Shown in pieces: positions 1 to 64,000 of a stretch of DNA of 64,000 bases (position 1 is the first letter of the stretch; each line of letters opens with the position of its first letter). Below the pieces are notes generated by a model. The model saw only the letters and a list, made by a program, of their open reading frames with translations. It was not told the DNA's origin and did not search any database. The stretch is from Rhabdophis nuchalis (lineage: Eukaryota; Chordata; Lepidosauria; Squamata; Natricidae): the NCBI GenBank assembly GCA_039707465.1, contig CM077643.1:378860419-378924418 (forward strand), read 5' to 3'. The position numbers and the translations under genes were made by a program.

Positions 1-399
1 TCTCAAGTTGAATGTACTGTTAATTAATGTGCCTCTTCTCTGAGGAAGCAAGAATTATGTTCAGGGCAATTAATCAGTAGTAGTCTGGACTGAACATAGT
101 AAATGGTAGGTAGAAAAATTCAAATAACATGATTAATTAAAGTAGGATTGGGGCAGCCTTCTCAATAAATGATGCAGAAAATATTTCGCCTTGAAGCTTG
201 GATAGATAAAAGTACAATTGCCTTCAACTCAACTTTTGATGGAGTGGTGTGGAAATTGTTTGTTTTTAGATAATTTTTGAATGTTTTTCAGTTTTCTCAG
301 TTAGCTTATAAACCTAGATTATTTAGGAGGTCCCCTATCAATTTATTAAGAAGAACCAATTCTGCTTACCTTTTTAGATCTATCAAGACTACTCCAGTT

Positions 400-609
400 C
401 TGCTCTGCCACGCATGCGCATGTTCCTCCTGCTGGCCAGCTGAGCAGGGCACGTGCGAGGGGCTGCGTGTGCATATGTGGGGGTGAGGGTAATGCAGGAA
501 TACCACATACGCAGGGGTGGGGGCATGCAGGGGCCACTCGTGCATTGCATTTTGGGGTTTGGGTATGTGCAATTTGGGCACTCAGTCCGGAAAAGGTTAG
601 CTATCACTG
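400..609. mobile_element. Truncated hAT relic (right end only)
   Basis: The right end GGTTAGCTATCACTG matches the CAGTGATGG family and is preceded by GGGCACTC and GCATTGCATTTTGGGGTT motifs shared with 45270-45427. No left terminus is found. The left limit is approximate. Confidence 0.5.
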
Positions 610-936
610 AGCTAGGGGACTCTACTTATGAGATATTGACAGATATTAAATGTTAGATCATTGCTTTTAATTTCAGACAAATTGGGCTTCATCTATATAA
701 AAGGTTAATTATATGATATAGCCTTCCCCAAAGAAATATAGAATCAAATTATGGTAGATAAACTGGTACAACATAATTCTCTGTATGGAATTGCTTGTGT
801 AATAATTCATATTCAGTCTTTATGATTGGATGTATAACATTTAGTTTTGCTTGTGTATAAAAACAAAACATTTAAATTGACAAAATCAGATATATCTCTG
901 CCCATTTAGCTTCTTGGTTGCTTGACAAATATAATT

Positions 937-1384
937 ACCATATTTTTCGGACTATAAGCCACACCGGAGTATAAGATGCACCAAGATTTTGAAGAGAAAA
1001 ACAAGAAAAAAATAGTTTTTGCCCTGCCCAGCCCACAGGAACACTCTACAGGCCTCCCAGCCCCCCCCCCCTTTCCCACTTTTTGCCCTCTCCAACCCTC
1101 TGCATGCCCTGCTTTGGCGAAAAACGGGTCCGTTTTCACAAAACATCAGGGCCATTTTTGCCCCCCCAAACCTTCCATGCATCTTGTTTTTGCCTTACCC
1201 AGCCCCCAGGAACACTCTGCAGGCCTCGCAAACCCTCTGGACACCCCATTTTTGGCAAAAACAGGATGTGTGGGTCGGGGTTTTGGGAGCAAAAAATGAC
1301 CATATTCGATGTATAAGACACACCGACGTTTCCACCCTCTTTTTTTGGGGGTGGAAGTGCATCTTATACTCCAAAAAGTGTAGT
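937..1384. mobile_element. Inverted-repeat interspersed element (MITE-like)
   Basis: The left end CCATATTTTTCGGACTATAA then GCCACACC is mirrored at the right by GTGCATCTTATACTCCAAAA then AGTG. Inside, the block TGCCCAGCCCACAGGAACAC is repeated at about 1023 and 1197. The superfamily is not assigned. Confidence 0.6.
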
Positions 1385-1642
1385 ATAGCTCTGCAAATTA
1401 CAGAATTCATATTTGTCAAATAGTACTGTGTAATGCAACTATTAATTTATTTTAACTTTTCAGATCAGCATACCGTGGCTACTACAACATAGTCATTGTC
1501 ATCAAAAAAGAGTTTTACACAGACTTCTCAGAAATCACACTTCTGAAATTAGTCAGCAAACTGTGGATAACACATACCATAGTTACTATTACATGTTTAC
1601 CTCCTATGTCTGTGTTTGCTTTGTGTTTCCTCTTATATCTAT

Positions 1643-1700
1643 TATTATAAATAAATAAAATTTATTCATTTATTAAATTTATATGCTGCCTGTCTCACAA
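1643..1700 (-). mobile_element. LINE tail fragment
   Basis: AATAAATAAATAAAATTTAT then TAAATTTATATGCTGCCTGT is the complement of a reptile LINE/SINE terminus with an AAAT tail. A very short relic. Confidence 0.4.
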
Positions 1701-3339
1701 TTAGGTGTCCCTGTGCGGTATTATTCTATCTCAGGAATAGAGCATATAACCAGTAAGGTAAAAAGAGTTGTATGGCTTAGATAGGAGAAAAGATGAGCAG
1801 TAGCCTATGTGCTCTTAAGAGACAGGACAGTTTTGTTCCCTTGTCTTTGGCATTTCCTACATTCATGAAGGAAGAACTCTTCTGAGGTATCATGACTTTA
1901 AGATACGCAAATGTAGATGGTTGAACAATATGCAGTGCTTATGAATCTTTGTAGCACTTTGGCGAAGGCTGTTTAATAAACTTGGATTTAAAGAGCTGCC
2001 TGATCAAGTCTATTGTCAGCCAGATCCATAATTTAAAGTGTATTTGAGTTCTTATTGTAAAAGACTGAAGGTAACAGAATTATTATTTTGACTAATACAG
2101 ATTTGCAGTGGTACTGAACTATTGAATTGGTTCCAGTTCCAGAGCTCAGTGCCATTGCAAATCAGAACCATGTGCTGTTTTTCAATGATATGTCTTTAAT
2201 CTGAAATCAAAGACACATTACAGTAGCAAAGTAGCATACCAATAAACACTTAAGACCTATATTTACTCTTGCAACAATTGGAGGTCACTATTTCCATCTT
2301 AGGGTGAAATGAGGCCATATGAGAAATTAGTAAAAGAAACGCCAACTAAATTCATCTATTTTGATGTCAATGTCTCCGACTTGTGTAGGGAAGGGAGAGA
2401 TGTGCAAAACAATTTGAGGGTAAAATATTTCAACCCCCGAAAGAAAAATGATAGAGAAAGAAAGGTAAAATACAATCCCAAATGTCCTATTTAAAGTTGG
2501 AATTTGCTATCCTAATCTTATTACAAATCATTCAACCTTGCAATACAATATTTTACATCTGGAACATTTGAATTTCATCATATTTTATATACTTCTAATT
2601 ATTTGCTGATATTAAGAACGGGGTCCTATAACATATTGTATATGTTCTGTCTTCAAGAGCCAGTCACTTTTGGAAATTTCTGATATTTCAAAATACAGCA
2701 GCAAAAATCCTTTGCCATCATTGCTTCTATAGATTTATGCAGACTTCTAATTTTGTCCCTTTTCCTGAGTGACTTTCTTTTTGGCTCTTGACATAGTTCA
2801 AAATATTGATGCATTTAAAGTTCAAAATTATCTAGCCAAGTTGGCCTGAAAGACAATTAATTTTGATGTGAATCTATCCAAACACTTGTATTGTCTGGTC
2901 TCTAATTTTCTCTCTGGTAGGAGAAGTGAACTGTGCCTGAAAGGTCTCCTGATAATGACCCCTTGGTTTCTTCTTTCTTGTAAGTTTGAAAAAGAAACCC
3001 CTGCTCTATGGAATCCATTCATTAAATAGAGAAACCTTAAAAAAAGATTAATTTAATGAAAGGCAGTGAAGTACTGCTATAGATTAGCACTTCTCCCAAA
3101 ATGTGTTTTCAAGTATACATGGCCATATTATATATTCTAGAATAGTCTTTTTTAATCAGCTGCTCTCCAGCATATAACATATATAATTCCCTGTCCAAGA
3201 ATGTTTGCTTTTGAAATAGAGGCTGCTCCTGTTTCTGGGATGACTAGTCTAGCTGCAACTCCAGTCACAAGCTCCTCTTTTACCCCCAAGCCCCTTGGGT
3301 ACTCATGAGGAAAGTAGGAATAGTAGAGGGGAATCAATT
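1701..3339. other. Intron sequence, nothing recognised
   Basis: AT-rich sequence without a long open frame, repeat or RNA signal I can name. Short frames here (for example near 2309 and 2828) lack any family resemblance. Confidence 0.5.
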
Positions 3340-3763
3340 CTTAAAAAAATCTAGAAAGAGTGTAGAGAAGAGTAACAAAGATGATTACTGCTCTGGAGGC
3401 TAAAATATATGTATTTCTAGTCTAACGAAAAGAAAGATTAGGGATAACATAGCAGTTTTCCAATATTTGATCAGCTGTCACAGAGAAGACAAAGCACTGA
3501 GGGCAAGATAAAAAATAACCCATGGAAACTTATGAAAGAGAGATCCCACCTAAAACTAAGGAGAAATTTCCTAACCATGAGAACAATTAATCAGTGGACT
3601 AGCTTCCTTAAGAAGTTGTACGTGCTCCATCACTGAAGCTTTTATGAAGAGATTGGACAGCCATTTTTCTGGAATGTTATAGGTCTTTGGCTTGGGCAGG
3701 GTTTAGACTAGAAGACCTCCAAGGTCCCTTCCAACTCCGTTCTCTGTATTCTGTAAATAAAAA
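3340..3763 (+). mobile_element. CR1 LINE 3' untranslated end
   Basis: This long stretch follows the classic CR1 3' region. Blocks include AACAAAGATGATTACTGCTC, ACTAAGGAGAAATTTCCTAA, AATTAATCAGTGGACTAGCT, AAGAGATTGGACAGCC and ACTAGAAGACCTCCAAGGTC, ending near TATTCTGTAAATAAA. About 420 bp of the 3' end remains with no coding part. Confidence 0.8.
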
Positions 3764-4329
3764 TCTGGCTATTTCATTTCCTGAAAGGCTTGGTCCCTTA
3801 CGAACGTGAAAGGAATTCTTCAGTTTGCAAACGATTAATATTTTGTATTGTATGATATTGACTTTTCCCCCCTATATTTTGTCCTGAGACCGTGAAATGA
3901 TGGAAGTATTTTTAAAATGTTTGGTCTTCCTAAGTGATGGTAGAAGAGACAAACAGTACAAGCAGAAATGGAAATAGCAAAAATATTTTAGCATTTTCAA
4001 ATCTAAATAAAATGTTCCCAACCACCCATATGCAGTCTTCCCCTCCCTCCCCCAGTTTTCCCTTCTTTATTTAGAATAAAGCAGGTGCCAGAGCTCCATA
4101 ACTGGATTTTCCATGCATGACTGATTTTAGTACATATTATCAAAATTTGAATGTTTGGACTGTTATGGATTGTCATTAAATTCAATCTGCCTTGATGGAA
4201 CTTGGAGTTCTGCCGTAGCAGCTATGTGCCTGATTATGAGAGGGATCAAGTTGCCAGGCATGAGGACTAAAGACTTTTTGTTGTTGTCTTATACTTGTGG
4301 AACTGTTTTCCACTTGAAATACTATACAG

Positions 4330-4443
4330 CAGGGGTCTCCAACCTTTGCAACTTTAAGTCTGAAGGACTTCAGCTTTGCTGGCTGGAGAAGTCTGGGAGC
4401 TAAAGTCCTTCAGACTTAAAGTTGCAAAGGTTGGAGACCCCTG
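4330..4443. mobile_element. Foldback hAT MITE
   Basis: An almost perfect palindrome begins CAGGGGTCTCCAACC and ends in its complement, with arms of about 50 bases that include AACTTTAAGTCTGAAGGACT. The flanks CTATACAG and CTGTACAT match at 6 of 8. The arms match those of the element at 62836-62956. Confidence 0.9.
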
Positions 4444-4451
4444 CTGTACAT

Positions 4452-6090
4452 CACACATTCTCTTTGAAGGTGTTCACAAATGGGGTTTAGAGGCCTTTCT
4501 TGTTTTTTGAATTATTAAATTTTAGGTTGCTTTGTATATATTTCTACTATGATTTCTACCTATGATTTTATTTTTCTGATAGTGTGACTATTGTGAACAT
4601 AGATATGGAAAGCTGTTGCCGAAGATGTTAAGAGGCTGTCTATACGTAATAAATAAAGCTGTGCCTCTTTGGAATAAGTTATCACAGTAATATGCAACTT
4701 TCATTCCCCGCATGTTCTCTGGACTCGCTTTTGTGGACTTTAGATCTGCTGCAAATTGGTTGCATTGCTTTTTCAGTGATGGATATCAGAGAAATAAATA
4801 TCAAAATACACCTAGAGCTTTTTTTCTTTTCTTTTCCTCTTAAAAAAGCACACCTTTGAAAGTCCTCAGAATTGCATGCCATTAAAGTTTTCCAGAATCT
4901 GTATTCACTATATTTGAATATTGCTGCTCTTTTTTTTTCATTCCACCATTGCCTGTAAGATAAATAATTAGAATGAAGGAACACTTTCTTGAACTGTACG
5001 GAGACATACACTGTCTGTAACTACCTTCATCATCTTCCTTCTTTCATGCTCTTGATTCTAATTAAAGCTTTGAACAATATTGCCTAATCACAGTAATCTA
5101 GGTCAAGTTCTTTTCAAATCTCTCTCTCTCTCTCTCCAGCTGGTTTACAGGTAAATACGTATACTCCTTACCTGTTTCTGTTGCTACACTGAATTGTTTG
5201 TATAAAAAGAAAGATTCACAATGTATTTCACTTTGCAAAATTGTTTCCATGTGCAAGAATCCCTTCCAGTAATGTCCATGCGATATAATATTGTTTCTGA
5301 TCCATTCACCTTCCCTTGTTCAAAGTAGTAGAAGTCATGTACCCTGGAAAGAAACTTTGCACTGTTCAGTGACTTGCCACAGGTCTTTTAGAAGGTCATA
5401 ATTACTAAATCTATGTCAGAGCCAGATGGAGCTTCTTGTTGTATTTTCAGTAACCTAAAAACGCATGTGTATTAGAAAGAGAAAGACTCTGCAAGTACTG
5501 TTACCTTGGTTTTTGGCTACTTACAGCATGTATGGAGAATATGGGAGCAATTATATACTACTAATTAATTAGAAATGGTGATATTTAGTAGATATAAAGG
5601 ACTGTAAGAAGAAGGTAGGATAATAGAGGTTTTGTTGAAGTTCACTTTGTGGTCCCACACTATTACAATATGCAGTGTAGTATGCCAATAAATTTTCTTT
5701 GGCTTTATTAACGCACTAATATGCTATCTTTCTGCTTGTGTAAGCAGTGCCCTACAATAATTATAACAAAATGGAAATAAAACATGACAAATGATTTTAG
5801 CACTTGTTCAACCAGTACTTTAATGCAATTAAAATTAATTAACAGAAGATAGGTGAAAAAATGCATTTTTGTCATATTTCCAAATACTGAGACATTTGTT
5901 TGGGTGAGTGTGGAGTCAAACCAATTTTATAATGGATTATGTATCAATAGATATATTTCATAGTACAGGTTTATAAGTTTGCCACAATATATGTGAAAAA
6001 ATAAATATATTCATGGATTACAATTTCTGAAATTCTAGTTAATACTGTTACTGCCAAGATTCAGTGCTAGTGTTGCTAAGAGAATTTGAA
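4452..6090. other. Intron sequence, nothing recognised
   Basis: AT-rich sequence with a short (CT)n at about 5123. No gene or named repeat is visible. Confidence 0.5.
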
Positions 6091-6098
6091 CCTTAAAA

Positions 6099-6417
6099 CA
6101 GGGGTCCCCAACCTTTTTTGCACCAGGGACCAGTTTCATTTTAAAGAACATTCTGTGGACCGGCCGGCGTAGAGGAGAAACGGGAGGGAGGGGAACAGGC
6201 GGCGCATGCGCACGCAGTGGGAGGGGGAACAGGTGGCGCATGCGCATGCGGGGGAGTCATCTCACTCGGCTCTCTAGGGCCTCCAACGGCACGAACGGCC
6301 GCGTCTGCACTCTCCCGCATCTGGTGCGTGCTCTGCCCAGGGGGCTGCTCCCTCCTCTCTGGCCCTGCGGCCCGGTTCCTATCAAACCACGGACCGGCAT
6401 CGGGTTGGGGACCCCTG
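6099..6417. mobile_element. hAT element, CAGGGGTCCCCAACC family
   Basis: Termini CAGGGGTCCCCAACC and GGTTGGGGACCCCTG lie between exact 8-bp duplications CCTTAAAA (6091-6098, 6418-6425). The interior is GC-rich with several CGCATGCGC motifs. It is non-autonomous. Confidence 0.92.
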
Positions 6418-6464
6418 CCTTAAAACGTTTGTAGGTTGCTCAAAAGGAAAAATATGTGGTTATT

Positions 6465-8564
6465 TTTTTTTTGAAAAAAAGTTTTATTGGTTTTAACAAT
6501 TTATAACAGGAAAGGGGTAGATAAGGTGTTAGATAATATTTTGGAGCTTCCACATCGGGTTTGATGACCGCCTCCGAGTCTTCATACATATTCCATTTAA
6601 AAAAAATATTAAAAGGAAGGGGTACATACATTTTAAAATCATAAATTTTCATATTATTTTATACATTCAATTACTTTGTACTATTGACATCCGTACAGGA
6701 ATTACCATCATAAAAAAATATATAACAAATTATTTTTGCAATCTGAGCCTCTTTGCTATAGTCTCTTCCTCCTCCCCCCCACAAGCAGGCGGACCCATGG
6801 CCCCTCCCGTTCCCATCTCATCATCATCCAGGATTGAAGAGTGTTTTTTAAGAAAATTATGTGCCTCTTCAACTGTTTTGATTATAACTCTTCCTCCCTC
6901 CCAGAATACCAGCATCCCTTCCGGCATCATCCACTTGAACCACACCCCCTTTTTGAATAATTTTTTTGTTAAGAAGGAATAATTCCTTCTTATATCTCGT
7001 ATTCTCTTTGGGATCTGCTTCAATATGGCCACCTCGTTTTGCTGATACATCAAAGGGCCCCCTCTTTGTGCTCTCAGTATCTCATCCCTCGTTGACCTTC
7101 TTATAAATTTAATATGTATCTCTTTGGGTACCTCATTTATTCTGGCAAATGCTGAATTCTATAAATCAAATCAGTGTCCCCCCCAAATAAATTCCTTATC
7201 TTTCTTAATATAATCCGCTAACATAGTAGCCATCAGCTCTCTTAAATTCTCATTCGGTAATTCTGGAACATCCTGAAATCTTAAAAAGAAAGACATACGT
7301 TCAAAATCAATTTTAGACATTTGACCAGTAATATCTGTAAGTTCTTTCTTAAAGTCTTTTATCTCTTCCTTCATCTCAACTGCCCCCCCCCCTTCCAGCC
7401 CCACAATTTTTTGTTTATTATTCGTTATTTCTTTTTGCGCCTCCAATAATTCCAATCTTGTGCTTAAATTGTCTTTCCGGATTTGTTGCATTTCATTCAT
7501 TATTCTTTGAAACATCTCCTCTACGTTTAATGGCTGAGGGCTTGGTGACTTTGGATCCTCTACTTCTGCTTCCTTCTGTTACAAAGCTGAAATCTTTGGT
7601 TGTGAGGATGGGCTGGGTTTTGTAGATGCTGGAGCAGAGCTTGGTTTCCCAGATGGGTGTTTCCTCGATGCCATAATTAAAATTTTAAGTGTTGGTGCGT
7701 AGAGAAGAAAGAAAGAAAAAAAATGGCGCTGTTGGGCGGGCGGTCTGTGAAGTCCGAGACAAAAGCAGCTGTAGTTCAAATTAAGTTTACAACGTCCGGA
7801 GAGAAAAAGGAAAAAAGGAAAAAACTTTCCAAACAAAAGCAGAAGGTTTCACAAAGGGAGAGAGTACCGAAAGACACCAGAGCAGGTCCTTTTCTTATAT
7901 ATTTTGAAATTAGCCTAATTTTGTTGAAATAGAGGAATGCTTATTTTCAAAAAAGAAAAATTCCATCCTGGGAACAAAGAGAACGCCATCTTTCCGCCTT
8001 GCCGGCAGGGTGGACAAAACAAAAGTGAAAACAATCAATTTAAAATGTAGCAAGGCTCAGGATACATTGTCTAACAGCAATCCCTTAGTTAACAAGAAAC
8101 TTCCTTTTTCAATAAATCCGACGGAAGTCACTTTCACTCTCTCCGCATCGCGGGACTCTTTATCCAATGCCGCTTTATTTCCAGGGGGGTTGTTTCCAAC
8201 TCCCCCCTATCTTCTCTTTTCATCAAATGAATGCAAAAAAATCCGAATAAGACACATACCATTTTTCTAATCCGGAGCCTCGGCGCAGCCATTCAGCCCC
8301 GGAGTTTCAGCTCCTTTTAAAATCCTCCATGTTCCAGCTCCTTCGGCGAAAGGGAAGCTCCCCCCGTGAAAGTTCCCCAGCCCCTAGGGCGAGGCGAGAG
8401 TAGCCCCCCCGACTGCCGTCTAGATGGGGGCCCTCACCGCAAGCCGCCCGTGCAGAGGGGGGATTATGCCCATCCCCCCCGCACCCGAAGGCGCGGCTGA
8501 GGCAACACAGCGGCGTACGTGTGGGATCCACGTCCGTCCGCGTCCGAAGCCGGAAACGATCTCG
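6465..8564 (-). mobile_element. Full-length L1-like element with ORF1 only (no ORF2)
   Basis: The element is flanked by near-identical 17-bp duplications, 6448-6464 and 8565-8581, differing only at one G/A. On the minus strand it starts with a GC-rich leader (about 8564-7680), continues with a degenerate ORF1, and ends in a 3' region with AATAAA near the end and a poly-A tail (T run at 6466 on the plus strand). The intact duplication and tail show that the whole 2.1 kb was inserted as one unit. There is no reverse transcriptase, so it must have used another element's enzyme, like mammalian HAL1 elements. Confidence 0.85.
6731..7674 (-). pseudogene. L1-type ORF1 (RNA-binding chaperone), inactivated by stops
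   Basis: The frame opens at ATG 7674-7672 (MASRKHPSGKPSSAP) and stays in one frame to about 6731, with roughly three or four in-frame stops (near 7580, 7170 and just after) and no frameshift. In order it shows a Ser/Pro/Lys-rich N-terminus, a coiled-coil-like stretch (QRIMNEMQQIRKDNLSTRLE onward), an RRM-like block (ERMSFFLRFQDVPE) and a C-terminal block (EVPKEIHIKFIRRSTRDEIL). This is the order of L1 ORF1 proteins, which bind element RNA as trimers. Length is about 315 codons. Confidence 0.75.
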
Positions 8565-9193
8565 AAAAATATATGGTTATTGAATGGTTGTATACAGGGG
8601 TGGAATTGAACAACCGGTTCTCTGCCTGGCTGCTGGTGGGGCATGGCCTACTCGGCCTCCTGCACCACGGCTGGGAGAAGTGTAATTTTCATTCTCCTCA
8701 GGCTCTGGAGGGTTTTCTCAAGCCTCTGGGAGTGCGTAAACAACCTGTTCTCAGGTGTACTGCTACGAATGTCCATTCAATGGGTTAACATCAGCTCCGC
8801 TGCCCTCGACTGAATTGAATTTGTTTAAACACGCCTTCCTCCCCATCATCCTCCAGTTCTTTCAATTCAGTCCAAGCCCTAAGACGGATTTTCAGGCAGC
8901 TTAGCTAAATATTAATTCCTTCTAAAGATTTTACTGCCTGTTTTCTGTTGATTCCTTCCTTCCCTTGTATAGTTTAAGTTAGTTGAGTTTAAGTTTGTTA
9001 TTTTTATTTTCCTCATCTACCGGCCGGGAGGCATTACCTCGCCCAGGGGGGGGCCAGACGCTCCCGGGAGCGGCGCGCCTCTTCAAATTCCGCGAGGGGG
9101 AAAGTGAAGTAGCCTCGGGGAACGTCGTCTTTTCCCCTCCTCTTCACCGGCGGGCCTGTCCTTAACGGCGGTCCGCCGGCTGCGGAATCTTCG

Positions 9194-12100
9194 TTGGAGC
9201 CTCGCCGCCCAGGAACAGCAGGTCGGTTCGCCACGATCGCGCCGCGTGGAGCGCGCTGGGTGCCGCCATTTTGGGTCGCGCCGCCCAGCCTATCAGGGTG
9301 CGGGATTTTCCCGCCGGCGCCGAGAAGCTGCGGATTTTGCCGCATTCTCTCCCCAGCTGCAGCGGCGAGTGGTAGCTTGTGCAGCGGCTCCCCAGGGCTA
9401 GTGCGGGCCTCTCGTTGCTGGTCCTCCAGGCTGTTTAACTTGTGGGCTCAGTGTAAACGCCTCCTCCGGCTCCTTTCTCCAGCGCTTCCCTCCAGCTTTC
9501 CTGCGTTGGCAAGTGTTCCCTTCCACCTCTCCCGTGGTTTTCCCTGCTCCAGTCTCATGGCCACCAGGGCTGAAGATGCCATTACAGTTCTCCCCGATCA
9601 GTGGGCCCCAGCTTGGGAGGACAGGCCCCTGGTTAGAAAGGCGGGGAGGGCGGCCCGTGAGGCGATCAGAGACATCAGCAGGGGGCCCTATGCTAGGAGA
9701 GATGACTTGACTCAGGAGAGGGTGGAGGCCAGATGCCAGAAGGCCTTAGAGCGCCAATTCGATAAGGCGCAGAGGCAAGTTGTGGCTGTGGCCCAGGTCC
9801 ATCGGGCCCAGTCGCCGGTGTTGGAGGGTAGGGGCCGCTCCACCCAGCTTCAGGCCCATTTTCAGAACAGGGAGGATCGGGAGATATCTCTTGATAGATC
9901 TTCCTTAGCCTCCAGATCTATTTCTCCCTCCATAGGTGGAGGCACGGATCTTTTCGAATGTAACATGGAGGAGGACCAGAGGTCCTCAGTTTCTGCCCCA
10001 CCCATCCTTTCCGAGGTTCCCCCAGCACCATCCTTGGAGTCAGGGGGGAGGCCGGTGGAAGACCAGGGCCCGTCTCTCTCGGCTGAGATGAGACAGATTA
10101 TCAATTCCGCAATCTCGCAGGGCATTGCCCAGGGGCTGAAGGAGTGTGACATGGGGGCCGCGCAGGAACAGGAGCCTAGGCCCCGTCGCACCAGATCAGC
10201 TTCTCCTCGCCCTTCAGTGGTTAGTGCAGAGTCGGTTTCGGAGGTTGATGACCTAGCGGAACCTGAATTGTCAGATGATGAGGGTGTGGCACCGGATAAG
10301 CCTGCCTTTTCCGGCCTGTTCCAGCCTTCGTACTTTAAATCCATACTTCACAAGGCTAAAGTCATCACTCACATGAATGTGGCTTCTGCACCTGCCCTGC
10401 AAACGTCTGAACCCCCTACTGTCACGGATCCCGAGGATCCTAGTGGGGGCCTCTTTGATGAGTCAGAGCAGCCTCAGGATCTGGTCCCTGCCCCCAAATT
10501 GTTCCAAAATGTGATCCAACGCCAATGGGTACAGCCTGCCACCTGGAATACCCCGGGGGCTAATGATAAGAAGCTGTATGCAGTTGCCCCTGACATGGAG
10601 GAGTTGCTGAAACTCCCGGAGGTTGACCCACCTATTGCGGCATTAACCTCAAATTCCATCCTTCCACCTGACCTACTGGACGGCCTTAAGGCCGAGGACA
10701 AGCGGGCGGAGCGGGCCTGCCACAAGGCCCACCAAGCTGCTGCCTGGGCCATCAAGGCTTCTACCTCGGCCTCCTTTTTTGGTAGGGCCTCCATTGCCTG
10801 GCTTCGTCAGCTCCTTAAGAAGGTGCCCCAGGGAGATGCTAGACAGCGCCAAGACATTAATAAAATCATGTTGGCGATGGAGCACACCGCGGACGCTTCC
10901 CTGAACGCGGCAAAGTTTGCTTCCAGAGCCATGGCGGCCAACGTTACATCTCGCCGCCTCTTGTGGCTCCGACATTGGAATGCCGACATGCGGTCCAAAT
11001 GGAAGCTTGCTTTGGCTCCCTTTAAGGGAACGAAATTGTTTGGGGAGGCCTTGGATTCGGTGTTAGTTGAGAATAAGGATAAGAAAAAGGTCATGCCGTC
11101 AGTGTCTCGCAAAACGGACCGCAGGCCTTTCTCCTTCCGTCGCCAAAATTCCAAGCCAGCTGAGACACCATCCTCTTCTGCTCCCCCTCCTCCGGCTTAC
11201 CAGAGGGGCTACAATTGGGGCACTGATCATCCTCAGAACAGACAGTCCTTCAGAGACAGGAACCGGTATCAGCCCTATGCCAAACGTCCCTTTCGAGGAC
11301 ATCACATGGTCGCTCCGATAGGGGGCCGACTCCAACTGTTTGCAGACCGCTGGGAGGCGACCACGTCAGATGCGTGGGTCCTGCAAACGGTTCCACTCGG
11401 TCTCACCTTAGAGTTCATTTCGCCCCCTCCCCGTCGGTTTGTTTGCTGTCCCATCCCCAGATGCCCATCCAAACGGGGGCTCATGGAGAAGGAGATCCGG
11501 CACCTTCTAGACATCAGGGCAATAGAGTCAGTCCCCAAGGGTCGGGAGGGGACGGGGTTCTATTCCATCTTGTTCCTCGTCCCCAAGAGCACGGGAGGGG
11601 TCAGAGCCATCTTAGATTTAAAGGCCCTAAACTACCACATAGCCTACAAAAAATTCAAAATGCAGTCCCTGCAATCCATCCTGGGCTGCCTTCGGCCCGG
11701 AGACCTGATGTCGTCCATCGACCTGAAGGAGGCCTACCTTCATGTGCCCATTCGTCTCGCCCACCGACGATTCCTACGCTTCACCTACGCAGGCCGCCAC
11801 TACCAGTATCGCGCACTGCCCTTCGGCCTGTCATCCGCCCCGAGGGTCTTTACCAAATTGCTGGCAGCGGTCGTAGCCGACCTCAGAAGGCGGCCAATCA
11901 GACTTCAAAGTTATCTGGACGACATCTTGCTTCAAGCCTCGTCGCGACGACAGGCTCTACAAGAACTTCAAATCACTCTGGACTCTCTCCACTACCACGG
12001 GTTCACAGTCAACACTGATAAGAGTCACCTCTCTCCCGCACCTCGAGTGTTGCACCTGGGGGCAGTGATCGACACCTCATCTTGCCTCGTTTCCCTCTCC

Positions 12101-13186
12101 CCGGAACGAGTGACCAGCCTTCGAGCTTTGGTTCGCCAGGTGTTGACCTCCTCGATGGTCCCAGTCGTTGTGTTATCGCGATTACTGGGGAAGATGATTT
12201 CGTGCCTTGCCATCGTTCCCTGGGCACGACTGCATGCGAGGGAGTTGCAGTGGTTCCTCCTTCCCATTCAGAGGGCCAACGACAGCAACTCCACGGCCAG
12301 AGTTCGGGTACCCGTAAAGGTGCTGAGGTCCCTCAGGTGGTGGTTGACCCCATCCCTACAAAAAGGCTCGCTATTTCGAGAGCCGAATCGACTAATCCTC
12401 ACGACCGACGCGAGTCTCTTCGGCTGGGGCGCACACCTCGGCGACTCCATGGCACAGGGCAAATGGACCCCCAGAGATCTCCAGCACAACATCAACTGGC
12501 TGGAATTACGAGCGGTCCGCCTCGCCTTACGTCGCCTCCGGACGGAGGTCCAGTGCCATCACGTGCTAGTCCGGACGGACAACGTGGCGGCGAAGGCGCA
12601 CATCAACCACCAGGGCGGCACCAGGTCCTCGGCACTGATGACGGAGGCCGAGGCATTGGGCAGATGGGCCGAACGTCACCTAGGCTCCATCCGAGCAGAG
12701 CACATCTCGGGGGTGGACAACACCAGAGCGGACTGGTTGAGTAGGACCACCCTCGACCCATCAGAGTGGAAACTGAACCCGAACGTCTTCCAACAGATTT
12801 GCAGCAGGTTCGGAGTTCCCCTGGTCGACATGTTTGCCTCACCATACAACGCCCAGCTTCCCCGCTATTTCACCCGGTACCGGTCCCCACTGGTGGAGGA
12901 GATGGATGCGCTCAACTCCCCGTGGCCCAGGGGGCTGCTATATCTGTTCCTGCCGACACCCCTGCTACCGCGGGTCATCAGGAGGATTCTTGTGGAACGG
13001 GCCGACGTAGTCCTCGTAGCTCCTTATTGGCCACGTCGAACCTGGTTTGTGGACCTGTGCAGCCTGTCCATCGAACTGCCGTGGAGGATTCCGGCGGGGA
13101 TAATCTCCCTCAGCCAGGGGGCGGTCTTCCATCCGGAGCCCCAGTGGCTCAATCTGACCGCCTGGCGCTTGAGAGGGAACTCCTAA
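9194..13186 (+). CDS. DIRS Gag-RT-RNase H-methyltransferase-like polyprotein (retrotransposon)
   Basis: This is an uninterrupted 1330-codon frame. A Met at 9557 (followed by ATRAEDAITV) is a more plausible start than the first Met at 9194, since the earlier part is GC-rich leader-like sequence. Residues up to about 700 are Ser/Pro/Arg-rich and Gag-like. Reverse transcriptase follows at about 755-980, with LVPKSTGGVRAILDLKALN, the SIDLKEAYLHVPI block and the catalytic SYLDDILL near residue 906. RNase H spans about 1068-1180 (TTDASLFGWG, ELRAV, RTDN, NTRADWLSR). The last 125 residues (DMFASPYNAQLPRYF, VLVAPYWPRRTWF) match the region assigned as a DAM-like methyltransferase in DIRS elements. It would make cDNA of the element. 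The lack of any stop suggests a fairly recent insertion. Confidence 0.9.
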   Translation: MEPRRPGTAGRFATIAPRGARWVPPFWVAPPSLSGCGIFPPAPRSCGFCRILSPAAAASGSLCSGSPGLVRASRCWSSRLFNLWAQCKRLLRLLSPALPSSFPALASVPFHLSRGFPCSSLMATRAEDAITVLPDQWAPAWEDRPLVRKAGRAAREAIRDISRGPYARRDDLTQERVEARCQKALERQFDKAQRQVVAVAQVHRAQSPVLEGRGRSTQLQAHFQNREDREISLDRSSLASRSISPSIGGGTDLFECNMEEDQRSSVSAPPILSEVPPAPSLESGGRPVEDQGPSLSAEMRQIINSAISQGIAQGLKECDMGAAQEQEPRPRRTRSASPRPSVVSAESVSEVDDLAEPELSDDEGVAPDKPAFSGLFQPSYFKSILHKAKVITHMNVASAPALQTSEPPTVTDPEDPSGGLFDESEQPQDLVPAPKLFQNVIQRQWVQPATWNTPGANDKKLYAVAPDMEELLKLPEVDPPIAALTSNSILPPDLLDGLKAEDKRAERACHKAHQAAAWAIKASTSASFFGRASIAWLRQLLKKVPQGDARQRQDINKIMLAMEHTADASLNAAKFASRAMAANVTSRRLLWLRHWNADMRSKWKLALAPFKGTKLFGEALDSVLVENKDKKKVMPSVSRKTDRRPFSFRRQNSKPAETPSSSAPPPPAYQRGYNWGTDHPQNRQSFRDRNRYQPYAKRPFRGHHMVAPIGGRLQLFADRWEATTSDAWVLQTVPLGLTLEFISPPPRRFVCCPIPRCPSKRGLMEKEIRHLLDIRAIESVPKGREGTGFYSILFLVPKSTGGVRAILDLKALNYHIAYKKFKMQSLQSILGCLRPGDLMSSIDLKEAYLHVPIRLAHRRFLRFTYAGRHYQYRALPFGLSSAPRVFTKLLAAVVADLRRRPIRLQSYLDDILLQASSRRQALQELQITLDSLHYHGFTVNTDKSHLSPAPRVLHLGAVIDTSSCLVSLSPERVTSLRALVRQVLTSSMVPVVVLSRLLGKMISCLAIVPWARLHARELQWFLLPIQRANDSNSTARVRVPVKVLRSLRWWLTPSLQKGSLFREPNRLILTTDASLFGWGAHLGDSMAQGKWTPRDLQHNINWLELRAVRLALRRLRTEVQCHHVLVRTDNVAAKAHINHQGGTRSSALMTEAEALGRWAERHLGSIRAEHISGVDNTRADWLSRTTLDPSEWKLNPNVFQQICSRFGVPLVDMFASPYNAQLPRYFTRYRSPLVEEMDALNSPWPRGLLYLFLPTPLLPRVIRRILVERADVVLVAPYWPRRTWFVDLCSLSIELPWRIPAGIISLSQGAVFHPEPQWLNLTAWRLRGNS

Positions 13187-14222
13187 GCCAAGCACGTTTC
13201 TCCGACCAGGTCATCAACACCATCCAGGCCGCACGACGCCCTTCTACCACCAGGATTTACGGGGCCACCTGGGTGACCTTTTCTGCCTGGTGCACCCGTC
13301 ACCGAATTATTCCTCTCTCGGCTTCTCTCCATCACATCCTGGACTTCCTACAGGAAGGGCTGAACAAAGGACTGGCTCCGGCTACCCTCCGTCGTCAGGT
13401 AGCAGCCTTGTCTACGGTCCTTTCGGCGAGAGATTTCCAACCTCTCAGTCGCCATCCCAGCGTGCGAGCTTTTCTGAAGGGGGCCTCGAACCTTCGCCCC
13501 CCGTTATCCATCGATACCCTTCATGGGATCTGACCACGGTCCTCCGTGCCTTGTCAGAACCACCATTCGAACCCCTGCGTTCAACATCTATTCGGCACCT
13601 GTCATTCAAAGCCTCCTTCCTGGTCGCTATCACCTCTGCTCGCAGGGTGTCGGAACTAGCGGCTCTCTCAATTCGCGAAGACCTGTGCCGTTTTCACACT
13701 GGCAGGGTGGTTCTCAGACTCGATCCCTTGTTCCTACCAAAGGTCAATTCCCTTTTCCACCGCACACAGGAAATTGTTCTACCAAACTTCTGTCCTCGTC
13801 CCGCTCACCCTAAAGAAAGGCGCTGGCACTCGTTGGATGTCCGGCGAGTGCTGAAACATTACCTCACACGTACGTCCTCCTTCCGGCGTTCAGAAACATT
13901 GTTCCTTTCCTTTCAACCGGCTTCGATGGGACGGGGAGTGTCGTCGTCCACCATTGCTAGATGGATTAAGGCCTGCATCTCACTCGCTTATGAGCACCAG
14001 GGTCGACCGAAACCTTCAGGCCTAACAGCGCACTCCACCAGAAGCGCCTCCACCATGGCCGCCTGGGCCTCCCAGGCACCCATAGAGGAGATCTGCAGAG
14101 CGGCCACTTGGACGTCACCCTCCTTGTTTGTGCGACACTACAAGCTTGATAAATACGCCTCGGCGGATGCCGCTTTTGGCTGTCGAGTTTTGCAGAGTGT
14201 TGTTTCCCGTGACTCTCAATGA
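13141..14222 (+). pseudogene. DIRS tyrosine recombinase, frameshifted
   Basis: The N-terminal part (core-binding-like, containing FSDQVINTIQAARRPSTTRI) is in the frame ending at 13533. The catalytic part, from about 13500 to the stop at 14222, is in another frame. The shift coincides with a run of six C at 13497-13502. Catalytic residues of the tyrosine recombinase family are visible: Arg in SARRVSEL (about 13636-13659), the HxxR box in HSTRSA (His 14031-14033, Arg 14040-14042) and a nucleophile Tyr candidate in HYKLDKY (14139-14141). The reading frame overlaps the end of the preceding polyprotein and has no obvious start codon of its own. This enzyme integrates the circular DNA of DIRS elements. 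The break may be a real mutation or a base-call error in the C run. Confidence 0.85.
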
Positions 14223-15130
14223 TCCTGGGGTTGCCCGCCCTAGGACATTTTTGCTTGGGCATGTCCCTTTGCATGGACACTCGTAGCAGTACACCTGAGA
14301 ATGACCATTGGTCTTACCTGAAGGGTCGTTCTCGGTGTACTGCGTAGAGTGTCCATCCCCATCCCTTGTTAACTGTTTCTGTTTTTTCCTCCAGTGAGGG
14401 TTTGTTAGACATTTACTGATTGTTTATCCTTCTACGGTCGAACTTCATTGAAACAACTGGAGGATGATGGGAAGGAAGGCGTGTTTAAACAAATTCAATT
14501 CAGTCGAGGGCAGCGGAGCTGATGTTAACCCATTACATGGACACTCTACGCAGTACACCTAGAATGACCCTTCAGGTAAGACCAATGGTCATTTCCAGAT
14601 TTCCGGAACTTCCAAGAGGCCTGTTTCTTGCCATCCTAGAGCCTTTGCACGGGCCCTACACTTAACTGGCATGATGAATGGGCCACGTAGAGACTCCTGG
14701 GAGGGGAGGGGTGGGAATGGGAGGGGCAAGTCAATCCTTCCAACTATCGGTTTGGCGAACCAGATGTAAAATTAGCCTCCGGTTTGCCTGAACTGGTCCG
14801 AACCAGCTGAATCCCACCCTTGTTTGTATAATACTATGTATGTTGAGGTTTAACTTACCCATTCTTCCTTCTGGAGTCCTTTCCTTTTGAATGAGATTCT
14901 GTTATTCTGTTATTTTGAATAAGATTCTGTTATTCCCCTAAATTGTTAGACAATGTACTATTTTTCAAACCCATAATTCTATTCTAGCCATTAAAGTCTG
15001 CTTGTACTAAGTGATAGTACAAACAGTGTTTTATCACTGTGATCGAGCAGTTTATTTTAAAAATTACTGCATTTTCTAAATGTATTCCTGTTCATCAAAG
15101 GGAAAAAAGTACCTGGAGTTGCAAGATCTA

Positions 15131-15364
15131 TACAGTAATCCCTTGTTTTTCACGGGTAATCGGGACTGGACCCTTCCGTGGAAACTGAAAAACCGCGAAG
15201 TAGGATTCTGTATATCTATACCGGAAACTTGAGTTGGTGGACATTGTTTAAAGCAAGCACTAGGGGGCGCTTGCCTCCTACCGATGCATTTTTTTGCTAT
15301 TGAAAAACCCGCGAAGCACTGAAGCCGCGGAAAATGAAGCCGCGAAAAACGAGGGATTACTGTA
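15131..15364. mobile_element. Tc1/mariner-like MITE
   Basis: TACAGTAATCCCTTGTTTTT and AAAACGAGGGATTACTGTA are inverted ends flanked by TA, as for Tc1/mariner elements. Internal GAAAAACCGCGAAG motifs recur near both ends. Confidence 0.8.
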
Positions 15365-15422
15365 TACTTGTTTCTGTTTCTGCTTAAATTTATACTATTC
15401 CCTTAAATTTATAATATGTATG

Positions 15423-16031
15423 TACAGGTAGTTCTTGACTTAGAACCATATGAGCTGTGGTGGTATGGTGGTTAGAGTATGGTGGTATGGTGGTTAGACT
15501 GCAGGCTACTTCCGCTGATCACTAGCTGCCTGCAGTTTGGCAGTTCAAATCTCACCAGGCTCAAGGTTGACACAGCCTTCCATCCTTCCAAGGTCAGTAA
15601 AATGAGGACCGAGATTGTTGGGGGCAAGAAGCTGACTCTGCAAACTGCTTAGAGAGGGCTGTAAAGCACTGTGAAGAGGTATATAAGTGCTATTGCTATT
15701 GTTATTTGTTTAGTGATTGTTTGAAGCTACAATAGCTCTGAAAAATGATTTATGATTGGTTCTCACAGTTACAACCTTTGCAGCATACTGGCGGTCACAT
15801 GATCAAAATTCAGGTGATCACCACTTATAACCTTCCCAGCTGGCTTCCGACAAGCAGTCAATAAGGGAAGCTGGATTCACTTAATGACAGTGTGAATTCA
15901 CTTAACAAATGCAGGGAGTTATTTGACAACAAAAAAGATCATAAATCAGGGCAAAACTCACTTAACAACTGCCTTGCTTAACAATGGAAATTTTGGGCTC
16001 AATTGTGATGGTAAGTTGAGGGCTATCTATA
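15423..16031. mobile_element. DNA transposon relic interrupted by a tRNA-derived SINE
   Basis: The left end TACAGGTAGTTCTTGACTTA and the right end ATGGTAAGTTGAGGGCTATC then TATA form the inverted termini of a family seen again at 44685-45082. Its body is recognised by repeated CACTTAACAA motifs and the block GGTGATCACCACTTATAA. The SINE at 15454-15703 interrupts the left side. Confidence 0.7.
15454..15703 (+). mobile_element. tRNA-derived SINE (snake type)
   Basis: Head GGTGGTTAGACTGCAGGCTA, B-box-like GCAGTTCAAATCTCACCAGG, and body CCTTCCATCCTTCCAAGGTC, ending AGTGCTATTGCTATTG. The first bases (GGTATGGTGGTTAGA) are present twice in tandem at 15461 and 15482. Confidence 0.75.
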
Positions 16032-17228
16032 TTGTTTTTTTGACCAGAAGTTCTTGGTGCAGTCTCTTCATACAGCATGAAGTGACTGTTGTCAAATGTT
16101 TACAATCTTGATTTCGTTTTTATATTAAGATCCTTGAAGAAACAGTAAGTACACACAGTCTGCAAGTGATATTTATTTGAATTAGAGCACTTCTTCCCTT
16201 GAAGCTATCCGTCTCTCCCTTGTTTTCCAGAATAGATAATAAGGGTAGGGCTGTTCTGCCACCTACTTACTCCCTCATACAGCTGACTTGTTGGTAATTG
16301 AAATCCTCAGAGGAATTGCTGTCCTACTTTGCTTTATATTAGAAACATTTTTAGCTGTCTTGACTTTTGCAAAGCGCCCCCGCCCCCCCTCCATGTAACT
16401 CTCTCCCCTGATTCTCTTGCACAATGAGCAACTCTGAGGAATTTCTGGAAAATGTTAGCAGATTGCAAATATCTATGCCAAGCAGCTGACCTGATTTTTT
16501 TCCCCCTTTAGTCTTAGTGATGCTTCTAGTGGTACATGAAAGGTACTGATAGAATAGGTAATCACAGGAAAGAGACAAACCGCCCAAAGTCAAAACAGAG
16601 TAGAAAATGGAAGGCCAAGCAAGGATATACTTCAAAAACAATTTTGCTCACCGGGTGCAGAAATTCAAAAACGTACAATCTATCCCTTTTGCAAGTAGTA
16701 AATTGGAATATTCTTAGCTATTCTTTTGCAAGGCAATATCAAGGATTTTAGTAAGACAATTATGAAGATAAATGACTGATCTTCTACCTTTTAAAGATGG
16801 CGGCAGTGAATGCAGAAGATGGAATAGGTGCATAGCATATACTCTGGTAACTGGGAATAAGGAACACTTTAATCATTCTAGGTAGAACAAATAATGTAAA
16901 GTTACCCAATAGTAGGAGTAAAAAGTGGGATTCGTTGATTTGCATAAATACACACACACACATACACACACACACACACATATAAATGTTAAGTCTGTTT
17001 TTCAAACCCAAATAAAAATGGAAACAAAAAACATTGCAGATTTATTTTTTTCATAATAAATTCCTCTTATAAGTATTTTTTTCAATTGTAGAATGATTTC
17101 TGAATACTTTTATCGTTAAGGGTTTATTGGAGAATTCAGCACAGCTTTTGACTAGAGTTGACTCTCAAGATAAGCACATTTTTAGAGTTGCCAATTCTAT
17201 TTGGCTTCTTCGATTCATCCAGATATTC
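16032..17228. other. Intron sequence, only a short (CA)n
   Basis: No feature other than the CA repeat at 16950-16980. Confidence 0.5.
16950..16980 (+). repeat. (CA)n microsatellite
   Basis: Two short CA runs are separated by one T. It lies in otherwise featureless intron. Confidence 0.9.
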
Positions 17229-17290
17229 TTTATAATTATAGTTTATAGTTTATTTGATTTATATACCACCCTTCTCCCTTTTGGGACTCA
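17229..17290 (-). mobile_element. LINE 3' tail fragment
   Basis: The plus strand reads TATAGTTTATTTGATTTATA and then CCACCCTTCTCCCTTTTGGG. This is the complement of the reptile LINE 3' end described at 57559-57715. It is a very short relic. Confidence 0.5.
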
Positions 17291-17734
17291 TATAAAATAA
17301 TTGACACAATTATTTTATAGATACATTAATTCCAGAGAGAACCATGGCCAATTATACTAGAAATCCAGTGTATTTGAAAATAATGTCTATTTTTAAAAGG
17401 GTAAATGTTTCTACCCATTCCCTTCTTGTTTTCCTGTTTCATTCTAATTTGCATGTCATCATTATTTTTGTATATAGTTGTGAGGGATGGTGCCAAAAGT
17501 GGGGAGGTGATGTGATAGACTACAGTGAAGCAGCAGCACATTATAAATAGGTAAGACAAAAGGCAGCCTAGCCCAGAAAAAGGAGTGAGGATAGCCACTC
17601 TCTAGAATCTCTCCGGGTATTCTCATTAAGGTGAGAATAATGAAGAATTTGTCTATTGTATGTAAGCAAATAAAGACATGAACTCTGCTGGGTTATACTG
17701 TGTCATTCTTGGGCTAAATCGGACAACAGTTCAT

Positions 17735-19455
17735 CATTTTATTTTGATTAATTTATCAAATATATATGGCTGCCCATCTCATGGTAATTGACACTGGGCT
17801 GCAAGCAACAATCCAATAAAACAATAAATATAAAACAATTGTTACCTAAAACCATTATATTAAAACAGAACTAAACAAGAAAAGAATAATAATCTCACAA
17901 CTTCACCCAGGCCAGTCTTGAGGTACCTTTGAAAGCTTAGAAGTGATGTGACCTATCATCACTTGGGAGAGAAGATCCACAATGTGTGTACCACAGCAGA
18001 AAAGACCTGCTTAAGTCAATCCTGAAGGATACCATGGTAAATGGTATCGAAAGCCACTAAGAGATCAAGTGAGGCACAGATAGATGCATCATCACCATCT
18101 TGCCCACACCTGAGATCATCCAAAACCACAAGTAATCCTGTTTCTGTTCTATATTTGATGGCTAAAACTTGATGGAAGATCCAGATAATCCACTTTATTC
18201 AATGTCCTCTGAAGCTGTTGTAAAATCACCTCCTTGATCCATCTCCCCCCAAAAGAGGAAGGTGGATATTGGGCATTAGCTGTCCAGTATCAAGAGGTCC
18301 AGCAATGGTTTCTTGAGGAGAGGGTGAACTATAGTCCCCTTCAGAGTTGAAAGAACAATCCCCCACTCAAAGAAGAATTAAGAATTAAGTATTGCTAGGA
18401 TCAACTCAAAAAACAACCCCTTTTCCCCAGGCTGCTTTCACAAGTCAAGAGGGACATGAATTTAGAGGACAGTTGGCTGGGCTCAGTTCTAAGGACCCTG
18501 CTCACTTTTTCAGCTCTCATAGGTTCAAATCCTTCTGAGATAACCAGATAAGACTCCACCCTAGGCATCTCCTTTGGACCTACAACTGGCCAGCATCCAA
18601 CTGTGAGCAAATTAAGTTATTTGATTTGATTTGAGCAAATTCCTCTACATGTCCCTGCAGAAGATTCTCTGACTCCATTTACTCAAGAGGGCTGTGTCTG
18701 AAACAGGTGGAAGTTTACGGTTTCAATAAGAGTGGAGAATTATTGCCACTTTGTCACCCTTACTCTGCAAGGTTTAGGCTTAATAACAGCTCTAAGCTGT
18801 GTTTGGTTAGGTTGAGCGCCAGTGGCCCTCTAAACGCCTCTTCTTTCATTTCCCTCGTTCCCTCTGTAAACCACAGAGAATGATGAGATGTGATCCAATG
18901 ATGAGATGTGATCCAATCCAATGCCTAAATTGTCTTTAATTTTAAGTGGCAACCAAGGCCTTAGAAGGACTGTGCAACAGACCAACAGGAACAAACCCTA
19001 GATCCCTCTAACCCGTCACTGGGGGTGCCCCATTCTGGTGGGTATAGCCTCACTGCAATGGATTGCAGTGCCAGAAAATCCATAGTAATCAGGATATGAT
19101 TTGACTATAACAAGGGGGGACACTGAAAACTCCCGCAGATGATCACATAGCCATTGCTCTGCCAGGAACACCAGATCCGGTGTGTGGCCCATGACAGGCA
19201 CTGAATGGCCTGAGATAGGCCCATGGCTATCATGTCTTAACTGTCTTAGGTCCTGCTCCTTGGAGGAGGCAGCTTGAAGTCCCTCAAACCTGGGAGATTC
19301 CATTGCCAGCATGATGATGGGGTCAGGAAGCTCAGGCAGGGAAGTTGCCATGGAGCAAGGAGGATGGTGCAATAGCAACAATCCCAACTGAGTCTCAGAG
19401 CCCATCTTAAATGAATAAAGTCTCACATCCACTGATCTGTGGAGCAGCATCTCTG
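17735..19455 (-). mobile_element. Decayed CR1/L3-type LINE
   Basis: Several blocks match the better preserved LINE at 38702-40505 in the same order and orientation. One is GATACCATGG...GGTATCGAAAGCC at about 18027-18060 (compare 39466-39492). Others are a block near 18270-18350 (compare 39680-39790) and one near 18860-18890 (compare 40310-40330). The stretch 19016-19450 continues upstream into an endonuclease-like part (DLVFLAEQW). Many stops and shifts are present. Confidence 0.65.
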
Positions 19456-21543
19456 AAAGCTATAAGTAATTTTTGGATGACAATCACCACTCTACCAAAT
19501 TACTCTGTTTTGTTGATTTTGGAGTTATAGGCTATGCAGAGTGCTTTGCCTCTTCTCAATTTTTTTTCCTCATAGCTGGATCTATGAGAATGTATATAGG
19601 CCATTGAAACCTCTGCACATTTGCATTAGAAAATGAATTCAGCTGTGATAGGAAGATTAGAAATATTTTTGAAGATGAGATACCAATGGTATCCTTTCGC
19701 TTTAAGATACTTGACCTACATATTATTCAAGGAAGAATATGAGAAGTAAGAGTAATACTCTGTCCATCATAGGCATCAAAGAAACCTAAGAACTTTGTGT
19801 TCAGCTGCTGATATTCCAGAATGTCAAAATCACAAAATTCTTTTAGTTGTTGGTTCTGATAATGCCAGCCCTTTGAAGTATAGTTGGCAAGTTCAATAAA
19901 TAGAAGTGGTAGGAATTCCAGAATGCTCTGGAATAAGGTAAGGTGGAATAACAGAATTGTAGTAGGATCAAATAACCGAATCTTGAAAGTCTGTCCAACT
20001 TTCTCTTTGTTGTCTATTTCCAAGCTCAGATCTATATACTTTCACAATACTTACAAATCTCAATAACAGAATAGCTTGTATAGCAGTTTGCACTATATTG
20101 TGGACAGCATGGAATATGAAACCTATTTTATATTTCCTGCTCTTAGTTTTTCTTTTGGGTCTTTGGCCTGCCACAAAATTAATATTTATGTTATCAGGAT
20201 TAAATCTATCGTCGTTGTAAATTGTGCTTGCCAATGACCATACCTATTTCTTCCTTTGGTGTGATAGATTTATCATCTAAAACAGAAATAAATTTCAAAA
20301 TATTTACTTTAAATATTCCCTTACAATGAATAAACAAATTACAGTGTTTATGAGCTATCCATGTTTTCTATTGGAAGCATTCATGGATATAGATATATAA
20401 TCAGTGTTCTCCGTGTCTTTTTTCAGTCATCAAATACATTAGTAACACAAGTTTTTGTTACTGTAGGACCACAATAGAACTTTTTCATTTTTTAAAGTTT
20501 TCTTATTAATGCAGAAATGGGGGCCGTTGACTAAATATTGTGCTTAAGAATTATAGCATAGTGAGTATTTGTGTCTTTAGCCACTGTCTTTCAGTTAATT
20601 AACTAAATTAATTTAACTTCTTCTAGGAGTTGCTTCCGCAAACATATTTGCTATACTGCTCCTTTCAGCTTCATTCCCTAATTTGTGTTTTTGGGAGAGG
20701 AAGGAAGTTTTTACTCAACAGTGAGTAAAAGGAAAGTGTACTTTTGTATTGTCCATGCCTGCGTTATTCAACAAAAAAAGTGGGGGAGGAAGCATGTCTG
20801 TAATTTTGTCTGAATTAACATTGTATTTAGGAGACATCTTTAAGCAAATTGCTTTGATGAATAATATTGTGGGGATTTTTGGCCATGAGTATATCCTTTT
20901 CAATATATTAGACTTAGAGGATTTAAATTTTAAAACCAGTTTTGCCCAGAAGAGCATCCCAGAGGGTTTCTGCAGATTTTAGATTTCTGTCAAATACCCT
21001 GTTTACTACAGCTGTGAGAATATACCAGGAGTGAGTGCAAATGCAAATTATTACATTTCAATAAATATGTCTGTATACATTTCTTTGGCAGATTCTCTTG
21101 CTCAAGTCTACATGAAATGAATGGAAATTTTAGAAGAATCATATTTGTATCAATCCCATTCATTCCTATGAGGTTTCTATAGGAAAAGTTCTCCTGGTTC
21201 TCTTTTGATCATTATTAGCTCTAGGTTCATCTGTAATTTGTAAAAATTGATAAATATGGTTATATTAATTTGCATTCAATTGAACAATAGTAATATGCAT
21301 TTTATTCAACACTGGTAATACAATCTGCACTCCTTTCTTGATCCTCCTGCCCACATTAGCTGGCCATGGTCTCCCCCAAATAAAAGAAAGTACATCTAAG
21401 TTTATTTCTGCACCCTTTTTTCTAGAAATATTGGAAGTTAATATTTGAAGGGCTTTTCAACATTATTATAGTTATTGCAAACACTTCCTCTTCTCTGCTG
21501 TCATCTTAGTCCATGTGGAAAATGTTTCCACATCAGATCAACC
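19456..21543. other. Intron sequence with an unexplained coding-like block
   Basis: Mostly featureless. Two overlapping minus-strand frames at 20234-19968 and 20023-19727 have balanced amino-acid content (for example GFIFHAVHNIVQTAIQAILL and FCDFDILEYQQLNTKFLGFF) but match no family I recognise. The rest shows nothing. Confidence 0.35.
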
Positions 21544-21551
21544 TAGTAGAT

Positions 21552-21734
21552 CAGGGGTCCCCAACCTTTTTTTCACCAGGGACTGGTTTCATTTTAAAGA
21601 AAATTCTGCGGACCGGCTGAGTGGCTCAGCAGTCATGTGACTGGGTGGGCGTGGCCAACTTGGAAAATGTGAAACTCACTTAACAATGATCTTGGTTAGC
21701 AACCAAACTTTTGGCCTCAACTGTGGTCATAAGT

Positions 21735-21801
<67 letters not shown>

Positions 21802-22544
21802 CTCTCTCTTTCTCTTTCTTTGTCTCTGTCTCTCTTTCTCTCGCTATTTCTTTCTTTCTCTCTTTCCCTTTCTCTCTTTATTTCTTTTTCTTTCTTTTTC
21901 TCTTTCCCTCTTTCTCTCTCTTTTTCTTTCTCTCTCTTTCTCTCTTTCTGTATCTTTTTCTGTCTTTCCTTTCTGTCTCTTTCTCTCTGTCTATCTTTCT
22001 CTCCCTCCCTCCCTCTCTCTGTCTCTCTATGTGTGTCTGTCGTCCGTCCCCCCCAGCCTCCTCAGCCCATCCACCGTGCTTGGTCACTCGTTCGCTCGGT
22101 CAGGCTCCGTGGCTGGGTAGGAGCCGGGCTGGAGAGGAGGAGGAGGGAGGAGGGGGCAGCCCGTTGGGCAGAGCGCGCGGGAGAACGCAAGAGGATGGTG
22201 GGGGCTCTTCCTCCACCCTCGTCGACGGAGGGACTCCTGTGCCCCGCCGGAGCAACCTCCCTACGGCCGCCAGTTCCCTCCCCCGTCCGCGGAGCCTCCG
22301 CAGCCCCTCAAAGAAAACGAGTGGCCGGCATGCCAGCAGGGGAGGGAATCGGAGTCCCTCCGTCAACGAGGGAGGAGGAAGAGCCACACTCCAACGGCGC
22401 GAACAGCCGCGCCTGCATTCTCCTGTGCGCTCTGCTCAGGGGGCTGCCCCCTCCTCCCTCCCTCCTCCTCTCCAGCCCTGCGGCCCAACTCCCACCCAGC
22501 CACGGACCGGCACCGGTCCGCGGCCCGGGGGTTGGGGACCCCTG
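21552..22544. mobile_element. hAT element, CAGGGGTCCCCAACC family, with CTTT microsatellite
   Basis: Termini match the element at 6099-6417, and exact duplications TAGTAGAT lie at 21544-21551 and 22545-22552. The interior has a fragment of another DNA transposon (about 21671-21734), a long (CTTT)n-derived tract and a CpG-rich right half. Large open frames across the tract encode only Ser/Phe/Leu repeats and are not genes. Confidence 0.92.
21735..22010 (+). repeat. (CTTT)n microsatellite and degenerate pyrimidine tract
   Basis: About 16 near-perfect CTTT units start at 21735 and decay into mixed CT/CTTT sequence. It lies inside the hAT element at 21552-22544. The opposite strand is purine-only over more than 250 bases. 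Confidence 0.95.
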
Positions 22545-22859
22545 TAGTAGATGACTAAAAAGCAATAGCCCTGCTAGCCAACAGGAAATGGAGAATGGAG
22601 TAGAGGAAAAAACAATACAGGAACTACAGTTAGTGATAACCAGATGTAATTTCTGTTAGGAATTTTCCAATTCTACGCGGGAGAAAAGCCGAACAACCAA
22701 AGACCTACATATATATAATTGGGACTTAACAGGGTGTTGTGACACAAGCATATACTTATCCTCCTGTCTCAGCTGGTCAGGATAGAACCAGTTGGTCTAG
22801 AGGCAATTACAACTGCATCACATGCAATAATTCCCTGGTTCGAATCCCAGTAAGGGTAT

Positions 22860-22906
22860 GGCTAGCTGATGAGAGCTAAAAAGCTTGAAATAGATCTATA
22901 CTAGTC
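22860..22906 (+). ncRNA. Type I hammerhead ribozyme motif, copy A (intact core)
   Basis: This copy shows, in order: stem I 5' strand GGCTAG; invariant CTGATGA (22866-22872); stem II GAGCT, loop AAAA, AGCTT (one G-U pair); invariant GAA (22887-22889); a short stem III formed by ATAG and CTAT around AT; cleavage nucleotide A at 22900; and stem I 3' strand CTAGTC. Every core base required in known hammerheads is present and stem I is the open end, so the topology is type I. It lies about 12 bases downstream of a perfect pol III B box (22837-22847). Function is inferred from base-pairing only. Confidence 0.75.
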
Positions 22907-22950
22907 TCTCTGATTTATTTATTGATCAGCTCATAAAACTAACATATATG

Positions 22951-22966
22951 TATGTATGTATGTATG

Positions 22967-22997
<31 letters not shown>
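22951..22997 (+). repeat. (TATG)n / (TG)n microsatellite
   Basis: The tail of a plus-strand tRNA-derived repeat. A similar AT/TG array is at 23158-23210. Confidence 0.9.
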
Positions 22998-23159
22998 AAT
23001 TGTTTCACAACAACCTGTTATTATTAGGCCCCAATTAAGGGAGGAGACATACTGTTTCCCTTACTGCCTATCGGCTCATCGCTAGAGACCATCCAGACAG
23101 CAAGCCAAGAATTACGTTGTATAATATTTTAGATATGTGTGTTAGTTGATCACTAACAA

Positions 23160-23212
<53 letters not shown>

Positions 23213-23333
23213 ACAACACCCTGTTAAGCCCCAATTAAGGGAGGAAGCATACTGCTTTCCTTTTCTGCCTTTCGGCTCATCACCAGAGACCATCTAGACA
23301 GAAAGCTATGAGTTCCGTTGTGTACTTTATTTT

Positions 23334-23380
23334 TATTAGCTGATGAGAGCTAATAAGCTCAAAATAGATCTATCCTAGTC
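23334..23380 (+). ncRNA. Hammerhead ribozyme motif, copy B (degenerate)
   Basis: CTGATGA (23340-23346) is followed by stem II GAGCT, loop AATA and AGCTC. The invariant G that should follow has become A (23361). Stem I 5' strand is weakened (TTAG against CTAG), and the cleavage nucleotide is C. The copy lacks the tRNA-like part and is probably inactive. Its stem II and stem III still pair, showing descent from the same element. Confidence 0.6.
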
Positions 23381-23470
23381 TCCCTGATTTATTTATTGAT
23401 CAGCTCAAAAACCTCTCTCTCACACACACACGTGTTAGTTTTATGAGCTGATCAATAAATAAATCAAGGA

Positions 23471-23517
23471 GACTAGTATAGATCTATTTCGAGCTTTTTA
23501 GCTCTCATCAGCTAGCC
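23471..23517 (-). ncRNA. Type I hammerhead ribozyme motif, copy C (perfect core and stems)
   Basis: Read on the minus strand, 23517 to 23471 gives GGCTAG, CTGATGA (23511-23505), perfect 5-bp stem II GAGCT/AGCTC with loop AAAA, GAA (23490-23488), stem III ATAG/CTAT, cleavage A (23477) and CTAGTC. Stem I pairs over 6 bp, including one G-U. This is the cleanest of the four copies, with no departure from the hammerhead consensus. It sits directly 3' of a tRNA-like segment with B box at 23540-23530 and A box at 23585-23575 on the minus strand. Confidence 0.8.
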
Positions 23518-23971
23518 ATACCCTTACTGGGATTCGAACCGGGGCTGTATTGCATATCAGGCAAGAGCCTTTAGCCATTCAGCCAGCCAAGCTCTCTTAT
23601 TGCATCAGCTGAGACAGGAGAATAAGTATCTATAATTGTTCCACAACACCCTGTTAGGGCCCCAATTAAGGGAGGAAGCATACTGCTTTCCTATTCTGCC
23701 TTTCAGCTCATCACCAGAGACCATCTAGACAGAAAGCCACATGTTCCGTTGTGTGATTTTTTAAAATATGTGTGTTAGTTTTATGAGCTGATCAATAAAT
23801 TGGTTAGTTTTATGAGCTGATCCCTTAATTGGGGCCCTAACAGGGTGTTAGGGAACAATTATAGATACTTATCCTCCTGTCTCAGCTGATGCAATAACCT
23901 GGCTGGCTGAATGGCTAAAGGCTCTTGTCTGATATGCAATACAGCCCCAGTTCGAATCCCAGTAAGGGTAT

Positions 23972-24018
23972 GGCTAGCTTATGAGAGCTAAAAAGCTCGA
24001 AATAGAGCTATACTAGTC
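23972..24018 (+). ncRNA. Hammerhead ribozyme motif, copy D (core mutation)
   Basis: The layout is the same as the other copies: GGCTAG, then CTTATGA, stem II GAGCT/AGCTC with loop AAAA, GAAA, stem III ATAG/CTAT, A, CTAGTC. The invariant G of CTGATGA is T at 23980, which in known hammerheads abolishes activity. All three stems remain intact. The A box (23904-23914) and B box (23949-23959) lie upstream. Confidence 0.7.
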
Positions 24019-24087
24019 TCCCTGACTTATTTATTGATCAGCTCAAAAACGTAACACACACACACACACACATATATATGTGTGTGT

Positions 24088-24232
24088 GTGTTTTCGTAGA
24101 TTTTCACGGGTGTAGGTATGCTGACATTGCTGGCTTCGGGGATTTTCCCGTGCATATAGCATGGAGATGTTATTGCATCGTTTCGACAAGATCTCACTTG
24201 TCATCATCAGGCAGAAGCCTGATGATGATTAA
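24088..24232. repeat. Interspersed repeat with perfect inverted motif
   Basis: This block follows the (CA)n/(TG)n stretch at the end of the tRNA-repeat cluster. It begins TTTTCGTAGATTTTCACGGG and contains an inverted repeat at about 24202-24229 (ATCATCAGGC and its complement around AGA). On the minus strand there is a CTGATGA...GAAAC arrangement with a 6-bp stem between the two. The class is not certain. Similar end sequences are common in reptile repeats, perhaps from Penelope-like elements (inference). Confidence 0.45.
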
Positions 24233-24639
24233 GATATACCATGAATTTCTGATTTAAAGTGTATAATTTAATATGATTTATGAGTAACGATGGTGGAAGA
24301 AATTCATGAGAGTTACATGTAACCAATCGACATGCTTTCTACAGGATGTAATGAAGGATGATCTTTTTTTGTATTTTTGTTTAAGTAAAAAAAACGTTAT
24401 TTAAAAAGAAAGAATATTAAATTTGATGTGTTAGGAATAAATAAATATAGGACATAAGAGCTTACCAAAGAATCAAGTGGCAAGAATCAAGTAGTATAAT
24501 AGCAGTGTAAATATACATTTGCAATGTCCACTTGTAATGGAAAAGAATATTAAGGAATTCTACAGCAAATGGCAAGAATTAGTGAATGCAATGTAAAAAG
24601 GACCTAATACTACTAGTTGGAGAAATGGAAGAACCTGGA

Positions 24640-25640
24640 ATCACAGTATGATTTGGCTTGGACAAATCCAACAGTTCAGAAGATGGAATAGATTTTTGTA
24701 AAGGGAACTTTGAGGTACTTCAGATTGTGAAATAAGCCATGACTTATTGAAAATATACAAGATAAGCTTAGAAAATTAAATAGAAAAGGAGCTTAAACTA
24801 GTTTTGACATGGTGGTCATCCAGTCAGAATATAAATTCTTTGTAAGGAGCAACATTAGTATATTTATGCAAAAGGGAACCTAAAACACGATGGGAAAAGA
24901 TAACAGACATGAACATTTACAAACATGAACATCCCCAAAATTTCAAATTGGAGAAGATCAAAATGATTTCCAAAATAAGTTGTCATGATAGCCAAGAAAA
25001 CTGTAAGGTGAGAGTAACAAAACATAAAACAAATGAATATAAATTTCCAGTATGAAGCAAAAGGGCTTAAGAAATGATCTCCTTCGAGAATATTACAAAC
25101 AAGAAAACAACAAGAAAAATGAGAATGTTTTAAGAATATCGGAGAAACCAGAAAAAAATGCAGTTATGATAGGAATATTCAAAAGTAATCTGATAGAGAC
25201 AGTTGAGATTTTTTTTAAAAAAATGAAAAGACTATACTGGAGCCTTTTACAAAACTTTGCAGAGAAAAAAATATGTTTTGAAAGAGACTCCACTAGAAAG
25301 TGAAATACAGTGGGTAATAAATCTATTGTCAAGTAGAAATCCACTGGGTATGGATGAAAAATCCATTGAACTATTTAAAGCTACCAAAGAAGAGGCAGTT
25401 AATCAGTTCTAGACAACAAATTTAAATTTTACTCTGTGACCTAAAGTTTTGAAAGTATCAGTGCATATACCTATATTGTACTCAGGAAGGGAGATTGATT
25501 TAATTATTTATTTCTAGGTAGCTTTCCTTAAAATACAACAAAAGCTAGGATGGAAGAGGATGTATAAAAAGCTTCAATTGCCCTTCTACTACATAGTTTC
25601 CACAGTAGTATCTAAAGTCAGGGTGCAGGGGAAGGAACCA
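24640..25640 (+). mobile_element. Possible decayed RTE/BovB-type LINE
   Basis: Translations near 25300-25410 resemble the reverse transcriptase block in which a Gly-x-Asp-x-Ile/Ser-Ile-Glu-Leu-Phe-Lys pattern precedes Glu-Glu-Ala-Val. The frame is broken and the limits are approximate. The assignment rests on this short similarity only. Confidence 0.3.
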
Positions 25641-25795
25641 CACCCAGTTTAATGTTGTAAAAATGGAAATAAGAAGCCACCCATTAGAAGGTTGAAAATA
25701 TTTAAACCTGGTGATAGGAGAGAGAGAAGACAGGACCCTTTCTATACCTGACTATGAACAAATGTCATCAATCCATGCCAAATTCTGGTTTGGTA

Positions 25796-25890
25796 CACAG
25801 TCAGGCAGATGTTTAGACTGGATTTGACATTTTTATCTACCTATCAAGTTGTTCCCAAGGACCTGATATCAGCAGGTGTTGTTTGATAGT
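25796..25890 (+). repeat. Duplicated block (first copy)
   Basis: ACACAGTCAGGCAGATGTTT, ACTGGATTTGACATTTTTAT and CCCAAGGACCTGATATC recur with changes at 26560-26650. The GGGTTCC-family MITE lies between the copies. The class is unknown. Confidence 0.6.
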
Positions 25891-25910
25891 GTTAAAGATA
25901 GTGTTTCAAC

Positions 25911-26159
25911 CAGGGGTGGGTTCCAGCAGCCACTACTGCTGCTGATGGTTGCACAGTGCACCCGCGCATGTGCAACACTAAAAAAATGCTTCTGCGCATA
26001 CGCAGAAGCCAAAAACAAGATGGCGCTGCCTATGGCGCCACCGGGAGAACCGGTTCAGGGGTGTGGCAGGCCTGGGTCGCTGCCGGTTCCAGTGACCCAG
26101 GCCGCCAAGTCACTACCGGTTAGGCCAAACCGGTCCGAACCGGTAGGAACCCACCTCTG
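25911..26159. mobile_element. hAT-like MITE (GGGTTCC family)
   Basis: Ends CAGGGGTGGGTTCC and GGAACCCACCTCTG are inverted. The flanks GTTTCAAC and GTTCCAAG match at 6 of 8. The interior contains ACCGGTT blocks and a CGCATACGCAGAAG motif. Confidence 0.75.
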
Positions 26160-26559
26160 GTTCCAAGTAAAGGTTTTGTTTGTTCCAAGTAAAGCTGCCT
26201 TCTGCAATTGACCGAAGGTGATTTTTTCATTGCTGATGGGTGTTCAAATGGTGCTCTAGATCTAGGGCACCTATTAGTAATTGGTACTGTGCTTTCTTTT
26301 ACCACCATCATTTTATTTTATTTGTAGGTCTTTGTATTTTGTGCTTTTCTCCAGTTTTTTCCTTCTTTTATTCAGTTGCTCCAGGTACTGTCTTGTCCAT
26401 TATCCAGACTTTTGTGTCTTTTTTACTGGCAATTGTTAAGTCTGAGATGTTATGTGGCAGGTGCCTGTCTGCTTGAATTTTTAATTATTATATGTTTGAT
26501 AGAACAACCAGATGTTCAGAGTGACGTGGCATCTTTATCCACCTACATTATTAATATAG

Positions 26560-26650
26560 TTCATTGCACAGTCAGCCAGGTGTTTAGACTGGGTTTGGCA
26601 TTTTTCCCCCACCTATCGAATCCTTCCCAAGGACCTTAGATAGGCAGACG
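26560..26650 (+). repeat. Duplicated block (second copy)
   Basis: GCACAGTCAGCCAGGTGTTT, ACTGGGTTTGGCATTTTTCC and CCCAAGGACCTTAGATA match the block at 25796-25890. Confidence 0.6.
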
Positions 26651-26670
26651 TTTAATCATATTGAAAGTCC

Positions 26671-28661
26671 CATTGCAGGAGGTAAGCTACTCCTATGACT
26701 GCGTCAACTTACATAGTTGCCCATCTCATCAGGGCAGTTTTGGGCGGCTAAAATTTAAAAACATAATGGAAATAACACAGAATTGCAATGCGTATAATGA
26801 TAGCGCCTATGTAAAAGCCAATCTACCATAAATCAAACAACTTTACAGGTTCCAACTAACGGTCTGATCACCATGCCAGGAACACCCCCATGTCTTCCAG
26901 GTTTCCTAAAAGCTGGCAAAGTCAGGAGCAAGCTAATTTTATTCCCTGAAAGAAATTTGCCAACTACATTTCTCCAGTGTTAAAGCATGCTCCTTCTCCA
27001 GATTATTTTTCGACTTTCCCAAAAATAAAAGTGCTTAGCTTTTTACCATATTTTTAAATAATATGTGCTTTTAAAATGCTTTCAATCTGATTCCCCCAAA
27101 ATATGTTTTGATATTCAGCTTACTTTACTAGGATGTCATATCATGCAATTCTTTAGTAAACAGCCTAAGGGAATTGGGAATTAGTCCAGGACTTCCCACT
27201 TAAACAAACCAGAAATAAAATATTATATAGCTCTCATTATCAGACGTTACCTATCAGTCTTTTTCAGACACACACTGTTTCTGGTCTCCTAATAAGCACA
27301 CTTCTATGCTGCCTCTTTCCGGAAGGTAGATATTTCCAAGCATAGGACAGAAAAAATATTTTTTTTCTGAGAAAATACCTCATTATTTCCCTTCTTGCTT
27401 TTTAAAGGGGGGGGAAAAACCAATAGCTTTTCAGTATCATTTCAGTTTTCATTTATCATTTTGGACAGTGTAACCTACCTAACTCTGCAAGGATCCTGAG
27501 GGCTGGAAGGCAGCTGTCTGATGCTCACAGGTGCTATGAAACCTGTGATACCACTAGATGGTGCACACTGACTCCAAAATGATACAGTGTTTCATATTAT
27601 ATTTAATTTGTACTTATTTAATTTTAAAATGTCCCATTTTATATTTAAAAAAAGCTCATATTCCTGCATAAATCTTTTGCCATTTAATATTTATGTTTTG
27701 GAGGCTTTAGCTTCAGAAGATCATATAGCAATGTCTATTCTGACTCCTAATCTGTACCCAGCCAGAATAGTCTTCTAGCGCTGAAGCTAACATCTAGAAC
27801 TTTAACAAAATTGTTTTTCCCTCCTAGTGATGGAACTTTCACTTTGGTTATAGAATCCAGAGTACTGTTATACAATCTAGAGCAGGGATTCCAAACTTTT
27901 GGCTTGTTTGAACCACATTATGTGAAGAGGAATTGTCTCGAGCCGCATATAAAATATATAATATAATCAAGGTATATAAATCACATAATGTTTAAAGTTT
28001 ATGATCTATTTGGGACCACATTACTATAGCTATCCAGGCTGCATACAGCCCATGGGCCACAGGTTGGACACACCTGAACTCAAGTTACTTGATGCAACTT
28101 ATAAATTCATCTCAAAATGTAACAGCTATCTTCCTTTCTTCATTTCTTCATTCTTGTAAGTTTTCCATTAGTGCTAGTCATATATGAATAGCTACTAGGA
28201 TTTATATTTTAAAAGAAGAGCAGGTATTGCTTCCATTTTTGACAATGCTTTGGGGCAATTACCCTTTTTTACATGAAGTACAAATTCCCCAAGTTGGTTA
28301 AAAAGACCTTAAATTGCAATCTTCTGACTGTAATATACCATAAGAATTCTGTCATGCCAACATTTTTCATCAGCTTTTTCCTCCTTCATCCATAGAGATG
28401 ACAGAATGGCTGATGACAATGAGGCTAATGATAAGAATGCAGTCTAGCTAATGATAAGAATGAAAAAATAAGATGCCAACATATTTTGCAATACCTGTTG
28501 CAATTTACTAGCTCAAGCTGTTGGATAAATGTTTGGAAGAATTGATTATAAGTCACTGGGCAGGCAAATACATATAGGATGTAGAAAAAAAGATTGAAGC
28601 CAGTTGCTGGTTCTAAAATAAGGCAAGGCAAGTTGATTCAAAACTTTTTTTTTCTTACAAG
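26671..28661. other. Intron sequence before the first ASXL2 exon
   Basis: Apart from the hAT relic at 27883-28076 nothing is recognised. The last 20 bases form the T-rich acceptor tract of the exon at 28662. Confidence 0.5.
27883..28076. mobile_element. Probable hAT relic
   Basis: Ends CAGGGATTCCAAACTTTTGG and GCCACAGGTTGGACACACCT then G are roughly inverted. The flanks match poorly (5 of 8). Confidence 0.5.
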
Positions 28662-28744
28662 GTTCTGGAAAAAAATCCTAACAGACCAATGAGCCATAAA
28701 GAGATTCTTCAGGTTATCCAAAAAGAAGGTTTAAAAGAGATTAG
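28662..28744 (+). CDS. ASXL2: ASXL2 coding exon (HARE-HTH domain, first half)
   Basis: This 83-nt exon enters in phase 0 after a T-rich tract ending in AG at 28660-28661. It leaves with two bases of a Ser codon before GTGAGT at 28745. The peptide begins [17 protein letters not shown] and ends EGLKEI, which is the first part of the HARE-HTH (winged-helix) domain at the N-terminus of ASXL proteins. That domain is thought to contact DNA or chromatin. The [11 protein letters not shown] pattern fits ASXL2 better than ASXL1 or ASXL3. The exon with the start Met, which should encode a basic stretch followed by WAEAA, is not seen upstream in the window. ASXL2 is a nuclear subunit of the PR-DUB complex, where it activates BAP1 to remove ubiquitin from histone H2A. 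Confidence 0.95.
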
Positions 28745-29447
28745 GTGAGTATGAATTATTATACTGCTTGCTACTCCTAATAACATAAACAGAAATATTT
28801 TCCAACCGTAGATTTTATAAGTGTTGCAGGTACAAATAGTTGACCATGGCAGCATATGCATTTGTCTGATGTTCATTTTGTGTTGCCAAACTTTCTTTCA
28901 GATGTCTTGTTTCTAGATTGAAGTTCATTATTTTTTTTGGTATTTATGAAAACACTGAATAGGGAACTAATGCTACTTGGTAACGGACAAAATGGAGTTT
29001 TGTTCATGAACTGGAGGGCAACTTCCTGGTTGAAATAGTATCATCTTGATGTCACATGCCTTAAAATTTTTACTTTTCAGAGCTGCTTGAGGGTTGAGAC
29101 TGAGTTTTCAATCAGTAAATCATTAGTCATTTCACTAAGCTTAGGACCTGGACTAAGAAGTTTTTCTGGGAATCACTAGTATGCTATCTACTGCATGCTT
29201 GTTCCAATTTCTTCTAAGAACTCAAGGCAACTTTTAGAAAGATCTCCCTGAATTTTATCCTAACAACAATTTTGTGAGGATGGTTAGGCTAAGAGAGGAT
29301 AACAGATTTAAAATGAACTCCATAGTTAAGATGAACTTGATGTTGGTCATTCAAATCTGGCACTTTAAATACCATATTCAAATATCTAACATTTATCTAG
29401 ATTGCTGTTGACTACTTTGATTCTAGAAAATGTATAATGATTTAGAC

Positions 29448-29740
29448 CACGGGTGTCAAATTCAAGAACCATGGGTCAGATACTGCCCACAGTGTGGTTG
29501 GATCTGGTCCGCGGGGCCATCCTGGTCTACCCAGTTCAAAGAGGAAAGATCAGGCCAACGTAGCTTTGGCCCGGTCTACCCAATGCGAAGAGGAAACATG
29601 CCAACAGTTTGGGGAGTGGCATTAAAATGGTCACGCTCATTCAATTGGCCACACCCACTCCTCAACCGTGCCCAGCTGGCCCCCTGAGGTCATCCACAGC
29701 TCTGATGCGACACTCAATGAAATGGAGTTTGACACCCCTG
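29448..29740. mobile_element. hAT element, CAGGGGTGTCAAAYTC family
   Basis: Ends CACGGGTGTCAAATTC and GAGTTTGACACCCCTG, flanked by ATTTAGAC and ATTTAGGC (7 of 8). The interior contains CCACACCCACTCC and GGTCTACCCA repeats. Confidence 0.85.
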
Positions 29741-29903
29741 ATTTAGGCAATTGAGGTGTTTTCTAATTTTACTTTTACAGTATTTTCTTTCCAAGTTGAA
29801 CGACAGGGATTGGATGAGACCTTTCATGAACAAAGGTGCCCAATCATCTTATCTATAAGAGAGTAATAATGACCTTCCTTACAGTTTAGTTTAAAGAATT
29901 ATT

Positions 29904-30140
29904 ACCGTGTTTCCCCGAAAATAAGACAGGGTCTTATTTTCTTTTGACCCCTGAAATAAGCGCTTGTCCTTATTTTCGGGGAGGTCTTATTATTTTTGAG
30001 GTGCAGGAGGTGGTGAACGTGGTCACCTTATGGCTGCTGCTGCGTTGCAATATTTTCGGGGAGGGCTTATTTTTGCGCATGCACTCAAAAGCCCGATTGG
30101 GCTTATTATCCAGGGAGGTCTTATTTTCGGGGAAACAGGT
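29904..30140. mobile_element. Inverted-repeat interspersed element (MITE-like)
   Basis: ACCGTGTTTCCCCGAAAATA and TTATTTTCGGGGAAACAGGT are inverted ends. Internal copies of TTATTTTCGGGGAGG occur several times. The superfamily is not assigned. Confidence 0.65.
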
Positions 30141-33137
30141 AGAACAAGCATATGAAATACTTTGAATGTTTTAATATGTTTTATAAAAATGTTAAATGCT
30201 TGTTGTTAACTAACCTATCTGCTTAATGGGAAGCATTTCATAGTGGGAAGAAGTATGCAATTAAAAATGTGTTGGACTTTGTATGCCTGCTGTGAAGTTG
30301 CTATGTGCATGCACTGTTTTTCCTGGAAAGCAAACATGGATTGCATGCTTTGTAATCAAAATGGCTTTTATACTATTAAAAACAGTTATATAGAAAATTG
30401 AAATGCACTCCATTCAGCTCAGACAATTTCTATATTTATACATTTGTTTTGTTTTTAAAAAAAGCTTTGTCGTTTGCACTTTTCCTCAGTTTTACTAAAT
30501 AGAGTACATTTGTGGGACTTGGATACAATAAAGAAATTCTTAGCAATGTAGAGATCATGTTTCTAAAACTAACTTTTACTTCTTCTATTAATTACTACAA
30601 GTATTATTTTTGAGGGTGAAGAAATTATCAATATGGTAAATATATCTTGCTTAGGAAATAAAAATTAAAATGAGCTAACAATTAGAGGAGGTAAAACCAC
30701 TCATTGAAAATGATTAATGCTACATTTTTTGAGTGTTTAGCTTGGTTAACTGGCCAGTGATGAAGGATTTACTGCTAAGGATTTCTAAAATGTGGCTTGT
30801 CCCATTTAAAAATCATAAAGTAATTTAGTTAATGTTTTTTTTAGATTGAAGATACATTTTTAATTTGGGATGGGATGAGGAAGGGATCACAGGATGTGGG
30901 ATAGATATAATACTATCTCCAAAGAGGACAAGACTAAGATTTTCAGACCAATGTTAAAAGCAAAAAATACTTCAAAATTTGTGGCAAGCTCTTGTGACTA
31001 TGTATGGCCCTGGGAACTTCCAGCACGAGAGGGCTTTATATGGTTTATTTCTTGCTTACACTGTTGAATCTCACTTAAAATATTGTTTCCTTTACCCACA
31101 AGAGTTTGAGAAAGCCCCCCCCCCCTTTTTTTTTCCAGTCCCTCTTTTCTGATATTCTGCCACTGACTGGAGATGTTGCATTTTCCAGAGATTTGCCTTT
31201 TGAAACGGCCTAATTTTGATGATTATTCTTACTTTACAGGGTCAAGAGATTGAATTTAGGTTAAAAATGTATTATTTATTTTGGTTAATTATTAATTGAA
31301 CTAGGCCAACTCAGATGTTTCTATTTCTAATGCAAAAGAATAAAAGAAATATAGAACTTTTTAAGAAATTAGAAAAAGTAATAAGAACATCATATTACAA
31401 GTATCTTTTAGAATTTAATTGAATGAATCTGTTAGTACTTTAAAATATAAATTATTCCCTTTCTTCAAGGCTTCAATTAAAAATAAGGTAGCCAGATATG
31501 TTTTCCTTAAAGGCATGTTTTCCTTTTAAAGGAGATTTATTGAGAAATTCGTATATGAACATTGTAGCTTAAGCTTCAGAATTGAAATGGTCAGAAAAAT
31601 AGTGCAAGGATGTATCCAATGTTATATTTCTCCAGAATTAGCTTGATAGGTAACTTCCTGGTTCTGGTTCCAACCTGGATCAGATGCTAGAATGAATGAA
31701 ATTGTGTTCAGTAGTCTCTTCCAAATGTCAGGTGCTTGCTTGTGATAACTTTTCTGCTTTATAAGTCTCTTGGTCATAGATCTTTCAAGCAATTTGTTTC
31801 TAACAAGCATGATTTCCGTGTAACGATATGGGCCTTTTTTCTCCCGTAGCCACAGTAATAAATAAATAGAAATAAAACAATTTCCAACAGAAATTAGGTT
31901 CAATAAAGGGTCATGGTGTATTTTAAGCACATATATATTTTTATTAAGTCATGCAACCAACTCACAAGAGATGTTCTTAATTACATTGGGAGGAATATGT
32001 TTGTAAAATGAATGTGGAACATGTAATTCTCAGGTGACATCTGTAATAATGGAGCAGTTTCAGCAATATTCTTTGCTCCTACTGAGAGGTGCCATTGTTT
32101 CTACAGGCTTTTTACGTTACTATTTTTTTTTAATCTTCAGTGTAATTTGGACTTGAAGGCCAAGGTAGTATCTTTTATTTATACTACTAAGACTCCCCCC
32201 CTTGAGACTTACAAAGCCTGCTTGATGAATTTGTCCCTTTGTTTTCTATAATCTAAGGAAAATGTCTGGTATGAGTTGTGTGGGTGGTCATTGGAAATAT
32301 ATGAAAATATTGTTTTACTGACATACTTACATTTTTATCTTGTTTTCCCCCCCTTTACCCATTCTCATTGTCTCTTTCAACTTGTTTTTGGCTTTCTTGG
32401 ATTTCCATCTTTTCCAGAAGGTAAGAGTCACAGTTAACGAATAAATTCCTTTGCACATAAGTAATGCTACATTTATTTAGCTTGCTTTGCATAGAAGCTT
32501 AGCAATAATGTCAATGCTGTTTAGCTTGAAGAATCATTTCTCTGTGTACCTAAAGCTTGTTTGTGGGAGGCCATGGCTAGCCAGATGAGGTGGGAAGGGC
32601 TGACATTTGCCAGGCAAGTCATTGTTCTCTTTGACTTTGAATGAAAGAAGCTTAGCATTGGGCTCTTCTACTGGGATGATTTCATCTCTGATTGACTTGG
32701 CAGGGTTTTCTGAACCATCTTGTTGTTCACTCTAGGAACTTCTGAATGTTGAATTAAAATAAAGCAGAACTGGGAATCCTTTTTTGGCCCAAAGGCGGCA
32801 ATCATTTAAACCCCTCCAGGGTCATGCCAGGGAGCCGTACGGAGTAAGACCATTCTCTTCCTTCTTATGCTTCCTTTTTCCCATAGCTTTTCATGCAAAC
32901 TGTTCCCTCCAGAGTCCCGCTTCCCCCCCACAGAGCCTTTTTTATAGCAATTTAAACTTTTTAGATGCCTGAACTGCAGTAGAAAAGGAAGGAATTATTT
33001 TTCTAGAGTGGTTCCAGAACACGAGGCATGGAGGTTTAGTCTGACCTCCATTTTATCCTTGTGCAGTAGGTAACACATTTGAAATATTCTTCATTGGCAT
33101 CACTAAAAGCTTTTAAAACACTAATTGCTATATAGAG
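30141..33137. other. Intron sequence, nothing recognised
   Basis: AT-rich. No open frame or repeat can be assigned. Confidence 0.5.
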
Positions 33138-33243
33138 CAGGGGTCCCCAAACTTGGCAATTTTAAGACTTGTGGACTTCAACTCCCAGAATTCTGGGAGT
33201 TGAAGTCCACAAATCTTAAAGTTGCCAAGTTTGAAGACCTCTG
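33138..33243. mobile_element. Foldback hAT MITE
   Basis: A palindromic 106-bp element with arms CAGGGGTCCCCAAACTTGGC and the complement. The centre is CTCCCAGAATTCTGGGAG. An exact 8-bp duplication ATATAGAG flanks it. Confidence 0.92.
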
Positions 33244-36228
<2,985 letters not shown>

Positions 36229-36330
36229 CAGTGTTTCTCAACCTTGGCAAGTTGAAGATGTCCGGACCAGCGAATGCAGGCTGGGGAATTCTGGAAGTTG
36301 AAGTCAAGTTGCCAAGGTTGAGAAACACTG
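36229..36330. mobile_element. Short hAT MITE
   Basis: Ends CAGTGTTTCTCAACCTTGGC and GCCAAGGTTGAGAAACACTG are exact inverted repeats of 20 bp. The duplication TCCTAGAA is exact on both sides. It lies 150 bp before the third ASXL2 exon seen here. Confidence 0.93.
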
Positions 36331-36489
36331 TCCTAGAAGATATCATGTTCCTTCATTTTTGAACTAGTGGCATCAATTTGTTTTAGAATTTAATTCTCCT
36401 TTACGGTAAACTGAAATATGAAACTACATATTACACATTAGATTCTGCCTGGGGGTTTGTATAATTCTTTCTCTGTTACTCATTTGCAG

Positions 36490-36643
36490 AAAGATGTTCC
36501 TGATGGGCTGAAGGACTTGTCTGAAGGCTCAGAAGAAAGCAGTGATATACAATCAGATTCCCCCTCCTCAGAGAGCAGCAGCAGCAGTAGCAGTGACCAG
36601 AGTAGCAACAAGGAAGGAAGAAAAAGCAGGTGGCAAAGGAAAG
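36490..36643 (+). CDS. ASXL2: ASXL2 coding exon (acidic and Ser-rich linker)
   Basis: This 154-nt exon follows CATTTGCAG at 36481-36489 and ends one base into a Val codon before GTAGAT at 36644. It encodes [19 protein letters not shown], then a run of seven Ser in [14 protein letters not shown], and closes with a basic patch KSRWQRK. In the family this is a low-complexity linker between the HARE-HTH and DEUBAD domains, and the basic patch may help nuclear targeting (inference). The following intron (36644-54198, 17.6 kb) is the largest complete one here and holds the nested hAT elements. Confidence 0.95.
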
Positions 36644-37211
36644 GTAGATATTCCTTAAAATCTCTTCCTTCACCTCACCTCCATAACAAAGTATGTCCTT
36701 CCTCTCTATTGGTTTTTATTGCAAAATCAATCGTTTTATTAACTGCACTTGTTCATGCATTTTGTAGCAGGTTATGCAGTAGATTAAAGCCTAGTAGCTG
36801 AAACTGTAGATGGACATTGAAGCTTTTATGGATTGTCCTGGTATTGCTCTAGACCAGTGGTTCCCAAAGTGGGCGTTATCGCCCCCCAGGGGGCGGTGAC
36901 ATGACTCAGGGGGGCGCTAGGAAGCAAAGCGGCTGCAGGGGGGCGCTAGGAGGCAACTCGGGGGGCGCTGAGACCGAGGAAAAAAGACCGTAAATTGCTG
37001 CAGAGGGCGTTGCCCCTAGGTTGGTAGCTTCCCTGGAAAAAGTTGCAGGTTTCCCTTTAAGCAACGTCACCACCCTCCCCTCCAATCACCGCCTTCCTCC
37101 CAGGAGAGGCGCGCGCTGCTTCAATCACCCGTCCCCCAACCAACTTGGCTTGTGAAAAGGTTCTTAAAAAAAAAACCTCGGTGGATGGGGAGATCGTGCA
37201 CGGTGTTGTGG

Positions 37212-38120
37212 GGTGGGGGGAGAAGGCGCGGGGGAGAGGAAGAGAGGAGAGAAAGAAAGGAGAGAATATAAGAAGGGAGGAAGAGAGAGAGGATTGATGC
37301 TCTCCAGGGTTCCTAAATCCCCCCCACCCCCGTCTTCTCCGTTTCAACGCCAGACCTGCCGCCGTTGCCGCCGCCTGGGACGTGAGCTGCTCTTTGGCAA
37401 GCTCCGATCCAGGAGAGAGAAGAGAGGCGTCCGTGGGTGTGTGGAGTTCAGCGCGGACGCCTCCCTGGAATGTGGGCAAATGATGAAGATGCCTCTCCAG
37501 GCAGAAGCACACAGGGTCACTGATCTGGGACTGGTCGAAGGTCTTCCCATCTCTCCCCCCATCCTGGAGTAACTCTGACGATTGGAACGAGAGGGGGGAG
37601 ACCGGGAGGGGAGAGAATTAAAGAATGAGACAGAGAGAATGAGAGAGAGACTGAATGAGAGAGGGAGAGAGAGAGAATTAAAGAGAATGAGAAAGAGAGA
37701 ATGAAAGAATGAGAGAGAATGAGAAAGTGAGGGAATGAGAGAGGGATGAGAATGAAAGAGAGAGAGAGAGAATGAAAGAATGAGAGAGAATGAGAAAGAG
37801 GGAATGGAACTGAGAATGAGAATGAGAGAGAATGAAAAAGGGAAGAAAGAAAGGGGAACAGAGAATGAGACAGAATGAAAGAGAGTGAGAGAATGAGAAA
37901 GAATAAAAAAGAGAATGAGAGGGAGGGAATGAGAAAGAGAGCGACAATAAGAGCGAGAGAGAAGCTCCGCTTGGAAATAAATTACTTCACACACACCACA
38001 CAGACGCACACACAGACGCGCGCGTGGAATCTCTCGGGAGGCTGAGGGGGAATAACAGCCCTGCCCTTCTCCCCTTTTTTATTGTGGAGGAGGAAGGAGG
38101 AGGAAGAGGAGGAGGGAGGA
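37212..38120 (+). repeat. GA-rich low-complexity tract
   Basis: A purine-rich tract inside the 5.3-kb hAT. 37612-37960 is a degenerate GAGAATGA/AGAGA array. The segment 37320-37470 in between is CpG-richer. Open frames across it are Ser/Leu/Phe-rich artefacts. Confidence 0.85.
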
Positions 38121-38701
38121 AGAAGACAGGGGCAGTGGACAGGGAGGTGAGCTGCTGCTGTTTCGTTGGCAGGTGGGGGAGGGGGGCAAATGGGCGAGGA
38201 AGCAGCGCTGCCCTGGCTACCCTTCCAGAAACATCTTCCTCTCTTGGTTTGTTCTAGCTAAGATGTTTATAATCATCTCCTGTGCACTTCCTTCAGTGGC
38301 CAAGGAAGGGTTAATTTACGTCCTCACTGCCCATGGACTGGATTGAAAGCTTCTTAGTCCCGCCTTTCTTCCCACAATCCCCAGTTTCAATTCAGTCCAG
38401 CCCAGTTCGGACGCAAAATTTTCCCATCACAAAAAGGGCAGTTGCTGCCTGATCCTCCATCATTCGCTCGCACCAGTACTGCCCTGGCTACCCTTGTGGG
38501 CACATTGTTTGTATTGGTGTAATTAAAAAAGCATCAACATTTGCTTGAATTATTTGATGATATTATTGCATGGAGCCTAGGGCAGTGATGGCGAACCTAT
38601 GGCACGTGTGCCACAGGTGGCACGCAGAGGCATTTGGCAGGGCTCGTCAGGGGTTGCTCTGTCAGCTGGCCAGTGACTTCCGGTTTGCTTGTGGGGCCTT
38701 T

Positions 38702-38730
38702 TTTAATAATAATAATAATAATAATAATTT
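38702..38730 (+). repeat. (AAT)n microsatellite
   Basis: About eight AAT units forming the tail of the LINE that lies on the minus strand. Confidence 0.95.
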
Positions 38731-38909
38731 TAATACTTATAAACCGCTCCCTCTCCCCATGGGGACTCGGGGCGGTGCACAGGTAGAATAAAAACAATAA
38801 ATACATACAAACATTCCTTAAAAACAAATTAAACCTAACCTGCGCTAAAATTTCCCATTAAAACTGAACTATACTAAAACTTCCCAGTAAAACCCCAAAG
38901 ACAGAGAGA

Positions 38910-40487
38910 CTATCCTAGGCCGGCCAGACAGAAAAGATGAGTTTTTAATTTAAGACGGAAGGAGTGGAGGTCCGTGGTCGTCCTAATATCGGGGGGAAGG
39001 TCGTTCCAGAGGGCCGGGCCCGCCACAGAGATAGCCCTTCCCCTGGGTGTCGCCCGCTGACAGTGTCTAGTGGACGGCACCCGGAGAAGTCCCTCTCTGT
39101 GGGAGCGAATCGGCTTGAGCCTGAGTCCGTTCCTTCCCATCCAGATCCGCACGGCTTCCAGGCACTGGCACATCACCGCTACGGCATCGTTGGGGTGGTT
39201 TGGGGTAGATATATACAACTGAGTGTCATCAGCGTATAGATGGTACTCTACCCCAAAACCACAGATGATCTCACCCAGCGGCTTCATGTATGTGTTAAAC
39301 AAGAGAGGCGAGAGGACCGACCCCTGAGGCACCCCACATGTGAGTGGTCTCGAGGTCGACCTCTGCCCCCCTGCCAACACAAATTGCGATCGGCCAGAGA
39401 GGTAGGAGGAGAACCACCGTAAAACGGTGCCTCCCACCCCCAACCCCCCCAGCCGATGCAATAGGATACCATGGTCGATGGTATCGAAAGCCGCCGAGAG
39501 GTCTAATAGGACCAGGATGGAGGAACAACCCCCATCTCTGGCCCTCCAGAGATCATCAACCAACGCGACCAATGCCGTCTCGGTGCTATGCCCGGGCCGA
39601 AAGCCGGACTGGCGCGGGTTTAGATAGTCAACTTCCTCCAGGTGACGGGGAAACTGTTGTGCCACCACACTCTCAACAACCTTCGCCAAAACGGGAAGGT
39701 TGGAGACTGGACGGTAGTTGTTTAAAAGAGCTGGATCCAAAGAGGGCTTCTTAAGGAGGGGCCTCACCATAGCTTCTTTTAGGGAAGCAGGCAAGGAACC
39801 CTCACTTAAGGATGCGTTGACAACCTCTTGGAGCCAGCCTCGTGTCACCTCCCAGGATGCCAGTACAAGCCAGGAGGGACACGGGTCCAATAAACATGTG
39901 GTGGCTCGCAGTCGCCCACGTAACCTGTCCATATTTTCGGAAGTAACGGAGTCAAACTCCTCCCAAACAACATCTGTCTCGTGGCATCCCACTGGGCCAT
40001 GAATGGGGGCTAACTCGTTCTGTATCTGAGCGGTTTTCTCCTGCAGAAAAATCACAAATTCCTCTGCTCTACTCTGTAGCGGGGCTTCCCGCACCCTTTG
40101 TTGAAGCAGGGAGAGGGTCACCCTAAACAGGGCGGCAGGGCGGTTTTCTGCGGATGCTATGAGAGTAGCACAATGATGGCGTTTGGCCACTCTCAGTGCC
40201 ACAATGTAAGTCCGTAAATGGGCTCTTACCTGTGTCCGGTCAGATTCAGATCGGGAAGACCTCCATCTTCTCTCTAGGCATCTCTTGCGGCGTTTCATCA
40301 CCCGCAGCTCCTCGGTAAACCAAGGAGCCAGGGTGGTTCGCCGCCGCAAGAGAGGCCGCAAGGGCGCGACCCGATCCAAGGCTCCCACGGCCGCACTATT
40401 CCATGCGGCCATGAGGTCCTCCATCGGGGCACGGGTCAGGGGTACAGGAAATGGCCCAAGCGCCGTCTGGAACCCATCCGGGTCCAT
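38910..40487 (-). CDS. CR1/L3-type LINE reverse transcriptase fragment, open frame
   Basis: A 525-codon open frame carrying the reverse transcriptase core: YRPVSNLPVLAKVVESVV, then LDLSAAFDTIDHGIL, the GVPQGSVLSPLLFNTYM block and catalytic YADDTQLY (plus-strand position about 39210). It lacks the N-terminal endonuclease because of 5' truncation. After RNGLRLK it jumps to PIRSHREGLLRVPS, whereas relatives have well over 100 residues between these blocks, so an in-frame internal deletion is likely. It ends LKTHLFCLAGLG. A retrotransposon relic with an intact frame, not a host gene. Confidence 0.8.
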   Translation of the reverse strand: MDPDGFQTALGPFPVPLTRAPMEDLMAAWNSAAVGALDRVAPLRPLLRRRTTLAPWFTEELRVMKRRKRCLERRWRSSRSESDRTQVRAHLRTYIVALRVAKRHHCATLIASAENRPAALFRVTLSLLQQRVREAPLQSRAEEFVIFLQEKTAQIQNELAPIHGPVGCHETDVVWEEFDSVTSENMDRLRGRLRATTCLLDPCPSWLVLASWEVTRGWLQEVVNASLSEGSLPASLKEAMVRPLLKKPSLDPALLNNYRPVSNLPVLAKVVESVVAQQFPRHLEEVDYLNPRQSGFRPGHSTETALVALVDDLWRARDGGCSSILVLLDLSAAFDTIDHGILLHRLGGLGVGGTVLRWFSSYLSGRSQFVLAGGQRSTSRPLTCGVPQGSVLSPLLFNTYMKPLGEIICGFGVEYHLYADDTQLYISTPNHPNDAVAVMCQCLEAVRIWMGRNGLRLKPIRSHREGLLRVPSTRHCQRATPRGRAISVAGPALWNDLPPDIRTTTDLHSFRLKLKTHLFCLAGLG

Positions 40488-41126
40488 CAGGCGTCTGGGG
40501 CGGAACCAGATTGGAGACTTTTAGTCCTCCGGAGGCTTCAGGGACCTTCAGGAGGCTTCCCTGAAGGCTCCAGAGGACTAAAACAGCTCCAGAGGCTTGT
40601 ATAAAGCCTCTGGAGCCTGGGGAGGGCGAAAAAAAGCATTATGGGTGTGGCACGCCAGCGCACGACTCCCTTGCGCTCCCCCCTCCTTATGGCACGCGAG
40701 TCTAAAAAGGTTCGCCATCACTGGCCTAGGGATTCATATTTGTGATTCCTTATAACTTCTTTAAACTAAACATTTTAAGTATAAATCAACACATTGACAT
40801 GTATATCACTAATGCTGTTTTTTATCTCTTGCAATGACATAATTAGCACCTTATGTATTGAATACAAGTATATCAAGTATAGGTTAAATTTGAATTAAAA
40901 AATATCTAATTCAAATGTATAAGCTGTGAATTTATTATTTAATATCAGGCAAACATTGCAATTTTCTTCCCAGTTTAATTCAAAATGTATATCCAAATGT
41001 TTCCCCCCCCCCCAAAAAAAACCAGACACTTTTGGGGGGGGTGCGTGTGTGTGTGTATGTGTCTACACAGCAGAAGTGTCTGATTTCGGGGAGGGGGGGG
41101 ATAGAGGAACATTGAACATGACATTG

Positions 41127-41779
41127 CCTATTTATCAGAACTATTTGCAAAGTTCAATGAATTTAATTTGCAGTTGCAAGGAAATAAGGTCAATCTTATT
41201 AGGGCCAAATCTGTCATCTCTACATCTATTTCAAAGCTAACTCTCTTCAAGCGCAATATAGTCCGTCGCAAGCTATACCAATTTCCGAGTTCATCTGAGC
41301 TAGAAGAGAAAGGTGGGATACAAGATGATGATCTTCACGTTTTTTGTGACCATTTGGACATGCTGCATAAAGATATGTCTGAGTGATATCAGGATCTTCT
41401 TTTGATGGAAATTCCAGATTGGGTGATAAATCCATTTTCAGATATTGATGAAGATGGGATAGTGGAGGAACAACTCATAGAGCTGTAAAATGACATTGAG
41501 CTGAAGCCAAAGTTCAAGAAATTGCACCAAGAGTTTTGGTTACAGAAAGAAATTTCTGATCACTATCCTGCACTATGGACAGTGGTTAAGAAGCTCCTTG
41601 TTGCATTTCCAACATCATACCTGGTGGAACGTGGCTTCAGTATGGTCATCCAACTTCTCTCCAAGCAAAGAAATCAACTCCAGATTACTGAATGTGGTGA
41701 TTTAAGACTATGGCTAGGTGACTTAACACCAGACATTGGGAAACTGGTATCACTTCATCAAGCCCATCCATCACATTAA
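41127..41779 (+). pseudogene. hAT transposase C-terminal remnant (ZBED5/FAM200-like)
   Basis: A single frame with two in-frame stops (TGA at about 41384 and TAA at about 41486). It shows FNLQLQGNKVNLIRAKS and later FWLQKEISDHYPALW, FPTSYLVERGFSMV and NQLQITECGDLRLWL. These are the LQGK block and the C-terminal dimerisation (hATC) block, with the usual TSYLxExGFS pattern, of hAT transposases related to ZBED5, FAM200 and SCAND3 proteins. The N-terminal BED zinc finger and the first catalytic Asp region are not recognisable in the element, so the copy cannot be autonomous. Confidence 0.85.
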
Positions 41780-42474
41780 GAATTTGTTGAACAGTGAAGT
41801 AGTTACTAAGTTTTATTGACTTTACTAAGTTACTAGTTAGTAAGGTTCTTGATAAATGACTATTAAACTTTGAAAACCTGGTATCACTGCATCATGTTCA
41901 ACAATTTTGTTGAATTAACATTAACTACAAAGGTTTTAAATTGGATTTTGAATAAATGTGCAATTAATTGTTAAAGTTTTGAATTTTACTATTATTATCT
42001 GCCTTCCGTCGTGCAAACCGCCCAGTCACATGACCTCCCTAGCCACGCCCACCAAGCCACGCCTACAAATCCGGTTGTAAAAAAAATTGAATTCTGGGTG
42101 GGGGGCACTGAGGATCAATTTGTAGCACCAAGGGGGCGGTGGACTGAAAAAGTTTGGGAACCACTGCTCTAGACTACTATTTCTTAAACTTTTTCTCCCT
42201 TGAACCACTTCCCACTTTTAAAACTTATGGAAGGCCTGAAAAGAACTTTGTTTGCATGGGTCATATTTATTGATACTCACTGTAGTTAAAATTAGAATAG
42301 ATACATTTGCTGCCAAAACTGCTTCTTACAATTATTTGATGGGATTGTAATACAGTATTGTATTATTTTGTTTTAAAACATAGGCAGGCAGTTTCGACTT
42401 TTTAAACCTCTGGGAGGGACTTGTGGGAACACCAAGGATCCTAGGACCAGTTTTTAAGAAATGTTATTCTAGAC

Positions 42475-42787
42475 CAGGGGTGTCAAGCTCAATTTCACTG
42501 AGGGCTGCATCAGGGTTGTGTTTGACCTTGGGGGGCCAGGGTAAGCATGGCTAGCTAGAAGTCACTTGTGCCAGGGATGGCTGTGGTGACCCAAGTGCTT
42601 TGCCAACTAAAATGGGCTCTCGGGCTGTTTTCGGCTGTGACGGCTTCCTGCAACCCTCTGCCAGCCTTCCCTAGCTCCGTTTTCACTGGCAGAGGCGCCG
42701 TGGGCTGTTTCCAGGGCGGCCCCATGGGCCAGATCTAAGCACCCTGTGGACCATATTTGGCCCCGGGCCTTGAGTTTAACATCCCTG
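42475..42787. mobile_element. hAT element, CAGGGGTGTCAAAYTC family
   Basis: Ends CAGGGGTGTCAAGCTC and GAGTTTAACATCCCTG, flanked by TTCTAGAC and CTCTAGAC (7 of 8). It inserted about 300 bp from the end of the 5.3-kb hAT. Confidence 0.85.
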
Positions 42788-42885
42788 CTCTAGACAGAGC
42801 TTTGTAACTTTCCCTGGTCTGCTTCTTCTCTAAAATGCCAAAAGCTTATATGTTTTGAAAGCATCTTTTCACAGGTGGGAATGAT

Positions 42886-43110
42886 ACACATCGTCCTCAA
42901 ATTACTGTGACAGTTGAGATCAGAATTTCCATCTCTTAACTAATGTGATCATAAAGTACTCTTGTGTTGTTTAGCAACATCAGTCCTTGCAGTCCTGGTG
43001 GCCCTCATTAATTGAATCCACAGTCATTAGTTGAAGCAACTACCAGTTGGCTTCTCACAACCAAAGTCAGCAGGCATTTGCAAGTACCATAATGGTAGGC
43101 AATTGGTTGT
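42886..43110. mobile_element. Partial DNA transposon relic
   Basis: ATCGTCCTCAAATTACTGTG and a body with GTTTAGCAACATCAG and AGTTGAAGCAACTACC resemble the family at 44685-45082. No matching right terminus. Confidence 0.4.
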
Positions 43111-43189
43111 TACCAGATGGAGGAGGGAGTGAGGGGTTGAGGGGAGTGTCAGGGAGGGTCATGAGGTGAGGGAGGGTCAACAGGAGTGT

Positions 43190-43264
43190 GAGGATGTATG
43201 CCATCCAGAGTCACTTGGTTGAGTTGAATGGCTATAGAAATTGAATGAATGAATGAATGAATGA
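43190..43264 (+). mobile_element. LINE/SINE 3' tail with (GAAT)n
   Basis: ATGCCATCCAGAGTCACTTG followed by ATGGCTATAGAAATTGAATG is a typical reptile retroposon end of the L2/CR1 kind. It leads into a GAAT array (43244-43264). A relative without a long array lies at 47429-47495. The assignment is by pattern only. Confidence 0.5.
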
Positions 43265-44684
43265 GGGTGTGAGGGGATGCATGAAAATCAGGGATGTTTG
43301 GGTGAGAGGTGTGGCATGGATTTGGAAGGATGCATATGTATGAGAGATGGTGCAACCTGGTGCACAGGTTGATGAAGGTGCATAGGGGAACAAAAGTCCC
43401 AAATTAGGGAAGGTGTGCAAGTTGTCTAGGTTCATCAGAGGTGCATGGCTGGTCAGGGAGAGAGTAAAGGGGGTGCACTCAAAGCAATAGGTTAGGAAGG
43501 GTACATGGGGGGGGGGATTGAGTAACCATGGGGGGGGGAAGACTTACCCCAGTGACTTTTGACTTCCTGTAATGAGCTTGAGAGATGAGGGGAAGAGATG
43601 CTCCTAGAAAATACTTGACAAGAGAGGGAGGAACCCCCAGTGGCGTAATTGTCAGAAGAAGAAATTTAGGAAAGACCCACCCTAAATTGATCAGGTTAAA
43701 AGTGGCAGTTGGAGATTTGAACCTGTAGACTTGCAAGATTCGCTTAATGTAGGCTTACAATAAAGTAGAATTAGCTCATCTAATCATGTTTCCTGTCTGG
43801 TTTACCTGAGAGGGCTGACATCAGTCTTGCAAATCTCAAGTGTACAAACCACTACATAGATTGTCTTCTATTGGAAAATATGAGTTTACTAGAAAATACA
43901 TTGTAAAAGGCTGTATGTAGACCAGACCTATGCAAATTGAATGCCGTATTTTGGGGACTGGAGGCTAGAAGTATAATATCTTTTGCAGTAGTAAGGCAAT
44001 AATGCAAAGCAAGGAGGTTGGTGTCATTCATTTGCCTTGGCTGTTTCCTAGATGGAAAGGGATTTGATTTTGATTTTTAAAAAATCTGTTTTGGAACTTA
44101 CATTAATCTTTGTGTACATCAACTTTTAGCAGTTATGATCAGAATTGGCTCTAGTTATTTTAAAGAATGGATCATTAAAAGATAGTTAAAAAGCCTCAGG
44201 TGACTTACTTTTTCCTAACTCAAGTGAGAGACCAATTGATCCACATCAGAGTTTAAGCTTTCTTCATTCAGGAATTGTCCCCTTCTGTATCATTCCGACC
44301 TCTCTTTAAAATTAGAAAGAGGAATTCCCACCCATTGATTTCAGAGTAGGAACAACTGTAGTGAGATGTGTTTGCTTATTTAACAAATTTACAGTATATC
44401 CTCCCATCTCCCATTACAGGACATTGGACAGATACAGAATTGGTCCAGATCTCAATGCATATTAGGCCTTTCTAGAATAAACCCCTCTCCTGCTGACACA
44501 ACAGAATGTCACTTTATAGCACTTAAAAAAAATAAAAATGAACCTACCTTTCAGAAAATATCAACAAACAAGATTGACTCTCAGAACAATGATAAGCAAA
44601 AGGAGAATTAGTGGTGGACTGTATATCAAGAATACTGAATATTGTACATTGTACTCTGTGGCATGTATGGCTCTAATGTGTTTT
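43265..44684. other. Intron sequence with a G-rich degenerate tandem region
   Basis: 43265-43560 is rich in short GGATG/GGTG-type repeats (minisatellite-like, continuing from about 43120). The rest shows nothing. Confidence 0.45.
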
Positions 44685-45082
44685 TACAGGCAATCCTCAA
44701 CTTACAACCACTGTTGAAACTGGAATTTCTGTCCTGTCGTAAATAATTGTAGTTGTGTGTCAAGTCATATCCAATTTTATGATAATTTTGATTGTGATTG
44801 TTAAACAAATTATATTTCTAAAGTGAATTGTGTTTTTTAAGCAAATCATGTGGTCATTAGGCAAATCCAGCTTTCCCAAGCATGGCGAAAAAGGTAGCAT
44901 ATTGCAATCTTGTGACCGCAAGATATTGCAACCAGTCGTGAATGCAAACTGGTTGCCAAATGCCCCTGCTGTGATCACCTGACCCGGGGGAGGGGGTTGA
45001 TGCAATTATCTTAAATGTGAATACAGATTGTGTTCCTTTTTTTCATTGTAACTTTGAACAAACAAGTCAAGGACTATCTGTA
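44685..45082. mobile_element. DNA transposon relic (same family as 15423-16031)
   Basis: TACAGGCAATCCTCAACTTA at the left and AAGTCAAGGACTATCTGTA at the right are inverted. The body has the same AAGCAAATC and GTGATCACCTGACC blocks, uninterrupted. Confidence 0.7.
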
Positions 45083-45269
45083 TATTTTAAAGATAAATGC
45101 AGCATAACATACAAAAAGCAGCTTCAAAGGAACTATTTGGTCCCACGGTGGGTTCTGAATGCCAGTAGCTTTGCAACAACTTCGTCTCTTGTATGCATCT
45201 CTAAGTTGAGAAGTTAATCGCAAAAACTAGGCTGCAATACAAGATAAATAATTATTGTCCAATTTAGTG

Positions 45270-45427
45270 ACAAAATGTGTGGGGGTGGGATTTATGCGCA
45301 GGGGGCACTCACATTGCATTTTGGGGTTGAACGCTTGCACGCGCATATTTATTTACACACACACACACACACACACACATACACACTCCTTGGGCGCTTG
45401 GCACCAAAAAGATTAACCATCACTATC
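45270..45427. mobile_element. Truncated hAT relic with (AC)n
   Basis: It contains GCATTGCATTTTGGGG, (AC)n at 45355-45380 and the right end AAAGATTAACCATCACTAT. It shares blocks with 400-609. No clear left end. Confidence 0.5.
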
Positions 45428-47428
45428 CTAGAATCTCTCAAGATCATTAGGGGTAAGCAAATAAAGGATTGATCTCAATGGGTTTTTGTTATATCATATC
45501 CGGACTTGGGTCTAATACATTTGTGCTTGGTATATATAACTGTTAATTTCTGTTCATCAAATATTCAGTCACTCATATTGTTCATACACTGGGCTAAGAG
45601 CTGTCTTTAAGACAAAATGATACTGCTCAAAATTCTTCATCCAATCTTGTGCCACCTTTGGTAAAAGCAGTGGAGGAAAAAGACGTGCAGTTTTTCCTCT
45701 AGTAAGTAGTAGCAGTTTTTCCTGCTTTGGTCCTCCAGTGCTGTACTTCAGCATTAATTTGCAATCCAGACTAATTGTTCTTTTTTGCACTGATTTTTTA
45801 AAAACCTGTTGAAAACTAAAGTTAATTTGCCTTAAACCACACTTTCTTTCTCTCACTTAGTACAATAATAGACAATATTTATTCCTCTAGTGTTGCTGAA
45901 TTTTAGCTCCTCTGAGTTGTAACCACATGACCAGTGGTGAGACAAAAGGGAAATGCATCGAAGTTCTAAAAAATTGTGCAAAAGGCATTTTGTTATGTAG
46001 AGAAACTTGGTTTTGCAGAATGTATAAAATCAAGTTACTGAAAGTGTCTTGTTTCATTAACTTTTGAACATAAAATGATTACTGCTACACTGGAGTATTT
46101 TAAACACCGTGGTTTCATCTCTACCCTATTCTGATATTTTAACTGAAGATTGTTGAAAGTTCAAAGGGGATGTAATTAATACAGGAAGAAGTGTCAGCAG
46201 ACCACATGACTTTCAAGTTAGCATGTGGCTCTGGAAAGGATTGCTTTATTTATCTTGCTTAGTTACAGATTGCTAACTGTTTTGAGGCTTGGTAATAAAA
46301 TTAATGTGCCAAGCGCTCTTTTATTAGAATGGGATCTCTTCCAACATGTGCCAAAAAGGTCTTGATATTATTTATTTTCTCAATAAGAGTATACTTGATA
46401 ATTTGGCTTCCCTGGCCCAAAGAGCTTGCAGTTGTCAAGGAAACCATTTTACCATTCATAACTTGGAGGTGTGTGAAGGAATATGCTGGATCCAATATAG
46501 TCACACCGGTTATGTTCAATATTCCAAACACTATAGCTGCAATTGCAGTACTGCTAAGCTATGCAGATCAATAATGGCAATTATTGTTTAACTGGAATAT
46601 CTTATAAAGTTTGATGTAATTCTTTCAGTAGCACACACATTCAAGAAATATACTTATGGATCATCACACAATCCAATAAAATATAATAACTCTAGGACTT
46701 GGGAAATATTTTATTGATACATATTTAAAATGTTGCATAGATTTAGACCTCCATTATATAGCCTCCACTTGAATGTATGCTGTGAAAAGAAGTTTACAAT
46801 CATTCTTGATAATTGGCGTATTGAGATGTTCAGAATTGTCCTGATTTTTTACATGTAGTCACACTTTAGTGTTCTTTTAGGGATATTGTATGGAATTTTA
46901 CATCTGGCCTTCCTCATGTAATTAAAGAGTATTTAGAAAGCAGTTAAAGTCACGGCTCACGGTCCTTCTACTATATTGGATTTTTACATGAAGAGTTAAT
47001 AGATGAATAGAGAAGATAGAAAAGTAAGATACTTCATTCCTTGATTCTATGGAATTTCCAATATATTCACTAAAGGCAATATGATGGTGAAAATTCTTGT
47101 ATTGAGATTCAGTAATATACAGTTCTTTTAGCTAAGCCGAAGTGGAGGACCTTTTAAGTTCCTGAGAGTCACATTCCATTCCAGGAGCAACTTTCTATGG
47201 CAAGCTACTGCTTGTTTTTCAGACGATAGCTTATAATTGTATATCAGCATTTTCAAAATGATATCAGTCTAATCCTGTCAGTTCATAACCCTGAAAAACA
47301 AAGCTGCTATTAAATATGCCTTCTAGCCAAAAATGTTGAGTATGCTGCCCTATTTGTAGAAGCAGAAGGATGGGGGTGGAGTGGGGGTTAATTGTAGAAT
47401 TTTAACTGTATATTTGTATTGCTATATG
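45428..47428. other. Intron sequence, nothing recognised
   Basis: Frames on both strands at 46301-46591 overlap each other and have no recognised family. No other signal. Confidence 0.5.
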
Positions 47429-47495
47429 CTGCCCAGAGTAATTGTGTATGAATTGGGCAGCTATATAAAATTGCTTAATAAATACATTTACTATT
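47429..47495 (+). mobile_element. LINE/SINE 3' tail fragment
   Basis: GCTGCCCAGAGTAATTGTG followed by GGGCAGCTATATAAAATTGC and TTAATAAATAC resembles the retroposon end at 43190-43264, without a long microsatellite. Confidence 0.45.
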
Positions 47496-47607
47496 TGAAC
47501 TAAGTGGGCTGAGTCTCAAGAACAGTAGTCGGAAGTAACTACAGTGGTTTGAATAAAAAGTCAGTTATTCTGTCCATGATAAAAGGTCTTTACTCTCTTG
47601 GGTTGTT

Positions 47608-47830
47608 TAGAGTGATGCGGTGGCCTAGAGGTAAAGATGTTTGCCTCCCACTCGTAAGCTTGGGAGTTCAATCCTAGGCAGCAACAGATATTTCTCTAGC
47701 AGGGCACAAAGAAAAAATACCTGCTGTAAACTCCGCATAGGTGTCAGGAAGGGCATCTGGCCAGTAAATGCTCAGCTCCATTCAGTCGCCGTTATTCTAT
47801 TCTGATAAAATGGGTCATAAAAATAAACAA
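47608..47830 (+). mobile_element. tRNA-derived SINE
   Basis: A-box-like GCGGTGGCCTAGAGG and B-box-like GGGAGTTCAATCCTAGG lie 40 bases apart. The body has GTGTCAGGAAGGGCATCTGG and GTAAATGCTCAGCTCCATTC, common to reptile SINEs. It ends near ATAAAAT. Confidence 0.7.
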
Positions 47831-48074
47831 AATTCCCTTGAATTGTTTCAGTTATGAATTCCTGATGAGCAGTGTAATATTGATATGACAAATAATACTG
47901 ACCACTGTGATACATTTTCACAACATTTTCCTAATGAAGCTACTAAAGTTTGCTAAAGTTTTGACTTCCCAGGCAGAGTGTGAAATGATAACTGGAACAA
48001 CTTATAATGTTATCTGGGATTGTTTCAGTTTGTAGATTTCTGATGAAATGGGTATGGGACCTAGTTATATGCGA

Positions 48075-48480
48075 AACCATCTCCTGCCCCATACATCCCT
48101 TCGTCCGATCCGCTCCCACAGAGAGGGCCTTCTCAGGGTGCCATCGGCCAGGCAATGCCGGTTGGCGACACCCAGGGGAAGGGCCTTCTCTGTGGCGGGC
48201 CCTTTGGAACGACTTACCCCCTGAACTACGTACCATCTCAGACCTCCGCCTCTTCCGCCAGTGTCTTAAGACACACCTTTTCCATCAAGTCGACCTCCCG
48301 TTGTGGCCACTCTTAGATAGTTTTAATTTGGGGGATTTTATTCGGTTTTAGCACAGGGTGGGATTTAATAGTTTTTTAAATTTTGTATTTTGTTATATTT
48401 GTTATGTTTTTAAATTTCCTGTGCGCCGCCCTGGGTCCTTTTTGGAGAAGGTGCGGGGTATAAATTTGAATTTTAAAAAA
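48075..48480 (+). mobile_element. CR1/L3-type LINE 3' end
   Basis: The stretch encodes the usual C-terminal block (RSAPTERAF..., ALWNDLPPELRTISDLRLF, LKTHLFH) in shifting frames. It is followed by a 3' region ending CGCCGCCCTGGGTCC then GGTATAAATTTGAATTTT. It is heavily 5' truncated. The matching stretch lies near the end of the frame at 38910-40487 on the other strand. Confidence 0.8.
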
Positions 48481-51400
48481 AATGATGCCTTTTATTATGA
48501 GCGCCAACACTTATGGCTTATTATCTATACTTTCCTTCGCTCCTTGAACTGGATCTAAGAAGTAGTCAGTGGTTTCTTAGGAGAAGATGTACTAGATGCC
48601 TTCAAGGAGGAATTGATGTGTCTTTCTTCTGAAAATGCCTTCCTTGGATATTCCCTTCTTAGAGATAGCTATGGAGAAAGTGGTGTGGTTTCAATTATAA
48701 GTGTGCTAGATGAAGTGTATTATCGGGGCCCTTTTCATGCCCTAAATAGAACAGAAATGGATAAATGACTTTGGTGGACAATCTCATAACATGTATAGAG
48801 AGACATCCCATCCTTATTGTCCTCTTAAGTGGCATTTTGTAGCATTAATTATGATATCCTTTTGGATGAGCTGTGAGAGTTGGATACATGTTTACAGTGG
48901 TTCCTTCTTCCTAAATAGACACTACTGGAAGCAGTAGTGCAAGAAGGTGAACTGAAGTGTGCTCTGTCTAATTCCACATGTCTAACATGTATATAAAAAG
49001 ATGCAGGATAAGTATGGAATTGATACCAAACTGTGTCTTCTTGGACAAAGCCAAAGGTGCAAAATAATTCTTGACCCAGTGCTGGGAGGTTCTGATAACC
49101 TGGATGGGAGAAACAAGCTGGATGTACTATTTGTATAAAAATAATCTGGCCCTCTGTTTGCCCGAGTTTTAACCATGAGTAGTGTTCCATCCTCACTAAA
49201 AGAGTAGTTTTGTGAGTTGTATGTCCTCTTGTCAAATTTGCAGATAGAGGCTGTGCCCTTTGCACAACTTCAACTGATAGGCCAGCTGCAGCCATATCTG
49301 GAGCAGGAGCCCTAGCAACAGTAACTCATTTTTTTCCTCATCACAGGATGCACTGCTGGAGCATGGTGTACACGGGGCTTCCTTTGAAGACTAACCAGAA
49401 ACTACAGCTAGTACAGATTCAAGTATCTGCATGCTGGCAAGTGAGACGGGCTGCAGCTGTATAACTTTAATCATTGGCTTTCAATAGAATTACAAATACT
49501 ATTCAAAGTAGTGGCTGAAAGAGAAGATATTTGTGGGATCACCTTCTCCAGAAAGTTCTATTACCTGTTCAGTATGTTCATCCCTGTTGGGGATGCTAAA
49601 TGTTCCCCATATAGGAGAGATGAGTCAGGATATTTCTGCATAGCACAGAGTAGTCCAGTTTGTACCAGCTCTGGTACATTTGTCTAAAACTGCCAAAACC
49701 AACCTTTTCTGCAGTGCATTTGATGGGCTGGCACCAGCATATTCAAAACTATTTATTACCAAGGTTAAGTACTTAATTGCACTTTTGTGCATTTACTTGC
49801 ATTCTTTTATTTTTAGTGCCACTTTCAATTGCCATGAAATGCGAGATTCAATAGTGCATAAGCAAATAAAGTCAATATGAATAATTTCAAACAAAGTATT
49901 AGGTAAGGACTTGCATGACAATATAATATTATTTAAAGAGGAGCCTACAAGAACATAATAGTAAAATTTCCTTTGAATCAAATTTGCCTCTGGCGACTTC
50001 ATGCATACAGCCATATAGCTTTCTTTGCAATAAAACAGGTGGTCTCTTATAACCTTATGCGGGAGGGAGGGATTTTGAAATCTCCTAGAAGCAGCTATCT
50101 TTGAACAAACATATTAGGGTTTTGGCAGGCCACAATGGAAACTAAATCTCAAAAGCATATCTCATTGGTTGAAAATATTCATGAGAAGATGTGCAAAGAC
50201 CTGAAGAAAACTGGCTGCTCTTTTTAGTTTCTTTAGAAGTTGGATCTTTCAGTCCAGTGGCAAGTTTACAAGAAGTCCTGTTACATGGCAAGTTCTAGGA
50301 AAAAAATAAAGGCAGATTTGTTTCCCTTTCCATTATTGACCAAGGTCTTTAAAAGTAGTAAAAATAATGTCATGTGAGCTTCATAGAATTATGCTCATAG
50401 TAGCTGTTACTCACAAGTTGTTCTTATTGTTAGAAAAATTACACAAAATGTCTGAAGAAGCTCAAAGTACATCTCCTAATGTGTCCTCTGAATGTCTGCA
50501 TTTGGTGCAAAACCAGTAGAAGTCACTGAGATTTCTCAAATATTGGTTTGATAATTCAAAAACGTATAGTAAAATTGGCTTTACATAGTAAAAAAATACA
50601 GAGATTGGCAAAAAGAATGGTTGTATTTGTCCTTTTATTCCATTCAAAAGCTCAAAAGAAAAATATTCTGCCTTCACTTGCTCGAGTTGTTACAAAAATA
50701 ATATTGAAAGTTATTTTGCTACTCTGGAACTCCTATTACAACTATTACATCCCCTTTTTGTTCTTTTGTAACACAGCTCTTAAATATGTGGATGTCTGTG
50801 GTTGGATGCAGTTAAAATCTTGCTTTATTGTAAGTGCTTGAGTATGGCTGAAGAAGCAAATCAAAAAGGCCAAGGCCTGACAGACTTGGACTCTCTTTCA
50901 AATACTTTATTTTTTGACTGGGAAGAAGTTTAAATTTTGTATCCTTTGAGGGAAGAGGACTGGCTTTGTTGAGCTTTGCAATTTAGCTTAATGCAGCATC
51001 ATCGTTATGTATATATGTACAAAACAGGAAGTCCTTTCAGATCATATCAGCAATCTACTTCCTTATATGTACAAAAATAAAGTTGACTGAAACAGCAAAG
51101 GCAAAAATTGATACAACATAGGCAAGCCCCGTATTTTTAGGCCTATCCAGTCGTGGGGCAGAGGGGGTTTAATAGCTAAGATTGCAATTTCTTTGTGTGT
51201 CTGTATGTGTTCCTGCAAGACCCCAAAGCAGGTACGAATCCAGATTGTACATTTTTTTGGGGGTGCTGTAACCATGTCCACAAATGAGATTCCTTTGCAA
51301 GGTAAGACTACCTTTCCCTATCTTGAAGTGAATTTAGATAATTTTCCTCACAATATGTTGCAGTGAATGTTGTTCATATTGGAAGGAACAGGAGGGTTCT

Positions 51401-51938
51401 TCATAATTCCAGGCAAAACTTATAGTTGTTTAATTGAAGAGCTGGCCTTTTTAGAGTTAGCAACTGTGTAACTAGGCTAACTGAACATTAGAGGAGAGAG
51501 AATGCAAATGTGGATTATTTTTTTGAGTCGGTTACTGATACGGGCTGTGGTCAGTCTACAGTTGATCAATTAGAGTTTTCCAAATTTCAGAAATCTAATA
51601 GAAAGCGTTTTGATCACCACAATTGCTATGTGTTTTTTTAAATGGTGCTACATACTCTGAATCTTGGCAGTCAAATGCTTTAGAGTGTGCTTTGCAGCCA
51701 GAAGATCCTGGGTCATGGAAGGTCTTTGGACTGTTCACAAAGGGGTTGTTTCTCATCATGTATCCATATACAGCTGGAAAGTTGGAAGAATAGTGTAATC
51801 CAAACCAGAAAATGTGGACAGTTAATTGTTGAATAGATGCTACAGAAACTGGAATATGATCAGTTCCAATGTATTTGAACTGGGTACTCAAATGATGAGT
51901 CAGGACTATACTCTGAGATTTCAGACAAGTCCCTAGAG
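48481..51938. other. Intron sequence, nothing recognised
   Basis: A 3.4-kb stretch with no named repeat or gene. The frame at 48849-49295 (minus) has no recognisable domain. Confidence 0.5.
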
Positions 51939-52298
51939 CAATGATGGCTAACCTTTTTTGGCTCGAGTGCCAAAAGCAGGGGGAGTGCAGGGGTGTCGTG
52001 CGTGGGCGTGCCACACCCAGAATGCTATGTGCGCGACCCCCTGCTCTTGGCACTCTTTTTTCACCCTCCCCAGGTCCCAGAGGCTTTCTAGGAGCCTGGA
52101 GAGGGTGAAAACAGCCTCCCCCACCACCTCCAGAGGCTTCAGGAGCTTCCCGGAAGCCTCCAGAGGGCAAAAAACGGCCTCAAAAGAAGGCCTAAATCAG
52201 CTGGCCAGTGCACACAACTGCGCTGGAGCTGACCAGGCAACGCTTCACGTGCCCTAAGAAATGGCTCCGCGTGCCACCTGTGGCACCCGCCATCACTG
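51939..52298. mobile_element. hAT element, CAGTGATGGCGAACC family
   Basis: Ends CAATGATGGCTAACC and CCGCCATCACTG match the nested element at 38583-40723. The duplication CCCTAGAG is exact on both sides. The interior is rich in GGAAGCCTC and GGAGCCT repeats, as in that relative. Confidence 0.88.
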
Positions 52299-52739
52299 CC
52301 CTAGAGTGTTCTGCGCTAAGAGGCAAAGACAATATAGAAACTCTCAGTAATTGATTCTCATCCATTTATAAAATGCTTATAGGGTATAGAAAATAAGATA
52401 CTTTGGAAAGATAGTCTAGGTTTGTGGAGGTCAGTCATCTGGTTGAAATAACAAACATCTATGGACATGTTGCGTTTATAGCTTTCCACAGAGTGGTACT
52501 GATCTCTGAAATAAAAGAAAGGACTGCCTTTTAAGAAAAGTACGTTTGTTTTTACACCAATTGATCATTTGTTTCATTAGGATGTATAGGTTGTGCTTTT
52601 ACAAACATACAAAATTGATGTAATGATTCCACAGGCAAAAACTGATAGCAGTTTTACATATGCCACAACTGTTCTGCTCTAGGAGACTGTTTAATCTTGA
52701 TTGAGTCTTCATTTGTTAGCCCTCCTTCATGTACTAGTT

Positions 52740-52835
52740 CGGAAGGTCAACAGCAAAGTCCTTGGTGCTCTCTGAGTTTAGTTGCTTGTTTGCAGATGTT
52801 TCATTGCCCTACTGGGTGACATCACCAGTCAAATA
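52740..52835. repeat. Interspersed repeat with GAAAC hairpin
   Basis: TTGCTTGTTTGCAGATGTTT followed by CATTGCCCTACTGGGTGACA is a common reptile repeat end. On the minus strand it reads CTGGTGA, a hairpin, then GAAAC. The class is uncertain. Confidence 0.4.
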
Positions 52836-54198
52836 GCTTCCCTAGCAGTAGTCTATCAGTAATTGCATCCTTAAGTGTCAGCACACTTTTGTTTGTATCA
52901 GTGATACAAGCAGATTTAAAGCTTTACATAGCCCTAATGTCCATCACTGAGTTTTTCAGTTACCTACATGAACATTTCCAGTAATCAATGAATGTTACAT
53001 TTGTTTCTGATATGCAAATATTGAAAAACCAGAGGTGGTTGTTTACCTTAACCGTGTACGTGGAACAGAAGTGATGGGAGCTGGACTTGTTGCCAGGGGA
53101 TTTCCAGAGTACAAGCCAAGGTCACCTTTGATATGTGATAATTATCTTTTCCATGTGGAATCTGCCCATCCAATGAGAACCAAGGAGATGGGGATGGGTC
53201 TTCTTGGTAATGCCTACTGTTCTTTGGAGCAGCTCATCTCTAGAGCTGAATTCTTCTATTACTATCCTGGATAATTACTTGATTATTGTTCTAAAAATCA
53301 TGCTCTTTAAAGGGGCTTATTGGAGAGGGAAAGGAAAACTGAATGTTCTCCCAAAGAAATGATCAAGGAATTAGTGGTGGTGTATGATTGGAATTATTCT
53401 GGTTCTTTGTTTGTTTGGGGTTTTTTTGGGGGGAAGGGGGGTATGTGCTATGTGATGTAATAAGCTTACAAAAAATAATTTTTGTAAGCAGCCAGTCAAC
53501 AGATCTCAGTAGCATAGAAATCTTTGTAATTAATAACTAATTCAGTGCAATGGGGAAAAACTAAAGCCAAGTGGCTCTGTGACTGGATAGTCTACTGTCC
53601 AAATTCCAGTAACTAGTAGATAACTTCAGAACATTAGTTCCTCCTTCTTATAGTCTTAATTTTGGTATTTATGAGATAAATTTTACTGAATCTGCAGAGC
53701 ATATTGTGGCTCCCGGTCCTTCAAATATTGTCCACTTTTGCCTAAATATAATTCCTAAAATAAGATTAAGATAAGTTTAAAAGACAAACCCAATAAAAAG
53801 CCCAAATGTTTCCATTCGGTAAGTGTCCTTGGCATGGTCCTGCCCCTGTTATCCCTCTTCCTCAAACTGTTAATCCCTTGAGCACCCTTTGCCATTCTTG
53901 ATGTAATCAGTCCTGTGGTATTTCCCATTAAACTATGCCTTTTAAGAGGACATTCTGGCCAATTAGAGAAAGGGTCTCTTCAGGGTCCTTATGAATGATT
54001 TTTTTTTGAACAGTTGAGAAATATGATGTATGACTCTCGAATACTCAGAGTTTATTCCAGAGCTCCAGAGTCCAGCATTGTATTTCCAGGTGTCTGTGTT
54101 TCCATGCTTACAATAAATGGTTTTATTTGTGGCATGCGTGTTTATCATCTTGTCATCTTCTGTTCTTGCTTCTTTAGTATCAGCCAGACTTTCACAAG
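52836..54198. other. Intron sequence up to an ASXL2 exon
   Basis: No repeat or frame could be assigned. The acceptor for the exon at 54199 closes the stretch. Confidence 0.5.
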
Positions 54199-54293
54199 TG
54201 TCCTCCCCACAGCCAGGCTGCCCATCTCCTTCTATCCCACCAGGTAAAAGCATCTCTTCATCTCAGAAGCACAGCAAAAAGGCACTTAAACAA
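54199..54293 (+). CDS. ASXL2: ASXL2 coding exon ([10 protein letters not shown] linker)
   Basis: This 95-nt exon follows CTTTCACAAG ending at 54198. The two entry bases complete a Val codon, and the exon ends in phase 0 before GTAAGT at 54294. The peptide reads [17 protein letters not shown] and then [11 protein letters not shown]. The KHSKKALKQ segment is a recognised ASXL linker motif. The exon lies 17.6 kb from the previous one yet keeps the frame. A second possible acceptor (CCCCACAG) lies inside the exon, but using it would break the frame shared with other ASXL2 proteins. Confidence 0.93.
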
Positions 54294-54735
54294 GTAAGTG
54301 GGTGAGCATACTGATCGGTTTATCTGACCTTTAATTTGTGCCTATCTGCACATTACTTGGCACTAAAAACCTAACCTAACCTTATGTTACTTTTGCTCTG
54401 CATCTTGCTCCAATTTACATTCTGCTAAAAATTCTACATAATTGAGCATATGGATACAAGGATAAAAGTGAACTAAATTATTTGTAATAAAATAAAGCTT
54501 CTATTTAAACTGTACCCATGGAAGAATAAGCAATTTTTCTTAGGATTTTTAAATACAAATTTAGCTCACTTTTCTGTAGAAATGACAATTACTAATATGT
54601 TAGATTTCTTTGCATTACAGTTTTTATATATGGCAGAAAAGAACTCACTAGGCTGTAGCTATTAGCTAGTTAGCTTGAGTGTACTGTGTTAGCTAATTGA
54701 TGTTTCATTCAGTTGCAAAACAGCTGTAAAGTAAT

Positions 54736-55412
54736 AATTATTGCTGTTCTGACCTAGGCTTCCCCAAAAAGCACGAGGCAGAGTCCTGGTCCCGACAAAC
54801 CCCCTTTTATTAAACAAATATGAATTCCTCTCATCCACATTCAGCAAGGCCTGGCAAACAGTCTTTCAAAGGAATATTTATGACTACAGACCTTCTCTAT
54901 CTTGGAAAGCTGCCATATAAATATTTTCCAAATGAGATGCTGTGCAAGGAAAGACTGGGCACAGAGTCTGTGAGATTCACAGGCAGTTCTTCACACGTCT
55001 GAAACGTATCTAAGGATGGAATGAACAAATTGTTTCCTGCAAAAGCCCATTCCCCTTTCGCTCCTCTTTTATTTCCTATGGGAGGGGTCAGTCACCTTCC
55101 ACCTGTGACTTTACTCCCAAGTCTACCCTGATTTCTGAGTTGTTCTTTTCTTCTGGCAGCTCTGCGCATGCGCACACTGGGAACAGGCTCTAGCTGTTCC
55201 TCTGCCTCACTGCTGTCTAGCTCCGTAGGCACCTGATCACTGCCAGATGGCCTCGGCCCCGTCCCTGCCTCTGACACAGAGCTCTCGTCCAAGCCTTCCC
55301 CAGCCTCCAGTACTGGCCCATGGTCCTCCCCAACTTCCTCACTGTCCGGCTTTGCTGCCAGCTCTGCTGGTTGCTGGCGGGCCACAACAATTGCTTTATC
55401 CTTGGCTCTCAT
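54736..55412 (-). mobile_element. LTR-like or other interspersed repeat with an acidic open frame
   Basis: On the minus strand a 106-codon frame (55412-55092) encodes an acidic Glu/Ser/Pro-rich peptide starting MRAKDKAIVVARQQPAEL. It is followed by a stretch with ATAAATATTCC and, near 54815-54808, AATAAAAG then GGGACCAGGACTCTGCCTCG. The poly-A signal and layout suggest a solo LTR or the 3' end of an LTR element. No clear target duplication was found. Confidence 0.4.
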
Positions 55413-55879
55413 GTTTTTCCCAAATAAAAATAAATTATAATTGTACTTGGTTTATTTATTGCTTAGTTGCCCTGTTTACTTTTTGTCTCATGCATCAGCT
55501 TGGTATGTTTTTCCTTTCAGACAGGTGGTATTCCTCTGGCGACTGTGTTTGTTATTGGCTCAAAATGCCTTAGCATTTTCTTCATAGTGATCTGTTTCCC
55601 TCCCACCCCTTTCTCGTATTTCTTTCACAGTGAATATCTCCTTAAGATAATCACATTTCCAATATAATTTGCTGAATGTTTTTCTAAGCCTTTGAAATTT
55701 GCTTGGATTTTTCTCTAGAGGATATTTTCTCTTTTGACTGTGATTTCTCCTAGACTTTCTTTCCCTTCCTTTACTTGATGCTTTGCAGAAATATGCAAGC
55801 AGTTATTTTTCTTTTAGGAGGATATCTCAATGCAGTACTTTTCTTTTAGCTACCAGGCTATATTTTCTTTCTGTATCTT

Positions 55880-56012
55880 TAACTACAGAATACAGCGTAA
55901 CAGAGTGGGGAGGAACCTTGGAGGAGGAGGCCCTGTGCCATTTCAGACAAATGGCTGCCTAATTTCTTCTTAAAAATCTGTAACGATGGAGCATTTTCAA
56001 CCATGAGAGTTT
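55880..56012 (-). mobile_element. CR1 LINE 3' end fragment
   Basis: Read on the plus strand, AATACAGCGTAACAGAGTGG, GGAACCTTGGAGG and GCCATTTCAGACAAATGGCT are the complement of the CR1 3' end at 3340-3763. It is degenerate at the junctions. Confidence 0.65.
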
Positions 56013-56443
56013 TGTCATAATTATGAATTAATTGTACATGTTGCAGGGCCTAAATAATGTAATTTTTTAATTTCCTTACATTCCCATGGAGCAACTGCTC
56101 TATGTCTATATGGGTCAGATTTGTTCATACTTTCTAGAAGATATCTATGTTTTGAGAAAGGTCTTTGTAATTATGATAATGCCTTGGGTATTATCTGGAT
56201 ACTGGGAAATTATTTTGGTAGTGCTCATTAATCATTAATGAAATCAGATTATCCTTTAATCTTGCAACACTGTAAGATAAAATGTTTTGCCAAGTATCAT
56301 AGGAGGAAAATTTCCCCACTTCTAAATATTTAACATAAGCATTAATTTGAGAATATCTTTGATAGCAAGATAAAAATCTGTTGTCCGCAAATCTGATAAC
56401 AGGAAATTTATGTCTAATTTATTTTGCAGTTTTCTATCTTTTT

Positions 56444-56563
56444 CTTAAGAAGATGTTGGATAGCTATTTGTCTGAAACAGTATAAGATTTCCTGCCTAGG
56501 CAGGGGATTGGACTAGAAGACCTCCAAGGTCCCTTCCAACTCTGCTATTGTATTGTATTGTCT
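56444..56563 (+). mobile_element. CR1 LINE 3' end with (TATTG)n tail
   Basis: AGAAGATGTTGGATAGCTAT, GGATTGGACTAGAAGACCTC and CAAGGTCCCTTCCAACTC end in TATTGTATTGTATTG. The terminal CR1 octamer region has become a short pentamer array. Confidence 0.8.
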
Positions 56564-56779
56564 TATCTCATTTGTTATATGAAAATAAATCAGTAGGAGA
56601 CAGAAAATCCATTTGCAGTAAAGTGCAATATGTAATAATTGGTAATAGAACAGTAGCCCTATCAGCCACCTATTTCTACATCTCTGCAGGCTTTCCTGAA
56701 CAAGGAATTTGGCACTACTGTGTAGACTTTTCAGCTTAAGAAACTCCTGTATAATGAATTGCTTTCACTTTCTTATTAG

Positions 56780-56894
56780 GCCTTGAAGCAAAAGCAAAGG
56801 AAACAGCATCATTGCCGAACCAGTGTGCCTGTATCAGCTAATCACCATCTCCTACAGCAGCATGTGAAGATTGCTAACCATCCTGCAAAAACCG
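56780..56894 (+). CDS. ASXL2: ASXL2 coding exon (basic, Gln/His-rich linker)
   Basis: This 115-nt exon lies after TCTTATTAG ending at 56779 and before GTATGG at 56895. It enters in phase 0 and leaves after one base. It encodes ALKQKQRKQHHCRTSVPVSA and then NHHLLQQHVKIANHPAKT. In mammals the matching position carries a longer Gln-rich run, whereas here the tract is short and interrupted by Lys, Arg and His. The exon is supported by flanking phase agreement and the repeated ALKQ motif. Sequence here is less conserved than in the neighbouring exons. Confidence 0.9.
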
Positions 56895-57045
56895 GTATGG
56901 GCACTTTTCAGACACACCTTTCTCCACACAATACTGCTAATTATTTTCCTCAACACATCAGCTCATTACCCTTGACCTCTGATGACAGCAAGAGGAACGG
57001 CCCAAGATTGTTTTATATTTAATTAGCCTACTGTAATCAGAAGAC

Positions 57046-57558
57046 CAGTGGTGGGATTCAAAATTTTTTACTACTGGTTCTGGTGGCGTGGCTTGGTGGG
57101 CCTGGTGTGGCTTGGTGGGTATGGCAGGGGAAGGATACTGCAAAATCTCTATTCTCACCCCACTCCAGGGGAAGGATACTGCAAAATCCCCATTTCCTCC
57201 CAATCAGCTGGGACTCGGGAGGCAGAGAATAAATGGGGGCAGGGCCAGTCAGAGGTTGTATTTACCGGTTCTCTGAACTACTCAAAATTTCCGTTACCGG
57301 TTCTCCAGAACTGGTCAGAACCTTACAATAATACAATACAATACAATAGCAGAGTTGGAAGGGACCTTGTAGGTCTTCTAGTCCAACCCCCTGCGTGGGC
57401 AGGAACCTTGTACCATTTCAGACAAATGGCTATCTAACATCTTCTTAAAGACTTCCAGGGTTGGGGCATTCACAACTTCTGGAGGCAAGCTGTTCCAGAG
57501 GTTAGTTGTTCTAACTGTCAGGAAATTTCTCCTTGAACCTGCTGAATACCATCTCTGC
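57046..57558. mobile_element. hAT-like MITE (CAGTGGTGGGATTC family) holding a CR1 insertion
   Basis: The left end CAGTGGTGGGATTCAAAA and the right end AACCTGCTGAATACCATCTC then TG are inverted. Flanks CAGAAGAC and CAGAATAT match at 6 of 8 bases. It includes a direct repeat of GGGGAAGGATACTGCAAAAT at about 57126 and 57169, and two CGGTTCTC blocks. The CR1 piece lies at 57323-57535. Confidence 0.7.
57323..57535 (-). mobile_element. CR1 LINE 3' end with (AATAC)n, nested in a MITE
   Basis: The plus strand opens with ATAATACAATACAATACAAT, then GCAGAGTTGGAAGGGACC, and continues to about 57535 with AACTGTCAGGAAATTTCTCC. This is the complement of the CR1 3' end. It sits inside the MITE at 57046-57558, whose right terminus resumes at AACCTGCTGAATACC. 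Confidence 0.8.
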
Positions 57559-57715
57559 AGAATATTTGGATTTTAGAACAGGCCCCAATTTAATGTCATT
57601 TTAAAGTATTTTTATATATTGATATTCTTTGTAGTTTTATTGATGCCTGTTCACTGCCCTGAGTCCCGCAAGGGAGAAGGGCGGTATACAAATTTAATAA
57701 ACTAACTAACTAACT
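57559..57715 (+). mobile_element. CR1/L3-type LINE tail with (AACT)n
   Basis: The end reads CTGCCCTGAGTCCCGCAAGG and then GGGCGGTATACAAATTTAAT, followed by a short AACT array (57701-57713). Upstream sequence from about 57559 is probably the 3' untranslated part of the same LINE (less certain). Confidence 0.65.
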
Positions 57716-58252
57716 TGAGAAATAAGGCAGTGGTTAATTCTGTTAGAATGAAACTCTCCTTCCTTTCTTCTTCTAAGCCATCTAGTTCAATATTAAGTTT
57801 CCACAATGGCTAATATATATTGATAATTGATAATATTATATTTTAATATTGATAATATTACATTTTAAAGTTACTATCTTTATAGGCAGCGGCAGCACAT
57901 TGTAAGTTCTCTTGTTTAACTAGATGCTGCATATAGAATCCAGTGCAGAATATATAACTGAACAACTTCTAAGACTGATAGATTTCTTGTCAAGCAGAAA
58001 CTTCCAATTCAATCTTTACTACTAAAAGCACAAGCACTCAGAAACCGCAAATAATTTGTTATCTACCTCTGATCTTTTTTATTTGTTGTTGTTTTGCATA
58101 GTGCTACAATCCATATTTCACACAGATAACCAGCAGAAATCTAAGGTTTCCCAAAATTCGAAAGAAAACATTAAATGAGATGCTGAACAATTAAAGCTAG
58201 ATAGTGTTTCATTCTATTAAATCAATTAAGTCAATTATTATTTTCCTTGCAG

Positions 58253-58393
58253 CTTGGGAAGGAAAACAATCAGATGGACATTCAAGTAGCCCACAGAATT
58301 CCACTTCTAGTTCTTCTCCCTCTGTTAAAACTGAGCCTTCCTTGCCCATCCTTGGGAAGAAACCATTTCAGAGATCTGAGAGGCTCCATGCAA
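58253..58393 (+). CDS. ASXL2: ASXL2 coding exon (WEGKQSDG linker)
   Basis: This 141-nt exon follows TTTTCCTTGCAG ending at 58252 and precedes GTAAGT at 58394. It completes an Ala codon and ends one base into an Arg codon. The peptide [20 protein letters not shown] is followed by [20 protein letters not shown]. Both the WEGKQSDG start and the [10 protein letters not shown] end are typical of ASXL2, and the phase matches on both sides. The region is Ser/Pro-rich and probably disordered. Confidence 0.94.
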
Positions 58394-59239
58394 GTAAGTC
58401 AACAGCTTTCTTTATTTAAAAGCAAAGCAAAGCCCTGCCTTTTATCAGGATCTGAAACTTAGAAATATTTTATTTATTATTTTGAATAAAATAAAATAAT
58501 AAAATAAAATAAAAACATTTGAAAATGTATTTCATAATTCATTTTTAAATTTTAATACTCTGGTTTTTCAAGAAAAAACAAAAATAGATTGGACAAGTTT
58601 AGAAAAAAGTCCTTTCTGTCTCTTTATGTGGGTGTTTTCTTAATTTTCTATTTCCTTCTAGAAGAGCAGCTGGTAAATGAACAGCCAGAGTTTTCACTTC
58701 ATTGGGTTTACCTCACATGGGTCTCTGTTTGAGATATCATTGCTAGATCGCTTGTCTAAAACCAGTGAATTTTACTGTATATTCTGGATGAAGCTAGTCA
58801 GTACTTTTTTAATATGTGTCTTATATGAAGTATTTAATGACGTTGGATTAGACTTAAGATTTATTTATCTTACATGTCAGCTTTCTTTCTAGTAAGAAGT
58901 ATTCAAGGCATCTAAGTACAAATGGAATAGTAAAATTAAATATTAAAATTTACCAATAACTATAAGAGAGTAAAATAATTGAAATTTCAGTATATTACAA
59001 GTGAAGGCAGTCCCAGAATAAGGTTGTAGGATCTAATCTGAGTCAGTCACTGGACCAAGAGGTTTAGTCTTCTGAGGGAACTTCTCTCTAATGGAATATG
59101 TGCTTTGTGTTACTCTGTGCATAGAATATTTGTAATATACTATGCATATATTTGCAATATTCTATGCATATCATTTGTATGCATAGAATATTATATCTAT
59201 ATAGGTAGATAATACATCTATATAGGTAATTCAGTCATA
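58394..59239. other. Intron sequence with a short (AAAAT)n
   Basis: An A-rich pentamer run lies at about 58485-58515. Nothing else is recognised. Confidence 0.5.
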
Positions 59240-59335
59240 GGTTGCCCTGGGTCCTACCAAGGAGAAGGGCGGGGTATAAATTTAATAAAATAAAATAAAA
59301 TAAAATAAAATAAAATAAAATAAAATAAATAAATA
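59240..59335 (+). mobile_element. CR1/L3-type LINE tail with (TAAAA)n microsatellite
   Basis: TTGCCCTGGGTCC then AAGGAGAAGGGCGGGGTATA is the LINE 3' terminus. It runs straight into a TAAAA pentanucleotide array (about 59281-59327). Only the last 50 bases or so of the LINE remain. Confidence 0.75.
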
Positions 59336-59604
59336 ACAGATCTTCAATCTATTGAATAAATGGATCCGTACATTTATCTTTCTGATGCTGTAATATCAGT
59401 CTTTTAGCCATTGTAAGGGCACAAAGAAGACATTTTACTAGGAGTACTATTACGGAAGCAGCATCTGGGCATTTTGTACAAAGAAGAGCTATGCTCTTGT
59501 TCTGATTTGTTTGCTGCAAATGCCCAGATGCTGCTTCAGTTTAGAAATATTATAATATTCTAAAAATGAATTATATAATTCTCATTAGAAGTGGACAGAA
59601 TGTC

Positions 59605-59803
59605 TATGGAGATTTTCAATCATCCAGGTCACGATTGTCCCAAATGTGCTTTTCCAAAAGGCAGCTGGACTTCCTTGGTTTTTTCCCTGAAGACATTTTG
59701 CTTCTCATCCAAGAACTGAAGTAGCTTCTTGGAGGAGAAGCGAAACATCTTCAAGGAAAAAACCAAGAAAGTCCAGCTGCCTTTTGAAAAAGCACCTTTA
59801 TAG
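59605..59803. repeat. Interspersed repeat with long imperfect palindrome
   Basis: CAAAAGGCAGCTGGACTTCC at 59655 is the complement of AGTCCAGCTGCCTTTTG near 59770-59786. Between them are TTGCTTCTCATCCAAGA and TCTTGGAGGAGAAGCGAAAC, so about 130 bp folds back on itself. The family is widespread in vertebrates; its class is not certain to me. Confidence 0.5.
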
Positions 59804-60312
59804 GATTGGTTGTACAGAACGTTGGAAAATTGAAATGCTTTGTTTTCGAAGTTCTCCTTTTTCTATTTTGTGCTCAGGATGAGATTTGCCAGCCTCGCAG
59901 AAAGTATTCCAAGCTCAAATATTTTGTAGTCATATTCCTGATACCTTTTCTTATCTCTGGTGAAGGATTATGATACAGTATATCTGAAATGCGCTGGACA
60001 GAAGCAATTTTTAGAAGTTACACATAAGTAACATTTCAATAAGCTAGAGTTCTGGCATCCCTTGCGATTTCACTGACTTAGTTTTGGACTTTGAGAGGTG
60101 CCATCCAACTTATTCCCTTTAACATTCTTTCTGTGTAGTAGAAAGAAAGCTGTTCTGTAACATTAACATATTTAAGAAGATTTGTCAAATGGAGTGGATT
60201 TCCAGACTCAAGTATCAGTCCTGGAAAGGGACTTCCCATTTCTTGTGAGAAGCAGAAGTAAATTGGGTAGACCTCTTCTTCCTAGTAAATATCTTGGTTT
60301 CTTTTTTCTTAG

Positions 60313-60476
60313 GGCAGCTGAAGAGGACAAAATGTGCTGAAATTGATGTAGAAACCCCAGAATCCATCTTGGTGAACACCAATCTGCGAGCCCTAATCAA
60401 CAAGCATACATTCATGGGACTACCAGTTGAATGTCAGCAGAAGCTGCTCCTGCTCCTGCCAGAGGTGGACAGGCAG
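60313..60476 (+). CDS. ASXL2: ASXL2 coding exon (start of DEUBAD/ASXH domain)
   Basis: This 164-nt exon follows TTTTTTCTTAG ending at 60312 and precedes GTGGGT at 60477. It opens with two bases that complete Arg and ends in phase 0. It encodes [33 protein letters not shown] and the hydrophobic helix [14 protein letters not shown]. This is the first half of the DEUBAD (ASXH) domain, which binds the BAP1 C-terminus and stimulates removal of ubiquitin from H2A Lys119 in the PR-DUB complex. The [11 protein letters not shown] helix is a hallmark of the domain in all ASXL paralogues. Confidence 0.97.
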
Positions 60477-60615
60477 GTGGGTGTCCATGGAGGGACGGGA
60501 GGAAACAGGTCAGGGGGTTAACTTTTCCCCATAGCTTTATATAACAGAGCTATTGTGCAGAACTTGGGCTGTGCAACAGTAAGGGCGCAAGATTCCCAAC
60601 ACTCAATAAATTACT

Positions 60616-60621
60616 CTTCTT

Positions 60622-60664
<43 letters not shown>

Positions 60665-60935
60665 TTATTAAATTTATACCCCGCCCTTCTCCTTGTTAGG
60701 ACCCAGGGCGGCGCACAGGCATTATTAAAACCACAAAATACAATAAATATCAATTAAAATATATTAAATTAGTTAACCCGTGCTAAAACCCATGTTAAAA
60801 ACCTTCCCAAATTATAATTTATTTTTAAAAAGTCAGAAACGGGGGGCTATCCTAGGCCGGCTTGCTGAAATAAATAGGTCTTAAGACGTTGGCGGAAGAG
60901 GCGGAGGTCCGAGATAGTGCGAAGGTCTGTGTTAG
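60616..60935 (-). mobile_element. CR1/L3-type LINE 3' end with (AAAT)n tail
   Basis: On the plus strand the block opens with (TTTA)n repeats (about 60617-60667), then AAATTTATACCCCGCCCTTC, the complement of the same 3' end as at 48075-48480. It continues into the last codons of the reverse transcriptase (near 60880-60930). It is strongly 5' truncated. The tail has grown into a microsatellite. Confidence 0.8.
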
Positions 60936-61371
60936 CAAATAGACGTTCAGTTTGTGAAACTATCTTGTTTTCTGCTTCCTCGGCTCAAAATTAAAATTAC
61001 ATCAAACTTTTTCTTATTGTTGATGTATCAGCAAGAATTGGGTCCCTATTTGCTCCCTGTGGTAGTTTAGAGCCTTGTAAAAGGAAACTGTCTTTTTTAG
61101 GCTGCTGGGTGTCTAATATTGGCATTTTTAATGAGAATAAAAGTCTTAACCTTCAATGCTTTTACTGTGGTTTGATTGTGGCATTTAGTGCAAAGAAGTG
61201 CAAGGCTACATTTGAGAGGCTTGCCATTAAGCTATTCTCATGGGCATCCATCTCCAAATATTTTAATAAGATGTCCAGACCTTCATGGGGAACACACACG
61301 TCTTAGGACAGATGCGGGCAAGCTTTCATATATATTGCATTTTCTTATATGAATGCAATATGCAAAGGAAC

Positions 61372-61594
61372 CAGAGATGGGTTCCTACCTAGTCGATCCG
61401 GTTCAGCCAAATAGGTAGTAATTCCGGTGGACACTTGACCATATCGGTTTTATCCTCAGCAGCGCCATCTTGATTTTCTGTTCTGCACATGCGCAGAATA
61501 ATCTTGAAAAAATGTAATGTTTATTCCTTTTTTACTGTTATGCGCATGCACAGATTGTTTTAAATGCAGTAATGGCGGCCGGAACCCACCCCTG
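61372..61594. mobile_element. hAT-like MITE (GGGTTCC family)
   Basis: Ends CAGAGATGGGTTCC and GGAACCCACCCCTG relate this to 25911-26159, as do the internal GCGCCATCTTG and CGCATG motifs. The flanking 8-mers match only at 5 positions, suggesting age. Confidence 0.7.
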
Positions 61595-61866
61595 AAACTC
61601 ACTGTTGTTCTATGCTATTGCACCATTTTTTCCCAGTTCCTAAAGTCTCTGCACAAATGAACAATCATTTCCAAATCATTTATAAGGCAGAAGAGGCTAA
61701 AAACCAGAGACCATCTTACCCTAGAAAGATAAAATGCAAGGAGTTCCTTCTTTAAGGCCTCGCTAGGATTAACCCATCACTTTATCTGCCTGGTTTCATG
61801 AGTTCCTGAAGAAAGTCGAGTACTTGGCAGCATATTTTTATACCTCCTACCCCATGTGCCTTTCAG

Positions 61867-61963
61867 ATTGGAATGGATGGTTTGATGAAGCTTAGCAGTT
61901 CTGCCCTCAACAACGAATTCTTTAACTCTGCTGCGCAAGGATGGAAAGAGCGACTGTCAGAAG
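61867..61963 (+). CDS. ASXL2: ASXL2 coding exon (DEUBAD domain, NEF motif)
   Basis: This 97-nt exon follows GTGCCTTTCAG ending at 61866 and precedes GTGAGG at 61964. It enters in phase 0 and leaves after one base. The peptide [20 protein letters not shown] then [12 protein letters not shown] contains the NEF loop (LNNEFF). In the DEUBAD family this loop supports activation of the partner deubiquitinase. The exon is well conserved apart from the Ile-Gly-Met start. Confidence 0.97.
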
Positions 61964-62240
61964 GTGAGGACCTCCAGAGACAGGTCTCTAGGTTTCTGAG
62001 GATGTTTCAGAGGGGTTGGTGAGAATGAACAGATTTTTACTGGAAGAGTTACTTGTGCAAAGAAGCATACGGCCAGAGCTATAAATGAAATAAAAATAAC
62101 TTCCTTCGCCATTTCTAAGGTATGAATGTTGGTGACTTTTGAAAATGTTTGTGACATGTTCAGGAAAGTCAGTAAAGCAAAGAAAAGGCAGACGTTTCTG
62201 TATCTTGCTAATTTCTTTCCTTCCACTCTGTGTGTGGCAG

Positions 62241-62346
62241 GGGAGTTCACTCCAGAGATGCAGCTGAGACTACGGCAGGAATTAGAAAAGGAGAAGAAAG
62301 TGGAACTTTGGAAAGAGTGCTTCTTTGAGAGCTATTATGGTCAGAG
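62241..62346 (+). CDS. ASXL2: ASXL2 coding exon (end of DEUBAD domain)
   Basis: This 106-nt exon follows TGTGTGTGGCAG ending at 62240 and precedes GTAAGG at 62347. Two bases complete Gly, and the exon ends two bases into a Ser codon. The peptide [20 protein letters not shown] then [14 protein letters not shown] is the charged helix that closes the DEUBAD region. The preceding intron is only 277 bp, the shortest seen here. Confidence 0.97.
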
Positions 62347-62835
62347 GTAAGGATTGAACCTGCCTTGCCTGATCAACATGCCCTTTTCTTTTCTTTCTGA
62401 GACTTTTGAGCTGCTGGTATGTGGGCCTGGACTCTGAACTAACTATACCACTGCCCTGAAGGCTGCTTTGGAGGGGTGCTTTATTTTGTATTGCACCATT
62501 AAGGAATGAATTATCCAAATAGTCAAAGCACTTTAAATATTTGATTTCAGGAATATTTTAAATAATTTTGGAAAGGGGCCTAATATTTCAGTTGAGGGTT
62601 TGAAAAAGCAGTCTCTTGAGCGGAATATCCATCGCTGAGAATATACTAAAACGGGAACTTCTCTGTTCACAGAATGGTCTATTGGCTAGTGCAGTGCAGG
62701 CCTCTGCTGTATTGGTTTTTACAAGGGACATGGTTCCCAGGATTGGAGCTCCTTCTGCTATTTCAGCTTCAGAGGGAAGGAAGAAGGAACTTACAGTCGT
62801 TTTAAAGGAAGAGATCTCCACTGCTTGCCTTAAGG

Positions 62836-62956
62836 CAGGGGTGGGCAAACTTTGCAACTTTAAGTCTGAAGGACTTCAGCTCCCAGAAATCTCCAGCCAG
62901 CCTTGCTGGGAGCTGAAGTCCTTCAGACTTAAAGTTGCAAAGTTTGCCCACTCCTG
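62836..62956. mobile_element. Foldback hAT MITE
   Basis: A 121-bp palindrome with ends CAGGGGTGGGCAAACTTTGC and its near complement, arms shared with 4330-4443, and an exact duplication CCTTAAGG (62828-62835, 62957-62964). Confidence 0.92.
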
Positions 62957-63295
62957 CCTTAAGGCCACGATTAGTTTCTTCTCCTTTAATCTACGATGTC
63001 AGCTTTGGTCCTCCTCAGTTACTTCTTTTTCATAATGAAGAAAAACATCCCTTCCCTTGACAATCAGTTGAGATTTTCCATTATGCTGATTCATTTTCTC
63101 CTTCTGTCACTCTGTATCTGTTCATTCCTAACACAGCTATTGCTTTTAACCATTGCCTGGGTTTCATAAGTCATCCCAACAACTTAATAACCCACAACAC
63201 GAAAACAAGCCAAGACTAACCTAAACCAAGCTTAGCGTGTTGTGTAAATGTACCTATTAGGTATTTATTTGACCAAAGTACATATATAGTACAGA

Positions 63296-63606
63296 TGCGA
63301 TGGAGTTTGGCAGTTTGAATCTCTAGTGCCGTATAACAGAATAAGCTCCCGTTACTTGTCCCAGCTTCTGCCAACTTAGCAGTTCGAAAGCATGGAAAAA
63401 TGCAAGTCGAAAAATAGGAACCACCTTTGGTGGGAAGGTAATAGTGTTCTGTGTACCTTCGGCGTTTAGTCATGCCGGCCATATGACCACGGAGACGTCT
63501 TGGGACAGTGCTGGCTCTTTGGCTTTGAAACAGAGATAACTACCGCCCCCTAGAGTTGGGAACGACTAGCACATATGTGCGAGGGGAACCTTTACCTTTA
63601 CCTTAC
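63296..63606 (+). mobile_element. Sauria SINE, 5' truncated
   Basis: It contains AATAAGCTCCCGTTACTTGT, TGCCAACTTAGCAGTTCGAA, GGCGTTTAGTCATGCCGGCC, GACCACGGAGACGTCTTGGG and the tail GGGGAACCTTTACC, then repeated TTTACC. This is the squamate Sauria SINE, whose 3' end matches the BovB LINE that mobilises it. Confidence 0.88.
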
Positions 63607-63791
63607 ATATATAACAAGAACCAACCTATTTCTATTCTGACAGGCTTCAAGTCTTGAATACTTGTTGCTTTCCTGTGAAAAGTTGGCACTTTCAAAAGAT
63701 TTCCTTATTGAATGACATTCTCTGCTTGTGGAGAAGGGAAGAATTGTCCTGTATCTTATCAATGTCTCTGCTTTCTCTTTCTGTCTTCTAG

Positions 63792-64000
63792 TTCTGGGCT
63801 AAGCCTTGAAGAGTCCAAACAACTGACATCTTGTATTTCTACTGTTCACAATCAAGCCCAGACTGGGAATCCAGCACCTCAGTTACAGAAGTGCATAGTA
63901 GTCCATAAAGCAGTACCTGACCAAGAACAGACCAATCCTCTGGTGGGTCCAAAGGTACAGGTTCTCCCAGCCGTAACAGCAGCTGCTAAAAGAGAGGAGA
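63792..64000 (+). CDS. ASXL2: ASXL2 coding exon, 3' partial (runs off the window)
   Basis: This exon starts after CTGTCTTCTAG ending at 63791. One base completes the Ser codon left by the previous exon, and the frame then stays open for 69 codons to the window end. It begins SGLSLEESKQLTS, matching the ASXL2 stretch just after the DEUBAD domain. The rest is a poorly conserved Gln/Val/Ala-rich linker. A donor-like AAG|GTACAG at 63953-63960 is probably unused, because the open frame continues and the corresponding exon is long in other vertebrates. The remaining protein, including the C-terminal PHD finger, lies beyond the window. Confidence 0.9.

Follow-up and report, generated by a model that had tools for sequence, protein, structure and literature searches.

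The hammerhead-bearing repeats in the window (the whole 64-kb stretch of DNA analysed here) are probably copies of a vertebrate non-LTR retrozyme rather than of a plain SINE, and on this reading, which we judge probable as a whole, the window holds the worn remains of retrozyme insertions. The unit, as we picture it, would be about 330–346 bp long and non-coding, with a tRNA-like internal promoter followed by a type I hammerhead and then an AC-rich tail; the 5′ strand of stem I would be supplied by the 3′ flank of the tRNA-like part, and the AC-rich tail would lie about 44–53 nt past the cleavage site.

An earlier sequence-only reading had placed hammerhead motifs at 22860–22906 (+), 23334–23380 (+), 23471–23517 (−) and 23972–24018 (+), here called A to D, and all four were relocated at these positions. 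Copy C had been called flawless and is so: it has a complete core, all three stems and an A at the cleavage position, with CTGATGA, stem II (GAGCT/AGCTC with loop AAAA), GAA, stem III (ATA(GATC)TAT) and stem I (GGCTAG/CTAGTC). Copy A differs, as claimed, only by a single G-U pair, which lies at the base of stem II. The further claim that B and D have each lost one core base also stands, as B reads AAA in place of GAA (G12 to A, the altered G12 being a CpG position) and D reads CTTATGA in place of CTGATGA (G5 to T). The 5′ strand of stem I in copy B, TATTAG, is partly derived from a joint, and by eye 5 of its 6 pairs are still possible. When the copies were tested for the features of a type I hammerhead (CUGANGA and GAA, H at position 17, three helices, stem I open), A and C passed, while B and D each failed at one core base. 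Judged by their letters, hammerheads B and D are expected to be dead, and A and C are the only copies in the window that could still cut; the expected cuts are at 22900/22901 in A and 23477/23476 in C.

A strict descriptor (full core, position 17 not G, stem I of at least 5 bp, stem II of at least 4 and stem III of at least 3), run over both strands of the window, matched A and C and nothing else, and it found 0 matches in 300 random windows generated by a first-order Markov chain fitted to the window. The Rfam search that the sequence-only reading had suggested as a check gave a less favourable result, with no family reaching the gathering threshold in the window; at gathering, no family passed in 19 further loci of the host genome either. 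In a relaxed scan the family Hammerhead_HH9 (RF02275), which we take to represent amniote intronic hammerheads, scored 28.5 bits on C, 24.2 on D, 23.1 on A and 22.4 on B against a gathering threshold of 52, with E-values for the four of 0.00017 to 0.016 in a 2-kb search, and copy C alone gave an E-value of 8.4e-6 in 101 bases. One unit of a tandem array at locus L049 of the host genome scored 25.6 bits, below the same threshold of 52. These four window copies and the L049 unit align with the family at full length, except for copy B, but at 22–28 bits against 52 they are not assigned to HH9. Other relaxed Rfam matches (miRNA, leader and others) were discarded, many of them lying on inverted arms and microsatellites. 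With a model of our own, R1, the copies scored 94.4 (A), 62.5 (B), 94.9 (C) and 89.2 bits (D), although the model was built with A, C and D included and their scores are therefore not independent.

The motifs had been described as belonging to four copies of one repeat; blastn mapping of the copy C unit onto 22601–24300 instead revealed six arms in mixed orientation. Arm A (22716–22944, +; 80.1%) comprises leader, tRNA-like part, hammerhead and tail, with a match to the A-box pattern TRGYNNARNNG at 22793–22803 (+) and a B box, GGTTCGAATCC, at 22837–22847 (+), 44 bp past the A box, and it is followed by a microsatellite, (TATG)n(TG)n, to about 22996. Next come an inverted fragment of the unit leader (22997–23147, −; 80.4%) and an inverted leader fragment (23212–23331, −; 90.9%) that meets arm B head-to-head. 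Arm B (23337–23414, +; 88.5%) consists of hammerhead and tail, with no tRNA-like part. Arm C (23432–23801, −), whose copy is the query itself, holds slightly more than one full unit with a period of 340, and carries its B box GGTTCGAATCC at 23530–23540 (−) and an A-box match TGGCTGAATGG at 23575–23585 (−). It stands head-to-head with arm D (23821–24060, +; 91.8%), which has an A-box match at 23904–23914 (+), a B box, AGTTCGAATCC, with one mismatch at 23949–23959 (+), and an (AC)n end. The two head-to-head junctions of the window are at 23331/23337 and 23801/23821. In arms A, C and D the boxes lie 44–45 bp apart, the spacing from A to B box that is also found in tRNA genes. The statement that each hammerhead lies just downstream of A and B boxes thus holds for A, C and D but not for B, which is preceded by the inverted leader fragment; the underlying claim, that a hammerhead of type I architecture adjoins a tRNA-like promoter of pol III type, is supported.

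Outside the window, the repeat proved to be abundant. A 35-place core pattern, with the letters of loop II free, base sets in the stems and stem I outside the pattern, had 19,969 exact matches in the 1.92-Gb host genome and 0 in a reversed control, and the matches are distributed along the listed chromosome. Among the first 100 or so core matches listed, stem III is by eye ATAGATCTAT or ATGGATCCAT, and at least two have the closing pair of stem II broken. A second pattern, anchored solely in the sequence flanking the hammerhead, gave 3,810 matches, again with 0 in the reversed control, and the family can be called abundant because 2 of 20 evenly spaced 2.5-kb stretches carry retrozyme sequence. 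We sampled 40 loci, namely the first 39 entries of the flank-pattern list and one chosen for its tandem pair; these and the window together contain 89 hammerhead regions, 76 of them distinct, copy B being outside these 76 because it has no upstream flank. A scan of viral contigs with a 24-base stretch of the motif found nothing.

The helices of the hammerhead are maintained by compensatory changes. In the set of 76 distinct copies, standard pairing holds in 96.7% of cells, and double changes occur at 5 of the 14 pairs (16 cells); none of 500 shuffles, which ignore relatedness, equalled the observed pairing, the number of pairs with double changes or the number of cells with them, whereas the observed number of further pair types was reached by 74 of the 500. 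Natural type I hammerheads are expected to have an outer helix in stem I, and such a helix (AGGG/CCCU) lies here past a small internal loop, with 95.6% of its cells paired. The comparison of core and flank that had been proposed with the sequence-only reading, made on copies within the host genome, also came out in its favour: 19 of 679 core cells are changed against 105 of 1187 outside (2.8% vs 8.8%; Fisher 1e-7, with related rows and with part of the outside fixed by the search pattern itself). Eight of the 19 core changes fall at G12, the G of a CpG, and position 17 is C in 44 copies, A in 30, T in 2 and G in none. The core set is intact in 53 of the 76 copies, 34 combine it with all 14 pairs, and 61 have a perfect 10-nt palindrome in stem III.

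A comparison between subfamilies, in which one full tandem unit of locus L032 was set against one of the L049 array, points in the same direction. The two units are identical at 216 of 351 aligned places (62%), with 61 of 108 upstream of the hammerhead and 113 of 188 downstream, and within the motif CTGANGA varies solely at its free position 7, all three positions of GAA are unchanged, and the stem differences are mostly paired; in L032, stem II additionally contains a G-U and loop III is altered. Such paired stem changes suggest that selection acted on the RNA while the copies multiplied. Minimum-energy folds of six single copies (z from +0.5 to −2.4) gave no evidence for a ribozyme, and no weight was given to circular folds computed for five monomers, of which one array supplied four (z from −2.9 to −3.3 against 40 mononucleotide shuffles).

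Units were also found joined head to tail. The 32 distinct monomers, of which one array contributed six, measure 329–346 bp, and exact heads lie 321–351 bp apart in the same orientation in 338 pairs, with 0 in the control; in a second subfamily the hammerhead stretch repeats at 324–354 bp 2,403 times, control 0. The L049 array (6055–8906), of a divergent subfamily, has 7.2 units with 99% matches and begins right after a Penelope-like hammerhead and tail, and among the matches listed there is a nearly uniform array of a divergent subfamily with 8 units at C1:104889000-104891423. As in retrozymes, type I hammerheads thus occur in head-to-tail units within the range of 150–450 bp, and the GC content of the monomers (40–44%) and their longest open frames (39–83 aa) agree with the non-coding, low-GC character of such elements, which have no LTRs. 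Rare alleles are shared by the dimer partners in 3 of 26 pairs (control mean 0.21, maximum 2), and the median identity of partners is 0.895 against 0.891 between loci; given this weak resemblance, joint insertion is well shown for long arrays only. In single-molecule folds of intact copies stems I and II form but the 3-bp stem III does not, so the monomer may cut poorly; this, together with the palindromic stem III of most copies, leads us to expect cutting as dimers. That the ribozyme monomerises the transcripts, as had been suggested, is plausible.

The tRNA-like part was examined in 74 core-intact copies that have it as a tRNA-like 3′ part (loci L009–L071), using relaxed box patterns. The B box is kept in 51 of these, and A and B boxes spaced by 43–49 occur together in 27 of the 74 and in 0 after shuffling; under these relaxed patterns the unit does possess the tRNA-like head with A and B boxes that marks a tRNA-derived SINE. 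ARAGORN reported no tRNA in the window, nor did Rfam at gathering, and we name no parent tRNA because, despite the A and B boxes, no convincing acceptor stem is visible by eye. TTTT is absent from the sense strand of all 32 monomers, where shuffling predicts 27% without it, although six of the 32 come from one array and the copies are related. One TTTT does occur on the sense strand of window copy C, and another tandem subfamily, among the matches listed, carries TTTT as well, which counts against a terminator-free rule. Transcription of the unit by pol III is likely, to judge from its promoter-like boxes. In arrays such as C1:79913522-79915609, among the matches listed, an internal A/T run varies between units; in some of these arrays the sense strand contains long runs of T at which pol III could terminate.

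How the copies came to be inserted was approached by mapping 116 arms in 40 loci, with a reference that was 3 nt short and 5′ ends that are biased by the search anchor. Two clusters dominate the 3′ ends, one with 47 of the 116 arms at about 44–53 nt past the cut (41–50 in the short reference) and the other with 34 arms at about 174–193 nt past it (171–190 in the short reference), so insertions terminate mainly at two AC- or TA-rich places. The 5′ ends are spread out, and they do not mark the cut site, as only 1 of 116 falls within about 4 nt of it. Adjacent arms form 57 pairs, of which 40 are head-to-head, 14 tail-to-tail and 3 co-oriented, and in 13 loci displayed the arm ends commonly have AC/TG or TA repeats, in AT/TG-repeat surroundings. 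A tRNA-derived SINE would be a single unit with its head first and one 3′ tail, whereas here we find multimers, head-to-head arms and two main 3′ ends.

Penelope-like elements are present in the same genome, as they are expected to be for a retrozyme, although the GIY-YIG domain scores fall just below the curated cut-off of Pfam (21.1 and 21.7 bits against 22.6). Locus L049, at the place of L005, has a reverse transcriptase (RT) frame (RVT_1, E 4.6e-7) and a GIY-YIG frame (E 4e-4), and L050, at the place of L006, has a GIY-YIG frame (E 2.6e-4); each GIY-YIG frame has a minimal hammerhead-like site next to it, with the retrozyme array coming immediately afterwards in L049. Within the window, a probable Penelope-like tail with a minimal hammerhead-like CTGATGA...GAAAC lies directly after arm D (24072–24229, −); it is 90.6% identical to L049 2323–2481, and part of it is 74.1% identical to L050 2813–2952, beside the GIY-YIG frame. 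Penelope-like tails were found at 6 of 40 and 5 of 20 retrozyme loci (11 of 60) against 0 of 20 evenly spaced stretches (p 0.03), the compared stretches being of unequal length; the adjacency could also arise if both kinds of element favour microsatellites. A purified Penelope-like protein of Anolis (PAc) cuts both strands of AT-rich DNA and begins copying internally, in an AC-rich stem loop (PMC11167929), and these two activities would explain the insertions that we observe. In the same in vitro work, RNA with a dead hammerhead inserted as well as live RNA (PMC11167929), from which it follows that cutting may be dispensable for insertion itself; the conservation of the core in the host genome, we argue, indicates that cutting matters somewhere in the cycle.

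From these observations we infer the following cycle. Transcription by pol III, or read-through transcription, would yield a multimeric RNA in which the palindromic ATAGATCTAT or ATGGATCCAT would let neighbouring hammerheads pair with each other and cleave in dimeric form, and the resulting monomers may be ligated into circles. A Penelope-like protein would cut both strands of AT-rich DNA, and reverse transcription would begin inside the AC-rich tail, from both ends; copying that ran round the circle or along the multimer would leave both head-to-head arms and concatemers. We regard it as an even prospect that the family is, in this full sense, a large and possibly still active tRNA-promoter retrozyme family of an amniote, with pol III multimers, circles of ~340 nt and Penelope-like copying.

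Other explanations have to be set against the retrozyme. The sequence-only reading had seen in the repeat a tRNA-derived SINE with a ribozyme that trims or monomerises its transcripts. That such a SINE acquired a hammerhead, is mobilised by a LINE and is trimmed by its ribozyme we now consider unlikely: A and B boxes 44–45 bp apart, AC-type tails and copies in the thousands all suit a SINE, but head-to-tail multimers of ~340 bp, many head-to-head pairs and scattered 5′ ends are not SINE anatomy but fit that of non-LTR retrozymes in animals and of Penelope-like insertions, and the insertions end away from the cut. It also seems improbable that the repeat spreads at the DNA level, as a satellite or by segmental duplication, with the hammerhead carried along as a relic of an ancient retrozyme. 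Against this speak some 20,000 core matches along the listed chromosome and insertions in microsatellites, as well as the paired stem changes between subfamilies, which suggest selection at the RNA level, although the L049 array is 99% uniform, as if from unequal exchange, and many copies are worn, including the 23 of 76 distinct rows that lack an intact core set.

One may also postulate that the unit is not independent and is instead the tail or pLTR of a Penelope-like element, to which it would owe its similar insertion style, some shared neighbourhoods and a hammerhead near the 3′ end. We hold this to be quite improbable, however, since the unit forms ~340-bp multimers, has a tRNA-like promoter and shows no frame above 83 aa in 32 monomers, hence no coding for RT or GIY-YIG, and since the hammerhead beside the GIY-YIG frames differs in sequence. 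The idea that decayed repeat copies merely resemble hammerheads by chance could appeal to the lack of a match at Rfam gathering, but it is already contradicted by the 0 of 300 random windows, the genome-wide control of 0 and the covariation, and it is very improbable indeed.

The retrozyme reading gains from comparison with known systems. Non-LTR retrozymes of axolotl and newt are described in passages of Cervera and de la Pena 2020 (PMC7229834) as 330- and 350-bp repeats, those of axolotl with a weak stem III and a palindromic tetraloop and with better cutting as dimers. By that description, the unit resembles them in its type I hammerhead, a monomer near 330–350 bp, head-to-tail dimers to multimers, low GC, a very short stem III with a palindromic tetraloop, and Penelope-like elements in the same genome; it differs in having a tRNA-like promoter just 5′ of the hammerhead and a host that is presumably no amphibian and, to judge from genome size and repeats, probably a squamate. 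Its head-to-head insertion style also sets it apart from the account of the axolotl and newt retrozymes in the passages of PMC7229834, which make no mention of one, and none of the terms lizard, reptile, Anolis, SINE and polymerase III occurs in that paper's main text.

Sm-alpha repeats of schistosomes, from a different phylum, have a tRNA-like pol III promoter. They are named in passages of PMC6155905 as a non-autonomous retrotransposon with a type I hammerhead, and the unit is like them in its tRNA-like promoter and in that its hammerhead lies inside a non-autonomous element, a likeness drawn by description only. The Poseidon-type PAc of Anolis (PMC11167929) shares with the unit tandem organisation, a hammerhead and AT-rich targets, and its cutting of both strands and internal start in AC-rich RNA can be likened to the insertion signature of the unit; unlike the unit, PAc codes for RT and endonuclease, and the account of its hammerhead gives stems I and II and a position at the ORF start (PMC11167929). 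The amphibian tandem repeats PolIII/TAN, Rana/PolIII and Hy/PolIII, described as tRNA-like in passages of PMC10702118, are similar, again by description only, in having short tandem units, mostly with tRNA-like sequence, and the main text of that paper contains neither "ribozyme" nor "hammerhead". We found no squamate retrozyme in the literature searched, though hammerhead papers of 2010, 2011 and 2014 may mention reptile copies earlier; going by titles, PMC11167929 was the sole work on a reptile element among the papers found on hammerhead ribozymes and lizards.

If the full cycle holds, self-cutting circles of a viroid-like kind, backed by some 20,000 intact cores, would exist in a reptile, and the insertion signature would tell which element is the missing autonomous partner of animal retrozymes. 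Hammerheads of amniotes are described in passages of PMC6155905 as few in number and conserved, located in introns and 3′ UTRs, with a retroelement origin that is only proposed; that origin would gain a living model in a family whose core pattern matches exactly about 20,000 times within a single genome. Animal retrozymes have no motif that reveals their helper, and Penelope-like elements are likely candidates, according to passages of PMC7761336; the signature of both-strand cutting, AC-rich tails and AT-rich targets points to a Penelope-like helper, as suggested there. The tRNA-like promoter, for its part, suggests how the RNAs of retrozymes are made.

Several further elements were noted along the way. 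A second hammerhead-like class, CTGATGA...CGAAAC, has 5,085 matches in the genome against 549 in the reversed control; its sites occur in L002–L006, in L049 and in the window at 24210 (−), some of them beside Penelope-like frames, and its stem variants GACAAG/CTTGTC and GATGGG/CCCATC look paired. In L050, a 314-aa frame at 1038–1979 (−) resembles by eye an exon of a vomeronasal type-2 receptor. Elsewhere in the window, frames of 1357 aa and 349 aa at 9113–14222 (+) look by eye like a DIRS-type retroelement with a tyrosine recombinase, and a 536-aa frame at 38910–40520 (−) has, also by eye, the look of a LINE reverse transcriptase.
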